This document shows positions 1 through 37,850 of a stretch of DNA of 37,850 nucleotides, piece after piece. Every line of letters starts with the position of its first letter. The stretch's first letter is position 1. The notes under the pieces are model-generated. The model searched no databases and was not told where the DNA came from. It saw only the letters and a program-made list of their open reading frames with translations. The DNA is from a virus: the IMG/VR virus record IMGVR_UViG_3300026097_000687, positions 1-37,850 of that record, one strand, 5' to 3'. Position numbers and translations under genes: made by a program.

Positions 1-1
1 G

Positions 2-190
2 TTTGGGGATCAAACCTCAGAGGTTTATGATAATGGTAAATGTATTTATAGTGGTGATACTTTATTGGATTACAGAGAAATGCCTATTAATACAGCATTG
101 CGGGAACTTGGTGTCGTTCGTTCAAATGCAAAGGATGAATTTGACACGATCGGGTTGGGTAATTATCGATGCAATGAAGATTTTGTATAG
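2..190 (+). CDS. Partial CDS, C-terminal 62 residues of an unknown protein
   Basis: The second reading frame is open from the window edge to a TAG at 188-190. It encodes a soluble-looking, polar C-terminus with the segments SGDTLLDYREMPINTALREL and GLGNYRCNEDFV. The start lies outside the window. I prefer this frame over the overlapping ATG-started frame (3-200), which would encode an odd hydrophobic and cysteine-rich peptide. I do not recognise the family. It ends 28 nt before the IF-3 gene, so the two are probably co-transcribed. Confidence 0.6.
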   Translation, partial: FGDQTSEVYDNGKCIYSGDTLLDYREMPINTALRELGVVRSNAKDEFDTIGLGNYRCNEDFV

Positions 191-218
191 TAAAAATTAA
201 CAATAAATAAAATAATAC

Positions 219-734
219 ATGAGTAACAGAAGAAATGAAAAAGAACACAAATTGAACGGTCAAGTTAGATTTCCTGAAGTAAGGGTTATCGGTGATCATA
301 ATGGTGAAGTAATGTCAAGTTATGATGCAATGCAAATTGCGAAGGAAGAGGGTAAAGACCTTATCCTTATAACTGAGAATGCTAAACCACCGGTTGTTCG
401 AATTGAAGAATATTCTAAATTCATGTATGACATAAGACAACGTGAAAAGGCTGCTAAAAAGAACCAGAAAAAGGTTGAAACAAAGCAAATCAAGTTATCT
501 ATGAACATTGCCGATCACGACCTTGGTATAAAAGCAAATAAGGCATCAAAGTTCTTGGAAAAGGGTAACAAGGTGAAGTGTGTACTTCAAATGAAAGGTC
601 GCCAAAATCAAAACAAGGATATGGCAGAATTGGTAGTTCTCAAATTTGTTGATATGCTTGATGAATATGGTATCCCTGAAAATGTACCAAAGTTGAATGG
701 TAATAAATGGGACGTTACAGTAAGGCCAAAATAA
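219..734 (+). CDS. infC: Translation initiation factor IF-3 homologue
   Basis: This 171-residue protein aligns by eye along the whole of bacterial IF-3 (about 180 residues in E. coli). The N-terminal domain begins near NGQVRFPEVRVIG (about 14-26) and includes the hallmark NAKPPVVRIEEYSKFMYD (about 54-71). A lysine-rich linker (about 76-90) follows, then a C-terminal domain with IKLSMNIADHD and the RGR-like segment KGRQNQNKDM. In bacteria IF-3 binds the 30S subunit, prevents premature 50S joining and proofreads start codons. The start has an A-rich leader with no Shine-Dalgarno site. The surrounding genes are phage-like, so this looks like a virus-encoded copy that could bias host ribosomes. 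A fragment of host chromosome is the alternative, but host infC normally sits next to rpmI and rplT, which are absent here. Confidence 0.9.
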   Translation: MSNRRNEKEHKLNGQVRFPEVRVIGDHNGEVMSSYDAMQIAKEEGKDLILITENAKPPVVRIEEYSKFMYDIRQREKAAKKNQKKVETKQIKLSMNIADHDLGIKANKASKFLEKGNKVKCVLQMKGRQNQNKDMAELVVLKFVDMLDEYGIPENVPKLNGNKWDVTVRPK

Positions 735-769
735 TTTAAACATCCATATTAAAATTCCATATAAAAGTT

Positions 770-1153
770 ATGTTTGATATGGATAAACTTAGTGATGAAT
801 CTATGGGATTCAATATGGATAAGCCCATATTTGTTTCTTATATTAATGTGGATGGACACGGGCGAAGCCGTGTAGATGAAAAAGTCCACCAGTTGGGCAA
901 CCATTACTCTTTATATGGAATGCAGTGTATCGTAATGCCAGTAACTGGTGGACAAGAAACCAAAGTCGATATATTGTGGAAAGGTGATAGTGTTGAAAAG
1001 TCAAGAATCAGTGATGGTGATGATTTAGAAACAATTAAAGAAACCCTGAATTTTATTTTAGATTTGATAGAAAGGGGCATAAGTGATGAAACACTTAAAT
1101 CAAGACTCAGAGATTTACAATTGGGCAAAATATTAAATGATGGAGATAAGTAA
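770..1153 (+). CDS. Hypothetical protein (127 aa)
   Basis: I do not recognise this family. The N-terminal half (about 18-70) has alternating hydrophobic residues that suggest beta strands (PIFVSYINVDG, YGMQCIVMPV, KVDILWKG). The C-terminal third is helical and charged (ETIKETLNFILDLIERG). The VSYINVDG opening resembles the start of small phage proteins that act in nucleotide or stress responses, but that is not a functional assignment. Its 3' end overlaps the next start by 17 nt, which argues that both are real and translated from one message. Confidence 0.6.
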   Translation: MFDMDKLSDESMGFNMDKPIFVSYINVDGHGRSRVDEKVHQLGNHYSLYGMQCIVMPVTGGQETKVDILWKGDSVEKSRISDGDDLETIKETLNFILDLIERGISDETLKSRLRDLQLGKILNDGDK

Positions 1154-1655
1154 GGAAGATTTCGAAAAACACATACGTTCGGTCAAAATAAATGATACCT
1201 TTTCAAACACGATAAAGGTAGATACAGAACGTTATAAAGAATTTAAGAATACACAGGAATATGAAATTTATAAAAAATATTATGATGGGAAAGCCATAAC
1301 AGGTTCTATTGTTTTAAATCTTTTTGGTCTTATTGATAGGAGTGTTAAGGACATTGATATAATAGATGATGGTATTTATTGTTTCAACTATAATCATGTT
1401 GACCACTATTCCATAAAACCAAATATAGCGTATCGAGGTTCAATTTGCCACACTATGAATACTTGGTTCAGTATGAGTGAATTCTATGTAGATGTATTTC
1501 ATGATAACAATAAGCCTAAAATAAAATATAAAGATTTGGTATTGGACCAACCACTGGAAATATTGAAAATGAAATATGAACTCATTGAAAGCAATCCCAA
1601 ACACCTAGATGATATACGAAAGGTATTTTATGAAATGTCGGTCGATTTAATTTAA
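1137..1655 (+). CDS. Nucleotidyltransferase-fold-like hypothetical protein
   Basis: The 172-residue product contains GSIVLNLFGLIDRSVKDIDI at about 56-75. This is the GS...hDhDh arrangement of the polymerase-beta-like nucleotidyltransferase superfamily, also seen in AbiEii-type toxins and many large-phage proteins. The second acidic strand typical of the fold could be EFYVDVFHD (about 118-126). The C-terminus (PLEILKMKYELIESNPKHLDDIRKV) resembles the helix that follows the catalytic core in AbiEii-like proteins, where residues such as R, K and D often occur. The nucleotide and target are unknown. It overlaps the preceding gene. I am moderately sure of the fold and unsure of activity. Confidence 0.6.
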   Translation: MMEISKEDFEKHIRSVKINDTFSNTIKVDTERYKEFKNTQEYEIYKKYYDGKAITGSIVLNLFGLIDRSVKDIDIIDDGIYCFNYNHVDHYSIKPNIAYRGSICHTMNTWFSMSEFYVDVFHDNNKPKIKYKDLVLDQPLEILKMKYELIESNPKHLDDIRKVFYEMSVDLI

Positions 1656-1715
1656 TATTCATTAAATTAATTTGGATGTAACTAAACATTGTAATTGTTT
1701 GGTTATATAACACAC

Positions 1716-2120
1716 ATGACTATTTTTCTCGATTTTGATGGAACCGTAGTAGAACACTGCTACCCAAAAATAGGTAAGATAAACCCCGGGTCTTTCAAAG
1801 TTATCAATAAATTACACAATGCTGGTCATAGGATAGTTCTAAACACATATCGTGCAGATTGTGCTGATGGTACGAAAGAAGAGGCAGTAATGTTTATGAA
1901 TAACTGCCCATATTTAGATTTTAACATATTGGAAACCACTTCTTTAAAGAAACCACCACCCCAATGGGAAAATCCAAATCCATCTAACATACTTATGTAT
2001 ATAGATGATAATTCAGTTGGGATCCCAATGAGGGATGGTTTCCATGTGGGAACAAAAATGGTGAATTGGGAGGAATTGGATAAACTATTTGAGAAAAATG
2101 GAATATACAATATGAATTAA
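1716..2120 (+). CDS. HAD-superfamily phosphatase-like protein
   Basis: The 134-residue protein starts MTIFLDFDGT, giving HAD motif I DxDGT with Asp6 as the expected nucleophile and Asp8 as acid/base. IVLNTYR (about 43-49) fits motif II, and a late acidic pair in MYIDDNSVGIP fits motif IV, where Mg2+ is held. It has no sizeable cap insertion, like small C0-type HAD phosphatases common in phages. The substrate is unknown. I chose the ATG at 1716 over an upstream TTG because it places the DFDGT motif at the usual distance from the N-terminus. Confidence 0.75.
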   Translation: MTIFLDFDGTVVEHCYPKIGKINPGSFKVINKLHNAGHRIVLNTYRADCADGTKEEAVMFMNNCPYLDFNILETTSLKKPPPQWENPNPSNILMYIDDNSVGIPMRDGFHVGTKMVNWEELDKLFEKNGIYNMN

Positions 2121-2138
2121 CTAACTAAAACTAAATAA

Positions 2139-2876
2139 ATGGATTACGGAAAAGACTTTAAAAAATTTGCAAATTCGAATGGTATTGCATCAACAACATT
2201 ATATGATGTGGAGAATTCACTAACACCTTATATTCTTGAAGAGAGGGAAATGAGGGTAACACAAATGGATATCTTCTCTCGATTGATGCGGGATCGTATT
2301 TTGTGGGTATCTGGTGAAGTTGATCAACGAATGTCTGATATTGTACAAGCACAGTTGTTGTTCCTTGACCAAGTAGAAACAAAAGATATTCAACTTTATA
2401 TCAACTCACCCGGTGGCTCTGTTCTCAATGGACTTGGTATTGTTGATGTGATGGATTATATCAACTCAGATGTGGCGACAATCAATATTGGTATGTGTGC
2501 ATCAATGGGGTCAGTACTCCTTTCATCTGGTACAAAGGGTAAGAGATCATCTTTGATATACTCTAAGGTGATGACTCACCAAGTTTCTCACGGATCACAA
2601 GGAAATGTTCAGGACACACGTATTAACCAAATTGAGGCCGAGAAGTATAACTACATTCTGTTCAAGATGTTGGCAAAGAACTGTGGAAAGACCTTCCAAG
2701 AAGTTCTTGATTTCTCTGAGAGGGATAGATGGTATAATTCTGATGAGGCACTTGCATTTGGACTTATTGATGAAGTAATAAATGTTAATGAGGACAAATC
2801 AAATAGTGTCAGTAGCCTACTTGAAGGTTTTGATAAGTATTATGCTGATCAAATGAAGAAAGTACAAAGTGCCTAA
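2139..2876 (+). CDS. clpP: ATP-dependent Clp protease proteolytic subunit ClpP
   Basis: The 245-residue protein is a clear ClpP (S14) homologue. DIFSRLMRDRILWVSGEV (about 44-61) is followed by INSPGGSV and the serine region GMCASMGSVLLSSG with Ser122. The His region MTHQVSHGSQG has His147, and SERDRWYNSDEA has Asp196. The catalytic triad is therefore complete. At 245 residues it is longer than E. coli ClpP (207), mainly through about 20 extra N-terminal residues. ClpP forms a tetradecameric barrel fed by a Clp ATPase; no ATPase gene is visible here, so it would need a host or distant partner. A prohead-maturation role is possible but less likely, because a separate XkdF-type protease sits beside the capsid genes. 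Confidence 0.93.
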   Translation: MDYGKDFKKFANSNGIASTTLYDVENSLTPYILEEREMRVTQMDIFSRLMRDRILWVSGEVDQRMSDIVQAQLLFLDQVETKDIQLYINSPGGSVLNGLGIVDVMDYINSDVATINIGMCASMGSVLLSSGTKGKRSSLIYSKVMTHQVSHGSQGNVQDTRINQIEAEKYNYILFKMLAKNCGKTFQEVLDFSERDRWYNSDEALAFGLIDEVINVNEDKSNSVSSLLEGFDKYYADQMKKVQSA

Positions 2877-2896
2877 AAATAAATTTTGACATGTTC

Positions 2897-2940
2897 AAGT
2901 GTATAGAATTCTTATGAATTCTACACTTGATTGTGTTTTT
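2897..2940 (+). terminator. Hairpin downstream of clpP, likely terminator
   Basis: The arms AAGTGTATAGAATTC (2897-2911) and GAATTCTACACTT (2916-2928) pair over 13 bp with a 2-nt bulge and a TTAT loop. A loose T-rich stretch follows (2931-2940). The stem is strong but the T-tract is interrupted, so it may act as a weak terminator or as a 3'-end stabiliser for the clpP message. Confidence 0.6.
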
Positions 2941-2977
2941 GGTGTGGGTTTTGACCAAGGATAAAGTGAAAATAAAC

Positions 2978-3193
2978 ATGGATATGAAAGTAAATAATTA
3001 TAAAAAATATTTAGACGGTGGCACTATTGAAATAGATACCGATGAAGGTGTTTATTGTTTAGATTATAGAATAGGTAGTAATACCAAGGGGAGGCTATTC
3101 AGAGGCTATCCTAAGGATGATCTGAGCAATCTTATATTGAACAGTGATAACATTACGAATGATATATTGGAGCAATTGAAAGATATAAAATAA
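2978..3193 (+). CDS. Hypothetical protein (71 aa)
   Basis: This small soluble protein opens MDMKVNNYKKYLDGG and continues through TDEGVYCLDYRIG to a helical end NDILEQLKDIK. I do not recognise it. The reading frame is open upstream to 2927, but that extension overlaps the clpP terminator and is hydrophobic. The ATG at 2978, preceded by AAAATAAAC like the other left-arm leaders, is the better start. Confidence 0.5.
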   Translation: MDMKVNNYKKYLDGGTIEIDTDEGVYCLDYRIGSNTKGRLFRGYPKDDLSNLILNSDNITNDILEQLKDIK

Positions 3194-3211
3194 CAAGTAT
3201 TGAGAACCTGA

Positions 3212-3229
3212 AAGATTGGAAAGATTGGA
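3212..3229 (+). repeat. Two tandem copies of AAGATTGGA
   Basis: A 9-bp unit, AAGATTGGA, is repeated directly twice (3212-3220 and 3221-3229) in the noncoding stretch 3194-3396. Apart from this and the promoter-like element near 3368 I see nothing recognisable in that stretch. The repeat is short and may be neutral. Confidence 0.4.
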
Positions 3230-3367
3230 AGTTGAATTTAAGGGAGAATAATTTTTACTTTTTAGTATAGACCTTGAGACGAAGCACAACGACTCTAATA
3301 AAATTTAGTAGCTCAATCGTTACACTTAAATAGAAGCAGACAGCACCCATGCGCTATTCATTTTATT

Positions 3368-3375
3368 TATTTTTG
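3368..3375 (+). promoter_or_regulatory. Bacteroidota-type -7 element TATTTTTG
   Basis: TATTTTTG fits TAnnTTTG and lies 21 nt upstream of the ATG of the 37-residue membrane peptide. I see no convincing TTG at the -33 position, so this is a weak call based on one element and its placement. Confidence 0.35.
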
Positions 3376-3396
3376 TGGTGCGTTATTCTGTGAAAT

Positions 3397-3510
3397 ATGA
3401 AAAAAATTGATAAGATATTATTATTTATAATTGAGAATATACTGTTATTGTTTCCACTATGGTTATTAGTTGCGGTTTTACTGGGGTTTTTATGCAAACA
3501 TGGTATTTAA
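3397..3510 (+). CDS. Small membrane peptide (37 aa)
   Basis: ATG at 3397 opens 37 codons to TAA at 3508-3510. The N-terminus is basic (MKKIDK). About 25 mostly hydrophobic residues follow, broken by FP near the middle (IENILLLFPLWLLVAVLLGF), and the end is short and polar (CKHGI). This predicts a single membrane helix with the N-terminus in the cytoplasm. Its size suits a phage toxin-like or membrane-modifying peptide, but no function can be assigned. A promoter-like element is just upstream and two competing hairpins are just downstream. Confidence 0.5.
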   Translation: MKKIDKILLFIIENILLLFPLWLLVAVLLGFLCKHGI

Positions 3511-3579
3511 CGGTGTAAATATGCACCGTATGGAGTGCAACAGAATATGGGGTATATTTAGTGTTACCCATAGTACGGT
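3510..3579 (+). promoter_or_regulatory. Mutually exclusive hairpins upstream of the 3611 gene
   Basis: ACGGTG (3510-3515) pairs with CACCGT (3524-3529). ACCGTA (3525-3530) can instead pair with TACGGT (3574-3579), enclosing a second hairpin made of TATGGGGTA (3546-3554) and TACCCATA (3565-3572). The two outer pairings share bases and exclude each other, as in a switch or attenuator. A start codon follows 31 nt downstream. Confidence 0.4.
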
Positions 3580-3610
3580 TTATTAACAGACAAAAAATAA
3601 ATTTAAGATA

Positions 3611-4048
3611 ATGACTGATAGCGTAATACAATTTAATTATAGTGACGGGAATCACTTAACAACTCTATATATTAGAGCAAACACACATAACGAAGATTTT
3701 GTACCGGTTTTGGAAGAAATATGTACCGAAATTGATAATGCCGAAAGATTTAAAGGCGGTAGGCTGAATTGGGGAAATTTTTGTTTAGAAATAATTAAAA
3801 GATTGTGTGAATGGGTTGATAGACCTGATGGAATTAAAATAACAACAGAAACAAAAGACAAAAATTGTAATACAATTTACAAGCACGTAATTGAACCTAT
3901 TTCTGATAAATATTCAGACTTCACAATTCAAACAAGTAAGACATTAAATATTACTTCTAAAAACCCAATTGGCGGTGAATTAATATTCAATGGTACACTT
4001 TACGATTTCGTTATTGAGTTGAAAAGTAAAACCGAAGACGAAGAGTAG
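3611..4048 (+). CDS. Hypothetical protein (145 aa)
   Basis: I do not recognise this product. The N-terminus SVIQFNYSDGNHLTTLYIRA reads as a beta hairpin, and a helical region follows (DFVPVLEEICTEIDNAERF, GNFCLEIIKRLCEWVD). The C-terminal half again looks beta-rich (GGELIFNGTLYDFVIELKSK). Its leader ends in AAGATAATG, as does that of the next gene (4135). Both N-termini share the pattern FQxxYxDG...LYI, so they may be distant paralogues. Confidence 0.55.
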   Translation: MTDSVIQFNYSDGNHLTTLYIRANTHNEDFVPVLEEICTEIDNAERFKGGRLNWGNFCLEIIKRLCEWVDRPDGIKITTETKDKNCNTIYKHVIEPISDKYSDFTIQTSKTLNITSKNPIGGELIFNGTLYDFVIELKSKTEDEE

Positions 4049-4134
4049 TATTATGGGTAGTTTTGCCTGGCAAACAGCACCGAAATTGATTAGAATTACA
4101 AACTTATGAATAACCAAAAATAACTACAAAGATA

Positions 4135-4386
4135 ATGAAAGAATTTCAAATAGAGCAGAATTATGGTGATGGTTGTAAGGGGTTTCTTTACATAGAAGTT
4201 GACCCAAAAAAAGAAGATGTAGTTAAGAAAGCTATTCAATGCGTACGTGATGATTGGAAGGAAGTCAGTTCGTTACAATTAGCTCTTCATAATCCATCTC
4301 CATGCCTACCTACTATCTACATTAAAGAATATGAAGGTAGGGGTGTTGTCAAGGGTGGTATTAAGATAAAAGCTAAATGGAGATAG
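4135..4386 (+). CDS. Hypothetical protein (83 aa)
   Basis: This small protein opens MKEFQIEQNYGDGCKGFLYI, a beta-hairpin-like start similar to the gene at 3611. A helical segment (KKEDVVKKAIQCVRDDWKEV) and a basic beta-rich end (GGIKIKAKWR) follow. The family is unknown. The leader CTACAAAGATAATG matches the A-rich initiation style of the left arm. Confidence 0.5.
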   Translation: MKEFQIEQNYGDGCKGFLYIEVDPKKEDVVKKAIQCVRDDWKEVSSLQLALHNPSPCLPTIYIKEYEGRGVVKGGIKIKAKWR

Positions 4387-4411
4387 TTATTACTGCCAAC
4401 GGTTTGGCTAA

Positions 4412-4480
4412 GAAACGTGGCCTAAGGAATGAACGTTTCAAATTAACTGACACAGGGCAAAGCCATGTTTACTTAGCCCT
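4412..4480 (+). other. Two hairpins in the 4387-4501 intergenic region
   Basis: GAAACGT (4412-4418) pairs with ACGTTTC (4433-4439), a perfect 7-bp inverted repeat. AGGGC (4454-4458) pairs with GCCCT (4476-4480). No T-tract follows either, so they look like mRNA structures or protein-binding palindromes and not terminators. Confidence 0.35.
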
Positions 4481-4501
4481 TGTTGTAAAATCGTAATAGC
4501 G

Positions 4502-4711
4502 ATGAAATTAGAAGAAAAACACATGGAAGAACTTGGATTTGAATTAGGTGAAGAAGGGTTTTATGACCATACTGAAATACCTCTATTTAGCGTGTTGTTT
4601 CATGACCGAGGAATAGCTGTATCTCTAAGGTCAATAGCCATGAAAGACCCAGTAACACTTGAAGACATGAAAGATTTGGTAAGATTAGCAAACGCGAAAC
4701 ACGGCTGCTGA
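4502..4711 (+). CDS. Hypothetical protein (69 aa)
   Basis: This small acidic protein opens MKLEEKHMEELGFELGEEGF and contains the strand-like IPLFSVLFHDRGIAVSLR and a helical end (DPVTLEDMKDLVRLANAKHG). The family is unknown but resembles small phage proteins that begin with a 'GF' helix. It is the last gene before the terminator and promoter that start the next operon. Confidence 0.5.
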   Translation: MKLEEKHMEELGFELGEEGFYDHTEIPLFSVLFHDRGIAVSLRSIAMKDPVTLEDMKDLVRLANAKHGC

Positions 4712-4730
4712 TTATGTTTTACAACTCCCA

Positions 4731-4775
4731 GCTATCAACCCGTTTCAATGGGTGATAGGTTTGGTTGGGTTTTTG
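4731..4775 (+). terminator. Hairpin closing the left-arm operon
   Basis: CTATCAACCC (4731-4740) pairs with GGGTGATAG (4750-4758) with one bulged base. A T/G-rich stretch follows, with a TTTTTG run near 4770-4775. It sits directly between two operons with different gene-spacing styles, which supports a terminator. Confidence 0.55.
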
Positions 4776-4777
4776 TT

Positions 4778-4785
4778 TATATTTG
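4778..4785 (+). promoter_or_regulatory. Promoter -7 element TATATTTG for the packaging operon
   Basis: TATATTTG is a full TAnnTTTG match. Only five bases separate it from the ATG at 4791, so transcription would begin at or very near the start codon. A TTG at the ideal 19-nt spacing is not evident; several TTGs lie closer. Confidence 0.55.
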
Positions 4786-4790
4786 CGTCA

Positions 4791-5258
4791 ATGGAAGCAT
4801 TATGCAAACGACTGTTAACTGAACCTTCCTTGCGTAGCCTTGCTTTAAAATTAGCAAAAGACAAGCACGAGGATTTAATTCAAGAAGTCGCGTTGGTCAT
4901 TTGCGAGATGGACAAGCCCGAAAAGATAGAAGGTTACTTCAACTTTTGGTGCGTTCGTACCATGATAAATATGACCTCATCAACAGGCAAGTTTTGGAAG
5001 AAGCATTCTGACCGTTACTACGACATTGACGAACTTAGTTCTGTTATCCGTAGCGAATACGATAAAGAGCCTGACGAGTTTTGGAATGATTTAGATAGAA
5101 TCTTTGACCCGAAAAAAGAGTGGTATCACCGCGAGGTAATAAGGTTGTACTACGAAGCTGGAAGTTATCGAAATGTTGAAGCGTTGACAGGAATAAATCA
5201 CGTTAGCATTTACAACACGGTCAAAGAAGCTAAGCAAATGATACAGGAAAGGATATGA
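4791..5258 (+). CDS. Sigma-70-like regulator (putative)
   Basis: The product is 155 residues from the ATG at 4791. The N-terminal half resembles sigma region 2 (KLAKDKHEDLIQEVALVICE, then YFNFWCVRTMINM). The C-terminus looks like a region-4 helix-turn-helix (YEAGSYRNVEALTGINHVSI, then YNTVKEAKQMIQERI). Such short sigma-like proteins are frequent in Bacteroidota phages and may redirect RNA polymerase to late promoters. The frame is open to a GTG at 4752, but that would add a hydrophobic stretch running through the promoter, so I chose 4791. It overlaps the next gene by ATGA. A generic HTH protein is the alternative. Confidence 0.6.
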   Translation: MEALCKRLLTEPSLRSLALKLAKDKHEDLIQEVALVICEMDKPEKIEGYFNFWCVRTMINMTSSTGKFWKKHSDRYYDIDELSSVIRSEYDKEPDEFWNDLDRIFDPKKEWYHREVIRLYYEAGSYRNVEALTGINHVSIYNTVKEAKQMIQERI

Positions 5259-5503
5259 TACTAGCCGCAATGTCAATGGCTATTATTGCAATGGCTGTTA
5301 CACAATTCACCAAACGAATAGACAGAAAGCCGTTTAACTGCGAGTTTTGCATGACCTTTTGGTTGTCCCTAATCGTATCGCTGCTTGCATTAATAGAAAT
5401 CCTTTTAAACGCGAGTAGATACATTCTCGACTTGATAACGTTCATGGGAATAAGTATATTTACAAGGCAACTACTCTACAAAGTATGGAGAACGATGTTC
5501 TGA
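5255..5503 (+). CDS. Small membrane protein with CxxC loop
   Basis: This 82-residue protein has two hydrophobic segments (about 2-16 and 33-50) and possibly a third near 60-72. Between the first two is the motif NCEFCMTFW, a CxxC pair in a short polar loop, which could bind metal or form a disulfide. The family is common in phages of this type in my reading, but the function is unknown. It is coupled to the neighbouring genes by ATGA overlap upstream and a 19-nt overlap downstream. Confidence 0.6.
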   Translation: MILAAMSMAIIAMAVTQFTKRIDRKPFNCEFCMTFWLSLIVSLLALIEILLNASRYILDLITFMGISIFTRQLLYKVWRTMF

Positions 5504-5679
5504 CAAATAAAGACCGAGAGGATTTGTTTCAGTTAAAGCACAATCAATTCGCTGGAACAATCGGAGCAGACCAACGCGCAAGGTTTGAAAAGGCGTTTGA
5601 GTTGAAGTACAAAAAACCACTTGTAACTATGTGGACTTGTTCTTCATGTTTAAGGACATTAGCTAAACAACTATTATGA
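5485..5679 (+). CDS. Hypothetical protein (64 aa)
   Basis: This small protein contains DREDLFQLKHNQFAGTIGAD and ends CSSCLRTLAKQLL, with a CxxC pair near the C-terminus. It overlaps its neighbours on both sides, including an ATGA overlap with the glycosyltransferase gene, which supports it as a real gene. The function is unknown. Confidence 0.55.
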   Translation: MENDVLTNKDREDLFQLKHNQFAGTIGADQRARFEKAFELKYKKPLVTMWTCSSCLRTLAKQLL

Positions 5680-6452
5680 TATTTACACTACTATACAACA
5701 ACTACCACGTAATCAAGCGAAGCCTTACAAAGCTACGTGAAACTAATACGCTTAATTTGCCAATTGTTGCGGTTGATAACGACTATCCATTTTTGACCAA
5801 AGCACACAAGACAAGGCTGAAGAATCAGTTTGACCTTACAATAATTGGAGAAGTAGAAAACAGAGGTCTTGCGGGTGGTTACAATGAGTTGATTAACGCA
5901 TATTCTGAATTAGATTACGCTATCTTATACGACTGTGACAGCAACCCTGAAACGATAGGCTGGGATGAAGGTTTGATGGATATAATCAAATCACCTGACA
6001 TTGCCTATGCTTCGCTTATGTTTGATACTGCTAAACGCGAAATGAAAGAACGAGGTTTCACGCCTATTCAAGTTGGTAAGCACGTAGTATGGAAACCTAA
6101 ACAGGCGTGCGTTCAATCTGTAAGTGTTGCCGACCTGAACTACCTTCGTTCAATTGGTGGGATGCAAGAGCCTAAGAAATATTACGGTGGTCTTGAGTCT
6201 ACAATGTTCAAGTATTGGAACGACCAACACAAATTGGTCTACCTTGATGGGTATTACGAAACCCAGCTAAACCAAGATGATGACGTTGATGAAGTGTATA
6301 TTAAATACAAGTGGGATTACGCTCACAAAAGGTATAACGGAACTTTTGAAGATTTTATAGAAAGTCAAGAAACGGTATGTCTTGCTAATGGAAAAACGTT
6401 TCAAAATGGGTTTGTTCCAAAAGGAGAAAGAATTAGTGCAATGGGTTATTAA
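5676..6452 (+). CDS. Family 2-like glycosyltransferase (GT-A fold)
   Basis: The 258-residue protein has GT-A/GT2 landmarks: an N-terminal strand and loop ending in VAVDND (31-36), NRGLAGGYN (62-70) for nucleotide-sugar positioning, and YDCDSN (85-90) as the DxD-type metal site. A GGLESTMF segment in the acceptor half fits the family. It would transfer a sugar from a nucleotide donor, in the cytoplasm. The acceptor could be host surface glycan precursors, phage DNA or virion proteins; the sequence does not decide. It lies two genes before a NeuD-like acyltransferase and close to a second glycosyltransferase (8908), which suggests a shared glycan pathway. Confidence 0.8.
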   Translation: MIFTLLYNNYHVIKRSLTKLRETNTLNLPIVAVDNDYPFLTKAHKTRLKNQFDLTIIGEVENRGLAGGYNELINAYSELDYAILYDCDSNPETIGWDEGLMDIIKSPDIAYASLMFDTAKREMKERGFTPIQVGKHVVWKPKQACVQSVSVADLNYLRSIGGMQEPKKYYGGLESTMFKYWNDQHKLVYLDGYYETQLNQDDDVDEVYIKYKWDYAHKRYNGTFEDFIESQETVCLANGKTFQNGFVPKGERISAMGY

Positions 6453-6489
6453 TATGACTTACGATTTGAACAAATAGAAAAACATAAAA

Positions 6490-6756
6490 ATGAAAAACAT
6501 AAAAATGAAGAAGATAAAACTTGGGTTAAAAGCAAGAGACAAAGTAACTGGTTTCGAGGGAATAATAACGGCTAAGGTTAAGTATCTAACGGGTTGCGAC
6601 CAATACTGCATAAAGCCAAAGGCAGAAAACGGAAAGGTTTTGGAAGGTTACTATTTTGACGAGGGAATGATTGAAATAATAGGAGACGGAATAAGCGCAA
6701 AGAAGGTCGCGGGAAAAAAGAAGGGGGGTGCACACTTAGACGTTCCTTCATCTTAG
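6490..6756 (+). CDS. Conserved phage hypothetical protein (88 aa)
   Basis: Residues about 10-62 (GLKARDKVTGFEGIITAKVK, then GCDQYCIKPKA and YYFDEGMIEII) match a family I know from many phages: a small beta-barrel-like protein with 'DKVTGFxGI' and 'GCxQY' motifs, of unknown role. The C-terminus is a lysine-rich tail (KKVAGKKKGG). The start is ambiguous because CATAAAAATGAA occurs twice in tandem, giving ATGs at 6490 and 6505; either puts the conserved core in frame. Confidence 0.7.
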   Translation: MKNIKMKKIKLGLKARDKVTGFEGIITAKVKYLTGCDQYCIKPKAENGKVLEGYYFDEGMIEIIGDGISAKKVAGKKKGGAHLDVPSS

Positions 6757-6760
6757 AAAA

Positions 6761-7336
6761 ATGAATAACCTTGCAATAATAGGGCATGGTGGCTTTGCTA
6801 AAGAGGTAGCTGCATGGGCTTCGCGCACTTACGTTTGTTCGTTCTACGTGGAAAATGAATACGCGGGAAACGGTGCGCTACCTCTATCCAAGTTAGACAC
6901 TAATCACAAGGTAGTTATTGCAATAGGTGACCCGAAAACACGCAGAAGGATAGCGGAACAGCTACCAAAGGAAACAAACTACGCAACGTTGATACACCCA
7001 TCAGCACAGATAATAGATAACAAGGACACGTACATTCACAAAGGGTCTATCATTTGTGCTAACGTAGTTATAACGAATGACGTTGTAATTGGTGAACATT
7101 CACACATTAACTTAGGCGCAACTATTGGTCACAATTGCCGTATTGGTAAGTTTAACACGTTATCACCTTCTGTAAATGTATCGGGCAACGTTACTACTGG
7201 TTCGTGCGTTTACTTAGGTACTAATTGCGCGATAAAGGAAAAGATGAACATAACGTCAAACGTCACTATTGGAATGGGTTCTACTGTTATTGGTGATGTG
7301 ATGGAGTCAGGTACTTACGTTGGACTGATTAAATAG
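6761..7336 (+). CDS. NeuD/PglD-like sugar O/N-acyltransferase
   Basis: The 191-residue protein has the two-part NeuD/PglD layout. An N-terminal Rossmann-like domain starts NNLAIIGHGGFAKEVAAWA and reaches VVIAIGDPKTRRRIAEQL. A left-handed beta helix of hexapeptide repeats follows from about residue 75 (IHPSAQI, VVITNDVVIGEHSHINLGAT, IGHNCRIG, GSCVYLGTNCAI, NVTIGMGSTVIGDV). The His in the HSHINLGATIGHN region is the likely catalytic base. Relatives acetylate sialic acids or bacillosamine precursors using acetyl-CoA. In a phage it probably modifies a glycan made with the adjacent glycosyltransferases. The exact substrate is unknown. Confidence 0.85.
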   Translation: MNNLAIIGHGGFAKEVAAWASRTYVCSFYVENEYAGNGALPLSKLDTNHKVVIAIGDPKTRRRIAEQLPKETNYATLIHPSAQIIDNKDTYIHKGSIICANVVITNDVVIGEHSHINLGATIGHNCRIGKFNTLSPSVNVSGNVTTGSCVYLGTNCAIKEKMNITSNVTIGMGSTVIGDVMESGTYVGLIK

Positions 7337-7342
7337 ATTTAC

Positions 7343-7747
7343 ATGGCTAAACATAAATACATAGAAACACCTGAAAAGATGTGGGAGTTGTTTGAAGCGT
7401 ACCGAAAGGATGTAAAGGACAATCCGCGAATTAAGGTTGAGTATGTTGGGAAGGATGGTGAACGAGTAAATACACCGCTAGAAAGACCTATCACTTTAGA
7501 AGGGTTTAGTATGTATCTGTTTGAGAATAACATTACGTCTAACGTACATGATTACATGGCGAATACAAGAGGCGCATACGACAAATATTCGAGCGTCTGT
7601 TCACGCGTACGCGAAGCAATCCGTCAAGACCAAATAGAAGGCGGCATGGTCGGACAGTATAACGCAAGCATTACGCAGCGCCTAAACAACCTTACCGACA
7701 AGCAAGAGCATACCGTAACCGAGCAACCACTATTTCCTGAAGATTGA
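7343..7747 (+). CDS. terS: Terminase small subunit
   Basis: The 134-residue protein sits directly before the large terminase and overlaps it by 4 nt. Its layout (TPEKMWELFEAYRKDVKDNP, then PLERPITLEGFSMYLFENN with an HTH-like helix pair, then a helical stretch with VCSRVREAIRQDQIEGG) matches small terminases I know from Bacteroidota phages. It should recognise the packaging site in phage DNA and regulate the motor. The last part (QYNASITQRLNNLTDKQE) likely contacts the large subunit or forms the oligomer. No pac or cos site could be identified. Confidence 0.8.
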   Translation: MAKHKYIETPEKMWELFEAYRKDVKDNPRIKVEYVGKDGERVNTPLERPITLEGFSMYLFENNITSNVHDYMANTRGAYDKYSSVCSRVREAIRQDQIEGGMVGQYNASITQRLNNLTDKQEHTVTEQPLFPED

Positions 7748-8907
7748 CATTTGTACGCACAACTGCGATTAACAAAATCAAGAAACTCGACTGCCGTAAG
7801 AAGGTGGTTCAGGGTGGAACAAGTGCTGGAAAGACCTACGGAATACTTCCAATACTTATAGACAAAGCCACGAAGGAAATAGGCTTGGAAATCAGCGTGG
7901 TGTCTGAATCAATACCCCACTTGCGTAGGGGTGCAATGAAGGACTTCATTAAGATAATGCAGGAAACGGGTCGTTTTGTTGATAGCCGTTGGAATAGGTC
8001 GCTACTTACTTACAGGTTTGCTAACGGTTCATACATTGAGTTCTTTAGCGCAGACCAAGAAGGACGGCTGCGTGGTGCAAGAAGAAACATACTTTACGTA
8101 AACGAAGCCAATAATATACCGTTTGAAGCGTATCACCAATTGGCAATTAGAACGAGTAAAGATATTTACTTAGACTTCAACCCGACTTCTGAATTTTGGG
8201 CTCATACCGAAGTTCTGCCTGAACCCGATGCTGAATTACTTATCCTAAACTACACAGATAACGAAGCATTACCCGACACTATCAAGCATGACATTGAGCA
8301 AGCGAGGGAAAAGGGCAAGACAGACCCATATTGGGCTAATTGGTGGAAGGTGTATGGATTGGGTGAAGTTGGTTCATTGCAAGGCGTTATACTGAACAAT
8401 TGGGAACAATGCGACAAGATGCCCGACCAATGGAAATGGAAAGCGTATGGTATTGATTGGGGTTATACAAACGACCCTACCGCAGTTGTAGAGGTGTGTT
8501 TGTTTGATGACAAGATATGGTTGAATGAAATACTGTACCAACGTGAACTGACAAACGCTGATATAGCAGACAAGCTGCAAGGATTCAAGGGCAATGAGTT
8601 TATAGCTGATAGCGCAGAACCAAAGTCAATAGAAGAACTAAAGCGCAGAGGATTTAGAATTAGAGGTTGTGCAAAGGGTCGTGATAGTATTCGTTCGGGT
8701 ATTGACAAGATGCAGCAACTACCTATCATGGTAACAAGCAATTCCGTAAATTTGATTAGAGAGTTTCGCGGTTATCTTTGGGCAACGGATAAGACAGGAA
8801 ACCAAACAGGCGAACCGATAGACGATTTTAACCACATTATTGATGCTACTAGGTACGTGATAATGGAAAAGAACAAACCACGTTCAGGCGTGTACAATAT
8901 CAGATAG
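7744..8907 (+). CDS. terL: Terminase large subunit (packaging ATPase/nuclease)
   Basis: The 387-residue protein has the ATPase Walker A GGTSAGKT (24-31) and Walker B ILYVNEAN (116-123). The RNase H-like nuclease acidic residues are Asp238 (GIDWGYTND), Asp288 (FIADSAEPKS) and Asp366 (HIIDATRY). It translocates DNA into proheads and cuts it. The length is slightly short for the family (usually 420-550), consistent with compact small-genome phages. The start is a TTG at 7744 overlapping the terS stop as TTGA; no ATG exists upstream of the Walker A motif in this frame, so the TTG is strongly implied. Confidence 0.95.
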   Translation: MTFVRTTAINKIKKLDCRKKVVQGGTSAGKTYGILPILIDKATKEIGLEISVVSESIPHLRRGAMKDFIKIMQETGRFVDSRWNRSLLTYRFANGSYIEFFSADQEGRLRGARRNILYVNEANNIPFEAYHQLAIRTSKDIYLDFNPTSEFWAHTEVLPEPDAELLILNYTDNEALPDTIKHDIEQAREKGKTDPYWANWWKVYGLGEVGSLQGVILNNWEQCDKMPDQWKWKAYGIDWGYTNDPTAVVEVCLFDDKIWLNEILYQRELTNADIADKLQGFKGNEFIADSAEPKSIEELKRRGFRIRGCAKGRDSIRSGIDKMQQLPIMVTSNSVNLIREFRGYLWATDKTGNQTGEPIDDFNHIIDATRYVIMEKNKPRSGVYNIR

Positions 8908-9843
8908 ATGAAGATAGGCGTAATTTCAACAAGTAACGGAGGGGTTGACTACCATCGACTATTGCGACCATTTGCATTACTGCAAGATGACTACGAGGTA
9001 GAGCGATGGACAAACGTATCTCCTGAAATGTACGATGCCAATATTGACGTATTGGTGTTCTCTCGATTTCTTCCAGTACGTGAGCAAAATGAGTTTCTGA
9101 ATGAAATGCGTAAGCGTGGCACGTACATCATTTGCGATGTTGATGATTATTGGGTACTACCTTCAAACCACGTAGCTGCAAAAGTCAACAAGCAAGCTAG
9201 ACCACTAATGATTGACGCAATGTCTATGGCTGACGAAGTATGGACAACGCATGAACTACTAGCGGGTTACATTGAGCGATTGAACAGGAACGTGTACGTA
9301 ATACCTAACGCATTAGACCCAAATGAAGAGCAATGGAAACCGAAAGAAGATTACGGAACGCGCATTGGTTGGGCTGGTGGCGTTACTCACTTTGACGATT
9401 TGATGAAAACAAAAGACGCTTGGAATGGTATCCATCCTGTTATTTGTGGATATAAAAAAGAACCCGCATGGAAAAGGTTGGCTGATAACTTTGAAGCTGA
9501 CTATGTTGAAGGATTAGACGTTGAGAATTACGGATTGCTATACGAGAAATTTGACATTGCTATCGCACCGCTAGAACGTAGCTTGTTCACATCATGCAAG
9601 TCTAACCTGAAGATACTCGAATCGGGGTTAAAGGGTTTGCCTATATTTGTAGAGAACCAACATCCATACACAGATGACGCTACGGGAATTTACAGAGTTG
9701 ACAACTGGGCTACCGCTTTGCAAGAAGCACAGACTATGGAAGCAGAAACCGTCAAAGCAATGGGTCAAGAACTACGTAGCTATGTATTGGACAATTACGA
9801 CCTCAACCAAGTCAACGAACTGCGAAGAAATAGATTGAAATGA
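8908..9843 (+). CDS. GT-B fold glycosyltransferase (GT1/GT4-like)
   Basis: The 311-residue protein looks like a compact GT-B enzyme. The N-domain begins MKIGVISTSNGGVDYHRLLR. A hinge region contains VYVIPNALDP (about 130-140), and GWAGGVTHFDDL opens the second Rossmann domain. The C-terminal segment IAPLERSLFTSCKSNLKILE resembles the donor-binding 'E...K..E' region of GT4 enzymes. It follows terL immediately, an unusual place for a glycosyltransferase. Together with the GT2-like (5676) and NeuD-like (6761) genes it brackets the terminase genes. The acceptor is unknown; host lipopolysaccharide precursors or virion proteins are candidates. Confidence 0.8.
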   Translation: MKIGVISTSNGGVDYHRLLRPFALLQDDYEVERWTNVSPEMYDANIDVLVFSRFLPVREQNEFLNEMRKRGTYIICDVDDYWVLPSNHVAAKVNKQARPLMIDAMSMADEVWTTHELLAGYIERLNRNVYVIPNALDPNEEQWKPKEDYGTRIGWAGGVTHFDDLMKTKDAWNGIHPVICGYKKEPAWKRLADNFEADYVEGLDVENYGLLYEKFDIAIAPLERSLFTSCKSNLKILESGLKGLPIFVENQHPYTDDATGIYRVDNWATALQEAQTMEAETVKAMGQELRSYVLDNYDLNQVNELRRNRLK

Positions 9844-10097
9844 AGTGCAAAAAATGCGGTAGAAAGTTAGGTGATTGCTATGATTGTGTTTGTGATTACA
9901 TTGAAAAGCCCGACCCGATAGTTTTAAAGGTGGTTGATAGCTATTTAAAGCGTTCTGATGAAGGCGTGAAGAAATACGGAACAACATTACAAGAAAATAA
10001 TTTGACGTTCTTAGAATGGCTAAATCACTTGCAGGAGGAATTGATGGATGCTACTTTGTACATTGAAAAGCTAAAAGATGAAAATCAAAATACCTAA
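9840..10097 (+). CDS. MazG-like small protein with Cys4 N-terminus
   Basis: Residues 1-20 carry two Cys pairs (MKCKKCGRKLGDCYDCVCDY), a probable zinc-binding knuckle. Residues about 30-80 (VDSYLKRSDEGVKKYGTTLQ, then LTFLEWLNHLQEELMDATLY) match a small phage family related to MazG nucleotide pyrophosphohydrolases, with an EELMDA helix in the metal-binding position. If active it would hydrolyse a (deoxy)nucleoside triphosphate. Only one acidic cluster is obvious, so activity is uncertain. It overlaps both neighbours. Confidence 0.6.
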   Translation: MKCKKCGRKLGDCYDCVCDYIEKPDPIVLKVVDSYLKRSDEGVKKYGTTLQENNLTFLEWLNHLQEELMDATLYIEKLKDENQNT

Positions 10098-10710
10098 TTC
10101 ATGGAAAGGCGTAACGCTTCGTGAGTTTCAAGAAGTGACTAAGCTGCTGAATGAAGCAATGGAAAAGCGCGAAGAACTACCTGAAAAGAAACGCGACCAA
10201 TTCGACTATGAAACCGAGTGTGTTCTAATTTCCACTTTGTCGGGTAAGGATGTTCACTACATTATGGAGTTGTCAAGGGCTTCTCATAATCACTTGATGA
10301 ATCAACTAGACTTTTTGTCAAAGCCAGTTGGGGGAACACTAGACACGCGGCAAACGGTAAACGGTCAACGGTACTATTTCCAAACCAACGCACGTAAAAT
10401 AAACGGTGGCCAATGGGTTTCTTTGATGCACTTCTTGGAGGATGAGGATAAGATAGACGAGAACTTACACAACCTCTTGGCGTGTTTCGCACAACGCAGA
10501 AAGTGGTATCAAATTGAGGGCAAGTATGATGGTAAGATACATAACGAGGTCGCTAGTGATATGCTAGACCTACCAATAACACAAGTCAAACCATTGACGG
10601 ATTTTTTTTTGTCGGATTGGCTGAGTTACGTAAAGAGTACGACAGTCTATTTGGAGTACGCAGCGAGGGGGCTGAAACGACTAGCGGAGCGAAAACTCAA
10701 ACATTCCTAA
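10078..10710 (+). CDS. Tail assembly chaperone-like protein (zero-frame product)
   Basis: The 210-residue zero-frame product begins MKIKIPNSWKGVTLREFQEV, a start I associate with proteins in tail modules of Bacteroidota phages. Codons for FFL at 10603-10611 lie in a run of nine Ts followed by G, which forms the slippery heptamer T TTT TTG (10605-10611). A -1 slip would fuse residues 1-178 to the next frame. The zero-frame C-terminus after the slip (about 32 residues, ending LKRLAERKLKHS) is basic and looks less family-like than the shifted one. By analogy with lambda G/GT, both products may assist tape-measure and tail-tube assembly. Confidence 0.65.
   Translation: MKIKIPNSWKGVTLREFQEVTKLLNEAMEKREELPEKKRDQFDYETECVLISTLSGKDVHYIMELSRASHNHLMNQLDFLSKPVGGTLDTRQTVNGQRYYFQTNARKINGGQWVSLMHFLEDEDKIDENLHNLLACFAQRRKWYQIEGKYDGKIHNEVASDMLDLPITQVKPLTDFFLSDWLSYVKSTTVYLEYAARGLKRLAERKLKHS
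10605..10611 (+). promoter_or_regulatory. Probable -1 ribosomal frameshift site T TTT TTG
   Basis: The heptamer follows the X XXY YYZ rule in the reading frame of the 10078 gene. The -1 frame is open only from 10560 to 10874, so the slip must occur in 10560-10710, where this heptamer lies. No ATG exists in the -1 frame until 10743, well inside its conserved-looking part. Confidence 0.7.
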
Positions 10711-10874
10711 CTAAATACGGTTGGTTGTACACCGTTGACAATATGACCAATGGTAGGCCCGAACTGTGGGAGTTTTACTTTGAAATGAACGTTGTAGAGT
10801 TCTTGAACCGTTTAGCATATCAGAAAGCCAAAGGAGCATACGAACGGCAACTTCAAAAACAGAAACGCGCCTAA
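10611..10874 (+). CDS. Frameshift extension of the tail chaperone-like gene (-1 frame)
   Basis: After a -1 slip the sequence continues from 10611 for 87 residues, giving a 265-residue fusion. The extension ends with FLTKYGWLYTVDNMTNGRPE, then LWEFYFEMNVVEFLNRLAYQ and a charged coiled end (KAKGAYERQLQKQKRA). I recognise this WGWY/NxLxYxK pattern as the usual C-terminus of single-ORF homologues in related phages, which argues for a fusion product and not a separate gene. The only in-frame start near the beginning is a TTG at 10617. Confidence 0.65.
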   Translation, partial: VGLAELRKEYDSLFGVRSEGAETTSGAKTQTFLTKYGWLYTVDNMTNGRPELWEFYFEMNVVEFLNRLAYQKAKGAYERQLQKQKRA

Positions 10875-10888
10875 TCATATTTATTAGG
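10870..10888 (+). other. Hairpin across the stop of the shifted frame and the next start
   Basis: CCTAAT (10870-10875) pairs with ATTAGG (10883-10888) around the loop CATATTT. The stem contains the TAA of the frameshift product and ends three bases before the ATG at 10891. It could couple or restrain translation of the next gene. Confidence 0.45.
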
Positions 10889-10890
10889 TG

Positions 10891-11367
10891 ATGGCTTTTC
10901 AGAATCTCAATGCAGCATTAAGACAAGTAGGCGGTTTAGTTGTAAGCCGATTATCGCAAGGGTTACAAGAAAGTAATTCAAACGCTTCGGGTGAACTAGA
11001 GCAGTCTATTGGGTTCAACGTTTTCAATAGACGCAACTTGATAGGCGTTAATATAGAAATGCTTGACTATTGGGTTTACGTTGATGAGGGTAGAAGGGCT
11101 GGACGTATGCCGCCTGTAAGTAAGATTCAAGAGTGGTTGACCTATCCAAACGTCAAGACAAAAATAGCGGGTCGTGACGATGCTAATTTAGAATCATTGG
11201 CTTACTCAATTGCTAAGAAGATAGGCGAGAAAGGAACAAAAGGAACGGACTTCGCTACCAATGTTTTTGAATCTCGTTTGGTGCAAAGGGAAGTGCCGCA
11301 ACTGATTGAAGATTCCGTAGGTCAAGACATTGAGCAACTGCTAGATAAAGCATTTCAAATAGACTAA
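10891..11367 (+). CDS. HK97 gp10-like tail completion/virion morphogenesis protein
   Basis: The 158-residue protein has the usual gp10-like layout: an N-terminal amphipathic helix (LNAALRQVGGLVVSRLSQGL), a short strand region around SGELEQSIGFNV, and the conserved patch YVDEGRRAGRMPPVSKIQEW (about 69-88), followed by SIAKKIGEKGTKGTDF. Family members sit at the neck and connect head to tail. I chose ATG 10891 over the preceding GTG at 10888. The gene ends at the start of the 11367 gene with a 1-nt overlap. Confidence 0.75.
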   Translation: MAFQNLNAALRQVGGLVVSRLSQGLQESNSNASGELEQSIGFNVFNRRNLIGVNIEMLDYWVYVDEGRRAGRMPPVSKIQEWLTYPNVKTKIAGRDDANLESLAYSIAKKIGEKGTKGTDFATNVFESRLVQREVPQLIEDSVGQDIEQLLDKAFQID

Positions 11368-12581
11368 TGGCAACAGTAATATACAACCAACCCGAACGCT
11401 ACGGACTTGCATACAACGACAACCCGTATGTGATTAGGTCACTCGCATACACACCAACGCAACGATTCAAGATTAGCGTAGTTACACCTTCTCTACAAGA
11501 GGTATCAACGCAGTTGATCTATCCACGTAGAGGTGTTTCATTGCAAGGTGTACCGAATGATGATAGGGCATACTTCGACCCGTCAAGGATATTGCAAAGC
11601 CAATTAGGTAGCTGTATTGCCATTCCTGAAGCTAACCACGCTGGTTACTTTGATTGTCCAAATATGGCGTTTGACTACGCTTTATCTATTCGGGAGCAGG
11701 ACAAGGTTAACGGGGTTTACATTGACGGTGACTTGACATTTACAGACGTTAAAACGGTTTGGAATGGAGGTGTAAACACTGTTGATTGGTTAGACTTTGA
11801 CTATACTGATTACGATATTGACACAGGAAGCGGAAACAAGTTTCTCACAAATGCTCCAAACGTTCAGTATATTGATAGCAATCAAAGTGCGTTTCTTTAT
11901 TTGCTAGGCTCTAATACTTCAAGTTTGAAGTCAGTAAGGATTGAAGGGTTTGATTCTAATGGTTCAAGTTTGGGCGTTGCCCAACTTAACTACACGGCTA
12001 ACAACAACTTCAATTATATTCCTGTTGGAACTTACGACATCAATAATGCAGACCCTAGCAATTGGTCGCAAGACCCAGCTAACGTCATTTCAGGCGCGGC
12101 ATATTATGAAGTTACAGAAGCTGGTAGCGAAAAAATTACATTCAAGATAAACCAACGATGTTCTAAATATGAGCCTATCCGTTTACATTGGCTTAATCGT
12201 TTGGGTGGTTACGATAGCTTTAATTTCAGTCTGAAGTCAATGGAAGAAACGGACATTGATAGACGAAGCTACCATCAGCAACATCACATATTTACGGGGC
12301 TGAAGTGGGATTACACTAAAGATAGTAGAGGTGTGACAGACTACCACGTTGGCACTCAACGAAAGCTAACGGTCAACACGACTTTTCTAACTGAAGAGGA
12401 ATCTATTTGGATGGAGGATTTCGCAACATCTCCGATAGTGTATCAAGAGGTAAACAATGAATTGATTGCAATGTCGGGTATGCCGAAAGCGATTGACAAG
12501 CAAACAAGTTTGAACGACAAGCTGATGCAGTACACATTTGAACTAGACTACTCATTAAACGATATGCGACAACGTGGCTGA
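11367..12581 (+). CDS. Putative tail structural protein (404 aa)
   Basis: The 404-residue protein is rich in Tyr, Asn, Asp and aromatic beta-strand patterns (SLAYTPTQRFKISVVTPSLQ; AYYEVTEAGSEKITFKINQR), as is typical of virion proteins. The C-terminal part (about 260-400: KYEPIRLHWLNRLGGYDSFN, QRKLTVNTTFLTEEESIWME) matches tail proteins of Bacteroidota phages in my reading, where the LHWLNRLGGYD motif recurs. Its precise role (distal tail, baseplate hub or tube) is not determined. It overlaps the next gene by 8 nt. Confidence 0.6.
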   Translation: MATVIYNQPERYGLAYNDNPYVIRSLAYTPTQRFKISVVTPSLQEVSTQLIYPRRGVSLQGVPNDDRAYFDPSRILQSQLGSCIAIPEANHAGYFDCPNMAFDYALSIREQDKVNGVYIDGDLTFTDVKTVWNGGVNTVDWLDFDYTDYDIDTGSGNKFLTNAPNVQYIDSNQSAFLYLLGSNTSSLKSVRIEGFDSNGSSLGVAQLNYTANNNFNYIPVGTYDINNADPSNWSQDPANVISGAAYYEVTEAGSEKITFKINQRCSKYEPIRLHWLNRLGGYDSFNFSLKSMEETDIDRRSYHQQHHIFTGLKWDYTKDSRGVTDYHVGTQRKLTVNTTFLTEEESIWMEDFATSPIVYQEVNNELIAMSGMPKAIDKQTSLNDKLMQYTFELDYSLNDMRQRG

Positions 12582-15411
12582 GGTATTGATAGAAGGTAGA
12601 AGGTTGGACGTAAAGGAGGGGCTAGACTTTTCCTTCAATTACTCTATTGCGGATATTCGCGACCCGAACAAGAGAAAGACCAATTTCAGTAAGACTATCC
12701 AATGTCCAGCAACTAAGTCAAACGATGTTCTGTTCGGGCAGATTTGGGATGTGAATATTTCCAACAGCTACAACCCTAGTGATACCAATGTAGAGGTCAA
12801 TTTTAACCCGAACAAGAAAGCATCTGCAAGGGTTATACATGATGGGGTTACGGTAATGGACGGTGTGGTTCAATTAAGGGCGATAACAATAAACAACGGT
12901 CGTTACGATTACGAGGTTGTGTTTATTGGGAATTTGAAAACAATATTTTCAGAGATAGCGAACAAGGAATTAAACGGACTTGACGAAAACGGATTTCCTT
13001 ACATTGACTTTTCAGACCTTGACCATCAATACGATTACGGGCGCATAACTTCAAGCTGGAACAATACAAGCGGCTACGTTTACCCAATGATTGACTATGG
13101 AGTAAATGAACCGTTTCAGCTTAATGGTGTAGATTCGTGGAGAGTTGAGCAGTTTAGACCCGCAGTATTTCTCAAAGACATTATTGATAGAATCTTTGAC
13201 TATGCTGGATTTACATACACTAGCACGTTCTTTGATTCTACGTTTTTCGGCAATTTAATAGTGCCGTGGACAAATGAGGGTTTTGTTGTTTCTGAATCTG
13301 AGATAGCGATAAGGGAAACAACCGCAAGTGTTCAAACACCCATAGATGTTAACGTTGAGTTTTTCCCGAACTACCCTATATTTGGAAACACAATATACAA
13401 TTGGCGCATTGACTTTGACCAATTAGTTGACCCGAATAACAACTGGTCAAACGCTAATGATGAATACACAGTACCCGAAAATGGGTTTTATTCTTTTGCT
13501 ACTCAGCTAACATACATTAGTGAGCGTGTAAGTATTACGGGCGTTCCTGTTCCTTCGCCAAATCCTATAAACGTGTTGTTTGCTTATGTAAGGTTCAGAC
13601 GATTGAGCGTTTCAAGTGGTCAAGACACAATCATATCAGAGCAGTTAGTTGACTTTAGAGGTAGTGGAACACCTCTTATCGGTGAAACTTTTTCAGAAAC
13701 CGTTGCGCTTTCTTGTCCTTCAATACAATTAGATGAGGGCGATACGGTGTACATGGAGGTACTTGGGCTGTCAGGCGGTCTGACGGGCTTGGTAAACTTT
13801 GAAATAGACATTACTGCGGGAACGTTTCAATCGCAAGTATCTAACGAAACAATAGTACAGGGTCAAACGATACCAATGAACGCACTAACTCCAAGCGTTG
13901 AAATGGAGGAGTTGTTGATTTCGGTTTTCAAGATGTTTAACCTATTAGTTGAGATAGACAAAACCAATGATACTAATCTGCTAATTGAAACGCGCGACAC
14001 GTTCTACGCAAACGGAGAAATAAAAGACTGGACAAATAAACTTGCTAGAGATAGAAAAATTCAGTTAAAACCAACCGCATCAATTTCAGACAAGTTGTAT
14101 AGATACACGTACACCGAAGATGATGACTACGACAACCAAAAGTATCAAGGGAAGTATCAAAGAGTTTACGGTGATGCTAGGGTAGAGGTTGATAACGATT
14201 TTGTTAATTCTGAAAATGATGTAGAGGTTGTCTTTTCTCCAACTGTATTGGTAAACGACAGGAACTCAAACAGAATCGTTGGTAGAATTTACGCTGAAGA
14301 TGTTGAGGATGGAATCGAGCAAACAGACCACAACATTAGAATATTGTATTGGGGTGGGTTAATACCATCTCAACCGCAATGGAATTTCAGATACATTCAG
14401 GAAGGTTTAGGTGCTGTTGATGTGCTTCAACATTTCTACCCTTACGCTGGACATTGGAACAATCCGATAACTCCAACAACGGATATAAATTTTGGGCTTA
14501 TCAAAGAGTTGAGATACACGGCAAATGGATATACGGGAACGCTGCAAGTAACGAACGCGAATTTATTTAACGTGTATCATAGGGCTGAGTTTTTAGAAAA
14601 GACGGACAAGGACGCTAAAATAATGGAAGGTCATTTCTACCTTGATGCTTTCGATATTGAAAAGCTAGACTTTCGCGACCAAATACTAATTGATAACACC
14701 TATTGGAGATTAAACAAGGTCAACGATTACAATCCGTTTAAGGATGGATTGACTAAGGTAGAGTTATTCAAGGTACTTGACATTATACCGCAAGAAGTAG
14801 AAACCTCTATTGTGGGTCAAAACAACACAATCAACGATTCAAACGAGGAAGTGCGTGTTCCTTTTGGCAAATCGCTAAAGCGGTCAAGTAACGTTTACCC
14901 TGATTTCGTTGGAGATGTCAGAGGTAGTAACAATCGGGTAGGTTACGGTTCGGCTGATTTCAAGATAGTTGGAGATGAAAACCAAGTAGGCGAAAAGACA
15001 AAGAACATAACCATACTAGGGAACAATAACACGGTTTTGGCGGGGCTTGAAAACGTTGTGATAATCAACTCCGACAATCAAGAAGTAACTGAAAGCAACA
15101 CTACAATAATTGACGGTAAAAAGCAATGGTCAACAGTAGAAACAGATGTTGACTACTCGGCAAGTGATAGAGATTTTGTTCTTGCAGATTCGTCTAAATC
15201 CGCGCCACCTGTTACAATAACACTACCAACACTCTCAGAAGGTCTTTGGGTGTGCGTTAAGAAGACAGATGCAACAGCAAGTAATGTAGATATAACATCG
15301 GGCGTTAGCGGCACTATTGATGGAAGCGGCACATATTCGTTAACCACTCAATACGATTCTGTTGAGTTGTTCTGCGATGGTTCTAATTGGTACATAAGAA
15401 GCGATAAATAA
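12574..15411 (+). CDS. Large tail tip/fibre-like protein (945 aa)
   Basis: A GTG start at 12574 overlaps the end of the previous gene. The N-terminus (RRLDVKEGLDFSFNYSIADI, then RKTNFSKTIQCPAT) matches a family of large tail proteins of Bacteroidota phages. The middle is beta-rich. From about residue 740 the protein changes to short Asn/Gly/Val repeats (VGQNNTINDSN, RGSNNRVGYG, VGDENQVGE, ILGNNNTVLAG, VVIINSDNQEV), consistent with a small beta helix. The end is a compact domain, VTITLPTLSEGLWVCVKKTD to VELFCDGSNWYI, a type found at the tips of phage fibres. It probably combines tail structure with host contact. Confidence 0.65.
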   Translation: MAEVLIEGRRLDVKEGLDFSFNYSIADIRDPNKRKTNFSKTIQCPATKSNDVLFGQIWDVNISNSYNPSDTNVEVNFNPNKKASARVIHDGVTVMDGVVQLRAITINNGRYDYEVVFIGNLKTIFSEIANKELNGLDENGFPYIDFSDLDHQYDYGRITSSWNNTSGYVYPMIDYGVNEPFQLNGVDSWRVEQFRPAVFLKDIIDRIFDYAGFTYTSTFFDSTFFGNLIVPWTNEGFVVSESEIAIRETTASVQTPIDVNVEFFPNYPIFGNTIYNWRIDFDQLVDPNNNWSNANDEYTVPENGFYSFATQLTYISERVSITGVPVPSPNPINVLFAYVRFRRLSVSSGQDTIISEQLVDFRGSGTPLIGETFSETVALSCPSIQLDEGDTVYMEVLGLSGGLTGLVNFEIDITAGTFQSQVSNETIVQGQTIPMNALTPSVEMEELLISVFKMFNLLVEIDKTNDTNLLIETRDTFYANGEIKDWTNKLARDRKIQLKPTASISDKLYRYTYTEDDDYDNQKYQGKYQRVYGDARVEVDNDFVNSENDVEVVFSPTVLVNDRNSNRIVGRIYAEDVEDGIEQTDHNIRILYWGGLIPSQPQWNFRYIQEGLGAVDVLQHFYPYAGHWNNPITPTTDINFGLIKELRYTANGYTGTLQVTNANLFNVYHRAEFLEKTDKDAKIMEGHFYLDAFDIEKLDFRDQILIDNTYWRLNKVNDYNPFKDGLTKVELFKVLDIIPQEVETSIVGQNNTINDSNEEVRVPFGKSLKRSSNVYPDFVGDVRGSNNRVGYGSADFKIVGDENQVGEKTKNITILGNNNTVLAGLENVVIINSDNQEVTESNTTIIDGKKQWSTVETDVDYSASDRDFVLADSSKSAPPVTITLPTLSEGLWVCVKKTDATASNVDITSGVSGTIDGSGTYSLTTQYDSVELFCDGSNWYIRSDK

Positions 15412-17159
15412 TGGCTAAAGATATTGCATACAAAGTAACGGTTGATACTTCTGAAGTTGACGAGGGAGTAGAGAGAACAACCGAGAACGTTGAGAATTTA
15501 GGCAACGCAACCAAAAAGACTTCAAAGGAAATGAAGTCAGGTTTTAAAGCGGCTGAACAAGGCACGAAAAAGCTAGGTACTTCAATAGGGTCTATTCTTA
15601 AATCTTTAGGTCTTCTCGGTGCGGCTATGGCTGTTTGGGAGTTTATGAAAGACATATTGCAGCGTAATCAAAAATTCATGGATGCGCTAAACACGGCAAC
15701 AACAGCTTTTGAGATACTACTTTACAAACTGTTTGAAGCGGTTGAACCGTTGGGTAACGTTATGAAGTCAGCTTTTGAAGACCCTAAGACAGCTGTTACT
15801 GACCTTTGGGACGCTATAAAAGAAAACCTAATAAACAGATTAGAAGGATTTATTGATAGCTGGAAAGCCGTAGGTCGAGCCATTAAAGGAGTTATGAATT
15901 TAGATTGGGATGAGGTCAAAAAGGGAGCAGAAGATTATGGCAAAGCGTTAATTAAAGTGGGCACAGGGCTTGACGAAGAGCAACAAAAAAAGATTGTAGA
16001 CGGAATTAAAGATTTTATTAAGGAAACAAAAGAAGCAACTGTTTCAGCCGTAGAACAAGCGGACGCACTTGTAAAACTTCGCAACGAGGTCAAACTACTA
16101 GAAGCATCGCAACAGGAGATACAACTAACATACCAACGCGAAGCTGAAATACAACGACAGATACGCGATGACATTAGTCTAACAATCGCAGAACGTCAAG
16201 CGGCTAACGATAGACTTGCAGAGATACTTGACGAACAAGTTGAAATTGAGTTAAACCTAGCTAACAAACGTCTTGAACTTGCAGAGCGTGAAGCTGCATT
16301 GAACAAAGGAAACATTGATTTACAAGCGGAGGTTCTACGTGCAAGAGGTGAAGTTGCTGAAGTTGAAGAACGTATCATTAGCCAAAGGTCTGAACAGTTG
16401 GTCAATGAGAAAGCGTTAGAACAAGAGTTGTTTGACTTCCGTAATCAGTTGCGACTTGAAGAGCTAGAAGGTCGTGAAAGGGAAGTAGAAGAACTACAAC
16501 AACATTACGATGAACTTGCAGAAATAGCGAGACGAGCGGGTGAGGATATGTTTGAGGTTGAAGCGGCTAGGGCTAGGGCTTTAACAGAACTCAACAAGGA
16601 GTTTTACGAAGAAGATAAAAAGAACGCAATCAAAGCCGAAAAGGAAAAGGCAGATGCGCAAGCAAAGATAGACGCGGCAAAGGTTCAAGCCGCTTCTGAT
16701 ATTGGTGGTGCATTAGGTTCTATTGCTCAGAGTGTAGAGCAACAAGGTAAGGCAGGATTGGTTACGTCTAAGATACTTGCAACGGCTCAAATTGCTATTG
16801 ATACGGCTAAAGCTATTTCAGGCGCAATAGCACAAGCGCAGTCAGTACCGTTTCCCGGCAACATTGCTGCAATTGCTACGGGTGTAGCTGCTGTTATTGC
16901 AGGTATTGTTTCGGCTGTGAACACATTGAAAAGCGCAAACGTTTCAGGGGGTGGTACTCCAAGCGTTCCTAATGCTTCAAGCGTTACGGCTTCGGCTACT
17001 GCACCATCAATAAACCCAGTTACAACCAACACGACTGAATTGGGAAACACACAACAAGCTGAACTTGCGCCCGTTCAAGCCTACGTTGTCGAAACCCAAC
17101 TAACGGGAACACAGAACGAAGTAGGACAGATTGAGGGTCAAGCCGAATTTGGCGGATAA
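15411..17159 (+). CDS. Tail tape measure protein
   Basis: The 582-residue protein has an N-terminal helical region, a hydrophobic segment near residues 62-80 (SILKSLGLLGAAMAVWEFM), a long Glu/Ala/Arg-rich coiled coil (about 200-430), and an Ala/Ile/Gly-rich hydrophobic stretch near 445-510 (KAISGAIAQAQS, AAIATGVAAVIAGIVSAV). This is the usual tape-measure signature. At about 0.15 nm per residue it predicts a short tail of roughly 90 nm. Its start overlaps the previous stop by one base (TAATG). Confidence 0.85.
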   Translation: MAKDIAYKVTVDTSEVDEGVERTTENVENLGNATKKTSKEMKSGFKAAEQGTKKLGTSIGSILKSLGLLGAAMAVWEFMKDILQRNQKFMDALNTATTAFEILLYKLFEAVEPLGNVMKSAFEDPKTAVTDLWDAIKENLINRLEGFIDSWKAVGRAIKGVMNLDWDEVKKGAEDYGKALIKVGTGLDEEQQKKIVDGIKDFIKETKEATVSAVEQADALVKLRNEVKLLEASQQEIQLTYQREAEIQRQIRDDISLTIAERQAANDRLAEILDEQVEIELNLANKRLELAEREAALNKGNIDLQAEVLRARGEVAEVEERIISQRSEQLVNEKALEQELFDFRNQLRLEELEGREREVEELQQHYDELAEIARRAGEDMFEVEAARARALTELNKEFYEEDKKNAIKAEKEKADAQAKIDAAKVQAASDIGGALGSIAQSVEQQGKAGLVTSKILATAQIAIDTAKAISGAIAQAQSVPFPGNIAAIATGVAAVIAGIVSAVNTLKSANVSGGGTPSVPNASSVTASATAPSINPVTTNTTELGNTQQAELAPVQAYVVETQLTGTQNEVGQIEGQAEFGG

Positions 17160-17190
17160 ACGAAAACACAACATTTGATATTTAATAGAC

Positions 17191-17760
17191 ATGGAACGAT
17201 ACCCACTAATTGACATGACAATAGACGATGACCACGAAACAGGCGTGGAGTTCATCAGCTTTGTAGATACACCAGCAATCGAACGCGAATGGATGGCTTT
17301 CAACAAGTCAAAACCTAAGTTAGAATTTGCCGTCAAGGACAAGGAAAAGCGAATAGTGAGCGGTGCTATCATGGTAGCCAACTTGCCTATCTATCGCAAC
17401 GACCCTGAGAATGGTGAATACTACGTTAAATTTTCATCTGAAGCAATTGAGAAGATTGTGGAGCGTTTCTTTAAGAACGGATTTAGCGGCAATGTAAACT
17501 TAGACCACAGCGAAGTAGTTGAGGACGTTTACATGATTGAATCATTCATCATTGACGAACGAAAGCAAACGCCTAAAGGCTTTTCAGAGTTGCCGAAAGG
17601 TTCATGGTTCGGGTCGTTCAAAGTAGAGAATGATGATGTTTGGGAACAAGTTAAAAACGGCACGTTTAGAGGTTTTTCCATTGAAGGTATGTTCACCGAC
17701 AAGGCGCAGAAGGAAATGGATAAGAAGTTGATTGACCGTATTGTCAAGGTACTTTCATAA
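17191..17760 (+). CDS. Prohead serine protease, XkdF-like
   Basis: The 189-residue protein matches XkdF-type phage proteases (Peptidase_S78_2). The pattern includes KRIVSGAIMVANLPIYRN, a His in NVNLDHSEVVEDVYMIES (likely catalytic, about residue 109), and a Ser in FRGFSIEGMF near the C-terminus. It would process the scaffold and the capsid N-terminus during maturation. It is two genes upstream of the scaffold and capsid genes, interrupted by a lipoprotein gene and a noncoding locus. The order, after the tape measure and before the scaffold, is atypical. Confidence 0.8.
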   Translation: MERYPLIDMTIDDDHETGVEFISFVDTPAIEREWMAFNKSKPKLEFAVKDKEKRIVSGAIMVANLPIYRNDPENGEYYVKFSSEAIEKIVERFFKNGFSGNVNLDHSEVVEDVYMIESFIIDERKQTPKGFSELPKGSWFGSFKVENDDVWEQVKNGTFRGFSIEGMFTDKAQKEMDKKLIDRIVKVLS

Positions 17761-17779
17761 AGTTGATTATATTAGCTGT

Positions 17780-18028
17780 ATGAAAAAGCTAGTATTTATA
17801 TTATCGGTTGTCGTTTTATCTTCTTGCTCTAATGAGAAATCAGAAGTTGCTGGATGCTGTAAAACAGTTGTTGACGTTCATAGTGAAATAACTATGGAGT
17901 CAGGCTACATTGGTCAAACAGAGTGGTTTGCCACAGAGCGAGATTGTCAAGGCAACATATCAGAACGTTTTTTGTATCGCGGTTCTACAAGACCACAAGT
18001 TTATATCGGTGATGTGAATTGCGATTAA
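17780..18028 (+). CDS. Small lipoprotein
   Basis: The 82-residue product from ATG 17780 begins MKKLVFILSVVVLSSCSNEK, a lipoprotein signal peptide with lipobox LSSC and the lipidated Cys at residue 16. The mature part has several cysteines (AGCCKTVVDV, RDCQGN, DVNCD). The frame extends to a TTG at 17732, but only the ATG at 17780 gives the signal sequence. A near-match to the -7 element (TATATTAG, 17768-17775) sits just upstream, so it may have its own near-leaderless transcript. Phage lipoproteins often act in superinfection exclusion; that is only a possibility here. Confidence 0.75.
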   Translation: MKKLVFILSVVVLSSCSNEKSEVAGCCKTVVDVHSEITMESGYIGQTEWFATERDCQGNISERFLYRGSTRPQVYIGDVNCD

Positions 18029-18033
18029 ATCAC

Positions 18034-18041
18034 TATATTTG
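18034..18041 (+). promoter_or_regulatory. TAnnTTTG element, first small transcript
   Basis: TATATTTG is an exact match to the -7 consensus, 6 nt after the lipoprotein stop. A transcript starting a few bases downstream would run about 70-75 nt to the terminator at 18096-18123. There is no clear TTG at the expected upstream spacing. Confidence 0.5.
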
Positions 18042-18047
18042 TTTCAT

Positions 18048-18123
18048 CTCTAGCGCATAGTTGTTTTTTCATAGATTGTGATTGGTTAGTAAAATGCCCC
18101 TGTTATGCGCGGGGGCTTTTTTT
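18048..18123 (+). ncRNA. Candidate small RNA 1 (about 75 nt)
   Basis: This segment lies between a TAnnTTTG element and a strong terminator and has no plausible ORF. Its 5' part contains GCGCATA (18053-18059), the exact complement of TATGCGC (18104-18110) in the terminator loop, so the RNA could form a pseudoknot that either stabilises or blocks termination. The 5' end is inferred from the promoter position only. Confidence 0.4.
18096..18123 (+). terminator. Intrinsic terminator 1
   Basis: GCCCC (18096-18100) pairs with GGGGC (18112-18116), and seven Ts follow (18117-18123). This is a standard GC stem with a T-tract. Confidence 0.85.
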
Positions 18124-18126
18124 ATG

Positions 18127-18134
18127 TACTTTTG
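18127..18134 (+). promoter_or_regulatory. TAnnTTTG element, second small transcript
   Basis: TACTTTTG fits TAnnTTTG and starts three bases after the T-tract of terminator 1. It would launch an RNA of about 60 nt ending at terminator 2. Confidence 0.45.
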
Positions 18135-18139
18135 TTTCA

Positions 18140-18199
18140 GCCCGTTTCGGGTAGTGGGTTGTCCTCACTTTAGCCGTTGCAGAAATGTAGCGGCTTTTT
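18140..18199 (+). ncRNA. Candidate small RNA 2 (about 60 nt), complementary to the downstream leader
   Basis: This segment lies between the second TAnnTTTG and terminator 2. It starts with a CCCGTTTCGGG hairpin. GTGGGTTGTCCT (18154-18165) is complementary over 12 contiguous positions, with one G-U pair, to AGGACAACCCGC (18254-18265) in the long leader. The segment can also fold on itself (GTGGG with CC-CAC) and so may present part of the match in a loop. It has no ORF. Confidence 0.4.
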
Positions 18200-18201
18200 T
18201 T
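18172..18201 (+). terminator. Intrinsic terminator 2
   Basis: AGCCGTTGCA (18172-18181) pairs with TGTAGCGGCT (18186-18195) over 10 bp, with two G-U pairs and a GAAA-type loop. Several Ts follow. This is a strong intrinsic terminator. Confidence 0.85.
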
Positions 18202-18202
18202 G

Positions 18203-18210
18203 TATATTTG
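18203..18210 (+). promoter_or_regulatory. TAnnTTTG element for the scaffold/capsid transcript
   Basis: TATATTTG directly follows the T-tract of terminator 2. A TTG lies 23 nt upstream inside the terminator stem, a loose spacing. It would start a transcript near 18216 with a leader of about 350 nt ahead of the scaffold gene. Confidence 0.55.
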
Positions 18211-18215
18211 CATTA

Positions 18216-18571
18216 AATACAGTTCGGTGTTAAGAGAGTTGACCGAATGTGGAAGGACAACCCGCGAAAAACCTCAACCATATTTGAAGTATTGTAAAGC
18301 CCTAATCCATGCAATGACGTCCTACTGTCAACATGGTCAATAACGCATCCATTCTACGGGTGATGAAATAGTAAGGGGTGGTTTATATGCCAAGCTGGGC
18401 GGAAGGTTCGGGGAGGCAGATTTAGAGTTTCCGTAGGTTTAACTCTATTGAGGATGTATAAACCCTAAGTGCTTACCAAACACGTCTAACAAGGATGCGT
18501 GAATAGAGTAGGTGTATCTAAAAATTAACACTTACAGTCCAGTTTATATTTAGTAGATATAAACAAGACAA
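18216..18571 (+). ncRNA. Long structured leader or noncoding RNA upstream of the scaffold gene
   Basis: About 355 nt without a plausible ORF but with nested complementary arms. The pairs are TTCGGT/ACCGAA (18223-18228 with 18242-18247); CCATG/CATGG with TGAC/GTCA inside (18307-18336); ACGCATCC/GGATGCGT (18343-18350 with 18493-18500); GTAAG/CTTAC (18371-18375 with 18472-18476); GGTTTATA/TATAAACC (18380-18387 with 18457-18464); TGCC/GGCA (18388-18391 with 18415-18418); TAGAGTT/AACTCTA (18423-18429 with 18441-18447); AGGTGT/ACACTT (18510-18515 with 18528-18533); and GTTTATAT/ATATAAAC (18542-18549 with 18557-18564), seven bases before the ATG. CCTCAA (18272-18277) and TTGAGG (18448-18453) could make a long-range contact. 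The nesting supports a genuine branched RNA. I found no group I intron core, tmRNA or RNase P signature. Confidence 0.6.
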
Positions 18572-19213
18572 ATGGACAAATTTTCAGCTAAAAACATTTC
18601 AGCTAAACTCTCCAAAATCAAGGAGGTTCTCATGGCTGAAGATTCAGAAGAAAACAAAGAAGTAGAACTAGAGGACGTTAAGATGGTTGACGGCACTATC
18701 CTACGTGTTGAGCCAGCTATTGAAGTAGGTGCAACCGTACAAGTAATTGGTGAGGATGGTGAGTTGATTGACGCTCCCGATGGTGACCACGAATTAGAAG
18801 ATGGTCGCGTTCTAAAAACTGAAGGCGGTATCGCTGTTGAGATTATCGAGGTTGAAGGTGCTGAAGAGGAAGAAGTGGTCGAAGAAGAAATGAGTGAAGA
18901 AGCTCCAGTTGAAGAAACGGCACAACCGAAACTTAACGTAGAGGAACTTCAGAACCAACTAATCAGCAAGCTAAACGATTCAATCGCGCAGAAGATTGAT
19001 AATCTAAAGTTCGCGAAACAAGAACAAATCGAAACGCTGAAAAGCGAGAACAAAGAACTCAAAGAAACTTTGGTTGAGGTGGTTGAGATGTTTGAGCAGT
19101 TTTCTGCAAGCGAATCAGTTACACCGAAAAAAACACCGACTAACGCATGGATGTCTAAAGATTCAGCTAAAGTCAATTATTCAGAATTGCTAAAAAAAAC
19201 TAAAAATAAATAA
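18572..19213 (+). CDS. Scaffolding protein
   Basis: The 213-residue protein is acidic and lacks aromatic-rich folds. Residues about 35-92 have the DGTILRVEP...GATVQVIGEDGELIDAPDG...DGRVLKT pattern, which I know from scaffold-type proteins of Bacteroidota phages. A run of Glu (EGAEEEEVVEEEMSEE) follows, then a coiled coil (about 118-175: LQNQLISKLNDSIAQKIDNL, EQIETLKSENKELKETLVEV). The short basic C-terminus (LLKKTKNK) may bind the capsid protein. It is immediately upstream of the major capsid gene. Confidence 0.8.
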   Translation: MDKFSAKNISAKLSKIKEVLMAEDSEENKEVELEDVKMVDGTILRVEPAIEVGATVQVIGEDGELIDAPDGDHELEDGRVLKTEGGIAVEIIEVEGAEEEEVVEEEMSEEAPVEETAQPKLNVEELQNQLISKLNDSIAQKIDNLKFAKQEQIETLKSENKELKETLVEVVEMFEQFSASESVTPKKTPTNAWMSKDSAKVNYSELLKKTKNK

Positions 19214-19215
19214 CG

Positions 19216-20166
19216 ATGGCATTTGATGTATCAGGATTAACAGATTTCGTCAACGAACAACAGTTTCCGTTGATGAGAAAGACCGTGCTAGGGGCTAAAA
19301 TGATGAGCCTTGCTACGGTTGTACCAAACATTAAAGGAGCAAGTAAGCTACCTCAAATCACTTCAAGCGTATTCTTTCAGGATGACGGTTGTTCGTTCAA
19401 CGCAAGTGGTGACACTACTATTTCTCAAAGAACACTAACGCCCGGAAAGGTTAAAGTGAACGTAGAATGGTGTCCTAAAGACCTTGAGCCAAAGTATTTC
19501 TCTCAGGAAATGGCTGCGGGAGCGCATTACGAGAACGTAACGCCTGAGTATGTGTGGTCTGCTATCATGGACGAGTACACAGAAAAGATTGCAAACGCGG
19601 TTGACGTAGCTGTTTGGCAAGGTAACGCTTCAACAGGAACAGGAAACAACGGTTACTGGGATGGATTCATTGAAGTCCTAAGTTCAGGCACTTCCGATGC
19701 TGACCCATCTAACGATATTTCTAACCTTCACACTCCATCAGAAGCGGTTGACGCTCAATGGTTGGTCTACAACAAGGCTTCTGAACTAGGTTTGACGCAG
19801 TATGATGACTTCCGCGTATTCTTGGGATACGATGACTACGCTGCACTTGTTCAAGGATTGAATGATAACTCAATCACTTACGGAACATTAGTTGACGGTA
19901 CTAACGGTGACAAGGATGTTGAAGGACAAGGTTTGACCATGTTCGGAACTAACCTACGTGTAATTCCTGTTGCGGGTCTTACTGGACAAAATAAACTCTA
20001 CGCTGGACGTTTGAGCAATATGTTTGTAGGTATTGACGCAGAAGGTGATTTTAACTCAATGGAATCTTGGTACTCTCAGGATGACCGAGTTGTGAAATTG
20101 GCTTGTGAGTTCAAGGTGGGTTGCCAAGTAGCTTTCCCTGACGAGGTTATCACAATCCTTCCATAA
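19216..20166 (+). CDS. Major capsid protein
   Basis: The 316-residue protein follows the scaffold gene by 2 nt. It has an N-terminal helical arm (VSGLTDFVNEQQFPLMRKTV) and a beta-rich body (SSVFFQDDGCSFNASGDTTI, TPGKVKVNVEWCPKDLEPKY). A spine-like helix region (YVWSAIMDEYTEKIANAVDV) and a C-terminal strand region (GRLSNMFVGIDAEGDFNSME) follow. Position and architecture fit the capsid proteins of related phages. The fold is presumably HK97-like, but I cannot confirm it from sequence alone. Confidence 0.8.
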   Translation: MAFDVSGLTDFVNEQQFPLMRKTVLGAKMMSLATVVPNIKGASKLPQITSSVFFQDDGCSFNASGDTTISQRTLTPGKVKVNVEWCPKDLEPKYFSQEMAAGAHYENVTPEYVWSAIMDEYTEKIANAVDVAVWQGNASTGTGNNGYWDGFIEVLSSGTSDADPSNDISNLHTPSEAVDAQWLVYNKASELGLTQYDDFRVFLGYDDYAALVQGLNDNSITYGTLVDGTNGDKDVEGQGLTMFGTNLRVIPVAGLTGQNKLYAGRLSNMFVGIDAEGDFNSMESWYSQDDRVVKLACEFKVGCQVAFPDEVITILP

Positions 20167-20184
20167 TAAACCGAATTAAATGGA

Positions 20185-20202
20185 GGTGGGTTTCGGCTCA
20201 CC
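20185..20202 (+). other. Hairpin after the capsid gene
   Basis: GGTG (20185-20188) pairs with CACC (20199-20202), flanked by further G and C runs. There is no T-tract. It could protect the 3' end of the capsid message or act as a partial terminator that sets capsid expression above that of the downstream genes. Confidence 0.35.
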
Positions 20203-20227
20203 CCCTAACTATAAAACCCAATAAAAA

Positions 20228-20746
20228 ATGTCGTGTCCATTAACACAAGGATTTACACTAGATTGCAAAGAAGCTATTGGCGGTATTAAGTCAGTACGGT
20301 TTGCAACTCTATCAGACTGGGAAAGTTTAGACCCATCATATTCAACAGGCGCGGTGACATTCGGTTCAGCTTCGGCAGTATTTTACAAATATGAGTTAGA
20401 TAAAGAAGAATCTAGCTTTAACGATAACCCAACTGCTGGAAGTAACAAAGGCACTCTTTACTATATGCCTGACATTACTTTCATATTGTCAAAGTTGGAC
20501 GTTGCGAAACGCAACGAAATGCAGTTACTTGCTAAGAATAGATTGGTTGCAATTGTTGAAACACGCGAAGCAACACCGAGTTATTTTGCACTTGGTCAAA
20601 CGAACGGTTTAGACTTTTCGCAAGGTACAGGAGCAAGCGGTACGGCTGCGGGTGACCTTAACGGTTACACGATGACGTTCAATGGTATGGAGCCTGACCC
20701 GATGGTTGAGGTTTCAAGCGGTGACCTTGCTAGTATAACGAATTAA
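20228..20746 (+). CDS. Structural protein, possibly tail tube
   Basis: The 172-residue protein begins MSCPLTQGFTLDCKEAIGGI and continues with VFYKYELDKEESSF, LYYMPDITFILSKLDVAKRN and a late GYTMTFNGMEPDPMV. This belongs to a virion family I recognise from Bacteroidota phages, placed near the capsid gene. Its length, strand-rich pattern and 'LAKNRLVAIVETRE' centre would fit a tail-tube-like fold, but a capsid or neck role is not excluded. Confidence 0.6.
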   Translation: MSCPLTQGFTLDCKEAIGGIKSVRFATLSDWESLDPSYSTGAVTFGSASAVFYKYELDKEESSFNDNPTAGSNKGTLYYMPDITFILSKLDVAKRNEMQLLAKNRLVAIVETREATPSYFALGQTNGLDFSQGTGASGTAAGDLNGYTMTFNGMEPDPMVEVSSGDLASITN

Positions 20747-20768
20747 GACTTTTTTTCTCTGTCTTTGA

Positions 20769-20800
20769 GGGGTGGGCTTTATAGCTTGCCCCTTTTTTTT
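20769..20800 (+). terminator. Intrinsic terminator with eight Ts
   Basis: GGGGTGGGC pairs with GCTTGCCCC around the loop TTTATA (stem within 20769-20792, several G-U pairs). Eight Ts follow (20793-20800). It separates the capsid group from the next three structural genes. Confidence 0.8.
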
Positions 20801-20846
20801 ATTTAACAAAATCACGCTCTTTTATATCTATTGAGAAAAGGCACAA

Positions 20847-21296
20847 ATGGCAACAAGTATAACAGCAGCAGATTTAACGGTAACGATTACAGAAAGCGTA
20901 ACACTAGCGGGTTCAGACAGAGGTTCAACCGCAACGCTAACTATTTCAGACGTAACCGAAGTTGATAGCAGAATAGTAAACGTAGGAACGGCAGAAACTG
21001 ACATTATCGGTTTTGGTTCTGCAAACGGTCAAGGTTCATTCGTTAGAGGTGATGTTAAGTACATTCGCATCACTAACAAGGATGACACTAACTACGTAAC
21101 TTTGGGAATGTCAAAAACTGGAGCAGATACTTTCTTCATCAAGTTAGAAGCTGGCAAATCAATCATGTTTGGTAACGATGACTTAGAGGTTGATGCTTCT
21201 GGTGGTGCTTCTTCTGCATTTGTAGAAGCTGACAACATTAGCGCAAAGGCTAACGGAGCGGCTGTTGATTTAGAATACTTTGTCGCTCTCACTTGA
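20847..21296 (+). CDS. Putative minor structural or decoration protein (149 aa)
   Basis: The 149-residue protein is rich in Thr, Ser, Ala and Gly with short strands (ITAADLTVTITESVTLAGSD, KYIRITNKDDTNYVTLGM, GADTFFIKLEAGKSIMFGND). It has no enzymatic motif. The composition and the IKLEAGKSIMF segment resemble small capsid-decoration or fibre-associated proteins. It begins just after a strong terminator, so it likely has its own promoter, which I could not identify. It overlaps the next gene by TTGA. Confidence 0.5.
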   Translation: MATSITAADLTVTITESVTLAGSDRGSTATLTISDVTEVDSRIVNVGTAETDIIGFGSANGQGSFVRGDVKYIRITNKDDTNYVTLGMSKTGADTFFIKLEAGKSIMFGNDDLEVDASGGASSAFVEADNISAKANGAAVDLEYFVALT

Positions 21297-21673
21297 TACG
21301 CATAACGCAAGATACAAGCAATCTAGTTGTAATCACTACAACGGAGAAAGGTAGCGCAAGTCATTACCTTTTTCAGTTTGAAGATTTGGCTGAGAACACT
21401 AGCAGTTATTGCGTTGCTGATGACACTAGCGCGTTTCAAGAAAGGTACAACGCATTCACGATAGTTGACACGCCTTCACCAACACCCGTTGACGGAGAAG
21501 TAGATTTAGACAAAGGACAATATAAATACTTTGTTTACGCTAACTCAAGCGCGTCTAATTTAGACCCTGACGGTCTTACATTGCTTGAATCGGGAATGTG
21601 TGTAGTAACGGGAACGGTTACCAATCCAACGGAGTATGAAAATACTCAAACATACGTAGAATATGAAGGGTAA
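21293..21673 (+). CDS. Putative structural protein (126 aa)
   Basis: A TTG start at 21293 overlaps the preceding stop (TTGA). The 126-residue product is beta-rich (NLVVITTTEKGSASHYLFQF; GQYKYFVYANSSASNLDP; SGMCVVTGTVTN) and matches small virion proteins of related phages that occur beside the portal gene. Its C-terminus (TQTYVEYEG) overlaps the portal start by 11 nt. No catalytic features are visible. Confidence 0.55.
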   Translation: MIRITQDTSNLVVITTTEKGSASHYLFQFEDLAENTSSYCVADDTSAFQERYNAFTIVDTPSPTPVDGEVDLDKGQYKYFVYANSSASNLDPDGLTLLESGMCVVTGTVTNPTEYENTQTYVEYEG

Positions 21674-23744
21674 GAATATACACGTAATCAATTTAGGGGC
21701 GCATAGCACACCTGAATTTAAAGAGGTAATGTCTAAGGATTGGATTCTGTTTGGCAATGAAAAGCCGTGGAAAAACCAATACCCTGACTATTTGCTTGAC
21801 CTATTCAATTCATCAGCTAAACATGGTGCAATTGTACGTGGTAAAGTTGATTACATTGTAGGAAAAGGCTTTCGAGTTGATGAAAAAGGACTGGGAACTG
21901 AAGGTGTTGCGCGTGTTTCTGCGTTTGTCAACAAGCCGAATAAATACGAAACGCTTGATGAGATACTTTATAAGTGTTCGCTTGATTTAGAGATATTCAA
22001 CGGGTTTGCATTGGAGATTATTGCCAACAAGACAAATCAGCGAATAGCAAGCATTTACCACGTTGACTTCAACAAGTACCGAAAGGCTAAAGATACAGAT
22101 GGTTACTTCTATTCTGATGATTGGAGCGTTACGCAGCCTGAAGTAGAGTATATTCCAGCGTTTGACCCGATGAATATTGGCGGTAAATCATTGCTATACG
22201 TTAAGTCTTATCAGCCTGACAGCCGTTGTTATCCGTTGCCTGAATATATTAGCTGCGTTCCGTATATCGAAATGGATAAGGAAATAGCTAGTTTTCATTT
22301 GAACTCAATTAAAAACGGGTTCATGGGCGGCACAATGATAAATTTCTTTAACGGCACACCAACCGAAGAAGAACAGTCAGCGATTGAGAGCAAACTTTAC
22401 GATAAATTTGCGGGGTCTGACAACGCTAACAAGTTGGTGCTGAACTTTAACGATAGCCGCGAACAGGGTGCTGAAATAAGCCCGCTAAACTCGAACGATT
22501 TTGACAAGCGGTTTGACGTTCTGAACAAAACAGTACAACAAGAAATATTTAGCGGTCACAGAATCGTTGACCCTTCGCTGTTTGGTATTAAAGAGGATGG
22601 AATCTTTGCAAGTCGTAACCAAATACGTGACAGTTACGAACTATTCCAAAACACGTACATCAACCAACGTCAACGATTCTTAGAGCAAGTCTTTAACGGG
22701 CTGGCAAGCATTCAGGGTTTTGAAGGTCGATTATACATTGAGGACACCGAGCCGATAGGAATAGAGTTTAGCGAAGCGACAAAGGTTAGCGTAATGACAG
22801 AGGACGAGATTCGCGAATCTATCGGTCTTGAAGTTGTAAAACGTGAAGGTGAAGAAGTTGACAGTAAAACAAAAGATTCACAAGCAGCACTAAAAGGTTC
22901 TGTCGGTGGTGTTACGGGTATCATTACGCTCCTTCAGAACGTGAATAGCGGTATAATTGACGCTGAATCTGCTGTTTCTGTGCTTATTGAGTTGTACGGA
23001 TTCCAAAAAGACGTTGCAAGGGCTACTGTATTTGGTGATGAGTTACCAACGGCAGTAAAACAAGAGATGAAAAACACTTTATCTGACATAGAACTGGAGA
23101 TGAAGTTGTGCGATGAGTTCGAGAACTGCGGTTTGTCATTAGAAGATTATGAGGTTGTAGAATCGCGCCCTGTTCGCTTCGGTTCGGAAACAGAAATGGA
23201 ACTTTCAGAGCAAAGAATAAAACGTTACGGCTTTACTTCTGATGCCTTTGACATGGCAGTGCTTGAAATACTCAAAGAGAACCCGCTACAAACATGGTCG
23301 GCAATTGCTGAACAATTGGAAACAACGGTTGACAAGGTTACGGATGCGCTGCGTAATTTGACAAGTGCCAACTACCTTACGATTGCGGAGGAAGTAGTTG
23401 AAGAAAGCACACAGAGAGTTGCACAGATTACCGAACAAGGAAAGAAAGCATTAAAAACGGCTGAACCATTAGACGTAACGTTTAGAATTGCTTACAGGTA
23501 CGCAAAAAGCCCTGAAGCTAGTGGCTCGGCTGTACTGCCAACGACCCGCGACTTTTGCAGAAGAATGATGGCAAGTTCTGAATCGAAAGTGTGGACACAG
23601 GCAGACATTACGCGGATAGGTATGCAAGAAAACCGCAATGTATGGATGCGTAGGGGTGGCTTTTGGAATCGCGGAGGTGGCGTAACTACTCCATATTGCC
23701 GTCACGTATGGGAACAAGTTGTAATCAAAGAAAGAAATGGCTAA
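21663..23744 (+). CDS. Portal protein with MuF-like C-terminal extension
   Basis: The 693-residue protein has a portal body over about residues 15-400: DWILFGNEKPWKNQYPDYLL, FVNKPNKYETLDEILYKCSL, HLNSIKNGFMGGTMINFF, GHRIVDPSLFGIKEDGIF, RQRFLEQVFNGLAS. Residues about 535-575 (LEILKENPLQTWSAIAEQLE, then TVDKVTDALRNLTSANYLTI) look like a winged helix-turn-helix. The last 70 or so residues (TRDFCRRMM, RGGFWNRGGGVTTPYCRHVW) match the C-terminal core of Mu gpF-like minor head proteins. The gene therefore seems to fuse three modules that are often separate. The portal forms the dodecameric DNA channel at one capsid vertex. Confidence 0.85.
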   Translation: MKGKNIHVINLGAHSTPEFKEVMSKDWILFGNEKPWKNQYPDYLLDLFNSSAKHGAIVRGKVDYIVGKGFRVDEKGLGTEGVARVSAFVNKPNKYETLDEILYKCSLDLEIFNGFALEIIANKTNQRIASIYHVDFNKYRKAKDTDGYFYSDDWSVTQPEVEYIPAFDPMNIGGKSLLYVKSYQPDSRCYPLPEYISCVPYIEMDKEIASFHLNSIKNGFMGGTMINFFNGTPTEEEQSAIESKLYDKFAGSDNANKLVLNFNDSREQGAEISPLNSNDFDKRFDVLNKTVQQEIFSGHRIVDPSLFGIKEDGIFASRNQIRDSYELFQNTYINQRQRFLEQVFNGLASIQGFEGRLYIEDTEPIGIEFSEATKVSVMTEDEIRESIGLEVVKREGEEVDSKTKDSQAALKGSVGGVTGIITLLQNVNSGIIDAESAVSVLIELYGFQKDVARATVFGDELPTAVKQEMKNTLSDIELEMKLCDEFENCGLSLEDYEVVESRPVRFGSETEMELSEQRIKRYGFTSDAFDMAVLEILKENPLQTWSAIAEQLETTVDKVTDALRNLTSANYLTIAEEVVEESTQRVAQITEQGKKALKTAEPLDVTFRIAYRYAKSPEASGSAVLPTTRDFCRRMMASSESKVWTQADITRIGMQENRNVWMRRGGFWNRGGGVTTPYCRHVWEQVVIKERNG

Positions 23745-24291
23745 CGCATTATTTATATCTCAAAGTTTCCTTAAGGATAACACGCAAGTAAGCGATAACG
23801 TAGATGTGAAGTACGTGCGTGAATCAATTTTGTGGTCGCAAGATTCGCAGATTCAACCAATACTAGGGTCAACACTTTACGACAAGTTGAAAGCCGACAT
23901 TGTGGCGGGTACTTTAAGCGGTGTTTACGAAACTTTGGTACAGGATTACATTCAGGTTTGTTTGAAGCACTACGTAACGGCTGAATGTCTGCAAATGGCT
24001 CACTACAAAGTGACCAACAAAGGGTTGCAAATTCAGGATTCGGAACAGTCTCAACCAGCATCATCAACACGCCTTGACAAGTTAGTTGAAAAAGAGCAGA
24101 ACAAGGGTGATTGGTACAGACAAAGGTTGATTGATTTTCTTTGTGAGAACTCAACTGATTATCCTGAATATGAAAACCCTGACGATGGTGTTGATGTGAT
24201 ACACCCAACACGCGATAACTACCGAACTTCTATTTATTTGGGTGGTATGTCGTTTGCCGATAGTTTGAGAGAAAAATACCGAGATGTCTAA
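23737..24291 (+). CDS. Head-tail connector-like protein
   Basis: The 184-residue protein starts MANALFISQSFLKDNTQVSD and contains ILWSQDSQIQPILGSTLYDK and LVQDYIQVCLKHYVTAECLQ, a helical pattern I know from connector-type proteins (DUF6712-like) next to portal genes in Bacteroidota phages. The C-terminal half (DKLVEKEQNKGDWYRQRLID) is also helical. It overlaps the portal gene by 8 nt. A role as a neck adaptor is inferred from position and family. Confidence 0.65.
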   Translation: MANALFISQSFLKDNTQVSDNVDVKYVRESILWSQDSQIQPILGSTLYDKLKADIVAGTLSGVYETLVQDYIQVCLKHYVTAECLQMAHYKVTNKGLQIQDSEQSQPASSTRLDKLVEKEQNKGDWYRQRLIDFLCENSTDYPEYENPDDGVDVIHPTRDNYRTSIYLGGMSFADSLREKYRDV

Positions 24292-24320
24292 GAAACACGA
24301 ACAGAAATTAAGACAATATC

Positions 24321-25085
24321 TTGCTAACGCTAAATCAAATAATAGACCAAATAAAGACGCTGGCGAACGCTCACTATCAAATAGCGGAAGTCGGTGTCGG
24401 AACAATCGCGGAACTTCAAGCGAAACCCGATAGAAGTTATCCGTTATTGTGGTTGTCTAATGAAGGTGGAACGTTAGATAATAACTACAAGGTTGACAAT
24501 ATTCGGTTAACCATGTTCGGGCGTGTGATTGTTGGCGAAGAAGGTCAAGACGATGACGCTTCAGAATTGGAGGTGTTGTCTGATATGCAGTTGATATTGC
24601 TTGACTTTCTCAACTACTTTCATCAAAATCACAGTCAAGACTACGTTACAGACAAAAGTAACACGCTAGAGCATTTCACCGAAAGGACAAATGATAGAAC
24701 TGCTGGGTATTCAACTGTTCTTGAACTAAAGCAATTTTACGACTGGAACAAGTGCCAAATACCTGAAAGCGGAGCAAGCATACCTCCAACAGTTGACGGT
24801 TTAACGCTATACGATTTTTGCGATGCTGATGTTATTGCAAGGCTGACACCTAATCAAGTAGCTTGCTTAGAAGCTGAATTAGAAGATGAACTTCGCCAAG
24901 ATTACCAACCAGAAGGAACACTATATACATTCTATTCATATATGGGTATTGCACCAAAGGATAGTTCAGAGAGTGCAAGTGTTTGGCAAATAACAAGAAT
25001 AACCCACAATCCCAATGGGTCAACTATAACAGCAATAGCAGAAGATGTTGCTTGGGACGATAGATATGCAGTAATTTATACATAA
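24321..25085 (+). CDS. Putative tail/neck structural protein (254 aa)
   Basis: The product begins MLTLNQIIDQIKTLANAHYQ, a start typical of a small neck-protein family. Conserved pieces are SYPLLWLSNEGGT and ASELEVLSDMQLILLDFLNY. From about residue 155 a second, fibre-like domain follows (VDGLTLYDFCDADVIARLTP, then WQITRITHNPNGSTITA and DDRYAVIYT). The start is a TTG at 24321; the frame is closed by a stop 12 nt upstream and has no ATG near the conserved beginning. The second domain has a base composition closer to the following spike cassette, so it may have been acquired with it. Confidence 0.6.
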   Translation: MLTLNQIIDQIKTLANAHYQIAEVGVGTIAELQAKPDRSYPLLWLSNEGGTLDNNYKVDNIRLTMFGRVIVGEEGQDDDASELEVLSDMQLILLDFLNYFHQNHSQDYVTDKSNTLEHFTERTNDRTAGYSTVLELKQFYDWNKCQIPESGASIPPTVDGLTLYDFCDADVIARLTPNQVACLEAELEDELRQDYQPEGTLYTFYSYMGIAPKDSSESASVWQITRITHNPNGSTITAIAEDVAWDDRYAVIYT

Positions 25086-25101
25086 AAATAAAAATAATAA
25101 A

Positions 25102-25257
25102 ATGGAAAAGAAAAGAATTAACATATCACCTATTAATGAAAAATACGCCTTAAATATGGTTGTATATAAAATCGTAGATGAAGAAGAAGTTATCATCAGA
25201 AAAGTAAGAGGTGTATATAACACTTTGGATGAGATAATTGACAAAATAAAACACTAA
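25102..25257 (+). CDS. Small hypothetical protein (51 aa)
   Basis: ATG at 25102 gives 51 codons ending at TAA 25255-25257. It starts MEKKRINISPINEKYALNMV and ends with a helix (NTLDEIIDKIKH). The AT-rich leader (AAAATAATAAAATG) resembles those of the left arm. The function is unknown; it may be a chaperone or partner for the spike gene that begins 3 nt later. Confidence 0.5.
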   Translation: MEKKRINISPINEKYALNMVVYKIVDEEEVIIRKVRGVYNTLDEIIDKIKH

Positions 25258-25259
25258 AA

Positions 25260-26435
25260 ATGGCAGAAAAATACCCTTTAGCAAATGGACTTTGGAGTAA
25301 TGCTGCCAATTGGAACAGCGGAACTAAACCCGTTGCTGGTGATGTAGTGCATTCAAATAATTTTACAGTTGATATTGACGAAGATGTTGATGTGGCAGAG
25401 TTAAGAACAGATGCTGGAACAACAGCAGTTGGTGGTGGTTTCTTCGAGGTCAACTCAGATAATCTAACAATATCCTGTGATTTCATATGGCCTGATGATA
25501 ATGACTTTGGTATTAAAATAAATTCAAATATTGGGACAACCACATTTATAGGTGATGTCTATATGCCGAAGGAAAGATCAGCTACAAAACATTGTGGAAT
25601 ACTCCTTCAAGGAACTTGTCAGTTGAATGTTGTTGGTTCTGTTCTTAATAAGGATAGTTCTGGTGCACAAGTAGCAAGAGATAATTCAGGTATAATAATC
25701 AAAGTGACTGGTGGTAGATTGAATTTAACAGGTGATGTTGAAGGTGGTAGAAATACTACAAACTTTGCTAAACAAAATGCTGGGATACTCATAAGTGATG
25801 TTGATTGTATCGTAAATATAACAGGAAATGTTATAGGTGGCCCTATTGGTGGTGGTAACGCAGGAAATGTAAACTCAGGTATTTATATTGAAACAACAAA
25901 TAATGTGATAAATGTTATAGGAAATGTTATTGGAGGTTTTAATTTTCAAACACCTGGAATATTTTTCAGTGCAAGTGATAATGATGTTAATATAACAGGA
26001 ATTGCACAATCAAATAATACTGCTGCTGCTGTAACAAATATTAATTTTTTTATAAATAACACCGTTACTATGTTCGGTGATATTATAAATGATGGTTCAC
26101 AAATGGCAATTTTTGTTAATAACCTGATTTTAGATAATGATACTGAAATGTCTTGGAAGTTGATAGATGATACTAATAACCCAAAGTATCTTTATTCTGT
26201 TGATAGTGGGATATTTGGTCAGGCGGCTGAGAGTGATGTTAGAAAGGATGTTGTTTACGGACCAACTAACGACTTAACTGGTCAGCTTGAACAGGCTATA
26301 GTAGACGTGACACAATTGGCAGATGATTTACTCGATGAGATACAGGTTTCCAATCACGTAGTGGCACAAAGATTACGAGCATCAGCAACAGATGATAGTG
26401 TTGGTGAGATAGTCGCTTCAACACTTGGTGCTTAA
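25260..26435 (+). CDS. Tail spike-like beta-helix protein
   Basis: The 391-residue protein begins MAEKYPLANGLWSNAANWNS, with TKPVAGDVVHSNNFTVDIDE, a start typical of phage and cell-surface beta-helix proteins. Repeating strands with Ile/Val/Asn ladders follow (LNVVGSVLN, LNLTGDVEGG, VNITGNVIGG, INVIGNVIGG, VNITGIAQS). Near the C-terminus is a likely trimeric coiled coil (QLEQAIVDVTQLADDLLDEI). This layout fits a receptor-binding spike that contacts or degrades host surface glycan; no catalytic residues can be named. Base composition is clearly more AT-rich than in neighbouring genes, as expected for an exchanged host-range cassette. Confidence 0.65.
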   Translation: MAEKYPLANGLWSNAANWNSGTKPVAGDVVHSNNFTVDIDEDVDVAELRTDAGTTAVGGGFFEVNSDNLTISCDFIWPDDNDFGIKINSNIGTTTFIGDVYMPKERSATKHCGILLQGTCQLNVVGSVLNKDSSGAQVARDNSGIIIKVTGGRLNLTGDVEGGRNTTNFAKQNAGILISDVDCIVNITGNVIGGPIGGGNAGNVNSGIYIETTNNVINVIGNVIGGFNFQTPGIFFSASDNDVNITGIAQSNNTAAAVTNINFFINNTVTMFGDIINDGSQMAIFVNNLILDNDTEMSWKLIDDTNNPKYLYSVDSGIFGQAAESDVRKDVVYGPTNDLTGQLEQAIVDVTQLADDLLDEIQVSNHVVAQRLRASATDDSVGEIVASTLGA

Positions 26436-26449
26436 GTAATTGGAAAACG

Positions 26450-26875
26450 ATGGAACTGAACAGGATTAGCGCATTTGATGCAACGACATTATTAAAGATT
26501 GGAATACCTTACGTTTTCTTTTTCTTTGCGCCTATCACATGGTCAATAGTAGGTATTGGAGTACTAGTATTTGCAGATGTTTTTACGGGCATTTCAGCCG
26601 CGAAGAAACGAGGCGAACGCATACGTTCTAAAGGTATGTCAAGAACGGTCGGCAAGATGCTATATTACACCATTGCAATCGTATTGAGTAGGGTAATGGA
26701 GTTGGCATTCATATCATGGCTACCTGTTGCACAACTTACAAGCGGTTACATTGCGATAGTCGAGTTCAAAAGTAACTTAGAGAACATCGCGCAAGTTACG
26801 GGCGTTGATGTTTGGAATCACTTAAAGGATAGATTTGAAGAATCATTCGGAAGAAAAGGAGCAAAAGACAAATAA
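26450..26875 (+). CDS. Holin (phage holin family)
   Basis: The 141-residue protein has two to three hydrophobic segments (about 14-44: LLKIGIPYVFFFFAPITWSI; about 66-82: LYYTIAIVLSRVMELA). Between them is a basic loop with VFADVFTGISAAKKRGERIR, which matches the core of the toxin-secretion/phage lysis holin family. The C-terminus is charged. It would form membrane lesions that release the endolysin, whose gene is just downstream. Confidence 0.75.
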   Translation: MELNRISAFDATTLLKIGIPYVFFFFAPITWSIVGIGVLVFADVFTGISAAKKRGERIRSKGMSRTVGKMLYYTIAIVLSRVMELAFISWLPVAQLTSGYIAIVEFKSNLENIAQVTGVDVWNHLKDRFEESFGRKGAKDK

Positions 26876-26966
26876 AGTATGGCGCGAAATAGCACCGCGC
26901 GAATGTGATAAGCATTGTCTGCGAACGGGGCAATGTTCGTTGAAAGGAAAAACACAGAAGAAATGA
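26835..26966 (+). CDS. Small overlapping ORF (43 aa) between holin and endolysin
   Basis: A TTG at 26835, inside the holin gene in another frame, opens 43 codons to a TGA at 26964-26966. That stop overlaps the endolysin ATG as ATGA, the coupling used throughout this operon. The product is polar with three cysteines and a conserved-looking centre (KVWREIAPRECDKHCLRTGQ). It fills what would otherwise be an 87-nt gap in a phage where genes overlap. The start is uncertain, and the function, perhaps linked to lysis, is unknown. Confidence 0.45.
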   Translation: MKNHSEEKEQKTNKVWREIAPRECDKHCLRTGQCSLKGKTQKK

Positions 26967-27346
26967 ATTGGAACGATTACGATAACTTTTCTAAGTCTGA
27001 ATTTGACTGCAAGCACACAGGTAAAAATGAAATGAAAAAGGTATTCATGGACAAGGTTCAACAATTGAGAACTTTGTACGGAAAACCAATGGTAGTCACT
27101 TCGGGTTATCGTGATTATTCACACCCAGTAGAAGCTAGAAAATCAAAAAGAAACGGAACTCACCCGCTAGGACTTGCGGCTGATTTTGAAGTTGATAGAC
27201 AAGACGCTTACCGATTAGCTAAGTTAGCCTTTGAATTAGGCTTTACGGGTATCGGATTTAAGCAAAAAGGTTCGCGTAGGTTCATTCATTTGGACGTTGC
27301 CAAATCAAGTTCACTAAGGGTTCGTCCTACAATTTGGAGTTATTGA
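26963..27346 (+). CDS. M15-family peptidase endolysin
   Basis: The 127-residue protein has the peptidase M15 zinc site: His67 and Asp74 in HPLGLAADFEV, and His109 in FIHLDV, after the substrate-loop motif SGYRDYSHP (47-55). Relatives are D-Ala-D-Ala carboxypeptidases or L-Ala-D-Glu endopeptidases that cut peptidoglycan. The frame is open upstream to 26915, but ATG 26963 gives the usual N-terminus (MNWNDYDNFSKSEFDCKHTG) and overlaps the small ORF's stop. It lies next to the holin, forming the lysis unit. Confidence 0.9.
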   Translation: MNWNDYDNFSKSEFDCKHTGKNEMKKVFMDKVQQLRTLYGKPMVVTSGYRDYSHPVEARKSKRNGTHPLGLAADFEVDRQDAYRLAKLAFELGFTGIGFKQKGSRRFIHLDVAKSSSLRVRPTIWSY

Positions 27347-27379
27347 TTAACCATTTACCAACTCATTTAAAACGCGATA

Positions 27380-27417
27380 ACCCGTCAAAATATACGGGTC
27401 GTAGTTTCTCCCTTTTT
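27380..27417 (+). terminator. Possible terminator after the endolysin gene
   Basis: ACCCGT (27380-27385) pairs with ACGGGT (27394-27399) around an 8-nt A/T loop. A T-run occurs only 14 nt later (27413-27417), so termination is possible but not certain. The whole gap 27347-27471 holds this hairpin and the promoter element at 27460. Confidence 0.4.
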
Positions 27418-27459
27418 CAATTGTGCAAATAATTTCGTAATCAGTTTGATAATCGTTTT

Positions 27460-27467
27460 TAACTTTG
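27460..27467 (+). promoter_or_regulatory. TAnnTTTG element directly before the 27472 gene
   Basis: TAACTTTG fits TAnnTTTG and ends four bases before the ATG at 27472, implying a leaderless or nearly leaderless message. No good TTG at a 17-23 nt spacing is evident. Confidence 0.5.
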
Positions 27468-27471
27468 TTGT

Positions 27472-28071
27472 ATGACATTTGAAAAAGTCGCAAAGGTTGT
27501 AGTTCCTTACTTAGTATGTTTCCTTGCAGGCGTGTTACTTGCTTGGCAAGGTTGCAGAAATGGCAAGGTCAAAACCGAAACGGTTACCATTGAGAAACCA
27601 ATACATACTACTGAATACGTTGACAGATGGCTCACAGATACCGTTCGTTTCGTTTCTAAGCAACTTATTCGCAAAACTGATACAATATACCGTGAAAAAG
27701 TAGTTAATGTCTTAGATACGATACTTTATATTGATACGGTAAAAATAGTTGAAGCATGGTTGACGGAGCTTCAGAAATACGACACGACTGCAACGTTTGA
27801 AGGTGCTGACATTCGCTTACGTTGGCAGAATTACCAAAACCAAAGCGAACAGTTACGGATTGATTACACGCCAAAGAAAGTACCTTTAAATTGGGCGTTA
27901 GGTATTCACGCAAACGCTGGATTGATTAGCGATTTCCAAACACGATACACGCCTTTGTTCGGGTTAGGATTACAGGCAACTGTCAAAAAAACGTATATTG
28001 GCGCGAATTACGGATTCAACGGTGAGCATTATGTAGGTGTTACCGTTGGTCGAAACATTATACAGAGATGA
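27472..28071 (+). CDS. Membrane-anchored protein (possible spanin-like)
   Basis: The 199-residue protein has an N-terminal membrane anchor (VAKVVVPYLVCFLAGVLLAW, about 6-25). A helical, charged periplasmic section follows (TVTIEKPIHTTEYVDRWLTD, FVSKQLIRKTDTIYREKVVN). The C-terminus is beta-rich (LNWALGIHANAGLISDFQ, LGLQATVKKTYIGANYGF). It follows the lysis genes, where Bacteroidota phages often have such anchored proteins. A role in outer-membrane disruption is plausible but unproven. Confidence 0.5.
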   Translation: MTFEKVAKVVVPYLVCFLAGVLLAWQGCRNGKVKTETVTIEKPIHTTEYVDRWLTDTVRFVSKQLIRKTDTIYREKVVNVLDTILYIDTVKIVEAWLTELQKYDTTATFEGADIRLRWQNYQNQSEQLRIDYTPKKVPLNWALGIHANAGLISDFQTRYTPLFGLGLQATVKKTYIGANYGFNGEHYVGVTVGRNIIQR

Positions 28072-28439
28072 AAGCGAACGAATTAAGACTTGGAAACTAC
28101 ATTGAATCAAATATCAACGGATGTACGAGGATAAAATCGGGCATAGTTCAACTGGATGAAGCATCACTATATTATCTATTTGATGTTGATAATGATTGGG
28201 AGCGTTTAAAACCAATTCCGCTAACAGAGGAATGGTTGGAGCGTTTCGGGTTTGAAAAGGAAAATAGCATTAATGAGGAATGGCGTAAAGAAAAAAGTCT
28301 TCCAATAATAAAAGAAGGAGATGAGTTTTCTTTTATTGTAGGATATTACGAAAATACAATAGGATTTTTCAAATACGTCCATCAACTGCAAAACCTTTAC
28401 TTTGCTTTGACAGGCAAAGAACTTGAATTGAAAGAATGA
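28068..28439 (+). CDS. Conserved Bacteroidota phage protein (123 aa)
   Basis: The pattern MKANELRLGNYI at the start, PIPLTEEWLERFGFEK in the middle (about 49-64) and VHQLQNLYFALTGKEL near the end belongs to a family common in Bacteroidota phages and prophages. No function is known to me. It is coupled to both neighbours by ATGA overlaps. Confidence 0.75.
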   Translation: MKANELRLGNYIESNINGCTRIKSGIVQLDEASLYYLFDVDNDWERLKPIPLTEEWLERFGFEKENSINEEWRKEKSLPIIKEGDEFSFIVGYYENTIGFFKYVHQLQNLYFALTGKELELKE

Positions 28440-28633
28440 AATACTACACAGACACCGAAACAAAGCGTTTAATTGACATCGAACTCGAAAAGAACGCTAA
28501 AGTACAGGCGGCATTGGGTACTGATTCAACGGATGAAGAGCGAAGCCGTGCTAACAAACTTTGGAGCGAATACTATTTGCCGCGAATCAAGGAATTAGAT
28601 TCCGAATTTGCGCAGGTAGTTGAACCAAAATAA
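28436..28633 (+). CDS. Hypothetical protein (65 aa)
   Basis: This is a helical, charged small protein (TETKRLIDIELEKNAKVQAA; DEERSRANKLWSEYYLPRIK). The pattern suggests a small helical bundle or coiled coil. The family is unknown. ATGA overlap with the preceding gene supports it. Confidence 0.5.
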   Translation: MKYYTDTETKRLIDIELEKNAKVQAALGTDSTDEERSRANKLWSEYYLPRIKELDSEFAQVVEPK

Positions 28634-28638
28634 TCAAC

Positions 28639-28851
28639 ATGCAAGCATTTACAAGTGTGTCAATTGAGTTGGATTCTAAAGATTTATTTTCAGCTATTCA
28701 AAAAATATCCAATGACATACACAATCTAAAAATAAAGCCGAAAAACATTGTGCTTGACACTTGGGTAGATTATCAACCATTGATTAACGGTAAGACTTTG
28801 GTTTGGTACTATTGCGATGTGCTTGACGAAATACAAACGAAAGTGATATGA
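28639..28851 (+). CDS. Hypothetical protein (70 aa)
   Basis: This small protein contains FTSVSIELDSKDLFSAIQKI and a C-terminal VWYYCDVLDEIQTKVI. The family is unknown. It overlaps the exonuclease gene as ATGA, which suggests it is translated with it. Confidence 0.5.
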   Translation: MQAFTSVSIELDSKDLFSAIQKISNDIHNLKIKPKNIVLDTWVDYQPLINGKTLVWYYCDVLDEIQTKVI

Positions 28852-29666
28852 AGTTATTGAACTTTGAAATGCCGCCTGATGGGTTTAAACGCCTATTCTA
28901 TGACATTGAAACTTCACCAAATATCGGTTTCTTTTGGTCAAGTTCTTACAAGGCGAACATACCACATGACAACATAATAAAGGAAAGGGCGGTTATCTGC
29001 ATCTGTTGGAAGTGGGAAGGTCAGGATAAGGTTTATAGCGTAGAATGGGAAAAGGGTTGCGATAAAGCAGCCCTTAAGCGTTTTATGGAGGTTGCTTTAA
29101 CGGCTGATGAATTAGTAGCACACAATGGCGATAACTTTGATGAGAAGTGGATTAGAACACGCTGTTTGATACATGGTATTGATTGCCCTCCACGCTTGAA
29201 CAATTACGACACGTTAAAGAAAGCGCGTTCACATTTTCGGTTTAACTCGAACAGACTTGACTACTTGGGTAAGTTATTCTTTGGCGAAGGGAAAAGCCCC
29301 GTTGGTTTCCAAGACTGGGTTGAAATAACTTTGAACAATTGCAGCGAAGCAATGGACAAGATGGTGAAATACTGCAAACAGGACGTTCGATTGCTTGAAG
29401 ATGTATTTCACAAGTTGCAACCATACGTTGAGCATAATAGACACGTTGGAGCGCATACGGGCTACGGGCGTTTCTCATGTCCTAATTGTGGTTCTGAGGA
29501 TTCTGTTTATCGTAAAAAACGACACACGAAGTCAGGCATTTTAAAACACCAGCTTCAATGTAAGTCTAAGAAATGCGGTCGCTACTTTACCATTTCCAAT
29601 AAGGTATTTGAGGAAAAGATGAAGAACGACTGGTCTAAATCACAGCAGACCAACACCAAAGGGTAA
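28848..29666 (+). CDS. DnaQ/RNase H-fold 3'-5' exonuclease with zinc ribbon
   Basis: The 272-residue protein has the DEDD exonuclease motifs: Exo I FYDIET with Asp19 and Glu21; Exo II in ELVAHNGDNFDEKW with Asp98; and Exo III YCKQDV with Asp179. After the domain comes a Cys4 zinc ribbon (Cys211 and Cys214, Cys238 and Cys243) with a basic linker, which probably binds nucleic acid. It resembles the exonuclease domain of family B DNA polymerases without a polymerase domain. The likely role is DNA end trimming for recombination or proofreading, given ERF and other recombination genes downstream. Confidence 0.8.
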   Translation: MKLLNFEMPPDGFKRLFYDIETSPNIGFFWSSSYKANIPHDNIIKERAVICICWKWEGQDKVYSVEWEKGCDKAALKRFMEVALTADELVAHNGDNFDEKWIRTRCLIHGIDCPPRLNNYDTLKKARSHFRFNSNRLDYLGKLFFGEGKSPVGFQDWVEITLNNCSEAMDKMVKYCKQDVRLLEDVFHKLQPYVEHNRHVGAHTGYGRFSCPNCGSEDSVYRKKRHTKSGILKHQLQCKSKKCGRYFTISNKVFEEKMKNDWSKSQQTNTKG

Positions 29667-29738
29667 CACTTTCCACATCTATTTTCTACCTGATTGAGTT
29701 CGGGCGGAAACTTTCTGCAATTATTTTTCTTGAAACAC

Positions 29739-29768
29739 TTGTTTTGTAATAAATATGTAGTACATTTG
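29739..29768 (+). promoter_or_regulatory. Promoter TTG-N19-TACATTTG
   Basis: TTG (29739-29741) and TACATTTG (29761-29768) are separated by 19 nt, a good Bacteroidota promoter arrangement. It lies in the 131-bp gap after the exonuclease gene and would drive the small genes from 29798 and the recombination genes beyond. Confidence 0.7.
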
Positions 29769-29797
29769 ATGACATCAAACAACAAAACAACACAGAG

Positions 29798-29983
29798 ATG
29801 GAAACGCAAACTTTAAATTTTTCTCAAATGTTCGACTTAGGATTCTGCACTATTGATTTTGAAAACGAAACTGTAAATTGGAAGCCAATGCAGTTTAGTC
29901 CAAAGCGTCAAAACTTGGTAAACAGCTTTCTTGAAAAAGGAAACTTGCCTTGTGGTTGGGAACAAATTGTAAAGAAATACTAA
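29798..29983 (+). CDS. Hypothetical protein (61 aa)
   Basis: This small protein contains FSQMFDLGFCTIDFENETVN and a helical end (SFLEKGNLPCGWEQIVKKY). The family is unknown. Its leader ends CAACACAGAGATG, one of four starts with this A-rich motif. It overlaps the next gene by one base (TAATG). Confidence 0.5.
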   Translation: METQTLNFSQMFDLGFCTIDFENETVNWKPMQFSPKRQNLVNSFLEKGNLPCGWEQIVKKY

Positions 29984-30195
29984 TGAAAGCATTTAGGTAT
30001 AACGGTGGTAAGCATGGAATAAAAACTGAGGTTGATATTCCAGTTGTTGAAATTGTTAGGAAATACTCTAGCGGATCAATGGACGTTGAGGTTCGTGGCG
30101 GCATTCAAATTCATGTGTTTAATAAATTGCCGTTTGTTAGGAACGTAATAGGTAATGAAGATTGGTTTAAAAACCCTCTTTATTCATTATCTTAA
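29983..30195 (+). CDS. Hypothetical protein (70 aa)
   Basis: The 70-residue product from ATG 29983 is beta-strand rich (GIKTEVDIPVVEIVRKY; SMDVEVRGGIQIHVFNKLPF). The frame is open to a TTG at 29950, but the ATG overlapping the previous stop is the natural start. The family is unknown. Confidence 0.5.
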   Translation: MKAFRYNGGKHGIKTEVDIPVVEIVRKYSSGSMDVEVRGGIQIHVFNKLPFVRNVIGNEDWFKNPLYSLS

Positions 30196-30207
30196 AACAT
30201 AAAATAG

Positions 30208-30414
30208 ATGGGAAAAACTATTGAAAGACAGAAAGCTGAAAGTTTCGTTATGGCTTGCGGAACACCTGAAAAGGCACTTTCGGCAATTGATGTATTGATA
30301 GGCGAACTGCATAAATCATATCCAACTGGGTACGACTATCATTCAACTAAGAATTATCAATCCGTTACTTCTGTAAGAACAGAAATTGAAAAGATAAAAC
30401 ACAACACATTATGA
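30208..30414 (+). CDS. Hypothetical protein (68 aa)
   Basis: This small helical protein reads TIERQKAESFVMACGTPEKA and LSAIDVLIGELHKSYPTGYD. It is probably a helical adaptor; the family is unknown. It ends in an ATGA overlap with the next gene. Confidence 0.5.
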   Translation: MGKTIERQKAESFVMACGTPEKALSAIDVLIGELHKSYPTGYDYHSTKNYQSVTSVRTEIEKIKHNTL

Positions 30415-30644
30415 ACTACAACCAAAAGACAGTTGACAAGATTCGCGGCAAGCTAACGCGGTCAATGAGAATGACAATTTACAGGAACGTGAACAAAGGC
30501 AAGCGCAATCCGATACCGTACAGCACAGTATGCGAGGTTCTGCGCAACTATCGCGAGGGCGGACGGGAAAGATACCGAAACAGACGTTTAGCCGTTTACG
30601 ATGAAGCTGTGAGATTACTAACCGAAAAAGGAATTGAGATATGA
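30411..30644 (+). CDS. Basic hypothetical protein, possible DNA binding (77 aa)
   Basis: The product is strongly basic (KIRGKLTRSMRMTIYRNVNK, VCEVLRNYREGGRERYRNRR) with a helix-turn-helix-like centre (IPYSTVCEVLRNYREGG). Nucleic-acid binding is plausible. The family is unknown. It is coupled to both neighbours by ATGA overlaps. Confidence 0.5.
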   Translation: MNYNQKTVDKIRGKLTRSMRMTIYRNVNKGKRNPIPYSTVCEVLRNYREGGRERYRNRRLAVYDEAVRLLTEKGIEI

Positions 30645-30793
30645 TTGAGCGATGTATCAGAGTGATTAACAGTTGCCACACTTACGAACAACTACATTCA
30701 GCTTGGAACTACGTAAAGCTAGCCAAACTCGAAGAAAACGAAACGCTGATTGAGTGCGTCAAACTCAAACGAAGTATATTCACAACACTTTAA
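30641..30793 (+). CDS. Small hypothetical protein (50 aa)
   Basis: ATG at 30641 overlaps the previous stop (ATGA) and opens 50 codons to TAA at 30791-30793. The product is helical (IRVINSCHTYEQLHSAWNYV, KLEENETLIECVKLKRS). The pattern resembles short phage proteins of unknown role. The next gene follows 15 nt later. Confidence 0.55.
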   Translation: MIERCIRVINSCHTYEQLHSAWNYVKLAKLEENETLIECVKLKRSIFTTL

Positions 30794-30808
30794 ACAACAA
30801 ACAGAGAG

Positions 30809-31372
30809 ATGGAAAAGTCAGAATCAATAGTGGAATTGTCAAAAGCATTGGCAAAGTTTCACAGCGAAATGGGTAAGGTTTCAAAGGATGCCAAGAACCC
30901 GTTCTATAAAAACAAGTATGCAAGCCTATCAAACATCATTGAAGCGGTTACTAAGCCACTAAATGACAACGGTCTTAGTATTGTTCAGATGCCATGTAAT
31001 GAAGGGCTTACAACGATGCTAATACATACGTCAGGTGAGTGGATTAGCTCCACATCTTCAACACCAGTTAAAGACCAAACAGACCCCCAAAAGTTAGGTA
31101 GTGCTATTACTTACGCAAGGCGTTACGCTTTGGGAGCTGTTCTATCATTGAACATTGACGAAGATGATGATGGTCAAAAGGCTGCAACTGCACCACCTAA
31201 AAAGCAAACTGCACCACCTAAGAAAGTGGTAAAGTTCGGAACAGATGAATTTAAGAAGGTTGTCGATTGGATAGTCGAAGAAAAAGGAACTATTGCAAAA
31301 GCGGTTCAGCTATACGACATTGACGAGGACGAGTTGAAAAAAGCGATAATGGTTAAAAAAGAATTGACGTGA
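30809..31372 (+). CDS. erf: ERF-family single-strand annealing protein
   Basis: The 187-residue protein matches the ERF superfamily core: MGKVSKDAKNPFYKNKYASL (about 20-39), then SNIIEAVTKPLNDNGLSIVQ and TPVKDQTDPQKLGSAITYAR, then RYALGAVLSLNIDEDDDG. ERF proteins anneal single-stranded DNA in phage recombination and genome circularisation. A 7-residue linker repeat (TAPPKK twice) connects to a short C-terminal domain. Nearby exonuclease and nuclease genes fit a recombination module. Its leader ends AAACAGAGAGATG. Confidence 0.85.
   Translation: MEKSESIVELSKALAKFHSEMGKVSKDAKNPFYKNKYASLSNIIEAVTKPLNDNGLSIVQMPCNEGLTTMLIHTSGEWISSTSSTPVKDQTDPQKLGSAITYARRYALGAVLSLNIDEDDDGQKAATAPPKKQTAPPKKVVKFGTDEFKKVVDWIVEEKGTIAKAVQLYDIDEDELKKAIMVKKELT
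31187..31226 (+). repeat. Tandem 21-nt repeat in the ERF gene
   Basis: ACTGCACCACCTAARAAR occurs twice with a 21-nt period, giving two TAPPKK units in the protein. It is a likely slippage-derived flexible linker. Confidence 0.6.
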
Positions 31373-31620
31373 GCAAAGAACTATACGAGGACTTGCGCGA
31401 GATTCAGATAATCGCTGAATTGACTGAAGAACAGTATCTCGGAATACCATCAGCACTTCGCGAAGAGATGACAATCAAACGCATAGACCAGCCTAACTTT
31501 CGTTCTGTTTACGAATCGGACAAGGAATGGAAGGAACGACACAAAGAGGTTAAAAAGGCATTACAGGAAAGGTCTGAGGTTGAGGACAAGATTAGGGCGA
31601 ATCATAAAATAGAGAAATAA
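31369..31620 (+). CDS. Hypothetical protein (83 aa)
   Basis: A GTG start at 31369 overlaps the ERF stop (GTGA). The product is charged and helical (LYEDLREIQIIAELTEEQYL; WKERHKEVKKALQERSEVED). The family is unknown. Its position right after ERF suggests a link to recombination. Confidence 0.5.
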   Translation: MSKELYEDLREIQIIAELTEEQYLGIPSALREEMTIKRIDQPNFRSVYESDKEWKERHKEVKKALQERSEVEDKIRANHKIEK

Positions 31621-31928
31621 TGAGAACAGAAAACGAAATAATATCATCAGGAAATGAAGTCTTAGAAAAAATAGACTTTATGAAAATAAGATGTTGTATG
31701 TCAATTGTAGGGTGGGAATGGATTGAAGAAAAAGACGTTTACAGCGTTCCGACAATTAAGCGAATGAAAGACTGTGTTCGTGAACTAATGCAAAACTGTT
31801 ACGAAAGTTGGAAAAAAAATGATGAAAAGGTTAGCATCGGAACGGGAACTGGTGGATTTGATGTTGAGTTAGATGCTGATGGTGTTTGGTGGATTACATT
31901 TACCTTAGAAAATCAAGATACAGAATGA
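31620..31928 (+). CDS. Hypothetical protein (102 aa)
   Basis: The product has a helical start (NEIISSGNEVLEKIDFMKIR), a strand-turn region (CMSIVGWEWIEEKDVYSVPT) and a C-terminal strand pair with IGTGTGGFDVELDADGVWWI. I have seen similar small proteins in phages of this phylum, with no known function. The start overlaps the previous stop (TAATG). Confidence 0.55.
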   Translation: MRTENEIISSGNEVLEKIDFMKIRCCMSIVGWEWIEEKDVYSVPTIKRMKDCVRELMQNCYESWKKNDEKVSIGTGTGGFDVELDADGVWWITFTLENQDTE

Positions 31929-32284
31929 TACTACTCAAAGGCGAAATCGAAAGCGTTTCAACTCGAAAAGATAGAACGGTCAAGGTGGTTATCGGCACAC
32001 AAGAACTCAAACCAACTGAAGCTGGCGAACTGTTTGGGCTTCAAAACAATCTCGCAGCGGTTGGCATAGCTCCTAACGAAATTACACCCGAAGAGATAGA
32101 ACTACTTCAAAAGTCTCGGTTATCGGTTGAGGATGTGCCAAATGGAAAGTCACTTAGCCAAAGGTTGCGCGGTGCTTTGTTCGTATATTGGAAGCAATAC
32201 GACACAGGGTTTAAAGAGTTTGACGGCTTCTATTCAGACTACATGGAAAAGAAAATCAATCAAGTAAAATCAAAATTAGACTAA
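31925..32284 (+). CDS. Hypothetical protein (119 aa)
   Basis: The product from ATG 31925 begins MILLKGEIESVSTRKDRTVK, with strand pairs, then IAPNEITPEEIELLQKSRLS and a helical C-terminus (RLRGALFVYWKQYDTGFKEF). The frame extends to a GTG at 31886, but the ATG overlapping the previous stop (ATGA) is preferred. It precedes the DUF3127 gene and may function with it; the role is unknown. Confidence 0.5.
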   Translation: MILLKGEIESVSTRKDRTVKVVIGTQELKPTEAGELFGLQNNLAAVGIAPNEITPEEIELLQKSRLSVEDVPNGKSLSQRLRGALFVYWKQYDTGFKEFDGFYSDYMEKKINQVKSKLD

Positions 32285-32646
32285 TGAGTAATCAAGTAAA
32301 AGGTAAAATCAAAGTAATCAATGACACGCAGACGTTTGATAGCGGTTTTCAAAAGCGCGAGTTTGTGGTAACAACCGATGAACAATATCCTCAAGACATC
32401 AAGCTGGAACTAATCAAAGACAAAGTTTCAATAATTGACAATTGCAAAGTAGGTCAGGATGTTTTGGTCAGCTATAATCTTCGAGGAAACGAGTTTAAAG
32501 GCAAGTATTACACCAACCTTCAAGCGTGGAGAGTTGAAAGCGGTGAAGCTGTGGAACAGGCAAGTTCGCCAAAAGGTCAGCCAATAGACACAAATGGCGG
32601 AGTTGACGAGTTGCCAAACTTTGAAGATGACGAACCTATATTTTGA
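32284..32646 (+). CDS. DUF3127 protein (OB-fold-like, possible ssDNA binding)
   Basis: The 120-residue protein matches DUF3127: GKIKVINDTQTFDSGFQKRE, FVVTTDEQYPQDIKLELIKD, and YNLRGNEFKGKYYTNLQAWR. The acidic C-terminal tail (ELPNFEDDEPIF) resembles single-strand-binding proteins that recruit partners through an acidic tip. The OB-fold and ssDNA-binding role are inference from this shape and from the location beside recombination genes. Confidence 0.8.
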   Translation: MSNQVKGKIKVINDTQTFDSGFQKREFVVTTDEQYPQDIKLELIKDKVSIIDNCKVGQDVLVSYNLRGNEFKGKYYTNLQAWRVESGEAVEQASSPKGQPIDTNGGVDELPNFEDDEPIF

Positions 32647-32930
32647 TGCGTAGAAATTGCAGAGTAGATAGCAATCAAAATGAAATAGTGGCAGCCCTTC
32701 GGAAACGTGGGGCTGTCGTGCTATTAACTCATCAGCTAAAGAACTGCTTTGACATTTTGGTAGCTTACAACAAGCAACTCCACATAGTCGAAATCAAGGA
32801 CGGTTCTAAAAGTGCCAGCGCAAGGAAACTAACCAAAGGCGAACAGGCGTTCAAGGAACAGGTCGAAGCGGTTGGAGTGCGTTACAACGTGGTCTATTCT
32901 GTGGATGATGCGTTGGCACTTCTAAAATAA
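32646..32930 (+). CDS. VRR-NUC/PD-(D/E)xK nuclease-like protein
   Basis: The 94-residue protein from ATG 32646 contains DSNQNEIVAALRKRGAVVLL, then FDILVAYNKQLHIVEIKDG with the D...ExK active-site pattern of small VRR-NUC nucleases, then LTKGEQAFKEQVEA. Such enzymes cut branched DNA and often sit with phage recombination genes. An upstream TTG at 32643 is less likely. The target structure is not known. Confidence 0.7.
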   Translation: MRRNCRVDSNQNEIVAALRKRGAVVLLTHQLKNCFDILVAYNKQLHIVEIKDGSKSASARKLTKGEQAFKEQVEAVGVRYNVVYSVDDALALLK

Positions 32931-32943
32931 TTTTGTCAAACCC

Positions 32944-32973
32944 TTGTTTATTACAAATACGTATGTATATTTG
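32944..32973 (+). promoter_or_regulatory. Promoter TTG-N19-TATATTTG
   Basis: TTG (32944-32946) and TATATTTG (32966-32973) are spaced by 19 nt, identical in layout to the promoter near 29739. It drives the group of genes starting at 33005 and also shows that the coding start cannot be at 32933. Confidence 0.75.
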
Positions 32974-33004
32974 TTGTCGTAATCAATTAACAAAAACAAC
33001 AGAG

Positions 33005-33226
33005 ATGACAAAACGATTGACAGAAAAACATCCTTTAACGATTAAGCTGAGAGCCTTAGAATCTTACATGGATGAATCTAAAATATCTATTGAGTGGGAT
33101 GGATACCACATGGTAATAACTGATACTGATACAGGCGAATCAGCGATGTATCGAGATGCAGAAAGTGGCGAACACTTACCAGAACTACCTTACATGATGG
33201 AGACTAAGTTGACACGTGAGGTATAA
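33005..33226 (+). CDS. Hypothetical protein (73 aa)
   Basis: The product begins MTKRLTEKHPLTIKLRALES and contains SKISIEWDGYHMVITDTDTG. The frame is open upstream to 32933, but a promoter lies inside that stretch and the motif CAACAGAGATG fixes the start at 33005. The family is unknown; it may be a small regulator of the downstream genes. Confidence 0.55.
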   Translation: MTKRLTEKHPLTIKLRALESYMDESKISIEWDGYHMVITDTDTGESAMYRDAESGEHLPELPYMMETKLTREV

Positions 33227-33257
33227 TTACTAGCGACAAACACTAAAAACAACAGAG

Positions 33258-33521
33258 ATGAAACCAAAATTTCAAACATTCACTTGGAACGGCTTTCGAG
33301 TAGAAGCCGAAGCATACGTCAACGGTCACGATGTAGAATTTGATAGCATTACTATCTATGACCATGCAGATATGCCTATGGACACTTTAAGCGTATTTGC
33401 AGAACTAACTCCAGTCAAACGTACCACACACGTCAAAGACCCTATTACGGAAATGACAACGCTGTTCTTAGAATGTGAAGCTGAGTATCACGAGGACATG
33501 ATAAACGGAAGTTATGACTAA
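33258..33521 (+). CDS. Hypothetical protein (87 aa)
   Basis: This small acidic protein contains TFTWNGFRVEAEAYVNGHDV and an acidic C-terminus (LECEAEYHEDMINGSYD). It has the CAACAGAGATG leader motif. The family is unknown, although the first half reads like a beta hairpin. Confidence 0.5.
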   Translation: MKPKFQTFTWNGFRVEAEAYVNGHDVEFDSITIYDHADMPMDTLSVFAELTPVKRTTHVKDPITEMTTLFLECEAEYHEDMINGSYD

Positions 33522-33711
33522 TCTACAAATCAAACTAGGCAACCGACCATTAGACGTTGAGGTAACGGATGAATACTTCTACACCTTTGAAGTTTACGAC
33601 AACGGACACAAGATAACAGACCTACTGATGGACATCGGTATGTTTACAGAGGTGTTTGAACTGGTTGAAAAGGAGTTAAAGAACAAGCGCAATGGAACGA
33701 AGCAAGATTAA
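33514..33711 (+). CDS. Hypothetical protein (65 aa)
   Basis: This small protein contains LGNRPLDVEVTDEYFYTFEV and a charged helical end (FELVEKELKNKRNGTKQD). The family is unknown. It overlaps the previous gene by 8 nt and the methyltransferase by 20 nt. Confidence 0.5.
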   Translation: MTNLQIKLGNRPLDVEVTDEYFYTFEVYDNGHKITDLLMDIGMFTEVFELVEKELKNKRNGTKQD

Positions 33712-34348
33712 CCTTTACAACTGTGACTGCATGGAAGCTATGCGTAAGATGCCTGATAATGCTTATGATTTGGCTATAATAGATTGCCCATACGGAATAA
33801 AAGAAGGTTCTGAAAAGATTAAATCAAGACACCACTCGCAAAAGAAATATAAAGTTTCTGATTGGGATAATTCAGCTCCAGATGAAGAGTATTTCAATGA
33901 ATTGTTTAGAGTGTCAAAGAATCAAATTATATGGGGTGCTAATCATTTTATTAGCCGTATTCCGATAGATAGTAGTTGTTGGGTCGTGTGGGATAAGGAT
34001 ACTGGGAACTGTGACTTCGCTGACGCTGAGCTCGCTTGGACTTCATTTAAGACTGCGGTTAGGGTTTTTAAGTTCACTTGGAATGGATTCAGACAGGGGT
34101 ATGTAAATAAAGAAAAGCAGATTCGAATCCACCCAACCCAAAAGCCCGTAAAACTTTACGAATGGCTACTGACCAACTACGCAAAAGAAGGTGATAAGAT
34201 ACTTGATACGCATCTTGGTTCAATGTCAATAGCGATAGCATGCCACAATTTAAAGTTCGACCTTGACGGTTGGGAACTTGACGAAGATTACTATAAAGCA
34301 GGGGTAGAGCGATTTGAGAAGCACAAAAGACAACTGCAATTATTCTGA
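33692..34348 (+). CDS. DNA adenine/N4-cytosine methyltransferase
   Basis: The 218-residue protein has the amino-methyltransferase motif IV DCPY (31-34; canonical form DPPY), the substrate-recognition stretch RIHPTQKPVKL (145-155) and motif I-like LDTHLGSMS (171-179; canonical DPFxGSGT). This motif order fits the beta class. The two substitutions (Cys for Pro, and HLGSMS for FxGSGT) are unusual but leave the methyltransferase fold recognisable. No restriction enzyme gene is nearby, so it is probably an orphan enzyme that protects phage DNA from host restriction. Confidence 0.8.
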   Translation: MERSKINLYNCDCMEAMRKMPDNAYDLAIIDCPYGIKEGSEKIKSRHHSQKKYKVSDWDNSAPDEEYFNELFRVSKNQIIWGANHFISRIPIDSSCWVVWDKDTGNCDFADAELAWTSFKTAVRVFKFTWNGFRQGYVNKEKQIRIHPTQKPVKLYEWLLTNYAKEGDKILDTHLGSMSIAIACHNLKFDLDGWELDEDYYKAGVERFEKHKRQLQLF

Positions 34349-34368
34349 CCAGCTAAAGGAATTTTTCT

Positions 34369-34376
34369 TATATTTG
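34369..34376 (+). promoter_or_regulatory. TAnnTTTG element before a structured leader
   Basis: TATATTTG lies 21 nt after the methyltransferase stop. A CTG at 34345-34347 is 21 nt upstream, a weak -33 partner. It would start a transcript with a leader of about 150 nt. Confidence 0.5.
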
Positions 34377-34410
34377 TGTGTCCGATGACAAGGACGCTAA
34401 AGTAACGGTA

Positions 34411-34476
34411 ATGAACATTGATTTATTTTACGCAAGGGAAGTAGCAGGTCAAGCCGCACCGTTCACTCGTTTCTGA
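34411..34476 (+). CDS. Leader peptide, 21 codons (open beyond its TGA to 34539)
   Basis: ATG at 34411 opens 21 codons, starting MNIDLFYAREV, to a TGA at 34474-34476. The same frame is then open for another 20 codons (VNGLTVSGCQPDPCYLNVKK) to a second TGA at 34537-34539. That stop overlaps the next gene's ATG as ATGA, the coupling pattern of real genes here. The first TGA could be read through, could be a recent mutation in a 42-codon gene, or the ORF may simply be a leader peptide. Hairpins lie directly after the TGA. Confidence 0.4.
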   Translation: MNIDLFYAREVAGQAAPFTRF

Positions 34477-34518
34477 GTTAATGGCTTAACTGTTTCGGGC
34501 TGTCAACCCGACCCTTGC
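34432..34518 (+). promoter_or_regulatory. Structured leader with closing stem and two hairpins
   Basis: GCAAGGG (34432-34438) pairs with CCCTTGC (34512-34518). Inside are AGTTAA/TTAACT (34476-34481 with 34486-34491, loop TGGC) and TCGGG/CCCGA (34495-34499 with 34507-34511). The first inner hairpin begins on the last base of the leader peptide's TGA. Confidence 0.5.
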
Positions 34519-34535
34519 TATTTAAACGTCAAGAA

Positions 34536-34748
34536 ATGACTGTAAAATTTTATTCAATAGATGGTAGTAACTCAATTGAGGTAATGCCAAATTACGAACG
34601 GGTACAAGTAAGTATTGATTATCTGGATGAACATGGCTTACCTAAAGGAAAAGAAATAGCATTAGATTCTGAGGATATAGATGATTTAATCTATGCTTTG
34701 AAACTATTTAAAGAAAGAGTTGAAGATGGCACGACCTCAGCGGCATAA
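34536..34748 (+). CDS. Hypothetical protein (70 aa)
   Basis: The product from ATG 34536 is mostly strands with an acidic helical end (TVKFYSIDGSNSIEVMPNYE; EDIDDLIYALKLFKERVEDG). The frame extends to a TTG at 34515 inside the closing stem of the leader; the ATG is preferred. The family is unknown. It overlaps the DUF4373 gene by 23 nt. Confidence 0.5.
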   Translation: MTVKFYSIDGSNSIEVMPNYERVQVSIDYLDEHGLPKGKEIALDSEDIDDLIYALKLFKERVEDGTTSAA

Positions 34749-35484
34749 CGTAGATTATTTTCCGCACTACATTTCAGACGGAAAGAAGATGTTCATTATT
34801 GAATCAAAGTTTGGTAACGATGGTTATGCTATGTGGTTCAAGATACTTGAAACATTAGCGAAAACAGATGACCATTGGATTGACCTTCAAGATGAATCAA
34901 ACATGATGTTTCTATCTGCTAAGTGTAAGGTGGATGAATCTGTACTGATTGATTTTATAGAATCGGCTGTAAAGCTGGGTGAGTTTGATGCTTTATTATG
35001 GAACGAGCAGAAGGTTATTTGGTCTGATAAATTTGTTGATAGTGTAGGTGATGCTTACAGAAAAAGAAACAACGAATGCATGAATAAGGCCGCATTAACT
35101 CAACACCTTGAGGGTTTAGGGCGGAAGTTATCGGGTAAAGGTAGCGGTAAAGGCGGTGAAAACCCACAAAGTAAAGGAGAGGATAGTAAAGAAGATGAAA
35201 ACATAGAAAAACAAAAACACCGTCTTGTTTTTTGGATTGAAGAAAATGCTCCTACTGTAAACAAGATGGAAGAACCTTTGACCTACAAGGAGTGCGAAAA
35301 TCTAAAGGAGGATTTTGATAAGGAATTTATTATCGAGTTGTTTGAACAGATGCACAACTACAAACCATTACTTTCCAAGAACAAAAATACTAATCTCACA
35401 TTCAGGAATTGGGCGAATCGTGACGGACGTTATGAGAAATGGTTAGCAGATAACGGACGGGTGAAAATAACGATGAACACATGA
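34726..35484 (+). CDS. DUF4373/Lin1244-like replication-initiation domain protein
   Basis: The 252-residue protein has the DUF4373 (Lin1244/Lin1753-like) N-terminal domain: MARPQRHNVDYFPHYISDGK, then MFIIESKFGNDGYAMWFKIL, and a middle region ending VDSVGDAYRKRNN. A low-complexity Gly/Lys/Ser linker (KGSGKGGENPQSKGED) leads to a smaller C-terminal helical domain with LTFRNWANRDGRYEKWLADN. Proteins of this kind are associated with phage replication initiation or helicase loading, and DnaB lies two genes downstream. I chose ATG 34726 because it gives the family's usual N-terminus. Confidence 0.75.
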   Translation: MARPQRHNVDYFPHYISDGKKMFIIESKFGNDGYAMWFKILETLAKTDDHWIDLQDESNMMFLSAKCKVDESVLIDFIESAVKLGEFDALLWNEQKVIWSDKFVDSVGDAYRKRNNECMNKAALTQHLEGLGRKLSGKGSGKGGENPQSKGEDSKEDENIEKQKHRLVFWIEENAPTVNKMEEPLTYKECENLKEDFDKEFIIELFEQMHNYKPLLSKNKNTNLTFRNWANRDGRYEKWLADNGRVKITMNT

Positions 35485-36083
35485 AAAAGAAATTTAAAGT
35501 ATTGAACCTATACGCTGGTATTGGCGGCAATAGAAGAATGTGGAGCAATGAGTGGGATATAACAGCTGTTGAGTTTGAAGAGAAAAGAGCTAAAGAATAC
35601 TCAGATAATTTCCCTACCGATACGGTAATTGTTGGAGATGCTCACCAGTATCTACTTGACCATTACAAGGAGTTTGATTTTATTTGGAGTTCGCCACCCT
35701 GTCAGAGCCATTCAACCACTAACTTTTTTTTAAATGCTCAAGGAGTTGTCCGTTATCCTGACATGAAGCTGTGGCAAGAAATTATATTCTTAGATAATTT
35801 TTGCAAGACTAAATGGTGTGTTGAAAATGTAAAGCCATACTATGGCGAGGTTTTAAACCCAAAGCAAATCGGAAGGCATTTTTTATGGAGCAACTTTTTT
35901 ATTTCCTCCATTCCACAACCTAAAAAAACGATAGGAAGAATGAATGGAGACAGACAGAGTGCTGGAAAAAAAAGAGTTGAAGAAAGAAATGAAGTGAACT
36001 CTGAACTTGGGCTTCATATTGCAGAAACGGCACTCGGAATCATTAGAAAGAAAGACGTAACGCAGACAGAACTATTTACATGA
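35481..36083 (+). CDS. C5-cytosine DNA methyltransferase (short form)
   Basis: The 200-residue protein has C5-methyltransferase motif I LNLYAGIGG (8-16), motif IV SSPPCQSHS with the catalytic Cys74, and motif VI ENV (115-117). It is shorter than typical C5 enzymes (about 300-400), with little room for a target-recognition domain. A related short subset exists in phages of this phylum. It is coupled to both neighbours by ATGA. It probably modifies phage DNA to avoid host restriction; the target cannot be predicted. Confidence 0.75.
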   Translation: MKKKFKVLNLYAGIGGNRRMWSNEWDITAVEFEEKRAKEYSDNFPTDTVIVGDAHQYLLDHYKEFDFIWSSPPCQSHSTTNFFLNAQGVVRYPDMKLWQEIIFLDNFCKTKWCVENVKPYYGEVLNPKQIGRHFLWSNFFISSIPQPKKTIGRMNGDRQSAGKKRVEERNEVNSELGLHIAETALGIIRKKDVTQTELFT

Positions 36084-37435
36084 AAGACCTGAAAACAGAA
36101 GTTAGCGTACTTGGTTCTATCCTTGCCGACCCTGACCTGTATCTTGAAGCGGTTGACATTATAGATGTTGACGTATTCACAGACACGTATAACCGTCACG
36201 TATATCAATCAATTGAACATCTTATTGCAGAAGGTAAGACGGTTACAATGTCAACGGTTAACGACCATATTGTAAAGGAAACAGGTAGAGAGGTTGACAT
36301 TCTGAAATACCTTGAACACAGTAGCGGAGGGGGGTTTTCCGAACATCTTTTGATACTAAAAGAAAAGCAACTGGCACGAAAGCAAGCTGAGTTAGCTATT
36401 GAACTTTCTGCAAAGTCAAGCGACCCGAAACAAGACCCACTATTAACAAACGAGTTCTTACTAACGCAAGCCGAAAGCATTGTAAACCTGACAACCTTCT
36501 CAAAGCCAAAGACGAATGCTGAACACATTAAAGCGGTTACCGATAGGATTGATGCAGCTAGTCAGTTTAACGGCATTACAGGCGTTCGTACAGGGTTTAA
36601 AGAATTAGATAGAACATACGGGGGTCGGCAAAAGACAGACCTAATAATCAAAGCTGGTAGACCCGCAATGGGTAAGACATCACAGGCACTATGTGAAGCT
36701 AAAGGTATGGCATACGAACATGGTAAGAAAGTCGTATTCTTTTCGCTTGAAATGGGTGCTGAACAATTGATGCAGCGAATGATTAGCGTTCACACGGGCA
36801 TACCACTAACGAATATGCGAAGCGGTCAAATGACTGACAGCGATTGGTCAAAGTATCACGAAATGGTTAACGACCTTTCAAAAGATAACCTGACCATCAT
36901 TGACGATGTTTACTCACTCACAGGAATCAAAACAACGGCAAAGAAGCTAAAGATGCGCGGTGAGGTTGATGCTATCTACATTGACTATCTGCAATTGATT
37001 GAACACAAGGTTGCAGGTCGTAACAAGGAGAATGAGGTTAGTGAAATATCACGCAGCTTGAAGATGCTTGCAAAGTCTTTAGATGTTCCCGTTGTCGCAT
37101 TGTCTCAGCTATCACGAGCCGTTGAAAGTCGCGGAGGTTCTAAGAAACCGATGTTGTCAGACCTTCGAGATAGTGGAGCAATTGAACAGGATGCTGATAT
37201 TGTAGAATTTATCTACCGTCCTGAATACTACTTTCCCGATGACCCTGAACATGAAAACAAGGCTTACGTGATAATAGCTAAGAATCGGAACGGAGCTTGT
37301 AAGGATTTGGAGTTCATATTCAACAAGGAATGTACAAGGTTTGAAGATATTGCACCCGAACCGTTAGCTACATACAAACCGATGACAGATGCAATGAGTA
37401 ATAACCGACCAAGTTTTGATGATGAACCTTTCTGA
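36080..37435 (+). CDS. dnaB: Replicative DNA helicase DnaB
   Basis: The 451-residue protein has a DnaB N-terminal domain (TEVSVLGSILADPDLYLEAV, DTYNRHVYQSIEHLIAEGKT). The RecA-like helicase domain carries Walker A AGRPAMGKTS (192-201), Walker B AIYIDYLQLI (298-307), ALSQLSRAVESR and SDLRDSGAIEQDADIVEFIY. The length matches bacterial DnaB (about 450-470). It unwinds DNA at the phage replication fork, and the DUF4373 protein may load it. The acidic C-terminus ends in DDEPF, like that of the DUF3127 protein (DDEPIF). Confidence 0.95.
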   Translation: MKDLKTEVSVLGSILADPDLYLEAVDIIDVDVFTDTYNRHVYQSIEHLIAEGKTVTMSTVNDHIVKETGREVDILKYLEHSSGGGFSEHLLILKEKQLARKQAELAIELSAKSSDPKQDPLLTNEFLLTQAESIVNLTTFSKPKTNAEHIKAVTDRIDAASQFNGITGVRTGFKELDRTYGGRQKTDLIIKAGRPAMGKTSQALCEAKGMAYEHGKKVVFFSLEMGAEQLMQRMISVHTGIPLTNMRSGQMTDSDWSKYHEMVNDLSKDNLTIIDDVYSLTGIKTTAKKLKMRGEVDAIYIDYLQLIEHKVAGRNKENEVSEISRSLKMLAKSLDVPVVALSQLSRAVESRGGSKKPMLSDLRDSGAIEQDADIVEFIYRPEYYFPDDPEHENKAYVIIAKNRNGACKDLEFIFNKECTRFEDIAPEPLATYKPMTDAMSNNRPSFDDEPF

Positions 37436-37634
37436 TTTACTAGACCTATCCGATAAGTTGAGCAAAGAATACAGACGTAAACCTAGCAAGCAAACCGCAA
37501 AGAAGCTAGAACAAGTTACGCAGATGTGCCAAGATAAGTTGACGCTAGACGCAAAGGATTTATTGGATAAGTACCCAACGGAAGAAAACAGAAAGCTATA
37601 CAGAAAGATTGTAAACGTAACAGCAAAAAGATGA
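37419..37634 (+). CDS. Hypothetical protein (71 aa)
   Basis: This helical basic protein (SDLLDLSDKLSKEYRRKPSK; AKKLEQVTQMCQDKL) overlaps the end of dnaB by 17 nt. Tandem ATGs (37419 and 37422) leave the start uncertain by one codon. The family is unknown. Confidence 0.5.
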   Translation: MMNLSDLLDLSDKLSKEYRRKPSKQTAKKLEQVTQMCQDKLTLDAKDLLDKYPTEENRKLYRKIVNVTAKR

Positions 37635-37789
37635 GAAAAAGAAGAAAACGGACGTATCTTTTTAAAGAAATGAAGATTGTAGATGAACTACAAGAGAAAG
37701 CTATCAAAGATTCGACAAAGGACAACATCCGACACTACGAGAAAATGCAAGACCTATTTTTTAAACACGTAAAAGAATACACGAGATGA
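37631..37789 (+). CDS. Small basic protein (52 aa)
   Basis: ATG at 37631 (ATGA overlap) opens 52 codons to TGA at 37787-37789. The product begins MRKRRKRTYLFKEMKIVDEL and ends KMQDLFFKHVKEYTR. It is strongly basic at the start; nucleic-acid binding is plausible. The family is unknown. Confidence 0.5.
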   Translation: MRKRRKRTYLFKEMKIVDELQEKAIKDSTKDNIRHYEKMQDLFFKHVKEYTR

Positions 37790-37850
37790 GTGAACAAGAG
37801 TTGGAGTACATTGACCGAATGACTGCCGAATACAAGAAAAGGCTGATTGA
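37786..37850 (+). CDS. Partial CDS at window end
   Basis: ATG at 37786 overlaps the previous stop (ATGA) and stays open to the window edge for 21 codons, with a charged helical start (MSEQELEYIDRMTAEYKKRL). The product cannot be identified from this fragment. Confidence 0.5.
   Translation, partial: MSEQELEYIDRMTAEYKKRLI

Follow-up and report, generated by a model that had tools for sequence, protein, structure and literature searches.

What could a phage encode between a small lipoprotein gene and its scaffold gene, in an interval where no open reading frame of at least 50 aa is found? The locus (18029-18571) lies in a window of 37,850 nt, the whole stretch of viral DNA analysed here (IMG/VR record IMGVR_UViG_3300026097_000687, positions 1 to 37,850). 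An earlier note, made from the letters alone, had described it as free of ORFs and read it as two promoter-sRNA-terminator units, followed by a promoter and a leader running into the scaffold and capsid genes. The elements behind that description are present: TAnnTTTG occurs at 18034, 18127 and 18203, both terminators (at 18096 and 18172) were confirmed, and the complementary arm pairs that we looked for sit where they had been placed. As single-sequence signals, however, they do not exceed expectation. The window holds 47 TAnnTTTG sites where 43.6 are expected, terminator-like sites do not outnumber those of shuffled sequence, and the folding energy of the leader is not significant against shuffled sequence (z -0.98), which also holds for folding energy alone in the homologue from contig L004. 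The locus stands above chance because of its conservation among homologues and the strong covariation described below. Its parts are as follows.

18096-18123, + strand: intrinsic terminator, from terminator prediction; not conserved in the module homologues
18127-18134, + strand: promoter-like TACTTTTG, 4 nt 5' of the sRNA, from a motif scan
18139-18201, + strand: sRNA of about 63 nt with putative ends, made of hairpin AGCCCGTTTCGGGT, a recognition hairpin, and a terminator hairpin with U run
18154-18168, + strand: sRNA recognition hairpin GTGGGTTGTCCTCAC, whose first 12 nt pair with 18254-18265
18172-18201, + strand: sRNA terminator hairpin with U run, from terminator prediction
18203-18210, + strand: promoter-like TATATTTG for the long RNA, conserved by most homologues in the interval from terminator to long RNA
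18223-18515, + strand: long structured RNA of about 293 nt, delimited by conservation among homologues
18223-18247, + strand: 5' hairpin of the long RNA (TTCGGT...ACCGAA), followed by the target hairpin; from covariation
18249-18265, + strand: target hairpin GTGGAAGGACAACCCGC, whose AGGACAACCCGC (18254-18265) pairs with the sRNA
18283-18308, + strand: block TTTGAAGTATTGTAAAGCCCTAATCC, invariant in the window, L004, L036 and L035
18307-18336, + strand: core hairpin H-A, loop with CCTACT (18321-18326), from the core alignment
18343-18350, + strand: 5' arm ACGCATCC of closing helix H-B, partner of 18493-18500, from the core alignment
18351-18492, + strand: less conserved middle domain with helices GGTTTATA/TATAAACC, TGCC/GGCA and TAGAGTT/AACTCTA
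18493-18500, + strand: 3' arm GGATGCGT of H-B, from the core alignment
18501-18515, + strand: conserved 3' tail GAATAGAGTAGGTGT, whose AGTAGG (18507-18512) is able to pair with the H-A loop

Related contigs were found through the major capsid protein. In L004, the homologue of 18223-18515 is 91.2% identical to the window, as compared with 72.6, 69.0 and 75.5% for the protease, scaffold and major capsid protein genes and about 62% for the flanks of the long RNA itself. The same RNA lies elsewhere in L036 and L035, in a gap whose neighbours correspond to window genes 20228-20746 and 20847-21296. Further carriers, namely L120, L124, L125, L126, L160 and the distant L123/L127, came from searches that used short conserved sequences. 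Altogether, ten distinct versions of the long RNA were found, all in metagenomic phage contigs and some of them closely related; no homologue appeared in named phages or plasmids, nor when 84,980 bacterial and archaeal genomes were scanned once for an exact pattern. The carriers are probably phages of Bacteroidota, a host group read solely from the promoter type.

Not all of the locus belongs to this conserved unit. The first of the two proposed promoter-sRNA-terminator units (18034-18123) is not seen in L004 or the other homologues and had to be given up: the stretch is probably the 3' region of the lipoprotein gene (17780-18028) with its terminator, 18096-18123 being most likely the terminator of that gene and lying outside the conserved RNA module. 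At the other end, the promoter-leader layout found support, with the extent of the leader corrected, since the conserved RNA stops near 18515. The hairpin GTTTATATTTAGTAGATATAAAC at 18542-18564, immediately 5' of the scaffold start codon, has counterparts in L003, L005 and L006 and on that comparison is part of the 5' region of the scaffold gene.

The structure of the long RNA was scored over a core made of hairpin H-A, the closing helix H-B (about 8 bp) and the pseudoknot between the H-A loop and the 3' tail. In an alignment of nine sequences, 99.0% of the cells hold standard pairs and two-sided changes number 23, against 6.4 in shuffles; the alignments used for these pair counts were trimmed by hand and exclude the variable middle, which favours structure somewhat. 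None of 500 column shuffles reaches any of five covariation measures, and no slid control comes near. When L160 is added by hand, 227 of 230 cells are paired and two-sided changes rise to 27, and a core covariance model built without L160 retrieves that sequence at 41.2 bits. The 3' tail AAUAGAGUAGG is nearly invariant and complementary to CCUACU of the H-A loop; the resulting pseudoknot (CCTACT/AGTAGG), which the earlier note had not described, is paired in 50 of 50 cells and is suggested by this invariance together with one A-U to G-U variant. Outside the core, the 5' hairpin (18223-18247) varies with compensation in L035, L120, L124 and L160, and the middle domain shows two-sided changes among six homologues, including in helices that had been named beforehand. 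Covariation thus goes beyond both column shuffles and slid controls, and Rfam gave no match at the gathering cut-off over the window. On this comparative evidence, 18223-18515 is a conserved structured RNA absent from Rfam. The claim of an undescribed RNA-dense locus was borne out, and of the outcomes that the earlier note had named as refuting it, neither a lack of covariation nor an Rfam hit to an RNA of settled role was observed.

These data bear on what the long RNA could encode. In type I toxin-antitoxin systems an adjacent sRNA bearing a short cognate complement is known, and by analogy the long RNA would be a toxin mRNA silenced by the adjoining sRNA. We regard this as very improbable, given that eight homologues show no conserved peptide frame across the long RNA and that its helices covary throughout. 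A peptide encoded in the leader was likewise rejected for want of a conserved frame.

The unit at 18127-18201 (promoter-like TACTTTTG, hairpin, recognition hairpin and terminator) has counterparts 5' of the long RNA in nine phages, so that the second of the proposed promoter-sRNA-terminator units survives as a conserved sRNA-like unit. TACTTTTG (18127-18134) apparently acts as the sRNA promoter; TAnnTTTG or TAnnTTTA is similarly placed before the sRNA in the window, L125, L126, L035, L036 and L120. The terminator carries a compensatory change, from GCCG/CGGC in the window to GCCC/GGGC in L004. In addition to what had been noted before, the long RNA contains in its 5' part a complement to the 5' arm and loop of the recognition hairpin; in the window, 18154-18165 matches 18254-18265. 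The matching segments (sRNA/leader) are:

Window: GTGGGTTGTCCT/AGGACAACCCGC
L004: GTGGGTTCTCCT/AGGAGAACCCAT
L035: GTGGGTTTGCCT/AGGCAAACCCGC
L036: GTGCCTTGCC/GGCAAGGCAT
L124: GTGCCTTTCC/GGAAAGGCAC
L120 and L126: GTTCCTTGCC/GGCAAGGAAC
L125: GTTCGTTGCC/GGCAACGAAC
L160: GTCCTTTAGCAAGT/ACTTGCTAAAGGGC

The 12-bp match of the window is unremarkable alone, and its strength comes from the comparison among phages. Despite differing sequences, all 83 pairs are kept over eight phages, and only 2 of 40320 permutations are equally good, both of them trivial; L160, a ninth phage, keeps 14 of 14. Predicted cognate duplex energies lie between -22 and -26 kcal/mol; most cognate duplexes surpass the non-cognate ones, some of which are also strong. 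As judged from these comparisons, the sRNA/leader complementarity coevolves. In most phages the target site can itself form a small hairpin, and therefore the contact between sRNA and long RNA is probably loop to loop. Two recognition hairpins are present in each of L035 and L036, and the one that fits the leader is not the same in both.

If transcription read through the whole unit, this complementarity could instead act within one molecule, which weakens a reading with two separate RNAs. A single transcript of about 380 nt would then use the recognition pairing to switch a conditional terminator, as an attenuator does. In this regard, the partners lie on the same strand, about 80-130 nt apart with the terminator in the interval, and the recognition hairpin and the long-range pairing are mutually exclusive. 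We nevertheless hold an attenuator to be improbable: the long-range pairing encloses the terminator and does not disrupt it, promoter-like elements are conserved 3' of that terminator, and in L035 and L036 the leader fits just one of the two recognition hairpins. With promoter-like elements before both RNAs and a terminator between them, two transcripts are favoured. TATATTTG (18203-18210) would be the promoter of the longer one, whose 5' end probably lies a few nt before 18223.

The reading that we prefer, at somewhat less than an even chance, is that of a mobile two-RNA cassette in which a same-strand antisense sRNA represses a structured cis leader of the genes downstream. The sRNA (about 63 nt) would be made from its own promoter and stopped at its own terminator, and the long RNA (about 293 nt) would start at the second promoter and read on into whichever gene comes next. 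The recognition hairpin of the sRNA would kiss the target hairpin, close to where the long RNA begins, and may open into a duplex of 10-14 bp, making the sRNA a trans-acting antisense repressor encoded on the same strand as its target; the long RNA, in turn, would act in cis as a structured leader and license the downstream genes at the level of transcription or stability. Because specificity differs from phage to phage, each cassette would control itself and closely matching co-infecting phages. RNA structure, coevolving complementarity and changing genomic position are apparent in the sequence comparisons; we infer two separate transcripts, action in trans, repression as the sign of control and output through the leader.

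The output through a leader finds support in the nine phages inspected. A start codon follows the long RNA by about 20-70 nt in all nine, no terminator-like signal was seen by eye in between, and therefore the long RNA is probably read as a 5' leader. Other observations sit less well with repression of a leader by the sRNA. The genes downstream are non-homologous between carriers, a poor fit to specific regulation; in the distant homologue L123/L127 no sRNA can be recognised and the neighbouring genes run on the other strand; and the strength of some non-cognate pairs weakens the case further. Antisense immunity of this kind is best known from lysogeny, of which there is no sign here since neither integrase nor resolvase was found in 16 records. 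A more far-reaching possibility is RNA-only arbitration or immunity between phages by a transferable cassette. Its kissing sRNA would diversify and recognise leaders of its own type alone, with no protein partner. We consider this unlikely; phages of the same type would then interfere in co-infection, and those of other types would not.

The surroundings of the module vary widely. The gene after the long RNA is the scaffold gene in the window and L004, a 149-aa late gene in L035 and L036, an S78-type protease gene in L124 and a ClpP-like protease gene in L120; in L126 the RNA is followed by a small gene (73 aa) and a glycosyltransferase-like one, and in L125 and L160 by other genes again. Sites without the module were seen in L028, L030, L043 and L089, and the module is missing from most relatives that share the head genes. 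A role tied to the scaffold and capsid genes or to packaging, as the earlier note had proposed, finds no support on either count, the same RNA preceding protease, ClpP-type protease, tail-region and other genes. A DNA-packaging RNA, or a packaging or recombination site in the DNA, accords with the location among head genes in the window and is the least probable of the readings, as the position varies, most relatives carrying those head genes do without the module, and the covariation follows RNA pairing, G-U included.

An all-against-all protein comparison found no protein common to all carrier phages, and only two proteins of the L125 phage have matches in the window phage. The core model is positive in only 2 of 32 searched records and found nothing in the other 30, relatives of similar length included, bearing in mind that records may be incomplete. 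The varied positions, the partly unrelated phages and this sparse occurrence make the module look like a mobile, moron-like RNA cassette, proteinless and, as the distribution suggests, horizontally transferred. A mobile non-coding moron would widen the known range of phage exchange.

Such a distribution also gives room to the main rival of repression by the sRNA, namely that the long RNA is a free-standing non-coding RNA with a job of its own and a host partner, for which the downstream gene is irrelevant. This non-coding moron could bind host ribosomes or RNA polymerase, for example, or form an RNA assembly, with the sRNA as its structural partner or dose controller. The structure stays constant while the downstream genes change, and L123/L127 sits between genes on the other strand; as no phage protein common to all carriers was found, the RNA probably has either a host partner or none. 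On the other side, no terminator is seen 3' of the long RNA in the nine phages and the next gene is always close and co-directional in them, an arrangement that packed late operons make likely anyway. We rate the free-standing RNA as a rather unlikely reading.

Returning to repression of a leader by a cognate sRNA, the closest parallels are the c4 RNA of phages P1/P7 and the CI RNA of satellite P4, which originate upstream on the same strand as their target. The sRNA described here is likewise complementary to a downstream RNA of the same strand, in the 83 of 83 pairs over eight phages and the 14 of 14 of L160. The c4 antisense RNA acts on ant mRNA and underlies P1/P7 heteroimmunity (PMC12197685); like these systems, the module would involve a phage-encoded, type-specific antisense RNA with complementary segments expected in loops (PMC12197685). 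Unlike them, it has no match to the Rfam c4 model (RF01695), either at the gathering cut-off or at E<=5, it lies among late genes with no integrase or resolvase in the 16 records rather than in the immunity/antirepressor operon of a temperate phage, and its target is a conserved structured RNA of 293 nt, not an ordinary mRNA start. By analogy, the module may work like c4 or P4 CI RNAs while standing outside those families.

In the plasmid copy-control pairs CopA/CopT and RNAI/RNAII a small inhibitor kisses a structured leader, with specificity that differs between relatives, and the present module resembles them in its kissing hairpins, its small inhibitor facing a structured leader and its relative-specific match. 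Those inhibitors are transcribed from the strand opposite the target, making complementarity automatic, whereas both RNAs are here on the + strand, as judged by terminator and promoter-like elements, so that complementarity must be maintained by coevolution; no replication gene follows the module. RNA-RNA specificity that arises from coevolution and not from overlapping strands is uncommon, and here the cognate fit of the sRNA covaries across partly unrelated phages.

No protein partner is known for GOLLD and ROOL, large structured RNAs of phages in which kissing loops matter (PMC12286853). The long RNA is alike in these respects. It differs in being much smaller, in having a cognate sRNA encoded beside it and in giving no Rfam match in the window at the gathering cut-off; GOLLD and ROOL often lie near tRNA islands, whereas the window holds no tRNA. 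The 35-nt model of DUF805b RNA (RF02914) describes a hairpin followed by AAaAGAGUAGGcA, resembling H-B and the 3' tail, and this is where its top match lies in all of the nine carrier records. All scores, 13.2 bits in the window and 23.6 bits in L127 among them, fall below the 35.6-bit gathering cut-off, two non-carrier phages score similarly to carriers, and the model has neither the H-A hairpin nor the sRNA. The structured RNA would represent a family new to Rfam and did not turn up in the collections of named phages, plasmids and genomes that were scanned. FopS sRNA (RF04319) was rejected, as it reached 24.1 bits against a cut-off of 56, only over 18061-18126 (E=0.27). An antisense role against a recombination gene was discarded as coincidence: several 16-mer matches occur in coding sequence of other phages, and the ERF gene of the window has no complement.

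Several further observations concern the neighbourhood and exchange of genes in these phages. In L003, a close relative, a different insert of about 500 nt occupies the place of the RNA (1330-1830, minus strand) and folds unusually well (z -3.3); visual inspection raised the suspicion of a group II intron, but the insert had no Rfam match. In L029, L031, L093, L096 and L101 the gap between protease and scaffold genes holds other inserts, apparently small genes on the opposite strand, and the gap is apparently an insertion hot spot. The window encodes a complete translation initiation factor IF3 with both Pfam domains (219-734), which was not found in the 15 other phage records tested; a scan of the genome collection for a clue to the host gave one remote match only, and a link between the RNA module and phage IF3 was dismissed because no IF3 was found in the other carrier records tested. 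ClpP-like protease, glycosyltransferase-like and hexapeptide-transferase-like genes lie at 2139-2876 and 5676-7336 of the window. Small Cys-rich lipoprotein genes occur in the window (17780-18028), L004 (2807-2998), L031 (about 5600-5790) and L160 (about 1818-2030). Their position varies: the L031 gene lies elsewhere, the other three directly 5' of the RNA module, and they possibly represent a surface moron that travels with it. Finally, an RNase H-like/PolB exonuclease-like protein encoded at 28848-29666 of the window is 83% identical to that at 11825-12634 of the L125 record, an otherwise barely related RNA carrier, and is the product of another transferred gene.
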